Below, in pieces: positions 1-25,744 of a DNA stretch of 25,744 nucleotides. Each line of letters opens with the position of its first letter. Position 1 is the first letter of the stretch. The DNA lies in the IMG/VR virus record IMGVR_UViG_3300031569_000565, positions 1 through 25,744 of that record, one strand, 5' to 3'. The DNA comes from a virus. The translations under genes and the position numbers were made by a program. The notes under the pieces are model-generated. The model had not been told where the DNA came from. It did not search any database and saw nothing but the letters and a program-made list of their open reading frames with translations.

Positions 1-204
1 AAAGGTATTGCTAAAGAACAAGCACGTAAAGTATTACCAGAAGGTATTACTAAAACCCGCTTGTATATGAATGGAACAATTAGAAGTTGGGTACACTATA
101 TAGAACTCCGCGGTTCTAATGGTACACAAAAAGAACACATGGATATTGCACATGCCTGTGCTAAAGTTATTGCTGAAATCTTTCCGTTAGCTAAAGAGAT
201 CTAA
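1..204 (+). CDS. thyX: Flavin-dependent thymidylate synthase ThyX, C-terminal part only
   Basis: The window opens inside this gene; 67 codons and the stop are visible. ThyX makes dTMP from dUMP with FAD and methylenetetrahydrofolate, feeding phage DNA synthesis. The visible residues fit the C-terminal part of the family: an ARKVLPEG stretch followed by NGTIRSWVHYIELR, which matches the family's Asn-x-x-x-Arg-Ser...His-Tyr/Phe...Leu-Arg signature, then a closing helix beginning TQKEHMDIAHACAKVI. The FAD-binding RHRxxS-type motif would lie upstream of the window and cannot be checked. The stop overlaps the start of the methyltransferase gene by one base (TAATG), suggesting translational coupling. 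ThyX is common in marine T4-like phages. Confidence 0.85.
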   Translation, partial: KGIAKEQARKVLPEGITKTRLYMNGTIRSWVHYIELRGSNGTQKEHMDIAHACAKVIAEIFPLAKEI

Positions 205-1334
205 TGTCGTCGACGTTACAAGAAATACATAACTTTTGGGGAATCGGTGCTAAGAACATTCACGGTGACGAGTTTACTGGGTATGAGTCAGTATATGACC
301 AATTAGACAAATTTGATAAGCCGGCCTTCAATAAAGACCCTGACGGCACAGTATCTAGTATCTTTGACATTTATCGATCCATAAATCTAGTGCCCATTAT
401 CTATTTTACAGAAAAGGGCATTATACGGGCAATACGTGACTTTAAAGATACTAGTTACAACGGTGTGAAAGATAGCAGAATAAGTTTAGGAAATAATAGG
501 GGTCAGCCTCTTAGTCGTTTTTTGTTTACTAACATGATGACGGCTGAGCCTAAAGGTAGAGGTAGTAACAGTTTACGTGATAGATTTTTTGATGACAAAA
601 AGTTAAAGAGAGCTATACGCATTTGTTATGAAATGCGTGAAGGAAATCACTTAGCTTATCCTACAGCATTACGTAGAGCATTAGAACTTGTTACAGGTGA
701 AAACGTACAAAACTTTAAACCTCAAAATGCTAGAGCTATTGTTGAAGAACTATGTCCGGTGATATGGGGAAATGTATATGATTATAGTTGCGGCTACGGA
801 GGACGGTTATTAGGCATAGGCGCTAGTAACATGAAATATAATTACACTGGCGTTGAGCCTAATACAGAAACTATAAAGTACTTAAACTACTTTAATGAGT
901 GCATTAATGAAGCAGTTGGTGTAAAGGGAAACATTATACAAAGTGTTAGTGAAGATTACCAACCTACTGATATAGATCTTGCATTTAGTTCTCCACCGTA
1001 TTTTAACTTAGAAAAATATTCAGATGAAGATACACAATGTATGGTACGTTATAAAACTCTTGAAGATTGGTTTGGTGGCTACGTTGAACCTACTATTGAG
1101 AACATATATAAAGGCCTTAACAGCGACGGAATATTTGCTACAAATATTGCAGATTATAAAACCTACGGAAGCAAAGAATTTAAAGTTGTAGAAGATTGGA
1201 TTGCTACCGCGGAGCGTATAGGCTTTAAACATGTAAACACAATTAAAATGATGCTTAACACCCGACCAGGAGTTGGTAATCAAAAACTAGCCGGGCGAGA
1301 AAAGTTTGAGGGTGTTTATGTTTTTAGGAAATAA
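204..1334 (+). CDS. DNA methyltransferase, N6-adenine/N4-cytosine type
   Basis: This is a 376-residue SAM-dependent amino-methyltransferase, likely to modify phage DNA and perhaps protect it from restriction. An SAM-binding motif I is seen at about residues 191-204 (YDYSCGYGGRLLG), an acidic residue follows at GVEPN (about 216-220), and the catalytic motif IV SPPYFNLE lies at about 263-270. SPPY is typical of N4-cytosine and some N6-adenine enzymes. Motif I precedes motif IV, leaving about 100 residues C-terminal for target recognition. The first 190 residues carry no motif I recognise and could be a specificity domain. No restriction endonuclease lies beside it, so it is probably an orphan enzyme. 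Its start overlaps the thyX stop, and its stop abuts the stop of the opposing phoH gene with no spacer. Base specificity cannot be told from the sequence. Confidence 0.85.
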   Translation: MSSTLQEIHNFWGIGAKNIHGDEFTGYESVYDQLDKFDKPAFNKDPDGTVSSIFDIYRSINLVPIIYFTEKGIIRAIRDFKDTSYNGVKDSRISLGNNRGQPLSRFLFTNMMTAEPKGRGSNSLRDRFFDDKKLKRAIRICYEMREGNHLAYPTALRRALELVTGENVQNFKPQNARAIVEELCPVIWGNVYDYSCGYGGRLLGIGASNMKYNYTGVEPNTETIKYLNYFNECINEAVGVKGNIIQSVSEDYQPTDIDLAFSSPPYFNLEKYSDEDTQCMVRYKTLEDWFGGYVEPTIENIYKGLNSDGIFATNIADYKTYGSKEFKVVEDWIATAERIGFKHVNTIKMMLNTRPGVGNQKLAGREKFEGVYVFRK

Positions 1335-2057
1335 TTAAGTATCTCCATATATCTTTAACACCTCCTTTACAGCTTCATGCCTCTCAATGTCTCCTTGTGC
1401 AAACTGGACTATGTCCAACCTTGTGGAATTATTAACTTTTAATTTATCTACAAATCTAATAAGACCATTATCTTTAATTCTATCTGCTTGTGCAAGATCT
1501 CCTGTAACTGCCATCATACTACCTTCACCTAATCGTGTTAATAGCATCTTCATTTGGTTTTCTGTTGCGTTTTGCATTTCGTCTGCAAGAATAAAGCTAT
1601 TTTTAAATGTTCTCCCACGCATATATGCTAACGGCGATATTTCAATAATACCTTCTGCAATCATTCCAGATATTTCAGCTGCATTAAAATATTCTTTTAA
1701 TACATCAAAAATTGGTCTTGTCCAAGGCGCCATCTTTTCTTCTAGCGTTCCTGGTAAAAACCCAAGATCCTCGTCAACCGATACTGCTGGCCTTGTAACG
1801 ATAATCTTGTCAACTGCCTGTTCCTTAAACATTTTTACAGCCACCTGCACTGCAAGCAGTGTTTTACCGGTTCCTGCAGGACCTACTCCGAAGACTATGT
1901 CTTTCGTTGGATCTAACAGTTTTAGCGTGTATGTTTCTTGATTTTTGTTTCTTGGAAGAATAGTTACTTGATTTTGTTTTTTGAAGTTTGTGAATTCAAC
2001 TACGTTACTGTAGCTGGAGTCTGATTGTCTCTTTTGAGACTTTCGCTTTGCACCCAT
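1335..2057 (-). CDS. phoH: PhoH-like P-loop ATPase
   Basis: The 240-residue protein belongs to the PhoH family of RNA-helicase-like ATPases, often found in marine phages. Its real role in infection is not settled, although bacterial phoH is phosphate-responsive. The Walker A motif GPAGTGKT lies at residues 59-66, a TRPAVS motif follows, and the Walker B region LADEMQNAT is near residues 157-165; a GDLAQ motif follows. The N-terminal 25 residues are basic and polar. The length fits phage PhoH proteins. A strong ribosome-binding site (AGGAGG on the minus strand, about 2064-2069) fixes the start. It is the only minus-strand gene in the window and converges head-on with the methyltransferase gene. 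Its leader holds a CTAAATA late-promoter-like box and three small hairpins. Confidence 0.93.
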   Translation of the reverse strand: MGAKRKSQKRQSDSSYSNVVEFTNFKKQNQVTILPRNKNQETYTLKLLDPTKDIVFGVGPAGTGKTLLAVQVAVKMFKEQAVDKIIVTRPAVSVDEDLGFLPGTLEEKMAPWTRPIFDVLKEYFNAAEISGMIAEGIIEISPLAYMRGRTFKNSFILADEMQNATENQMKMLLTRLGEGSMMAVTGDLAQADRIKDNGLIRFVDKLKVNNSTRLDIVQFAQGDIERHEAVKEVLKIYGDT

Positions 2058-2063
2058 TAAGTG

Positions 2064-2088
2064 TCCTCCTTACATGGATTGATGTAAG
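2064..2088 (-). promoter_or_regulatory. phoH ribosome-binding site next to a perfect 7-bp hairpin
   Basis: The AGGAGG of phoH (minus strand) abuts an inverted repeat CTTACAT (2069-2075), 6-base loop, ATGTAAG (2082-2088). The repeat touches the edge of the Shine-Dalgarno, so folding of the phoH leader could affect ribosome access. The pairing is seen in the sequence; a regulatory effect is inferred. Confidence 0.5.
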
Positions 2089-2097
2089 TAGAGCAAT

Positions 2098-2144
2098 GCC
2101 CAAATGGGCTACTGCCCTACAAAAGTATTTAGTCCTGTGACTAA
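2098..2144 (-). repeat. Two further small inverted repeats in the phoH leader
   Basis: GCCCA/TGGGC pair at 2098-2109 with a 2-base loop, and TTAGTC/GACTAA pair at 2129-2144 with a 4-base loop. Neither is followed by a T-run, so they do not look like intrinsic terminators. They lie between phoH and the divergent gene at 2210; the second overlaps the minus-strand late-promoter-like box. Confidence 0.45.
2126..2132 (-). promoter_or_regulatory. T4-type late promoter-like box for phoH
   Basis: On the minus strand the bases read CTAAATA, about 70 bases upstream of the phoH start. T4 late promoters use a single TATAAATA box read by the gp55 sigma factor, and related marine phages use NATAAATA-like boxes. 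The same CTAAATA form recurs at 6658 and 16216. The match is short, and in AT-rich DNA chance hits are expected. Confidence 0.4.
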
Positions 2145-2176
2145 TATCAAAAGCTCAAAGTTAATGATTATGAACG

Positions 2177-2183
2177 ATAAATA
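2177..2183 (+). promoter_or_regulatory. T4-type late promoter-like box upstream of the gene at 2210
   Basis: ATAAATA sits 26 bases before the ATG at 2210, a spacing that allows a short leader with a GGAAG ribosome-binding site. It is one of several such boxes placed in true intergenic gaps (5994, 6658, 14793, 14813). Confidence 0.5.
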
Positions 2184-2209
2184 AGTATAATAAAGTTTTG
2201 GAAGCGAAT

Positions 2210-2770
2210 ATGCAAAATATATATGATATAATTAAAAACGTAGAAAACATCTATGATAGTAATACTTCATTTCAAGTGTTGAAAGATTTTGAAAGAGTCT
2301 TAGATGAATTAGATCTTTACGTGTATCAAAATTGGGAAGACGGTGAACTTGCCGAAGGACCAAAAATTGATAGACATTGGGTCACTTGTAAGTTCTTTTG
2401 GCCTAGAGCAAAAATGCCTGATCCAATGGGCGGCAAGCGTCTGTTAGATTACGACTGTAAAATTAGTTACCAAAAGTCATACATTACAAAGCCACGCACA
2501 ATTCGTAAGCCTGAAGACATTCGACCCGGAACACGCAAGGGCAAACTAGATAGAAGCCCTGTATGGATAATAGAAATTATGATGCCTAAAAAACTTATAG
2601 CAAGTATTTACGGATCATATGCAGAGCGTATGGATCTTAATAATGAACCTGCAGTAGAAACAGATGCTGGTCCACAAGCAGAGCAACCAGCTGACGCATT
2701 AGCTGGAGCCGGCGCACCAGCACCAGATATGGCGGCGCCTGAGGAAGCAGCTACAGGAGGTACAATTTAA
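2210..2770 (+). CDS. Conserved phage protein of unknown function with Ala/Pro-rich tail
   Basis: I do not recognise a domain in this 186-residue protein. The first 150 residues look like a compact fold with many aromatic residues (for example VYQNWEDGELAEG and WVTCKFFWPRAKMPDP). The last 35 residues are low-complexity, rich in Ala, Pro, Gly and acidic residues, and probably disordered. I chose ATG 2210 over an in-frame TTG at 2198 because GGAAG lies just upstream at good spacing. Its stop overlaps the next ATG (TAATG), so it is probably co-translated with the following unknown gene. The position between a late-promoter-like box and the lysis genes suggests late expression, possibly as a virion component, but that is inference only. 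Confidence 0.75.
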   Translation: MQNIYDIIKNVENIYDSNTSFQVLKDFERVLDELDLYVYQNWEDGELAEGPKIDRHWVTCKFFWPRAKMPDPMGGKRLLDYDCKISYQKSYITKPRTIRKPEDIRPGTRKGKLDRSPVWIIEIMMPKKLIASIYGSYAERMDLNNEPAVETDAGPQAEQPADALAGAGAPAPDMAAPEEAATGGTI

Positions 2771-3492
2771 TGGGACTACGTGCAGGTGATCTAAAAGCTA
2801 TGCTTTTTGACATTTTTGAAATAGATTCATTTAAGTCAAAAATGGGTGATGACGAAGACATAGTAACATTAAGTTTTAGCGTAAGAGATAAAGCACCAGC
2901 CGACGATCTTGTTAAATTTTTAGAGGGCGGTTATAGTTTTATACTCGATGCTGATGCAACAGCTGGAGAACAATCAGACGGTACTTATAAAGTATTTGTT
3001 GAAATGGAAAGGAACAGACATATAGCTGATAATATTTACGAAGTTTTAGACGGTGTAAAAAAGATAGCAGGACTTGATAATTTAAAATTTAGATACTATA
3101 AGAATTTCACCAGCAAAGATGCCACTATGGAAAATCTAGACAGTTTTATTCCGAAGGATCCTAACAATTACGGACTAACTAGAAACCAAAATACAATGGA
3201 AAATTATAAGAACTTTTTTAGCAAAGGCTATATCGATAGTGTAGATATGCTTGAAAACACAATTATTTGTAAAAAAGTTTATGCAGATCCTTTAGCATTT
3301 GAATTCGTAGAATTTGGCGATAAAAAGGAAGTACTAGAAAATATAGATGGCAAATTTGATATAATGGAATCTTATCCAGAAATACTATTTTTAACTAAGT
3401 ATTTGGGTAATTATAATATAAGTAAGTACGGAAATAGTCTTGTTTTTGAAAACGAAGACAAGGCTCTTGTTTTAAAAAGGATACAAAAATGA
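2770..3492 (+). CDS. Conserved phage protein of unknown function
   Basis: This is a 240-residue acidic protein without a motif I can name. It is rich in Asp, Glu and Lys with scattered aromatics, has no membrane segment or signal peptide, and carries repeated YKNF/YKNFF segments. Near residues 55-100 a beta-like stretch is followed by an amphipathic helix. It overlaps its upstream neighbour at TAATG and the downstream endolysin gene at ATGA, so the three genes look like one translationally coupled unit. The coupling to the endolysin places it in a late transcript, but a role in lysis cannot be claimed. Confidence 0.75.
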   Translation: MGLRAGDLKAMLFDIFEIDSFKSKMGDDEDIVTLSFSVRDKAPADDLVKFLEGGYSFILDADATAGEQSDGTYKVFVEMERNRHIADNIYEVLDGVKKIAGLDNLKFRYYKNFTSKDATMENLDSFIPKDPNNYGLTRNQNTMENYKNFFSKGYIDSVDMLENTIICKKVYADPLAFEFVEFGDKKEVLENIDGKFDIMESYPEILFLTKYLGNYNISKYGNSLVFENEDKALVLKRIQK

Positions 3493-4364
3493 GCTTTGAA
3501 CTACAGAAAGAACACCTGGCTAAATTGATCCCAGGTAACAAAAATGTCGATGCGTGGCATGCTGCATTAGTAGATGTACTACCTAAATATGGTATTACTA
3601 CAGAAAGGCGTATGGCGCATTTTATTAGTCAAACATCGCACGAATCAAACAACTTCCGCTCACTTACTGAGAACTTAAACTATAGTGAGAAAGCACTTAA
3701 CGCAGTATTCGGACGTTACTTTGGTGCAGCACCTAAGCGTAATGCAGCAGAGTATGCACGTAACCCAGAGAAGATTGCAAACTATGTATATCAAGACGAA
3801 TTCCGCTCTAAGCGCGGACAGCTAGGTAATACAGAAGACGGCGATGGTTGGAGATTTTGTGGTCGTGGTCTAAAGCAACTTACTGGACGTAACAACTATG
3901 AACGTTTTGCTAAAACAGTAGGCATGACAGCAGAAGAAGCAGCAACATATGTTGCAACTGAAAAAGGCGCTGTTGAAAGTGCTTGCTGGTTCTGGGATGC
4001 AAACAATCTAAATTCAATTGCAGACACAGATGACGTAACAAAGATGACTAAAAAGATTAACGGTGGTAACATCGGACTTGCAGATCGTCAATCACGTTAT
4101 AAGAAAGCAATGGAAGTATTTGGCAATCCTGTAAGTATTGTCGAAGATGACGGAGAAGATGACGTTGATGTAGATGACATTGGTGTACTACGTAAAGGAT
4201 GTAAAGGTGAAGGCGTTAAAATGATGCAAGAAGCATTAGGCGTTGGAGCAGACGGAGCATTTGGACCAGGAACAGAACGTGCGCTTAAAGCATGGCAAGT
4301 TGCTAACGGATTAGTTGCTGACGGTATTGCTGGCCCAATGACACTAGAAAAACTTTTAGGATAA
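3489..4364 (+). CDS. Endolysin: GH19 chitinase-like lysozyme with C-terminal peptidoglycan-binding domain
   Basis: The 291-residue protein should cut the glycan strands of peptidoglycan at the end of infection. The N-terminal 210 residues match the GH19 lysozyme fold: an SQTSHESNNF motif with a likely catalytic Glu52, a TENLNYS motif with a likely second Glu61, then GDGWRFCGRGLKQLTGRNNY, which is the family's GRGxxQLTGRxNY signature, and ACWFWDANNLN. An acidic Asp-rich linker follows at about 215-227. Residues 231-291 form a peptidoglycan-binding-1 type domain (LRKGCKGEGVKMMQEALG, GADGAFGPGTERALKAWQ). No signal peptide is seen, so export would need a holin. The gene directly precedes a spanin pair, making a classic lysis cassette. 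T4 itself uses an unrelated lysozyme and a different order. Confidence 0.93.
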   Translation: MSFELQKEHLAKLIPGNKNVDAWHAALVDVLPKYGITTERRMAHFISQTSHESNNFRSLTENLNYSEKALNAVFGRYFGAAPKRNAAEYARNPEKIANYVYQDEFRSKRGQLGNTEDGDGWRFCGRGLKQLTGRNNYERFAKTVGMTAEEAATYVATEKGAVESACWFWDANNLNSIADTDDVTKMTKKINGGNIGLADRQSRYKKAMEVFGNPVSIVEDDGEDDVDVDDIGVLRKGCKGEGVKMMQEALGVGADGAFGPGTERALKAWQVANGLVADGIAGPMTLEKLLG

Positions 4365-4367
4365 ACT

Positions 4368-4790
4368 ATGTTTGGTGCTATTAAAATTGCTATGGTAATG
4401 ACAGTTATTGCAACTGCTGGTATGGGTTATCTATATGTTCAAAAACTACAAAGTGATTTACAAACAGCACGAGATAATGTTGCAAAAATGGAAGTAGCAG
4501 TACAAATTAGCGAAGATAGTATTGCTACTTTACAAAGAGACGTGTTTCGCAATGCAGAACTAAATGCTAACCTGCAAGCTGAATTACAAACAGCAGAAAA
4601 GTACGGAGACGAACTTCGTGCTACTTTACAAAAACACAACCTTACGCATTTGGCAAATAAAAAGCCGGGGTTGATCGAAAAGAGGATGCAAAATGCGACT
4701 GATAAACTTTGGGATGATCTTATTATTATCACTGACCCTAATAGGGTGCAGCGCGATGAGGCCGGAACCACAGATAGTAACAGTAACTAA
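4368..4790 (+). CDS. Rz: Inner-membrane spanin subunit (Rz-like)
   Basis: This 140-residue protein has one N-terminal membrane segment (about residues 4-23), then a long heptad-like helix rich in Gln, Glu and Leu (about 25-100), and ends in a polar tail. The segment HNLTHLANKKPGLIEKR is characteristic of Rz-type i-spanins. Such proteins span the periplasm with an outer-membrane lipoprotein and fuse the two membranes at the last step of lysis. It begins three bases after the endolysin stop. Its last 98 bases also encode the start of the o-spanin in the +1 frame, the arrangement seen in lambda Rz/Rz1. The presence of spanins indicates a Gram-negative host. Confidence 0.88.
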   Translation: MFGAIKIAMVMTVIATAGMGYLYVQKLQSDLQTARDNVAKMEVAVQISEDSIATLQRDVFRNAELNANLQAELQTAEKYGDELRATLQKHNLTHLANKKPGLIEKRMQNATDKLWDDLIIITDPNRVQRDEAGTTDSNSN

Positions 4791-5067
4791 TACTGTAAAA
4801 ACTACTGTACCTATTGTTGCCCGTCCAAAAGGAGTACTACTTAATGATGTTAAAATCTATGTAGTATCTGCTGGCAACCTTGAAGAATTTAAAAAAGAAT
4901 TTGAAGCAAAGAATGGCAGTGACGCCTACATTGCTATCTCAGTTAAAGATTATGAAAATCTTAGTTTAAACTTTGCAGAACTAAGACGCTACATCGAACA
5001 GCAAAAACAAATCATTGTTTACTACGAAGAAGCTGTTAAGCCCGAAGCGGTTGACAAGCAAGAATAG
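4693..5067 (+). CDS. Rz1: Outer-membrane lipoprotein spanin subunit (Rz1-like)
   Basis: The 124-residue protein begins MRLINFGMILLLSLTLIGCS, a lipoprotein signal peptide with the lipobox LIGC and the lipidated Cys at residue 19. A Pro-containing stretch follows (RPEPQIVTVTNTVKTTVPIV), and the C-terminal half is helical and rich in Gln/Glu. It starts inside the i-spanin gene in another frame and continues 277 bases beyond it, so the pair is overlapping rather than nested. An AGAGG ribosome-binding site lies about 8 bases before the ATG. It is longer than lambda Rz1 (60 residues as a precursor). The perfect sigma-70 promoter of the next operon begins inside its last codons. Confidence 0.87.
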   Translation: MRLINFGMILLLSLTLIGCSAMRPEPQIVTVTNTVKTTVPIVARPKGVLLNDVKIYVVSAGNLEEFKKEFEAKNGSDAYIAISVKDYENLSLNFAELRRYIEQQKQIIVYYEEAVKPEAVDKQE

Positions 5068-5079
5068 TTTTGCTATAAT
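5051..5079 (+). promoter_or_regulatory. Consensus sigma-70 promoter (TTGACA-17-TATAAT, extended -10)
   Basis: TTGACA at 5051-5056 and TATAAT at 5074-5079 are separated by exactly 17 bases, and TG lies one base before the -10 box. This is a perfect match to the housekeeping bacterial promoter. Transcription would start near 5086, 23 bases before the small ORF at 5109, and would read through to iscU and iscA. It implies early expression by unmodified host RNA polymerase. The -35 box lies inside the end of the o-spanin gene. Confidence 0.85.
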
Positions 5080-5108
5080 AGACTAATACATTAAAAGAGA
5101 TTTAAAGT

Positions 5109-5294
5109 ATGGATTATACTAAGAAAACTAATTGGGATAGTCTAAGTACATTAAAGCGTAAGATAGAAGAAGATAAAACTTCTAACGAAAAAGTAGTGAG
5201 TTTTAATGGAATAACACTCGAAACTAATTTGTACAAATACGAGTTATACGCAGGCGAACTAAGCCGCAACGATATTTTTAAACTGAGAAAATAA
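5109..5294 (+). CDS. Small hypothetical protein, first gene of the iscUA transcript
   Basis: This is a 61-residue polar, Lys/Glu-rich protein that I do not recognise. The first part (TNWDSLSTLKRKIEEDK) looks helical; a short beta-like region follows (VVSFNGITLETNLYKY). There is no membrane segment and no Cys. It is judged real because it sits immediately downstream of a perfect promoter, has a GAGAT purine run before the ATG, and its stop is one base from the iscU start. Its place at the head of an Fe-S gene unit invites the idea of an accessory factor, but it does not look like IscX, IscR or HscB. Confidence 0.65.
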   Translation: MDYTKKTNWDSLSTLKRKIEEDKTSNEKVVSFNGITLETNLYKYELYAGELSRNDIFKLRK

Positions 5295-5295
5295 T

Positions 5296-5664
5296 ATGGC
5301 ATATTCAGATAAGGTGATGGACCATTACGAAAACCCTCGTAATGTTGGTAAGTGGGAAATAGATGACAGCATTGGAACTGGAATGGTAGGAGCTCCTGCC
5401 TGTGGCGATGTTATGCGCTTACAAATTAAAGTAGAAGATAACATAATCACTGATGCTAAGTTTAAAACATACGGTTGTGGTAGTGCTATTGCAAGTAGTA
5501 GCTTACTTACTGAATGGGTTAAAGGAATGACATTAGAAGGCGCAAGTGAGATAAAGAACACAGACCTTGCAACTGAACTTGCTCTACCCCCAGTAAAGAT
5601 ACATTGTTCAGTACTAGCAGAAGATGCTATCAAAGCCGCTATTGCAGATTACAAATCTAAGTGA
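5296..5664 (+). CDS. iscU: Iron-sulfur cluster assembly scaffold IscU
   Basis: The 122-residue protein is a complete IscU scaffold on which [2Fe-2S] clusters are built before transfer to client proteins. All key features are visible: GAPACGDVM with Cys36 and Asp38, [11 protein letters not shown] with Cys61, and LPPVKIHCS with Cys104. LPPVK is the recognition site for the HscA chaperone. The start [17 protein letters not shown] is almost identical to proteobacterial IscU, so it is likely a host-derived gene and probably functional with host IscS and HscA/HscB, none of which is encoded here. It lies one base after the small ORF and overlaps iscA by GTGA, giving the bacterial gene order iscU-iscA. 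Confidence 0.96.
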
Positions 5665-5987
5665 TAACAATTACTGATGTTGGTGCAGAACGTGTAACTG
5701 GCTTTTTAGAAAATCGCGGCAAAGGTCTAGGACTTAGAGTTAAGGTAAGAACTACTGGTTGCTCAGGGTATGCGTATGTGTTAGAGTTTGTTGACGATGT
5801 TAATGACGATGACACTATGTTTGACTCAAACGGCATAAAGATTATTGTTGATAACAAGTCACTAGTGATGATAGATGGAACTCATCTAGATTATGTCAAA
5901 GAAGGACTCAACGAAGGATTCCAATTCAAAAATCCCTGGGAAGACGCTACCTGCGGCTGTGGTGAATCATTCACTCTTAAAAAGTAA
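5661..5987 (+). CDS. iscA: Iron-sulfur cluster carrier IscA (HesB/IscA family)
   Basis: The 108-residue protein is an A-type Fe-S carrier that delivers iron or clusters to apo-proteins. The three conserved Cys are present: Cys34 in [16 protein letters not shown], and Cys98 and Cys100 in CGCGESF at the C-terminus. The internal NRGKG.GLR and [15 protein letters not shown] segments fit IscA of Proteobacteria closely, better than SufA or ErpA as far as can be judged by eye. Translation starts at GTG overlapping the iscU stop (GTGA), so the two genes are translationally coupled. It is the last gene before a late-promoter-like box at 5994. Confidence 0.94.
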
Positions 5988-5993
5988 ATAATA

Positions 5994-6000
5994 ATAAATA
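5994..6000 (+). promoter_or_regulatory. T4-type late promoter-like box
   Basis: ATAAATA (within AATAATAAATAC) is placed 25 bases before the ATG at 6026, in the gap after iscA. Spacing and position fit a late promoter for the two membrane-protein genes that follow. Confidence 0.55.
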
Positions 6001-6025
6001 CATATAGTAAACAAAAGGGCTTATT

Positions 6026-6304
6026 ATGTGGGATTTAATTGAACGACTTACGGGCGATACTTTGTGGATATACACAAGTATACTTGGCGCACTAGCAGGT
6101 GCTGCCTTTCTAGCTTATTTTAAAGATACAAAAGCAGGACTCTGGTGCTATGCTAAACTAGATCAATTCTTAGACTTCTTAGTTGTAAGATGGGGATTGA
6201 CTTGGTTTGAGCAGCCTACGGACGCTTGGCGTAAAAAATACCCTCATGTAACTAAGAAGATCGACGAGCTAGAAGCTCGTATTGCTAAACTAGAGGGAAA
6301 ATAA
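6026..6304 (+). CDS. Small membrane protein, possible lysis-related
   Basis: This 92-residue protein begins with a polar stretch, then has one hydrophobic segment (about residues 14-31, IYTSILGALAGAAFLAYF) and a second semi-hydrophobic amphipathic region rich in Trp and Phe (about 46-62). A charged helix at the C-terminus (KIDELEARIAKLEGK) has a coiled-coil look. I cannot assign a family. Together with the following two-segment membrane protein and the lysis genes 1 kb upstream, it is a holin or antiholin candidate, but nothing in the sequence proves this. It follows a late-promoter-like box and is separated by one base from the next gene. Confidence 0.7.
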   Translation: MWDLIERLTGDTLWIYTSILGALAGAAFLAYFKDTKAGLWCYAKLDQFLDFLVVRWGLTWFEQPTDAWRKKYPHVTKKIDELEARIAKLEGK

Positions 6305-6305
6305 A

Positions 6306-6641
6306 ATGGCAGAAAAGAAAACAGTAACAGTTGACGAATCAGTTGCAGCAGCAATGGACGCAAACGGAGATGGACACATCTCTGCAGAAGAAATGGCAAT
6401 GGACCTTGAGTTCAAACGCAAGCGTTTAGAAGACGAAGACCTAATGCGTGATGCACAACGTAACATGGCTTGGTTTGCACTATTTGGTATGCTACTATAT
6501 CCGTTCGCAGTTGTAGCATCAGTATTTGCAGGCTTAGATCAAGCATCGACAGTACTAGGATCAATGGCTCCTACTTACTTTGTATCAGTTGCAGCAATTG
6601 TAGCAGCGTTCTATGCTAAAGAAGCAATATCTAAAAAGTAA
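6306..6641 (+). CDS. EF-hand membrane protein
   Basis: The 111-residue protein combines a canonical EF-hand calcium-binding loop at about residues 18-29 (DANGDGHISAEE: Asp1, Asn3, Asp5, Ser9, Glu12 all in place) with two membrane segments (about 54-75 and 83-105). Between them the loop is short and nearly uncharged, so both ends would probably face the same side. The helix between the EF-hand and the first segment is highly charged (EFKRKRLEDEDLMRDAQRN). The topology resembles two-segment holins, and the calcium loop suggests ion sensing or a structural role. A function is not known to me. It is co-oriented with and one base from the preceding membrane protein. Confidence 0.78.
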   Translation: MAEKKTVTVDESVAAAMDANGDGHISAEEMAMDLEFKRKRLEDEDLMRDAQRNMAWFALFGMLLYPFAVVASVFAGLDQASTVLGSMAPTYFVSVAAIVAAFYAKEAISKK

Positions 6642-6657
6642 ATCATTAATACAAAAC

Positions 6658-6664
6658 CTAAATA
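6658..6664 (+). promoter_or_regulatory. T4-type late promoter-like box for the dnaJ-like gene
   Basis: CTAAATA ends 21 bases before the ATG at 6686, inside the short gap after the EF-hand gene. It has the same form as the boxes at 2126 (minus strand) and 16216. Confidence 0.5.
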
Positions 6665-6685
6665 GTCCATGCGATAAGTAATTGT

Positions 6686-7507
6686 ATGGACTATTATTCT
6701 ATACTAGGTGTTCCTAGAAACGCTTCTGAATCAGATTTAAAAAAAGCATACAAGCAAGCAAGTATGAAACACCATCCCGACAGGGGCGGTGATGCTGAAC
6801 AATTTAAAAAAGTTAGCGAAGCGTATGGTATATTAAAAGACCCACAAAAACGTGCGGCGTATGATAACCCCCAACGACAATATCATGCTAATACAGGTAA
6901 CATGCAAGGTGGTCATTCTTTTGACGATATATTTGCTAACTTTGGTTTCATGCGCCCTGGGCAACCGATGCGCAACAAAGACATGCGTATTGGATATAGA
7001 ATGTCATTTGCTGAAGTGTACACAGGATGTGCTGCAACAATTACATATAACTTACCTAATGGTCGTGGCGAAGTAATAGATGTAAAAATTCCACCTGGCA
7101 TGAAACACGGTGACACTGTACAGTTTCCAAACTACGGCGATGATAGTATACCCGGAATACCTAGAGGAACATTACAAGTACAACTAGCTATACCAACTCC
7201 TCATAAGTGGAAGCGAGACGGTGAACATTTGTATACTGAAGTAATTGTTGATATATTTGATTTGATTTTAGGTAAATCAGTAACGATACACACACCTGAA
7301 AATAAACAACTTGCTCTTACTGTTCCTCCAGGCACAAATAATGATGTTACCATGAATATAACCGGACACGGTCTGCCACGAGTAAATACCTATAACAACA
7401 GAGGGAATTTATATGTTAAGATTAAAGCAGTAACCCCTAAATTAACTAATGACGAATTAAGAAGGATAGAAGAGATTAAAAATGGAATTAATTTACGCAC
7501 CCAGTAG
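6686..7507 (+). CDS. DnaJ/CbpA-like J-domain co-chaperone
   Basis: The 273-residue protein has an N-terminal J-domain (about 1-62) with the HPD motif at residues 30-32, which stimulates Hsp70 ATPase, followed by a Gly/Phe-containing linker (about 70-92) and C-terminal client-binding domains. IPPGMKHGDTVQFPNYGDD and VPPGTNNDVTMNITGHGLP are the repeated PPG..G...I..G.G.P-type signatures of DnaJ C-terminal domains. It lacks the Cys-rich zinc domain, so it is a type B, CbpA-like protein; it is not HscB despite the nearby iscUA genes. It would work with host DnaK. Its 3' end overlaps the peptide deformylase gene by 26 bases. Confidence 0.92.
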   Translation: MDYYSILGVPRNASESDLKKAYKQASMKHHPDRGGDAEQFKKVSEAYGILKDPQKRAAYDNPQRQYHANTGNMQGGHSFDDIFANFGFMRPGQPMRNKDMRIGYRMSFAEVYTGCAATITYNLPNGRGEVIDVKIPPGMKHGDTVQFPNYGDDSIPGIPRGTLQVQLAIPTPHKWKRDGEHLYTEVIVDIFDLILGKSVTIHTPENKQLALTVPPGTNNDVTMNITGHGLPRVNTYNNRGNLYVKIKAVTPKLTNDELRRIEEIKNGINLRTQ

Positions 7508-7991
7508 TTGGCTTACAAAACAAGTTAAGCCGTTTGACTTTGATACAACTGACGCTATTCAAACAGCTCAGGAGATGGTTGACCTAATGGACCTACATAA
7601 AGGTATAGGCATTAGTGCTAACCAAGTTGGATTAGATGCACAAATTTTTGTAATGCGACCAACACAGCATAGCGAACTAAAAGAAGCATTTGCAGTTATT
7701 AATCCAGTGATACAAAAGATATCAGAAGAAACAGATTCAAAGTATGAAGGATGCCTAAGTTATCCTAATTTAATATTAAATGTCAAAAGACCAATTAAAT
7801 TGGTAACACAGTTTCTTGACGCAGACGCAAAAGAGTGTATAATAGTACTTGAAGGGTATGATGCAAGAGTATTCTTACACGAATACGATCACTTGCAAGG
7901 TATAGAATTTACCGATCGTGTTTCTAAACTAAAATTAGGAATGGCAATGAAAAAGAAAATTAAAAGAGAAAAAAGGTATATCAATGGTTGA
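7482..7991 (+). CDS. def: Peptide deformylase
   Basis: The 169-residue enzyme removes the formyl group from N-terminal Met of new proteins. All three family motifs are present: motif 1 GIGISANQVG (41-50, usual GxGxAAxQ, here with Ser-Ala in place of Ala-Ala), motif 2 EGCLS (89-93) with the metal ligand Cys91, and motif 3 HEYDH (133-137) with metal ligands His133 and His137 and catalytic Glu134. A Lys-rich tail follows. Phage deformylases are known from marine T4-like phages and are thought to help process abundant phage-era proteins. The gene overlaps the J-protein gene by 26 bases and the clpA-like gene by 8 bases. Confidence 0.95.
   Translation: MELIYAPSSWLTKQVKPFDFDTTDAIQTAQEMVDLMDLHKGIGISANQVGLDAQIFVMRPTQHSELKEAFAVINPVIQKISEETDSKYEGCLSYPNLILNVKRPIKLVTQFLDADAKECIIVLEGYDARVFLHEYDHLQGIEFTDRVSKLKLGMAMKKKIKREKRYING
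7816..7843 (+). promoter_or_regulatory. Possible internal sigma-70 promoter upstream of the clpA-like gene
   Basis: TTGACG (7816-7821) and TATAAT (7838-7843) are 16 bases apart inside the deformylase gene, 141 bases before the clpA-like start. One mismatch from consensus. It lies in coding sequence, so chance is a real alternative. Confidence 0.4.
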
Positions 7992-10230
7992 ACCGAGTCA
8001 AGAGTTACAGTTAGTATTTGATAAGTCGATTACAGATGCAAAGAAACTAAGACATGAGTATGTCACTATTGAACATTTATTGTTTAGTATGCTGTGCAGT
8101 GATCCGTTTTATGATGTTATAAAAGAGTATGGTGCTGATGTAGATTATATTAAATCTCACCTAGAGCATCATCTAAAAGAGAAGTGCGACGAATTAAAAA
8201 TTGAGTTAGCAAAATACAAACCTAAAAAAACGCAAGCCGTTGAAAGAGTTTTAAATAGAGCATTTACACAAGTACTATTTGCTGGACGTAATACTATTGA
8301 ACTAGTAGATGTTATGTTAAGTATTATGTCTGAAAAGAAATCTATTAGTAATTACTTTTTAGAGCAAAGCGGTCTTAAAAAAGATACATTTGCAGAATAC
8401 ATTAATGCAGAATTAGAAACAAGTATCGAAGACGAGGAAATGTCAGGCGAAGCACAACGTGCATTGAGACAGTTTACAACTGACTTAAATCAAGAAGTTG
8501 TAAAAGAAAAGATTGATCCTGTAATTGGTCGCGAGGCTGAGTTAGATACTATTGCACTTGCATTAGGCAGACGTAATAAAAATAACTGTTTACTTGTTGG
8601 TGATCCAGGAGTTGGTAAAACTGCTATTGCAGAAGGCCTTGCTTGGAATATTGTGCAAGGAACTGTTCCAGAGTTTTTAAAAGAATATAAAGTATTCATG
8701 TTAGACATTGGTAGTATGCTTGCAGGTAGTAAGTATCGCGGAGACTTTGAAGAACGCTTTAAATTAGTACTTGCAGGTCTTAAAGGCAAAGGCAAAACTA
8801 TTATGTTCATCGACGAAGCACATATGATTAGTGGTGCTGGATCAGGTGGTGGCGGTAATAGTGCAAATGATTTAGCTAACATGCTAAAACCAGCTCTTGC
8901 TAAAGGTAACATTAAAGTTGTTGCATCAACTACTTGGGATGAGTATCGCAAGTTCTTTGAAAAGGATCGTGCATTAATGCGTCGATTCCAACGTGTAACA
9001 GTTGACGAGCCTAGTCCAGAAGTTACTAAAGATATTTTACATGGTATTAAAAAGTATTACGAAGAGTTTCATAAAACTACTATTACCGACGAAGCTATTG
9101 CAGAAGCAATCAAATTAAGTGTTAAATATCAAAGTGATAAGAAATTGCCAGATAAAGCAATTGACTTAATTGATCTTGCATGTTCGAGATTTAATTTAAA
9201 GGAAGTTACAGGTGATAAAATTGTTGACGGTGCGGAAATACAGTTTGAACTTGCTAAAGTTATAAACTTACCTACAGAGCAAGTTGCTGAAAAAGAAACT
9301 GACAATCTTAAAAACCTTGAAAAGAACATCAAAGGTGATGTGTACGGCCAGGATAAAGCAGTCGAAGGCATTGTTGATAAGATACTAGTTGCACAAGCAG
9401 GATTAAAACCAGATGATAAACCTATTGGAGCATTTGTGTTTATGGGTCCGACAGGCACTGGTAAAACTGAAACAGCAAAATCACTTGCTAAACAATTAGG
9501 AGTAACACTTGTACGTTTTGATATGTCAGAATATCAGGAAAAGCACAGCGTTGCTAAACTAATTGGATCACCACCTGGTTACGTTGGTTACGACGAAAAC
9601 AACGGATTGTTAATTACTAAGTTGCAAGAAAATCCTAACTGTGTATTGTTACTTGACGAGATCGAAAAAGCTCATCCAGATGTTTCACAAATCTTGTTGC
9701 AAGTAATGGACAATGGCAAGCTGACAGGATCTAATGGTAAAGAAGCAGATGCACGTAACTGTGTACTAATTCTTACTACTAACTTAGGTGCTGCACAGGC
9801 TGAGAAAAACACTATCGGATTTAGTGATGATAGCGATAACTATTATGAAGATACTGAACTAAAGAGATTCTTTGCTCCAGAATTTAGAAATAGACTCGAC
9901 GGCATAATTACTTTTGATACTCTTGGTAAAGAAGTAATGATGAAAATTGTTGGTAAGTTCTTAGTTGAATTAAAAGCTCAGGTTAAAGGCAAGCAGGTTG
10001 ATATTACTATAAGTGATGAAGCACTTGATTACTTGGTAGAAAAAGGATTTAATAAAAAGATGGGTGCAAGACCATTACAGCGTGTGATTGATAAAGAGAT
10101 CAAACAACCGCTATCACGTCAGTTATTATTTGGCACACTAAAAGACGGTGGCAAATGTAAGATAGATGTGAACACTAAAGGAAAAGAATTGGTATTAGTA
10201 TATAATGAAAAAGAAACTATTACAGCATGA
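7984..10230 (+). CDS. clpA: ClpA-like AAA+ protein unfoldase
   Basis: The 748-residue protein has the full ClpA layout: a Clp N-domain (about 1-145), a first AAA+ module with Walker A GDPGVGKT (206-213), Walker B MFIDEAH (274-280) and a KYRGDFEER pore region (250-258), and a second module with Walker A GPTGTGKT (488-495), pore loop GYVG (532-535), Walker B LLLDEIEKAH (555-564) and sensor-2 MGARPLQRVI near the end. It has no ClpB-type middle coiled-coil, and its length is near that of E. coli ClpA (758). IGF at 611-613 lies where ClpA/ClpX carry the IGL/IGF tripeptide that docks on ClpP. No ClpP is encoded here, so it may recruit the host protease. It overlaps both neighbours. Confidence 0.94.
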   Translation: MVEPSQELQLVFDKSITDAKKLRHEYVTIEHLLFSMLCSDPFYDVIKEYGADVDYIKSHLEHHLKEKCDELKIELAKYKPKKTQAVERVLNRAFTQVLFAGRNTIELVDVMLSIMSEKKSISNYFLEQSGLKKDTFAEYINAELETSIEDEEMSGEAQRALRQFTTDLNQEVVKEKIDPVIGREAELDTIALALGRRNKNNCLLVGDPGVGKTAIAEGLAWNIVQGTVPEFLKEYKVFMLDIGSMLAGSKYRGDFEERFKLVLAGLKGKGKTIMFIDEAHMISGAGSGGGGNSANDLANMLKPALAKGNIKVVASTTWDEYRKFFEKDRALMRRFQRVTVDEPSPEVTKDILHGIKKYYEEFHKTTITDEAIAEAIKLSVKYQSDKKLPDKAIDLIDLACSRFNLKEVTGDKIVDGAEIQFELAKVINLPTEQVAEKETDNLKNLEKNIKGDVYGQDKAVEGIVDKILVAQAGLKPDDKPIGAFVFMGPTGTGKTETAKSLAKQLGVTLVRFDMSEYQEKHSVAKLIGSPPGYVGYDENNGLLITKLQENPNCVLLLDEIEKAHPDVSQILLQVMDNGKLTGSNGKEADARNCVLILTTNLGAAQAEKNTIGFSDDSDNYYEDTELKRFFAPEFRNRLDGIITFDTLGKEVMMKIVGKFLVELKAQVKGKQVDITISDEALDYLVEKGFNKKMGARPLQRVIDKEIKQPLSRQLLFGTLKDGGKCKIDVNTKGKELVLVYNEKETITA

Positions 10231-10894
10231 CACTAATAAACTTTTCTATAATAAATATCTGTATTGTCTAACGGTATATAATCAACTTGGTCCAATATTT
10301 AGGAACAAAAACTTTATGTTTGCTTCTACGGTATTGGACCAATTACAAACAGATCTTGATAATGGAATTTTGCCACTTACTAGGTGGCAAGGTAGATATC
10401 AATCACCGATAGATATTGCACATTTTATTGACGCTAGAACAATTTATAATGTATTAACTAGGTATAAGGATGTTTACTTAATACGATGCGAAAGCAATAC
10501 CTTAAATTTTTATTGTAATGACGATGCATTTCTTCGTAGGTTGTCTAATAAATTAAGAAGTGTGCAAACTTTTGCAGGACCTGCAAAAGAGCATATAGAG
10601 TTTATTCGTAATAATACTAACACTATTATAGTTAAGGATAACACATATCAATATAAAGTTACTTTTAATAGTAATTGGGTGCCTGATACTTTAGGGCCTT
10701 GGTTAAAGGCAAATAGAGACAAAGTAAAAGTTTCAGATATGCTACTTGATGATCTTGATCAAGACTTAAAATATATGAATGGCCGTTATATTTTTATGAC
10801 TACTGAGAAAGTATTAATGTTATTTAAAATTATTGCAGGCAATTGTATACAACGTATCGACAAACTAGTCTGCGATGCAGATATAGATAAATAA
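10205..10894 (+). CDS. Hypothetical protein
   Basis: I do not recognise this 229-residue protein. It begins with a basic stretch (MKKKLLQHDTNK), is rich in Asn, Tyr, Arg and Asp, and has no membrane segment or obvious nucleotide-binding motif. A GRYQSPIDIAHFIDAR segment near residues 63-78 and a C-terminal FMTTEKVLMLFKIIAGN helix stand out. The gene overlaps the end of the clpA-like gene by 26 bases, the same overlap length as dnaJ/def, so it belongs to the same coupled unit. That context could suggest a link to proteolysis, such as an adaptor, but this is only a guess. Confidence 0.72.
   Translation: MKKKLLQHDTNKLFYNKYLYCLTVYNQLGPIFRNKNFMFASTVLDQLQTDLDNGILPLTRWQGRYQSPIDIAHFIDARTIYNVLTRYKDVYLIRCESNTLNFYCNDDAFLRRLSNKLRSVQTFAGPAKEHIEFIRNNTNTIIVKDNTYQYKVTFNSNWVPDTLGPWLKANRDKVKVSDMLLDDLDQDLKYMNGRYIFMTTEKVLMLFKIIAGNCIQRIDKLVCDADIDK
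10887..10893 (+). promoter_or_regulatory. Late promoter-like box overlapping a stop codon
   Basis: ATAAATA is formed by the last codons and stop of the preceding gene, five bases before the ATG at 10899. If used, transcription would start about at the start codon, so it may be fortuitous or yield a leaderless message. Confidence 0.25.
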
Positions 10895-10898
10895 CAGT

Positions 10899-11288
10899 AT
10901 GCCAGCAAGTAGCGAAAATTTTGAATTTACAGTAAGCGGAGCAACTACAGTACAGTTGACACATCCAGGCGACAGTACTGCAACGACTTACACATCAAGC
11001 AATCTAAAGGGCGACGGTTATTACGGTCGTGCTGACGGATTTCATACAGTACAATATAACCTATTAGGAAATGCAAATAATGCCGTTGTAGGCACTATTG
11101 AGATACAAGCGACATTAGCTGTAACTCCGACTGATAGTGATTGGTTTATTGTTACTGATACTCAACAAATATATACAGGAACGTATGGTAGTTACATGTT
11201 TAATTTTACAGGTAATTACGTATGGCTTAGAGCAAAAGTATATAACTGGACCGACGGCACAATAGGGTCGATTGCACTAAACCACTAG
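10899..11288 (+). CDS. Probable virion-associated small beta-rich protein
   Basis: The 129-residue protein is rich in Thr, Ser, Gly, Val and aromatic residues with almost no Lys or Cys, typical of an all-beta structural protein. Motifs that stand out are GDGYYGRADGFHTVQYN, IEIQATLAVTPTDSDW and FTGNYVWLRAKVYNWTDGTI. From memory, very similar small proteins recur in marine T4-like phages, often beside other structural genes, but I cannot name a T4 counterpart. It may be a capsid- or tail-decorating protein. It precedes a gene with a strong AGGAGG ribosome-binding site. Function is uncertain. Confidence 0.75.
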   Translation: MPASSENFEFTVSGATTVQLTHPGDSTATTYTSSNLKGDGYYGRADGFHTVQYNLLGNANNAVVGTIEIQATLAVTPTDSDWFIVTDTQQIYTGTYGSYMFNFTGNYVWLRAKVYNWTDGTIGSIALNH

Positions 11289-11296
11289 GAGGACTG

Positions 11297-11884
11297 ATGG
11301 AACATTTTGTAAGAATTACGATGGAAAAGCAAGACACAGCTAATTCATTAGACGAGAGCATTTTTGCTGAACAAGAAATTTATGAAACCGAGCAAGGTGC
11401 AACTGTTTACGAAATACCACTTTCTCGTCAGTTAAGCGAAGAAGAATCAAATGAATATGCACAGCGACTAGCAAACTATATGTTTGAGCAAGGGCATACA
11501 GATTTTGATATTGATATATCAACAGACGAATTAGAAGAAACCGACGAAGTAACATTCGAAGACGACGATGACTTTTTTGAAGAGTACGGTGTTATGTGGT
11601 ATAACGATGATGATGTTATTGACGAAGCAGAATACCAAGGACGTACAGTTAAACTAGGCAAGCCTATGCAAGGCGATGTTAAAAAGTTTAAAGTATACGT
11701 TAAGAATCCAAAAGGTAATGTAGTTAAAGTAAACTTCGGACACGGCGGAAGCAGTGTTAAAGGCAAAGCTATGAAGATTCGTAAAAACAATCCAGCAGCA
11801 AGACGTTCTTTTAGAGCAAGACATAATTGTGATAATCCTGGACCAAGACATAAAGCACGTTACTGGAGTTGCAGAAAATGGTAA
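11297..11884 (+). CDS. Acidic phage protein with conserved C-terminal Cys/basic domain
   Basis: The 195-residue protein has a very acidic N-terminal half (for example FEDDDDFFEEYG near 90-101) and a basic C-terminal domain from about residue 110: EAEYQGRTVKLGKPM, KFKVYVKNPKGNVVKVNFG, and the end SFRARHNCDNPGPRHKARYWSC. I recall this tail as a recurring module on various proteins of T4-like phages, some in the prohead protease/core region; two Cys are always present. The acid-then-base layout fits a scaffold or DNA-associated prohead component. AGGAGG, 5 bases before the ATG, is one of the best ribosome-binding sites in the window and suggests high expression. The exact role is unknown. Confidence 0.75.
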   Translation: MEHFVRITMEKQDTANSLDESIFAEQEIYETEQGATVYEIPLSRQLSEEESNEYAQRLANYMFEQGHTDFDIDISTDELEETDEVTFEDDDDFFEEYGVMWYNDDDVIDEAEYQGRTVKLGKPMQGDVKKFKVYVKNPKGNVVKVNFGHGGSSVKGKAMKIRKNNPAARRSFRARHNCDNPGPRHKARYWSCRKW

Positions 11885-12210
11885 TGGTAAGAGAAATTAC
11901 AGAAACAACTGAAATGCCGTATGATCTTGTAGACGACACTTGTATGCATATGCGTAATGATTCTGCTTTTTATAGGAATGAATATTTCCCTACAATGGCA
12001 AAAATTGCTGATATGCAACGAGAAGGCACAAATACTGATCCACGAAAAACTCTTATGCCTATGATTGAAAAAGGTATAACTGACTATTGCACAAAATACC
12101 GGTTGACACAACACCCTGACGACATGTATAATAACGAACATAGAGCGGCTCTTTATGATAAAATATACCAAGAAGAGATGCAAGCAATTGAACAGGGTGA
12201 TTATGCATGA
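11878..12210 (+). CDS. Conserved phage protein of unknown function
   Basis: A 110-residue, mostly helical protein rich in Met, Asp, Glu and Tyr. Segments such as MPYDLVDDTCMHMRND and MPMIEKGITDYCTKYRL look like amphipathic helices. No known motif is seen. ATG 11878 is chosen because GGAG lies 9 bases upstream; ATG 11884 would give a TAATG junction but poor spacing, and TTG 11869 is too close to the GGAG. It overlaps the stop of the previous gene and its own stop overlaps the nucleotidyltransferase start (ATGA), so it sits inside a coupled late gene string. Its function is unknown. Confidence 0.72.
   Translation: MVMVREITETTEMPYDLVDDTCMHMRNDSAFYRNEYFPTMAKIADMQREGTNTDPRKTLMPMIEKGITDYCTKYRLTQHPDDMYNNEHRAALYDKIYQEEMQAIEQGDYA
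12103..12132 (+). promoter_or_regulatory. Possible internal sigma-70 promoter (TTGACA-18-TATAAT)
   Basis: Both hexamers are perfect with an 18-base spacer (TTGACA 12103-12108, TATAAT 12127-12132), inside the gene at 11878 and about 75 bases before the nucleotidyltransferase start. Being within coding sequence, it could be fortuitous. Confidence 0.45.
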
Positions 12211-12860
12211 GGTTAAGAGACTTATTTGAAGACCGTAAAAAGAAAGTTGTGGCAGTCATGCCAGGTGGTTTTCATCCGTTTCATCCTGGACACAAAAGTC
12301 TATATGATTGGGCAGTAAAAACGTTCGGACAAGGCAATGTTTATGTAGCTGCAACTGACGATACTAAGTCTAGACCTTTCCCCTTTAATATTAAACAACA
12401 ATTAGCTTCTATGGCAGGTGTGCCTAAAGAAAGATTTATACAAGTTAAAAGTCCTTTTAACGCATTATCATATCAATCCTTATTAAACGATGCTGAAAAT
12501 ACAGCATTGGTATTTGTACGTAGCGACAAAGATCAAGCAAGTCATCCTAAGCCAGATCAAATAAGAAAAAGTGATGGACAAATGGGCTACATTATCAGCT
12601 ACGACGGTAACCTCGAACACGGTGCTGATATGCACGGTTATATGACGTATGGCCCTACACAAGATTTTAATTTTAGTGGCATGGATATTAAAAGTGCTAG
12701 TGAACTAAGAGCTGCATGGCCTGAAATGGATGAGGAGAAAAAAACGAAAGCGGCAGAAATACTGTATCCTGGCAACGGACAAGCAGCAACAGACTTACTT
12801 AATAGCGCATTAGGTGATACAGAAGCATCCATTGGTGTACAGGCTAGTAATGTACGATAG
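12207..12860 (+). CDS. Nucleotidyltransferase (HxGH, cytidylyl/adenylyltransferase-like) with N-terminal leader
   Basis: The 217-residue protein carries GGFHPFHPGHKSLYDWA (20-36), with the HxGH nucleotide-binding motif at 26-29, typical of the NMN adenylyltransferase/cytidylyltransferase superfamily. A SASELRAAW segment near 163-171 resembles the family's second signature (S-S/T-x-x-R). It may activate a phosphorylated substrate, perhaps in NAD salvage; the substrate cannot be read from sequence. The first residues MRLRDLFED precede the catalytic fold and end in Leu-Phe-Glu, like a T4-type capsid-targeting propeptide cut after L/I-x-E. The start overlaps the previous stop (ATGA). It is unlike the shorter TagD-like enzyme at 20783. 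Confidence 0.85.
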   Translation: MRLRDLFEDRKKKVVAVMPGGFHPFHPGHKSLYDWAVKTFGQGNVYVAATDDTKSRPFPFNIKQQLASMAGVPKERFIQVKSPFNALSYQSLLNDAENTALVFVRSDKDQASHPKPDQIRKSDGQMGYIISYDGNLEHGADMHGYMTYGPTQDFNFSGMDIKSASELRAAWPEMDEEKKTKAAEILYPGNGQAATDLLNSALGDTEASIGVQASNVR

Positions 12861-13077
12861 TCTTGATGAGCTTAAAAAACTTGCTGGTGTAAACGAATTC
12901 AAAGGTTACACAGAGTACACTCTTGAGAACATCAGTGATGCTGCAAATTCAAATGCAAAAAAGATGCGGGATCAAAACATAAAACCGGGTGACAAGGAAT
13001 GGTTTGAGCTTTGGTTTAGTCAGCCTAAAATGATGAATCAAAATATGCCTGCAGGATTTAGAGGACGTAAAAAATGA
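12850..13077 (+). CDS. Small conserved phage protein with LAG-x-x-E leader
   Basis: A 75-residue protein with two parts: an N-terminal helix SLDELKKLAGVNEF and a C-terminal segment with EWFELWFSQPKMMN and a basic end FRGRKK. I chose ATG 12850, inside the last codons of the preceding gene, over a far-upstream GTG at 12814. The helix LKKLAGVNE closely resembles SDFAKLAGITE in the protein at 15456, suggesting a shared targeting or cleavage element. The Trp/Phe-rich part with GFRGRKK seems familiar from marine T4-like phages. No enzymatic motif is seen. Its stop overlaps the next start (ATGA). Confidence 0.68.
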   Translation: MYDSLDELKKLAGVNEFKGYTEYTLENISDAANSNAKKMRDQNIKPGDKEWFELWFSQPKMMNQNMPAGFRGRKK

Positions 13078-13991
13078 GAATACGTGACCTAACAGAATGG
13101 GGAAGAATTGTAAAAGGAGTTAATACTACGCCAGATGTTGGTGTAGGTGAAATTCCACGCCAGGCTGCTAAATTCGGCAACACTGTTGATAAGGACGGCA
13201 AACCACCTACACTTAGTAGTAAAGTTAAAGGCAAGAGAACTAACGTATTGTTTAACTTAGGTCTTTCTGAAGGTAAGCAATTTACAGAAGCAATGGGCGA
13301 AATTGCTAGTGCTACAGAAATATACGTTGACATGGACGGAGTAATTGCAGACTTCTTTGGCGAGTGGGCTAAACTAATGGACGTAGATCATTTTACAGAC
13401 ATTAACAAACAACACGATATAAACGATGCACTACAAAAGATACGAGACACTGACGACTTTTGGTTAAGATTGCCTGTACTTCCAGAAGCAAAAAATTTAC
13501 TTAACTTAATTAAAGAAGTTAAAGGCGAATATAGTATTTGTACTAGTCCTTTAGCTGATGATCCTAATTCAGAAAAACACAAGCGAACATGGGTAGAGAA
13601 AAATCTAGCATTTTTCCCACCTAAAGAAGTACATGTTACACACAATAAACCACAATTTGCTACAGCAAAAGACGGCACTCCTAACATACTAATTGACGAC
13701 TACGGTGTTAACATTAATGCATGGGAAGCAGCAGGTGGCATTGGGTTTAAATACAAAGATCATAAGTTTGAACGCACAGCTAAAGAAATTAAACAACATA
13801 TGCAAGAGCCAGCAACTGAAAACTTTGCTGATGGTAAAGTAAAAGGCAAAAGTAAACCAGGAAGAGTTAAAAAGTCCGGAGCAAGTTGCAACGGTACAGT
13901 AACACAGTTACGCAAACGTGCTAAGAACGCAAGTGGTGAAAAAGCTAAAATGTATCACTGGTGTGCTAATATGAAATCGGGAAGATCATAA
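13074..13991 (+). CDS. HAD-family 5'(3')-deoxyribonucleotidase-like protein with leader and basic tail
   Basis: The 305-residue protein has three parts. The first 80 residues start MRIRDLTEWG and contain further Glu-ending sites (GLSE at 63-66). The HAD phosphatase core spans about 83-245: motif I YVDMDGVIADF with Asp87 and Asp89, motif II ICTSPL with Thr157/Ser158, and motif IV LIDDYGVNINAW with Asp208-Asp209; this pattern is that of deoxyribonucleotidases. The tail (about 250-305) is basic: KGKSKPGRVKKSGASC followed by a second Cys in MYHWCANMK. The leader end Leu-Thr-Glu fits prohead protease cleavage, so the enzyme may be packaged. The tail may bind DNA or metal. The three-part arrangement is unusual for a nucleotidase. 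Confidence 0.85.
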   Translation: MRIRDLTEWGRIVKGVNTTPDVGVGEIPRQAAKFGNTVDKDGKPPTLSSKVKGKRTNVLFNLGLSEGKQFTEAMGEIASATEIYVDMDGVIADFFGEWAKLMDVDHFTDINKQHDINDALQKIRDTDDFWLRLPVLPEAKNLLNLIKEVKGEYSICTSPLADDPNSEKHKRTWVEKNLAFFPPKEVHVTHNKPQFATAKDGTPNILIDDYGVNINAWEAAGGIGFKYKDHKFERTAKEIKQHMQEPATENFADGKVKGKSKPGRVKKSGASCNGTVTQLRKRAKNASGEKAKMYHWCANMKSGRS

Positions 13992-13992
13992 A

Positions 13993-14796
13993 ATGAAAAT
14001 ATTTGAAATAACAGAAGCAAAAGTAGAGATGTGTCCAGAAGCATGTTGCGGCAAGCCTGTAACAGAATGTAAGTGCGGACCTGATTGTAAACATTGTGAT
14101 TGTCATGCAAAGAACAAAATGAACGAAGCATCTACATTACCTCCAATGAAAAAAGAATTAGAGAATTTAATACGAAACGTAATGTCACCAGAAGATGGCA
14201 AAAAAGCCTTTTACGCTTGGATAGGTCTTAACAGGGCTGCGAATTCAAATGTTATCGACGGTAGCTTCAGCCGTAATAGAAAAATTCTAAATGCCTTAAT
14301 ACAGAAATATAATAGTGGCGGTAAAAAAACGGGCATCTTCAAACCGGCTCCCAAAAGCGTTCAAGTTCCATTTGATCGAAACAGAAAAGATCTTGGCGGT
14401 AACGCTGGTGTTAGCGAAGATGAAGATCTTGGCAATGTAATAAAAACTGGAGTTAAAGGGTCATACGCTGTTGTTGCAAAAGCAATTAAAGACTATGAAG
14501 AGTTAATTAGAAACAATCCTAATCATCCTAAAGTACCTCAAGTAAAAGCAGAGTTAGCTAAACTAAAGCCAATGCTTGCAAAAGCACAAGCAGGGTTAGA
14601 TGAGACTGCCACAGTAGGCGGTACAAGTGCAGGTGATGTTTCTGTTATAACAAGTGTTCCTGGTGCAAAACGTAAGGTAGGTAAAGACAAGAACGGTTTA
14701 CCGAAAGCACCGCAGGCTACTAACGCAGACGGAACTGCTAAAAATGCACTAGACATGACGGCCAACGTAATGGGCGGCAAAGCCATCAAAAGATAA
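13993..14796 (+). CDS. Virion/prohead-type protein with Cys-rich N-terminal metal-binding-like segment
   Basis: The 267-residue protein begins MKIFEITEAK (leader ending Ile-Thr-Glu) and is followed by a very Cys-rich segment: eight Cys and two His between residues 14 and 38 (CPEACCGKPVTECKCG, then CKHCDCH). This spacing looks like a metallothionein-like or zinc-binding knot. The rest is polar and basic: a helical region YAWIGLNRAANSN, a second helical region around AVVAKAIKDYEELIRNN (about 155-171) with Leu/Lys/Ala repeats, and a low-complexity tail rich in Ala, Lys, Thr and Gly. I recall similar Cys-rich starts in marine myovirus proteins but know no function. The start lies one base after the previous stop. 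Confidence 0.78.
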   Translation: MKIFEITEAKVEMCPEACCGKPVTECKCGPDCKHCDCHAKNKMNEASTLPPMKKELENLIRNVMSPEDGKKAFYAWIGLNRAANSNVIDGSFSRNRKILNALIQKYNSGGKKTGIFKPAPKSVQVPFDRNRKDLGGNAGVSEDEDLGNVIKTGVKGSYAVVAKAIKDYEELIRNNPNHPKVPQVKAELAKLKPMLAKAQAGLDETATVGGTSAGDVSVITSVPGAKRKVGKDKNGLPKAPQATNADGTAKNALDMTANVMGGKAIKR

Positions 14797-14807
14797 ATAC
14801 TATTTAT
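14793..14807 (+). promoter_or_regulatory. Palindromic late promoter-like box
   Basis: ATAAATA, one central C, TATTTAT: a perfect 15-base palindrome, so the same late-type box reads on both strands. It overlaps the end of the preceding gene and lies about 40 bases before the chosen start at 14837. Confidence 0.5.
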
Positions 14808-14812
14808 AAAGC

Positions 14813-14819
14813 ATAAATA
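14813..14819 (+). promoter_or_regulatory. T4-type late promoter-like box
   Basis: A further ATAAATA sits 17 bases before ATG 14837. It overlaps the alternative ATG at 14819, supporting 14837 as the translation start. Confidence 0.5.
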
Positions 14820-14836
14820 TGTATACGGAGAGTATA

Positions 14837-15463
14837 ATGCGGCACAATGAAATTAAAAACCAAGTAAACGAAGGTGGCTTAGCTAGTTTAGCTGACATGG
14901 CTGAACGTGATCATGAAGTACAAATGGCAAGAGCTGATTTGTATAAAATTGCAAAGTATGCAATTAAACTTCATGACATGTTAAAAAGTGTAAGCGAAGC
15001 AGAAGGCATCGAAGGTTGGCAACAGAGTAAAATAACAAAAGCCGCAGATTATGTTGGCTCTGTATACCACGCTATGGATTACGATACAAAGTTTGCCAAC
15101 GAAGCTGTTGCTGAAGCAAAACGCTCTAGCTATAAAGATGGGTTATCTGCAATGCTAGAAACAAAAAAAGGCAAAGACGAAAAATTCAAACCACATATGA
15201 TGTATGATCCAAAGACTGGCAAAAGCAAAATGGCCAAAGTTGAACAAGATCATAAAGATATGGCCAAAAAAGGTTGGACTCACGAAAAACCAACAGTTAA
15301 AGAAGATTCAAAAAAAAAAGTAGATAACTGCACCAAGTGCGGCAATCCAAGTTATACTACACTTGACGAAGAAAAGAAAAAAGGCAGTCATGGTAAAGTA
15401 TGCTGGAAAGGCTATCGTAGAGGTAAAGGAGATAGTTGTCACAGAGTAAAGGGCGATGCCTAA
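14837..15463 (+). CDS. Probable virion/prohead-associated protein with C-terminal Cys motifs
   Basis: A 208-residue Lys/Glu-rich, mostly helical protein. I chose ATG 14837 because GGAGAG lies at good spacing upstream and the other ATG (14819) falls inside a late-promoter-like box. The first residues MRHNEIKNQVNEGG form a short leader ending Val-Asn-Glu. The middle has helices such as ARADLYKIAKYAIKLHDMLK. The C-terminus holds CTKCGNP, a CxxC pair, and GKVCWKGYRRGKGDSC, two more Cys among basic residues, so a four-Cys metal site is possible. It overlaps the next gene by eight bases. The enzyme role is nil as far as visible; a structural or DNA-binding role is inferred. Confidence 0.72.
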   Translation: MRHNEIKNQVNEGGLASLADMAERDHEVQMARADLYKIAKYAIKLHDMLKSVSEAEGIEGWQQSKITKAADYVGSVYHAMDYDTKFANEAVAEAKRSSYKDGLSAMLETKKGKDEKFKPHMMYDPKTGKSKMAKVEQDHKDMAKKGWTHEKPTVKEDSKKKVDNCTKCGNPSYTTLDEEKKKGSHGKVCWKGYRRGKGDSCHRVKGDA

Positions 15464-16184
15464 CATGGACGACTTTTACAAACTAAGTGCAAAAATGAAG
15501 GACTTATTTCCTTCAGACCCAGCAGCAGATAAACAAGCATTGTTACAAATGGCTAACGCTCCGGCTCCAGATGCTCCCCCAACAAAAGATTACATAACCG
15601 AAAGTGTACAAGTACCACAAGGATCAATGCCGTTAGGCATTGATAATGTATCAGATTTTGCTAAATTAGCAGGAATAACAGAATCACAAAAAACTGGAAG
15701 TGCAGGACAAGCTAAAGGCAGTGATCCTATACCTACAGCAGAACCGAAGCGTACTACGCACCCTTTAAAAGATAAACTAGTCGGCGAAGAAGATATAGAC
15801 GTAAGAGCACTGACACCTGCGGCGTCAACTTTAGGTGGTGCAATAGACCCAGAAATGGACGAAAGTGCATTGATTGCTATCGGACTTAAAAAAGCCGCTT
15901 CGGGCGAAATACTATCTGAAAGAGAACGTGATGTTATTAAACCATACGTTGCATTATTTTCAGAACTTATCACAAATCCAATGTTTAGATCACAAATTAT
16001 ATCTATGCAAAAAACGCTATCTAAAATACAAAAGAAAGACGGTGTTGAAGAAGGTGACGGACGTAAGAAAGGTATCCACGGTAAAGGACATCCTATGCGT
16101 AAAAAACAACAAGCCGCAATACATGCCAACGAATCATCAATCAAAGCCCAACTTTACAAAGCACTAGCAAAACACAAATCTTAA
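15456..16184 (+). CDS. Hypothetical protein with multiple leader-like motifs and basic tail
   Basis: A 242-residue protein with long stretches that look disordered (Pro/Ala/Asp-rich in the first 100 residues). Two sites of I-x-E form occur, DYITES near 46-51 and LAGITES near 70-76; the second is preceded by a helix like that in the 75-residue protein at 12850. A helical region around SERERDVIKPYVALFSELIT is followed by SQIISMQKTLSKIQKK. The tail (about 200-242) is strongly basic: RKKGIHGKGHPMRKKQQ. This is compatible with a prohead core or internal protein, but no family is recognised. ATG 15465 is a possible alternative start. It is the last gene before a short gap with a late-like box. Confidence 0.7.
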   Translation: MPNMDDFYKLSAKMKDLFPSDPAADKQALLQMANAPAPDAPPTKDYITESVQVPQGSMPLGIDNVSDFAKLAGITESQKTGSAGQAKGSDPIPTAEPKRTTHPLKDKLVGEEDIDVRALTPAASTLGGAIDPEMDESALIAIGLKKAASGEILSERERDVIKPYVALFSELITNPMFRSQIISMQKTLSKIQKKDGVEEGDGRKKGIHGKGHPMRKKQQAAIHANESSIKAQLYKALAKHKS

Positions 16185-16215
16185 CCAACAATTACGATTG
16201 CCTATAGTATAAGGT

Positions 16216-16222
16216 CTAAATA
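16216..16222 (+). promoter_or_regulatory. Late promoter-like box very close to a start codon
   Basis: CTAAATA lies four bases before ATG 16227. A transcript from it would begin at about the ATG, so if real it would be leaderless or serve genes farther on. Confidence 0.3.
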
Positions 16223-16226
16223 CGTG

Positions 16227-16424
16227 ATGACAGAAAAAGAACTTAAAGAAGCATGTCGGTTATTCTATATGACCAAAGGCCACTTAGGAACAAATGATGA
16301 AACTATCATTGCTTGTGCCGACGGCTACTTCAAACGACTTTGGGGAAATAATGAAAGTTATATCCACGAAGAAGGGTTTGAAGAAGCCTATAAAGCCAAA
16401 ATAGTTCTTGACAAACAACAATAA
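16227..16424 (+). CDS. Small hypothetical protein
   Basis: A 65-residue, acidic, helical protein (TEKELKEACRLFYMTKGH at the start, EEGFEEAYKAKIVLDKQQ at the end). I do not recognise it. ATG 16227 is used; an in-frame GTG lies just before it. There is no clear ribosome-binding site, and the box at 16216 nearly abuts the start, so expression may be unusual. It is followed by a sigma-70 promoter (16408) that begins inside its last codons. It is the weakest CDS call among the plus-strand genes. Confidence 0.6.
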   Translation: MTEKELKEACRLFYMTKGHLGTNDETIIACADGYFKRLWGNNESYIHEEGFEEAYKAKIVLDKQQ

Positions 16425-16436
16425 ATCCTGTACAAT
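16408..16436 (+). promoter_or_regulatory. Sigma-70 promoter for the dsbA-like gene (TTGACA-17-TACAAT)
   Basis: TTGACA 16408-16413 and TACAAT 16431-16436 with a 17-base spacer; one mismatch from consensus. Transcription would start near 16443, leaving a leader with AAAGGAG before ATG 16461. Position in a true gene gap makes this convincing. It would drive the dsbA-like and membrane genes early. Confidence 0.75.
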
Positions 16437-16460
16437 GTATATAAATTAAAGGAGAAACTT

Positions 16461-16721
16461 ATGAGTGATCGCACATACGGGGCTGAAGAGAAGGCCAAAC
16501 TAGAACGACTTGTTAACGAAGGTGTTACAGTACTACAAGAAATTGAGGATCTAAATATGGGTCTAAAAGAAACAGTAAAGGCTGTAGCTGAAGAACTTGA
16601 TATTAAGCCATCAATGATTAACAAAGCAATTAAAATTGCACAAAAAGGTGACTGGGATAGAGTTGCTGATGAATTTGACGATTTGGAAACACTTGTTGTT
16701 ACGGTAGGCAAAGATAAGTGA
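16461..16721 (+). CDS. dsbA: DsbA-like double-stranded DNA-binding protein
   Basis: The 86-residue helical protein resembles T4 DsbA, a small protein that binds double-stranded DNA near late promoters and helps late transcription. The match rests on length and on the pattern in the C-terminal half: ETVKAVAEELDIKPSMINKAIKIAQKG corresponds to a T4 stretch of similar charge and hydrophobic spacing ending in an acidic tail. An AAGGAG ribosome-binding site lies upstream, and the sigma-70 promoter at 16408 drives it. Its stop overlaps the next GTG start (GTGA). The assignment is from memory and pattern, so it is good but not certain. Confidence 0.72.
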   Translation: MSDRTYGAEEKAKLERLVNEGVTVLQEIEDLNMGLKETVKAVAEELDIKPSMINKAIKIAQKGDWDRVADEFDDLETLVVTVGKDK

Positions 16722-16999
16722 TTGATAAGATTACAGAGTTTTTCAAGAACAGTTACAGAACTAGTCCTGTAGCGTTCTACTGTGAAATGATAGAAGCAGT
16801 ACTGCTAATTGGTGCAAGTGCTGTTCTAACATTTACTATCTTAGATCCAGCAACAAAGATATTTGTACCTATGTATTTGGTAGGAAGTCTATTAGGTGTT
16901 GTTAGTGCAGTAATTAGGCAAGCAGCATTTGTAATAGTACTGTGTAGTTGGTTTGTAGTAATGAATTGTCTTGCTCTTATACAACTATTTGTGCTATAA
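16718..16999 (+). CDS. Small multi-pass membrane protein
   Basis: The 93-residue protein begins with a short amphipathic stretch and then has two to three hydrophobic segments (about 22-43, 50-66 and 70-93) with few charges between them. The C-terminus is within a hydrophobic segment. It begins with GTG overlapping the dsbA-like stop (GTGA), so it should be co-expressed early. No family is recognised; a role in altering the host inner membrane, holin-like function, or superinfection exclusion are possibilities. A gene for a membrane protein between dsbA and polymerase is not a T4 arrangement. Confidence 0.72.
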   Translation: MIDKITEFFKNSYRTSPVAFYCEMIEAVLLIGASAVLTFTILDPATKIFVPMYLVGSLLGVVSAVIRQAAFVIVLCSWFVVMNCLALIQLFVL

Positions 17000-17000
17000 T
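16971..17000 (+). promoter_or_regulatory. Extended -10 sigma-70 promoter before DNA polymerase
   Basis: TGCTATAAT (TATAAT 16995-17000 with TG one base upstream) is preceded by a weak -35 (TTGCTC, 18-base spacer). The extended -10 can compensate for the weak -35. It would start transcription about 65 bases before the polymerase ATG. Confidence 0.55.
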
Positions 17001-17012
17001 TAATAATACGCC

Positions 17013-17022
17013 AATAGCTATT
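17013..17022 (+). other. Palindrome in the polymerase leader, possible RNA operator
   Basis: AATAGCTATT is a 10-base perfect palindrome, followed at once by a second AGCTA, about 50 bases upstream of the gp43 start. T4 gp43 represses its own translation by binding a hairpin next to its ribosome-binding site. This palindrome is farther from the AAGGAG than in T4, so the parallel is weak. Confidence 0.25.
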
Positions 17023-17072
17023 AGCTAGGCATGTAGAAGGTTAAGTTGGCCATAAGCAACGAAGGAGAATAC

Positions 17073-19742
17073 ATGAGCTACGTAGACGCATTCTTTGATC
17101 GCGACGCCGATATCATTCGAGCTGTTGAACGCAAAGATGGTAAAAGAATTTACCGTGAATATCAATCTAAATATACATTTTTTTATAAAGACCCTAGGGG
17201 CAAGTACAAAAGTGTATACGGTGATCCCCTAAGTCGTATTGTATGTAAGAGTACAAAAGACTTCCGCAAAGAAGTTGCTATTAACAGAGACAAAGAACTG
17301 TTTGAAAGTGACATTAATCCTATTTTTCAATGTTTGAGTGATAACTATCTTAACGCAGATGCACCTAAACTAAACGTTGCATTTTTTGATATTGAGACCG
17401 ACTTTGATCCAGAACGTGGCTTTGCTGATCCTAGTGATCCGTTTATGCCTATTACAAGTATTAGTGTATACTTACAGTGGCTCGACACTATGATATGTAT
17501 TGCTGTACCTCCAAAGACACTTACTATGGAGCAAGCACGTAAAGAAGTTGAAGGCATAGACAATGTAATGCTAGTTGAAAAAGAAAGTGAAATGATTGAT
17601 ACTTTCTTAACACTTATTGAAGACAGTGATGTACTTAGTGGATGGAACAGTGAAGGATATGATATTCCATATACTGTAAACAGGACTAGTCGTGTACTAA
17701 GCAAAGACGACACACGTAGATTCTGCTTGTGGGGCCAACTTCCTAAGAAGCGTATGTACGAGAAGTACGGCAAAGAAAGCCAAACGTTTGACTTAGTTGG
17801 GCGTGTACACTTAGATAGTTTGAATTTGTATCGCAAGTACACCTACGAAGAGCGTCACACATATCGACTAGATGCTATTGGCGAGATTGAGGTAGGTGAA
17901 AACAAAGTTGAATACGAAGGCACACTTGATCAATTATACAACAACGACTTCCGTAAATTTATTCAATATAACATTCAAGATACAGCACTACTTGATAAAC
18001 TAGATAAGAAACTACGCTTTATTGACTTGTCTAACACTATTGCACACGAGAACACAGTTCTTATTCAAACTACAATGGGCGCTGTTGCTGTTACAGAACA
18101 AGGCATTGTTAACGAAGCTCACCATAGAGGCTTACAAGTTCCTAATCGACAAAGACGTGATGACGAAAATACACAAGCGGCTGGTGCATATGTAGCATTT
18201 CCTAAGAAGGGCTTGCACAAATGGATTGGTTCAATGGATTTGAACTCACTATATCCGTCAGTTATTCGTGCATTAAACATGGCGCCAGAAACTGTTATTG
18301 GACAAATACGTCCAGACATTAGTGATGCTCGTGTACACGAAGACATGTTCTTAAAGAAGAAGAGTTTTGCTGGTAGTTGGGAAGGACGCTTTAGTACAGA
18401 AGAATATGAAGCAGTTATGGAACAGCGTAAAGATGTTGCGCTAACCATTGACTGGGAGAGCGGGGGCAGTGACGTTCTAAGCGGTGCTGAAATTTATAAA
18501 GCAGTGTTTGATAGTCATCAACCCTGGATGCTTAGTAGTAACGGTACTATTTTTACTACAGAGTTTGAAGGTGTTATTCCAGGTATTTTAAAACGTTGGT
18601 ATGCTGAACGTAAAGAGATGCAGAAGAAGCTAAAGAAAGCTAAGGACGCCGGCAACTCAGCAGAGATTGAGTATTGGGATAAGCGACAGCTAGTTAAGAA
18701 GATTTTGCTTAACAGTTTGTATGGTGCAATTCTTAATCCAGGTTGTAGATTCTTTGACAAACGTATCGGACAAAGTACAACACTAACAGGACGTACTATT
18801 GTTAAGCATATGAGTGCAGAAGTTAACAAGACTATTACAGGTGTTTATGATCACACAGGTGATGCAATGATCTATGGTGATACTGACTCATGTTACTTTA
18901 GTGGTTATCCTATTCTCAAAGAGCAAATTGACAATGGTTCTATTCCTTGGGATAAGGACAACGTAATTACACTATATGATCAAGTATGCGAAGCGGCTAA
19001 TGAAACTTTTCCAAAGTTTATGATGGAAGCATTTCATTGTCCAAAGAGTAGATCAGACGTTATTGCAGCGGCTAGAGAAATTGTAGCACAGTCAGGGTTG
19101 TTTATTACTAAGAAGCGTTATGCAGCACTAGTGTATGACATTGAAGGCTTTAGAACAGATGTAGACGGCAAAGCAGGTAAAGTAAAAGCAATGGGCTTGG
19201 ACTTGCGTAGATCAGATACTCCCGTGTTTATGCAAGAGTTCCTAAGTGAGCTATTGCTTATGGTGCTTACTGACAAGCCGCAAGAAGATGTACTAGAACG
19301 TATTACTGTATTCCGTAAGGAGTTTAGTGAGAGGCCTGGTTGGGAGAAAGGTAGTCCGAAACGTGCAAACAAAGTCGGACACTATCAACGACTTGAAGAA
19401 AAGCAAGGCAAAGCAAACATGCCTGGACACGTTAGAGCAAGTATTAATTGGAATACACTCAAACGTATGAATGGTGACAAGTACTCGCAAGAAGTTGTAG
19501 ACGGCATGAAGGTCATTGTTTGTAAACTAAAACAAAATCCACTAGGGTATACAAGTGTTGCGTATCCAACAGACGAGTTACGTATTCCTGATTGGTTTAA
19601 AGAGTTGCCATTTGATGATATAGCTATGGCAGAAACTATTATTGATAACAAACTAGACAACTTGATTGGAGTTCTTAACTATCCACTAGAAGATACTAAG
19701 AGGCATAATACGTTTTCAAGTTTGTTTGACTTTGGAGAGTAA
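17073..19742 (+). CDS. 43: Family-B DNA polymerase, gp43 type, with proofreading exonuclease
   Basis: The 889-residue protein is the phage replicative polymerase. The 3'-5' exonuclease motifs are seen: Exo I FFDIETDFD (Asp106, Glu108), Exo II WNSEGYDIPY, Exo III YNIQDTALLDK. The polymerase motifs follow: A with DLNSLYPS beginning at Asp389, B KKILLNSLYGA, and C YGDTDS at 601-606 with the two catalytic Asp. The length is close to T4 gp43 (898 residues), so the gene is intact and has no intein. ATG 17073 is chosen because AAGGAG lies upstream; an in-frame TTG at 17046 would add nine residues with no ribosome-binding site. It is followed directly by the sugar-nucleotide genes instead of the T4 order. 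Confidence 0.98.
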   Translation: MSYVDAFFDRDADIIRAVERKDGKRIYREYQSKYTFFYKDPRGKYKSVYGDPLSRIVCKSTKDFRKEVAINRDKELFESDINPIFQCLSDNYLNADAPKLNVAFFDIETDFDPERGFADPSDPFMPITSISVYLQWLDTMICIAVPPKTLTMEQARKEVEGIDNVMLVEKESEMIDTFLTLIEDSDVLSGWNSEGYDIPYTVNRTSRVLSKDDTRRFCLWGQLPKKRMYEKYGKESQTFDLVGRVHLDSLNLYRKYTYEERHTYRLDAIGEIEVGENKVEYEGTLDQLYNNDFRKFIQYNIQDTALLDKLDKKLRFIDLSNTIAHENTVLIQTTMGAVAVTEQGIVNEAHHRGLQVPNRQRRDDENTQAAGAYVAFPKKGLHKWIGSMDLNSLYPSVIRALNMAPETVIGQIRPDISDARVHEDMFLKKKSFAGSWEGRFSTEEYEAVMEQRKDVALTIDWESGGSDVLSGAEIYKAVFDSHQPWMLSSNGTIFTTEFEGVIPGILKRWYAERKEMQKKLKKAKDAGNSAEIEYWDKRQLVKKILLNSLYGAILNPGCRFFDKRIGQSTTLTGRTIVKHMSAEVNKTITGVYDHTGDAMIYGDTDSCYFSGYPILKEQIDNGSIPWDKDNVITLYDQVCEAANETFPKFMMEAFHCPKSRSDVIAAAREIVAQSGLFITKKRYAALVYDIEGFRTDVDGKAGKVKAMGLDLRRSDTPVFMQEFLSELLLMVLTDKPQEDVLERITVFRKEFSERPGWEKGSPKRANKVGHYQRLEEKQGKANMPGHVRASINWNTLKRMNGDKYSQEVVDGMKVIVCKLKQNPLGYTSVAYPTDELRIPDWFKELPFDDIAMAETIIDNKLDNLIGVLNYPLEDTKRHNTFSSLFDFGE

Positions 19743-19743
19743 A

Positions 19744-20460
19744 ATGAATCATTTTATATTTGATGTTGACGGCACACTTACCCCTAGTAGGAAGAAAATA
19801 AATCCTCAATTTGCATTGTGGTTTTTATATTTTTCGCAAAACAATACAGTAAGTTTAGTTACAGGAAGTGATAACCCTAAAACGCTTGAACAGATTGGTC
19901 CTGAAATTTGTATGAGTGTAAACAAGATTTATAATTGCAACGGCAACGATGTATGGTATCGACAAGAGAATGTTTACACTAATCCTTGGAAGATGACCGA
20001 CGAACTTAAAGAATTTCTTAATGCTGAACTTAAAAATAGTGAATACACAATTAAAACCGGCAAGCATTTAGAAGAACGGCCGGGCATGGTTAACTTTAGT
20101 GTTGTGGGGCGTAATGCAGATAAAGTACAACGCAAAGATTACTTTTACTATGACATAGAAGCCGACGAACGCATACACATTGCTGAAAGGATCAACAAAC
20201 ATTTTCCTAATGTAAGTGCAGTGGTTGGTGGCGAAACCGGTATTGACATTATTGCTAAAGGTAAAGACAAGCGTCAAGTGCTGCAGGAAATACAAAAAGA
20301 TAGAGTATTCTTCTTTGGCGATAGAATGGACCCAGACGGCAACGATTTTAGTCTTGCATATGCTGTAAAAGAAGCAGGCGGTGTTGCAAAACAAGTTAAA
20401 AGTTGGAGAGACACAAAAGAAATTTTAGAAAATTTCCAACAAAGGGGGATAGCAAATTGA
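19744..20460 (+). CDS. Phosphomannomutase-like HAD-family protein
   Basis: The 238-residue protein belongs to the HAD superfamily (Cof/PMM branch) and resembles eukaryotic-type phosphomannomutase. Motif I FDVDGTLTPSR carries the two Asp and a Thr-x-x-Arg. LVTGSD is motif II. LEERPGMVNFSVVGRN matches the PMM cap signature (R.GM.N.S..GR). The end GDRMDPDGNDFSLA matches PMM's GD...GGNDFEI metal-binding region. It could interconvert mannose-6-P and mannose-1-P, or be a sugar phosphatase. ATG 19744 lies right after the polymerase stop, with GGAGAG before it. The neighbours (cupin, cytidylyltransferase, epimerase) support a sugar-nucleotide pathway. Confidence 0.83.
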   Translation: MNHFIFDVDGTLTPSRKKINPQFALWFLYFSQNNTVSLVTGSDNPKTLEQIGPEICMSVNKIYNCNGNDVWYRQENVYTNPWKMTDELKEFLNAELKNSEYTIKTGKHLEERPGMVNFSVVGRNADKVQRKDYFYYDIEADERIHIAERINKHFPNVSAVVGGETGIDIIAKGKDKRQVLQEIQKDRVFFFGDRMDPDGNDFSLAYAVKEAGGVAKQVKSWRDTKEILENFQQRGIAN

Positions 20461-20786
20461 AATACAGTGATTGGGATATTGGCGGCAAGGTTGTTAAAGA
20501 AGATGCACGTTATGTTGTTAAAGACAATACTGATCTAAGCAACCTTGTAGTGAGTAGTACGCATTTAAATGCAGGTAAAAGTACAACAGGTCACCGGCAT
20601 GCCGGGCAAGAAGAAGTCTATGTCTTTGTAGGCGGTAGTGGACAGATGGAGCTTGATCATAAAATATTTGATGTTACAGCAGGCGACACTGTACTAATCC
20701 ACGACAACGTATTTCACAGAGTACACAACAACACAGACGTTGGTTTAAAGTTTATTTGTGTATTTGATGGAAGGAGAGAACATTGA
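20457..20786 (+). CDS. Single-domain cupin, sugar-phosphate isomerase-like
   Basis: The 109-residue protein has both cupin motifs: motif 1 GHRHAGQEEVYVFVGGSG with metal ligands His46, His48 and Glu52 or Glu53, and motif 2 GDTVLIHDNVFHRVHN with His87. The size and HxH...E arrangement resemble small sugar-phosphate isomerase or mannose-6-phosphate isomerase C-terminal-type cupins. I chose the TTG start at 20457, which overlaps the previous stop (TTGA) and follows an AAGGGGG ribosome-binding site; the upstream in-frame TTG at 20403 would overlap 58 bases of the preceding gene. Within this four-gene unit it may epimerise or isomerise a sugar phosphate. Substrate is not known. Confidence 0.85.
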   Translation: MKYSDWDIGGKVVKEDARYVVKDNTDLSNLVVSSTHLNAGKSTTGHRHAGQEEVYVFVGGSGQMELDHKIFDVTAGDTVLIHDNVFHRVHNNTDVGLKFICVFDGRREH

Positions 20787-21187
20787 AAGTAGGATTTACT
20801 TGTAGCACGTTTGATTTATTACATGCTGGACACGTAATTATGTTGCGTGAAGCAAAAGAACAATGCGATTATTTAATTTGCGGATTACAGGTAGACCCTA
20901 GTGTTGATCGCAAAGACAAGAACGCACCCATACAAACAGTAGTTGAACGCTATACTCAACTAAAAGGTGTAGAGTATGTAGATGAAATTATTCCGTACGG
21001 AACTGAAGAAGACTTAGAAGATATCCTTAGTATGTATCCAATAGAAGTACGCATACTAGGAGAAGAGTATCGCGACAAAGATTTCACAGGTAAAGACATT
21101 TGCCGCAAGCGTGACATCGAATTACACTTTAACAAAAGAGACCACCGTTTCAGTTCAAGTGATTTAAGGAATCGAGTTAATGCATAG
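20783..21187 (+). CDS. TagD-like cytidylyltransferase
   Basis: The 134-residue protein fits the glycerol-3-phosphate cytidylyltransferase (TagD) / HldE-like group: GFTCSTFDLLHAGHV has the nucleotide-binding HxGH at residues 14-17, and FSSSDLRNRV near the end corresponds to the family's STSxIRxRI-type motif. The length equals that of TagD (about 130). The reaction would be CTP (or another NTP) plus a sugar or polyol phosphate giving an activated NDP-compound. The start is TTG overlapping the cupin stop (TTGA), with an AAGGAG ribosome-binding site. It overlaps the epimerase gene by eight bases. It gives the cassette its activating step. Confidence 0.87.
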   Translation: MKVGFTCSTFDLLHAGHVIMLREAKEQCDYLICGLQVDPSVDRKDKNAPIQTVVERYTQLKGVEYVDEIIPYGTEEDLEDILSMYPIEVRILGEEYRDKDFTGKDICRKRDIELHFNKRDHRFSSSDLRNRVNA

Positions 21188-21932
21188 AATATTATTAACA
21201 GGCCATAAAGGATTTATTGGTACACATTTACTAAACAGACTATTAGAAACAAAAGACAGAGTAGTAGTTGGTATTGACCTACAAGACGGACTTGACTTAT
21301 GTGATGTAGAGTTTTCAGAAGAGTTTGATTTAATTATACATCTAGCAGGCAAAAGTGGAGTTCGAGAAAGTACAAACGATCCTGCAGGCTATTGGCGTAA
21401 CAATGTTGAAGCAAGCAAGCGTCTGTTTGAACGCTACAGAGATACACGTATACTATACGCAAGCAGTTCCAGTGCTTACGAGCCCGATTTGAACCCTTAT
21501 GCGGCGTCTAAGTACATAGTCGAAGAAGCTGCTGAACGTTATGCTGATACACTAGGCATGCGGTTTCATACCGTTTATTCAGACACTCCACGCAAAGGCA
21601 TGTTCTTTGACAAACTATTTAATGGTGGACTAGAATATGTAACAGATCACTATAGAGACTTTATACACATTGAAGATTTATGCGATGCTATTGAGCTTTG
21701 TATGAAAAGCACGTATACAGGCACTATTGATATAGGCACGGGTACTCCATATAAGATCCGTGATTTTGCAGACAACTTGCCTATCCGCCTAAATACACCA
21801 CATGAACGACAATGGACTTGTGCGAACATGGAAAAAATTAAGACTTTGGGCTTTAAACCTAAATATAATATAGAAAAGTACTTGACAAACGGTCATAAAG
21901 ATAATATAATAAAACTTAACATAGGAGAATAA
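21180..21932 (+). CDS. NAD(P)-dependent epimerase/dehydratase (extended SDR)
   Basis: The 250-residue protein has the SDR signature features: the nucleotide-binding TGHKGFIGTHL near the N-terminus, DLIIHLAGKSGVRES (the family's HLAA-type segment), ASSSSAYE with the catalytic Ser, and YAASK with Tyr and Lys of the active site. A FIHIEDLCDAIELCM segment matches the usual substrate-domain region. It is shorter than UDP-glucose 4-epimerase (about 340), so it is a minimal or divergent sugar-nucleotide epimerase or dehydratase. It is the last gene of the cassette; the sigma-70 promoter of the clamp gene lies inside its 3' end. Confidence 0.88.
   Translation: MHRILLTGHKGFIGTHLLNRLLETKDRVVVGIDLQDGLDLCDVEFSEEFDLIIHLAGKSGVRESTNDPAGYWRNNVEASKRLFERYRDTRILYASSSSAYEPDLNPYAASKYIVEEAAERYADTLGMRFHTVYSDTPRKGMFFDKLFNGGLEYVTDHYRDFIHIEDLCDAIELCMKSTYTGTIDIGTGTPYKIRDFADNLPIRLNTPHERQWTCANMEKIKTLGFKPKYNIEKYLTNGHKDNIIKLNIGE
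21883..21910 (+). promoter_or_regulatory. Sigma-70 promoter for the sliding clamp gene (TTGACA-16-TATAAT)
   Basis: TTGACA 21883-21888 and TATAAT 21905-21910, both perfect, with a 16-base spacer. Transcription would start near 21917, just before the GGAG and ATG of the clamp gene. It lies inside the end of the epimerase gene, so clamp expression can be independent of the cassette. Confidence 0.75.
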
Positions 21933-21933
21933 C

Positions 21934-22668
21934 ATGAAAGACATCTTACAAGACGTAGTCGCAAAAACACACTCGCTGGGATTCCTCAGCTTAGTTAAAG
22001 TAACGGGTGGCGAAACTACTACATTTGAATCAATGGCCGAGGATCGGTCAGTGATACTTACAGCAGAAACAACTTCTAATGTTGCATCTGGTACATTTGG
22101 TATGCCTAACTTAGATAAGTTAGCATTGCACTTGAAGAATCCAGAGTATCAGAAAGATGCTAAGATCGATGTTGTGCAAGCAGAACGCAATGGCGAAACT
22201 ATTCCTACGCATATTCACTTTGAAAATGCAGCAGGCGATTTCCAAAACGATTACCGTTTTATGAATCAGCAAATTATTGATGAAAAACTTAAAAGTGTTA
22301 AATTTAAAGGTGCAAGCTGGGACGTAACATTTAATCCGCATGTTGCTAGTATTACAAGAATGAAACTGCAAAGTGCAGCACATTCCGAAGAACCTACGTT
22401 TAACGTAAAAACTGTAAAAACAGGCGATGCAACTGATCTTGTGTTTAGCTTCGGTGATCAAAGCACACACGCAGGCGAGTTTGTATTCCAGTCTAATATA
22501 GAAGGTTCGTTGTCGCATACTTGGGCTTGGCCTGTAGCACAAACACAGTCAATTTTAAGTCTTGGTGGTGATATTACAATGAGCATTAGTGATCAAGGTG
22601 CTATGCAAATTACAGTTAACAGTGGTTTAGCTACATACAATTATATTCTTCCAGCGCAGAGTAAGTAA
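21934..22668 (+). CDS. 45: Sliding clamp DNA polymerase accessory protein, gp45-like
   Basis: The 244-residue protein looks like the T4 gp45 clamp, a trimeric ring that holds polymerase on DNA and also activates late transcription. The end ISDQGAMQITVNSGLATYNYILPAQSK-type pattern (beta-strands closing with a short tail) and the N-terminal KDILQDVVAKTHSLGF helix fit gp45 proteins of marine T4-like phages. The length is near that of T4 (228). A GGAG ribosome-binding site precedes ATG 21934, and its own strong sigma-70 promoter is upstream. Clamp-loader genes 44 and 62, next to gene 45 in T4, are not next to it here. The stop overlaps the next gene (TAATG). Confidence 0.85.
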   Translation: MKDILQDVVAKTHSLGFLSLVKVTGGETTTFESMAEDRSVILTAETTSNVASGTFGMPNLDKLALHLKNPEYQKDAKIDVVQAERNGETIPTHIHFENAAGDFQNDYRFMNQQIIDEKLKSVKFKGASWDVTFNPHVASITRMKLQSAAHSEEPTFNVKTVKTGDATDLVFSFGDQSTHAGEFVFQSNIEGSLSHTWAWPVAQTQSILSLGGDITMSISDQGAMQITVNSGLATYNYILPAQSK

Positions 22669-24227
22669 TGAATAAAGACCTTACAGAAGCGCAACAAGAT
22701 TACGCACATTTCTTACCTGCACTTAGTGGCTTCTATGCAACTTATGTGGGCAAGCAACGTTATCCTGATCCTGTAACTGGTCCGTATGTTTCTGATGATC
22801 GTATGCCTAAAAACTTTGCAAATGGCATGGAAAGTCTTAACTATCTTAACTCCAAAGAAGGAGCATTTACATACAAGTGGACGCTTTACTCTGCAGGACA
22901 TGCTGAATTAGACACTACTAAGTTTAGCCCTAAGGAAGATATGATCCGTAATAGAGATCGTGATAATACTTGGGCACTAGGCGATAGTGGTGGTTTTCAA
23001 ATTGGTAAAGGTGTTTGGGAAGGCGATTGGAAAGATCCTAATTGTCCTAAAGCACAGCAAAAACGTGATAGTGTTTTGCGTTGGATGGATGCTTACATGG
23101 ACTATGGTATGATACTTGATATTCCAGCTTGGGTTGCACGTTCACCAGCAGGTGCAAAGGCAACTGGTATTAGTACATATCAAGAAGCTGTGAAAGCAAC
23201 ACGTATTAACAATGACTATTGGATGAAGCATAGAACAGGTGCTTGTAAGTTCCTTAACGTATTGCAAGGTGAGAATCATGCAGACGCCGATGACTGGTAT
23301 GAGCAAATGAAAGACTATTGCGATCCAGTCAAATATCCAGACAATCACTTTAATGGGTGGTCAATGGGTGGTCAGAATATGTGCGATGTGCATTTGGTTC
23401 TTAAACGTATAGTTTCATTGCACTATGATGGACTACTACAAAGCGGTATACACGATGTAATGCACTTCTTAGGCACATCTAAGCTAGAATGGGCTACGTT
23501 ACTTACAGACGTACAACGAGCTGTACGTAAGTACTATAACCCTACTATGATGCTTACATTTGACTGTGCTAGTCCATTTTTAGCAACTGCTAATGGACAA
23601 GTATATACATCAGTTGAAACACCTGATAGAGGTAAATGGACCTATCGAATGGTGCCTAGTGTGGACGAACTAAAGTATGCAACTGACACTCGAGGATTTA
23701 AAGACGCTACACTACAAGACGGTATCTTTAATACATTTGAAGATAGTCCATTAACTGACGGATTATTAGTTAACGATATTTGCACGTATTCAGTCGGTGA
23801 TACTAATAAAATTGGTACTATTAAAGTACTCAAAGGCGATGTTGACTTAGACAAAGAAGGTAATCCTTTGCTAGATGCAGATGGTAACACAACTGTACGT
23901 GGCAGGGACTCAACGAGCTGGGATAGCTTTAGTTATGCTATTCAGATGGGCCATAACGTATGGACACACATTAATGCTGTACAAGAAGCTAATAGACAGT
24001 ACGATGCAGGCGTTATACCTAAGATGCTTGTAGACGAAAAGTTTGATCGTATTCTATTTAGAGATGTTGTTGAAGAGATTTTTTCAAAGACAACTCGAGA
24101 AGAGTCTATGAAGGTTATTGATAGTTATTCAAAGTTTTGGATGGCCATTCCAGGAACACGTGGTGCTATTGGTAAGAAGACTGTGAATGCTAGTACCACC
24201 TTTGGCAATTTATTCGAGGAGATATAA
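22668..24227 (+). CDS. dpdA: DpdA-like 7-deazaguanine DNA transglycosylase (TGT superfamily)
   Basis: The 519-residue protein carries the tRNA-guanine transglycosylase core: GDSGGFQ (Asp106-Gln111, TGT's general acid region), LNVLQGE (Gln200), GWSMGG (substrate-binding Gly-Gly), and TFDCASPFLATANGQVYT, matching TGT's FDCxxPTRxARxGxxFT with the putative nucleophile Asp299. The CxCxxC zinc site of bacterial TGT is missing. That combination fits DpdA, which exchanges guanine for a 7-deazaguanine in DNA. It is longer than bacterial TGT (about 375), with the extra sequence C-terminal. Being next to the sliding clamp and a QueD-like gene, it probably modifies phage DNA and protects it from restriction. 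A tRNA role cannot be excluded. Confidence 0.8.
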   Translation: MNKDLTEAQQDYAHFLPALSGFYATYVGKQRYPDPVTGPYVSDDRMPKNFANGMESLNYLNSKEGAFTYKWTLYSAGHAELDTTKFSPKEDMIRNRDRDNTWALGDSGGFQIGKGVWEGDWKDPNCPKAQQKRDSVLRWMDAYMDYGMILDIPAWVARSPAGAKATGISTYQEAVKATRINNDYWMKHRTGACKFLNVLQGENHADADDWYEQMKDYCDPVKYPDNHFNGWSMGGQNMCDVHLVLKRIVSLHYDGLLQSGIHDVMHFLGTSKLEWATLLTDVQRAVRKYYNPTMMLTFDCASPFLATANGQVYTSVETPDRGKWTYRMVPSVDELKYATDTRGFKDATLQDGIFNTFEDSPLTDGLLVNDICTYSVGDTNKIGTIKVLKGDVDLDKEGNPLLDADGNTTVRGRDSTSWDSFSYAIQMGHNVWTHINAVQEANRQYDAGVIPKMLVDEKFDRILFRDVVEEIFSKTTREESMKVIDSYSKFWMAIPGTRGAIGKKTVNASTTFGNLFEEI

Positions 24228-24228
24228 A

Positions 24229-24396
24229 ATGGCTTTGCGTCCTAAAAAGAAAAACTTAGAAAGACTTAAAAAGATGCACGAACATTTACACGGTGTAATA
24301 GAAAAGTCTGAAAAAGAACGTGCTAATGAAATGGAAGTACAGCAATTAAAAAAAGAAAAACTGGCAATTAAGGATCAATTAAAAAATGAAACGTGA
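24229..24396 (+). CDS. DUF465/YdcH-like small helical protein
   Basis: A 55-residue, highly charged helical hairpin. LERLKKMHEHLHGVIEK and LKKEKLAIKDQLKNE match the pattern of the DUF465 (YdcH) family, which has a His/Leu-containing first helix and LKKEKLxLKDxI in the second. No function is known to me. ATG 24229 is chosen for its GAGGAG ribosome-binding site eight bases upstream, rather than an earlier in-frame TTG inside the dpdA-like gene. Its end overlaps the next gene by 11 bases. It lies between two genes of the proposed DNA-modification block. Confidence 0.75.
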   Translation: MALRPKKKNLERLKKMHEHLHGVIEKSEKERANEMEVQQLKKEKLAIKDQLKNET

Positions 24397-24907
24397 TTAC
24401 GACACAGGCGAAGCAAACGACATCATCTTCTTTACAGGTGTAGAAGTTGAAAAGACTCCTGCGTTTGGAATGAAGACATTGTTTGTTACTGGCACACAGG
24501 ACTACAACGAGATAATGAAGTTCTACAAAGAAGAACAGTGCGAACATATCTTCTTTGGTGCTAATCACAGTTATAAGCCAGTTACTTCAGATGAGTTTGA
24601 AGACTGGGATCTAATGATCCGTGCGTTTACAGATCAAGGTATCTTATGCAGTTTAGACATTCCAAGTACTATTAACCTTGAATGGTTCTTAGACGGCGGT
24701 CTAACTGAGGTAGATAACTTTATTCCGCAACTTCGTGTTGTGGTTCCTTATGTTAAACAGTGGAACTACAACACAATGATTAAAATTGACGATAAAGATT
24801 TTAAAGCAACTAATCCAGGTGTTTGGTGCCATAGCCTGCATGAGTTGATGGACCGTAATAAATTTACGGATTGGAACAATTATGGCCTTGACAAAGTAAT
24901 CAAATGA
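24386..24907 (+). CDS. Conserved marine phage protein of unknown function, in the modification block
   Basis: The 173-residue protein has no motif I can name. Characteristic segments are FFTGVEVEKTPAFGMKTLFV near residues 15-34, HIFFGANHSY, CSLDIPSTINLEWF, and IKIDDKDFKATNPGVWCHSL at about 132-151. The alternating short beta-strands and helices suggest an alpha/beta or TIM-like fold. I recall close relatives in marine T4-like phages near the same kind of gene. It has no CxxxCxxC and so is not QueE. It lies between DUF465-like and QueD-like genes, so a role in base modification or partner binding is possible but unproven. Confidence 0.78.
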   Translation: MKRDYDTGEANDIIFFTGVEVEKTPAFGMKTLFVTGTQDYNEIMKFYKEEQCEHIFFGANHSYKPVTSDEFEDWDLMIRAFTDQGILCSLDIPSTINLEWFLDGGLTEVDNFIPQLRVVVPYVKQWNYNTMIKIDDKDFKATNPGVWCHSLHELMDRNKFTDWNNYGLDKVIK

Positions 24908-24916
24908 AAGTATACT
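24888..24916 (+). promoter_or_regulatory. Sigma-70 promoter (TTGACA-17-TATACT) before the QueD-like gene
   Basis: TTGACA 24888-24893 and TATACT 24911-24916 with a 17-base spacer; one mismatch. The predicted start of transcription, about 24923, coincides with an in-frame ATG, so translation from that ATG would be leaderless. This favours the downstream ATG 24983. Confidence 0.7.
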
Positions 24917-24982
24917 AGTACTATGACAAATGAAGCTTATTATGATTATATGCTACGTAGAACAAGAGAAGAAGACGATAAA

Positions 24983-25372
24983 ATGACAACACAACAAGCA
25001 AGCAGAAGTGTATGGGTTACCTTTCGTAAAGAAGGTGTACATATGTACCCAGGCGCAGACACTGATCCTAAACTAGCAACAGGCGAATGGGATGATGTAT
25101 CATTCCTAGGCATTCCGCATCGTCATATTTTCCATTTTAAAGTTCGCATCGAAGTGTTTCACAACGATCGCGATATTGAGTTTATTCAGTTTAAACGCTG
25201 GATGGAACGGTTGTATGCACAAGATGTAATACAACTGAATCACAAGTCATGTGAGATGATCGCAGATGATTTGTACCAAGAAATTTCTACAAAATACCCA
25301 AGCCGGTTTGTAGAAATTGATGTCGCCGAAGATGGCGAAAACGGCTGTTCAATTTTTTATCCTAAAAACTAA
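24983..25372 (+). CDS. QueD/PTPS-like T-fold protein, atypical
   Basis: The 129-residue protein aligns by eye with 6-carboxytetrahydropterin synthase (QueD), which makes the precursor of 7-deazaguanines. PHRHIFHFKVRIEV corresponds to QueD's HGHxFxVxLxI, IEFIQFKRWMERLY to its DFxxLK helix, LNHK to LDHxYLN, SCEMIADDLYQEIS to TSExLAxWIW, and VAEDGENGCSIFY to VxETxxxGCxY. The first metal His may be in EGVHMYPG. The catalytic Cys just before HGH in QueD is absent, so the chemistry may differ. ATG 24983 is preferred because the promoter's predicted transcription start falls at the upstream ATG (24923); that start would add 20 poorly conserved-looking residues. Confidence 0.65.
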   Translation: MTTQQASRSVWVTFRKEGVHMYPGADTDPKLATGEWDDVSFLGIPHRHIFHFKVRIEVFHNDRDIEFIQFKRWMERLYAQDVIQLNHKSCEMIADDLYQEISTKYPSRFVEIDVAEDGENGCSIFYPKN

Positions 25373-25392
25373 TGCTATTAAAGGAACATAAA

Positions 25393-25587
25393 ATGGCTAA
25401 CTTCAATCGGGAAGCATACAATAAAGTATTTGATGACCTAGATAAGTTTAAAGACTACTGTAGGTTCGAAGCTAAACCGTATGACGAAAAGAGTCTTTAT
25501 AAGAAAGGCGATCGAATCTGGGAAAGTTATCTTTCTTGGCAAAAATACCAAGGTCGGCAACAACGTCGGGCAAGGAACGGAAATTGA
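25393..25587 (+). CDS. Small conserved phage protein
   Basis: A 64-residue polar protein (NFNREAYNKVFDDLDKFKDYC at the start, a basic QQRRARNGN at the end). I believe similar short proteins occur in marine T4-like phages, but I know no function. ATG 25393 is chosen over 25372 because AAAGGA lies about 8 bases before it; 25372 overlaps the previous stop. The many aromatic and charged residues suggest a small folded helical domain. Its stop overlaps the next start as TTGA. Confidence 0.68.
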   Translation: MANFNREAYNKVFDDLDKFKDYCRFEAKPYDEKSLYKKGDRIWESYLSWQKYQGRQQRRARNGN

Positions 25588-25744
25588 TTTATATTGTAGA
25601 CATTGAAGCAGTTGACTCACGCTATACTAAGCAATGGAAAGAGTATCTTCCTAAACAACTGCAACGAGCTACAAACGAAGACGTCACTGTAATTAGTGGC
25701 GGAGAAGTACCTCAGGCTACAACGCCTGGGGCATTTCTTAACTT
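25584..25744 (+). CDS. Start of a conserved phage protein, runs off the window
   Basis: From TTG 25584 (overlapping the preceding stop as TTGA) an open frame continues to the window end, 53 codons. It begins MIYIVDIEAVDSRYTKQWKEY and contains VTVISGGEVPQATTPGAFLN. Beginning with a beta-strand and an ISGG loop suggests a Rossmann-like or GT-B-type N-terminal domain; I recall similar proteins in marine T4-like phages. Too little is visible to name the family. If it proves to be a glycosyltransferase it would fit the sugar-nucleotide cassette and the DNA-modification block. Confidence 0.6.
   Translation, partial: MIYIVDIEAVDSRYTKQWKEYLPKQLQRATNEDVTVISGGEVPQATTPGAFLN

Follow-up and report, generated by a model that had tools for sequence, protein, structure and literature searches.

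In 2023, Cui et al. reportedly described phage pathways to dDG and dCDG that operate without QueC and with DpdL. The virion DNA of Vibrio phage nt-1 contains mainly dPreQ0 (Hutinet et al. 2019, PMC6884629), and a deazaguanine system is predicted for jumbo phage PA5oct in passages of Iyer et al. 2021 (PMC7824862). Deazaguanine modification of DNA is a kind already known; the variant considered here is new. The window, by which we mean the whole 25,744-nucleotide stretch of virus record IMGVR_UViG_3300031569_000565, likely holds the first part of a module for post-replicative modification of DNA with 7-deazaguanine. The module would leave the route before preQ0; this judgement does not include the sugar step considered below. 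Some guanines in the DNA of this marine phage are probably swapped for a 7-deazaguanine base by a route without QueC.

The window encodes, on the plus strand, a 519-aa DpdA-like DNA guanine transglycosylase (DpdAx; 22668..24227), a 173-aa partner protein (P3; 24386..24907), a 149-aa protein with the QueD fold, or T-fold (QL; 24923..25372), and the N-terminal 53 residues of a glycosyltransferase (GT; 25584..25744) that is cut by the contig end. DpdAx and QL stand side by side again in dozens of independent viral contigs, and their pairing is therefore not due to chance. Among 72 distinct QL loci, DpdA is found at 65, GT at 69, P3 at 60, FolE at 63, QueE at 62 (identified as phrog_2076, E 2e-52) and QueC at none. 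The deazaguanine module proposed in a preliminary description of this DNA is supported. The module has at least 599 matching stretches in marine phages, ten of the 11 large relatives from marine sources carry FolE, and the cluster of phage ACP17 runs QueD-FolE-P3-DpdA2-GT-QL-QueE. The GT-QL-DpdA triad also occurs in contigs of Magnetospirillum, Aurantimonas and Methylobacterium. The pathway had been called incomplete, and this holds for one gene only: in relatives FolE and QueE come another 1-6 kb along, and the window contig ends before that, so that their absence from the window is an artefact, whereas QueC is truly missing. Indeed, none of 15 QL-positive records has a full-length QueC, and no record combines it with QL. 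Full-length QueC is present in 6/6 QL-negative records; because these were partly picked for having QueC, only the QL-positive half of this mutual exclusion is unbiased.

The GT fragment in the window matches EST35_0317 of PA5oct. In relatives of full length (~350 aa), R, EK and E residues are conserved as in GT4 enzymes, and the Glycos_transf_1 profile detects the homologues in X1 (E 8e-12) and BUCT-ZZ01 (E 3e-6) over its cut-off, with window-type members scoring below it; GT, of which the window holds 53 residues only, is assigned as a GT-B, GT4-like enzyme. Also on the plus strand are possible sugar-donor genes for a phosphomannomutase-like HAD enzyme (19726..20460; PMM E 2e-24), a sugar-phosphate nucleotidyltransferase (20783..21187; CTP_transf_like E 2e-14; phrog_7878) and an NAD-dependent sugar epimerase/dehydratase (21180..21932; Pfam Epimerase E 4e-24), together with a gene for a cupin that is possibly a sugar isomerase (20403..20786; Cupin_2 E 9e-12). 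Across 58 loci, the phosphomannomutase-like gene lies near DpdAx in 46, the nucleotidyltransferase gene in 55 and the cupin gene in 20, and the epimerase/dehydratase gene lies no more than 6.5 kb from DpdAx in 52.

These data lead us to propose tentatively, and at just short of an even chance, that the GT-QL-DpdA triad of at least six phage lineages and some bacterial chromosomes inserts a QueC-independent base into DNA and adds a sugar, giving a glycosylated 7-deazaguanine. We found no earlier report of sugar-decorated 7-deazaguanine in DNA in the accessible literature, and QueC-less DpdL pathways are not known to include a glycosyltransferase. Alternatively, GT and the sugar genes may serve another purpose, either 5-hydroxymethylpyrimidine glucosylation or a surface polysaccharide change that blocks rival phages, with their proximity to QL and DpdA due to chance or co-regulation. 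This is a substantial possibility, some way from probable: QL is found without GT too, and passages of Iyer et al. 2021 (PMC7824862) ascribe similar clusters of cupin, nucleotidyltransferase and GT genes in jumbo cyanophages to polysaccharide modification, yet GT adjoins QL in 69/72 loci, and does so with either of two DpdA subfamilies, in six lineages of phages and in contigs from bacteria. A role as a 5-hydroxymethylpyrimidine glucosyltransferase is weakened by the absence of the thymidylate synthase/hydroxymethylase family (PF00303) from the complete genomes of ACP17, X1 and BUCT-ZZ01. In six QL phages that have no GT, searches for DpdAx and Pfam-TGT genes detected neither. A different purpose for GT would affect no step but the addition of the sugar and would leave the other parts of the explanation we favor intact.

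The QL reading frame starts 696 bp past the end of that of DpdAx, and its product had been described as a QueD-like protein that, as QueD, would supply a precursor. The spacing and the fold stand: an AlphaFold2 model of QL (pLDDT 93.5) resembles QueD/PTPS (Foldseek E 5e-5; VIA Z 10.7-11.8, with Z 10.7 for E. coli QueD), and the three zinc histidines (H40, H66 and H68) and the pterin-anchor glutamate (E136) are kept in 69/69 sequences. The identity as QueD does not. A Pfam search with the window QL gave no PTPS match, L62, which aligns with the catalytic Cys27 of QueD, is leucine in 69/69, and the Asp70-His71 pair of QueD is without a counterpart in QL. Since QL lacks these catalytic residues, and since seven of the fuller records encode a canonical QueD separately, QL is not the QueD of the pathway. 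The same observations make unlikely a classical preQ0 route, in which QL acts as QueD, QueC comes from the host, and preQ0 or one of its derivatives is what DpdA inserts; a QueD-fold protein does lie beside a DpdA, and the queuosine pathway is often encoded by the host (PMC6884629), but full-length QueC is missing from the 15 QL-positive records even though FolE, QueD and QueE are phage-encoded. On the QueC-free reading that we prefer, QL is probably a DpdL-like decarboxylase acting on 7-carboxy-7-deazaguanine (CDG). It is probably DpdL itself, the reported CDG decarboxylase, and phiST and other QL phages appear to belong to the QueC-less DpdL sort; the absence of QueC alongside FolE, QueD, QueE and DpdA, which is expected of DpdL, is what is seen with QL.

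The claim that the 519-aa protein keeps the TGT catalytic pattern proved correct. In DpdAx the motifs are DSGGFQ (106-111), VLQGE (198-202), GWSMGG (230-235), HFLG (266-269) and TFDCASPF (297-304), and D106 and D299, the equivalents of the TGT acid/base and nucleophile, are aspartate in 56/56 non-redundant relatives; bacterial homologues keep both as well, except one truncated copy. Its DpdA-type identity is likewise upheld by profile. In hhalign comparisons DpdAx and DpdA2 align with their motifs in register at E 3e-7 to 2e-8, unrelated pairs that include DpdAx scoring E 0.18 or worse, and the DpdAx profile (A12 HMM) detects DpdA2 in both ACP17 (E 9e-10) and nt-1 (E 2e-4). The hhalign comparison with E. 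coli Tgt alone was marginal (E 0.002), and that with the DpdA of phage 9g gave no match; neither did a search of CP220 and HVTV-1 with the DpdAx profile, nor a scan in which viral contigs were searched for the DpdA of PA5oct. DpdAx may or may not correspond to DpdA3 or DpdA4. Searches of Pfam, NCBIfam and PADLOC with DpdAx returned no family. Next to the same QL and GT, DpdAx and DpdA2 take each other's place (61/72 and 4/72 distinct loci, respectively, never together). Judged by sequence, DpdAx is a divergent DpdA and a relative of DpdA2. That its target is tRNA, in a queuosine-like modification, instead of DNA is very unlikely: the TGT superfamily catalytic residues are there, and phage takeover of host tRNA modification is conceivable, but the CxCxxC zinc site is found in 0/56 non-redundant relatives and is absent from the window protein, Pfam TGT is not matched, and the nearest relative, DpdA2, belongs in nt-1 to a phage with dPreQ0 in its DNA.

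As for the partners suggested earlier, P3 and GT do recur with the module; the ORF at 24229 (55 aa, DUF465-like) is present in only 6/84 loci and is therefore not part of the set. A homologue of P3 lies directly upstream of DpdA2 in ACP17 and is its best viral match; the P3 model (pLDDT 92) matches no PDB chain below a Foldseek E of 0.001. P3 possibly has a cysteine-free QueE-like fold: the model compares with B. subtilis QueE at Z 6.0 over 125-131 residues, tied with STAS and other unrelated folds, hhalign gives E 0.017 against QueE, and the CxxxCxxC iron-sulfur cysteines occur in 0/63 P3 sequences. Profiles of QueC, GT, DpdA and QueD showed no relation to P3, a 'glycosylase' of Phosso that we compared with it is not homologous, and PDB sequence searches with four families gave no informative match. 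Between QL and GT, a small conserved ORF (25372..25587, plus strand; 71 aa) holds the same place at 68/84 DpdAx loci. The gene preceding DpdAx (21934..22668, plus strand) encodes a putative sliding clamp, 31% identical to a Phosso protein so annotated and assigned to phrog_12062, a PHROG of unknown function; we regard it as a syntenic neighbor, not a modification gene.

What was observed directly is which genes are present and in what order, the folds or profiles of their products, the residues kept or lost, and the absence of QueC; from this we infer the following substrates and order of steps. FolE, canonical QueD and QueE, encoded just past the end of the contig or at another place in the genome, would produce CDG; because the gene set is free of QueC and no record joins QL to full-length QueC, QL, as a zinc protein that has the QueD fold and has lost the QueD catalytic residues, would then replace QueC and convert CDG, with decarboxylation to 7-deazaguanine as the most likely reaction. 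Guanine in phage DNA would be swapped for this base by DpdAx by means of its two aspartates, and the adjacent GT-B enzyme would perhaps add a sugar, the nucleotide sugar coming from host or phage. At C7 of a decarboxylated base there is no evident oxygen or nitrogen that could carry a sugar, so the chemistry is unclear if GT acts on the base; conceivable linkages are a C-glycoside, attachment at N2 or, should QL not be a decarboxylase, a carboxyl ester.

The module, which is very common among marine phages, includes a DpdA clade that escapes Pfam, NCBIfam, PHROGs and PADLOC, together with a QueC-free branch. It may serve to evade restriction and may bear on phage resistance to nuclease-based defenses. 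The sugar step, if true, would define a new class of DNA hypermodification, a deazaguanine counterpart of the glucosylated hydroxymethylcytosine of T4, and the bacterial triad would become a candidate self-marking or defense island. Jumbo phages of the PA5oct/Paride group, which infect P. aeruginosa, are immediately usable laboratory test systems.

Like the window module and its relatives, the DpdA2 module of nt-1 combines FolE with a homologous TGT-superfamily DpdA without the zinc motif; unlike them, it has QueC and has neither QL nor GT. The pathways attributed to Cui et al. likewise reportedly use FolE, QueD and QueE without QueC and an additional enzyme acting on CDG. PA5oct has homologous DpdAx, GT, QL and QueE genes in that order, and the passages of Iyer et al. 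2021 (PMC7824862) on its system single out neither QL, the missing QueC nor GT. QL shares with QueD/6-carboxytetrahydropterin synthase the T-fold, the zinc histidines and the anchor glutamate, and differs from it in the lost cysteine and Asp-His pair and in not matching Pfam PTPS. Finally, the T4 alpha- and beta-glucosyltransferases, like GT, are GT-B enzymes that accompany a phage pathway for base modification, a likeness in possible working only: they belong to another family, and their base is 5-hydroxymethylcytosine, whereas the base presumed here is a deazaguanine.

The 519-residue protein encoded at 22668–24227, which carries the TGT motifs listed in the preliminary description and was there called DpdA-like, matched no family in Pfam, NCBIfam or PADLOC and no informative PHROG. 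DpdA2, a related transglycosylase subfamily, was defined in phage nt-1, the virion DNA of which holds dPreQ0 (PMC6884629). Profile–profile comparison of DpdA2 with the clade of the 519-residue protein (DpdAx) gave an E value of 3e-7 (2e-8 with larger alignments) with the motifs in register; the unrelated profile pairs involving DpdAx that we tried gave E values of 0.18–0.48. An HMM built from 17 diverse DpdAx members and searched against whole phage genomes found matches inside the DpdA2 genes of phages ACP17 (E 9e-10) and nt-1 (E 1.7e-4), and alignment with E. coli Tgt alone was weak (E 0.002) and in correct register. D106 and D299, the equivalents of the TGT catalytic aspartates, are Asp in 56 of 56 DpdAx relatives and are kept in the bacterial homologues, one truncated copy excepted, and none of the 56 has a CxCxxC zinc motif. 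These findings bear out the earlier call and indicate that, as judged from sequence, assignment of the protein as a DpdA is well supported.

DpdAx relatives are encoded in at least 599 stretches of viral contigs. Among isolated phages they occur in PA5oct and Paride, both P. aeruginosa jumbo phages (36% identity), in Sinorhizobium phage Phosso, and in Vibrio phage 2.275.O with QueF, a YhhQ-type transporter, QueC and FolE nearby, among others. In the QueC-bearing 2.275.O, the gene after DpdAx (L003, 11723–12835) encodes a possible amidoligase (narrowly missing the cut-off for Amidoligase_2, at E 2e-4) that occupies the glycosyltransferase place of PA5oct, perhaps for another base decoration.

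Downstream of DpdAx lie P3 (24386–24907; 173 residues), the QueD-fold protein QL (24923–25372; 149 residues), an open reading frame of 71 residues (25372–25587) and, from 25584 onward, a glycosyltransferase gene (GT) cut by the contig end. Among 72 distinct QL loci, all flanked by 4 kb or more of upstream sequence and 6 kb or more of downstream sequence, we found DpdAx in 61, DpdA2 in 4 and both in none, together with P3 (60), GT (69), FolE (63), QueE (62) and QueD (8). The typical order is clamp–DpdAx–P3–QL–GT–FolE–QueE, where clamp is a putative sliding clamp gene, and that of ACP17 is QueD–FolE–P3–DpdA2–GT–QL–QueE; that either of two DpdA subfamilies can occupy the set speaks for joint action of its genes. 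The proposed deazaguanine module is thus well supported, as are two of its three suggested partners (P3 and GT); the third, a 55-residue DUF465-like coiled-coil protein (24229–24396), is found at just 6 of the 84 related loci and drops out. The pathway had also been described as incomplete. For FolE and QueE this reflects only where the contig stops: the complete record of 25,744 bp is itself a viral fragment, and of 11 large marine relatives, 10 do carry FolE. Seven such contigs (G001, L048; G002, L021; G005, L020; G006, L062; G007, L057; G010, L053; G011, L074) encode 11–17 radical-SAM proteins each, a count extraordinary for a virus, mostly within ~20–40 kb and perhaps for sugar or natural-product chemistry. 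The window itself also encodes an ATPase of the ClpA/ClpC type (7984–10230; phrog_4871, E 1e-249) and a DnaJ chaperone (6686–7507).

QL was named QueD-like, and the resemblance holds for fold but not for function. Its AlphaFold2 model (pLDDT 93.5) is a T-fold with 6-pyruvoyltetrahydropterin synthase and E. coli QueD as best PDB matches (Foldseek E 5e-5; VIA-align Z 11.8 and 10.7), and hhalign gave E values of 3e-5 to 5e-5 against QueD profiles versus 0.12 against FolE. With QueD residue roles taken from general knowledge, H40, H66 and H68 align with the zinc histidines and E136 with the anchor Glu (69 of 69 each), but the position of the E. coli catalytic Cys27 is Leu (L62) in 69 of 69, and the Asp70–His71 pair has no counterpart in aligned QL. 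A separate canonical QueD gene is found at another place in marine contigs G001, G004 and G008 as well as in PA5oct, Phosso, 2.275.O and RHph_I1_18, and one adjoins the module in ACP17, BUCT-ZZ01 and phiST. QL therefore has the QueD fold but is not QueD. In Vibrio phage Bakedbeans (L232:5227–6378) and Chryseobacterium phage MA9V-3 (L237:5398–6279), QL forms a fusion with an unknown domain of ~200–260 residues at its N-terminal side; in Streptomyces sp. NEAU-Y11 (L295, L296), a distant relative sits beside PTPS and FolE genes in what could be a 7-deazapurine natural-product cluster.

The QueC gap is real: none of the 72 QL loci contains QueC. In a set of 21 records, QueC at full length (E below 1e-50) was found in 6 of 6 QL-negative and 0 of 15 QL-positive records; because the QL-negative records were picked in part for being known QueC phages, it is the 0 of 15 that counts. 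Among these 15, X1 and D479 have weak partial matches only, and marine contig G003 a weak match in a radical-SAM cluster. QueC turns 7-carboxy-7-deazaguanine (CDG) into preQ0 (PMC13329287). The simplest reading is that QL would take the place of QueC, acting on CDG. The P3 model (pLDDT 92.3) gave no confident match in a fold search; B. subtilis QueE aligned over 131 residues, among the longest of the top matches, at Z 6.0, tied with other folds, and none of 63 P3 sequences has a cluster-type cysteine motif. A QueE relative without an iron–sulfur-type cluster is, from the model, a lead only.

Full-length relatives of the 25584 protein (~350 residues) are of a GT-B family, and those of X1 and BUCT-ZZ01 exceed the Pfam glycosyltransferase cut-off. 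GT and QL are separated by at most a few genes in marine phages and in PA5oct, Phosso, ACP17, X1 and BUCT-ZZ01; GT is weakly present in PhiXhv-15 and is absent from the searched genomes of 9g, nt-1, 2.275.O and six QL phages. Upstream of the clamp gene are genes resembling those for a phosphomannomutase, a cupin, a nucleotidyltransferase and an epimerase; three of them recur in 46–55 of 58 related loci, and the group could make a donor sugar. These genes and GT might instead serve a polysaccharide role, the one proposed for comparable cyanophage clusters (PMC7824862). Hydroxymethylpyrimidine as the GT target is weakened by the absence of the thymidylate synthase/hydroxymethylase family from ACP17, X1 and BUCT-ZZ01. 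Glycosylation by the module's GT is a tentative proposal.

A scan of 84,980 species genomes yielded 22 QL loci, several of which, from marine sources, look viral and keep the whole phage gene order. A GT–QL–DpdAx triad, often accompanied by a PTPS/QueD gene, occurs on contigs with bacterial-type genes (L282–L294) in Magnetospirillum (L283, L285, L286, L288, L292), Aurantimonas (L282), Methylobacterium (L290) and others. In M. aberrantis its neighbors include two-component genes, HEPN genes and an upstream CoiA-like nuclease; Aurantimonas has a GGDEF-EAL protein nearby and Methylobacterium a RecD2-like helicase. The triad is likely a chromosomal island, although it could be a prophage remnant or plasmid. 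A conserved family of ~190 residues lies near it in eight loci (for example, L286:15756–16346).

A CDG decarboxylase of phages with 2'-deoxy-7-deazaguanine was reportedly given the name DpdL by Cui et al. in 2023, and QL would fit such an enzyme. A deazaguanine system was predicted earlier for PA5oct (PMC7824862), so the kind of system is known and the version found here is new.
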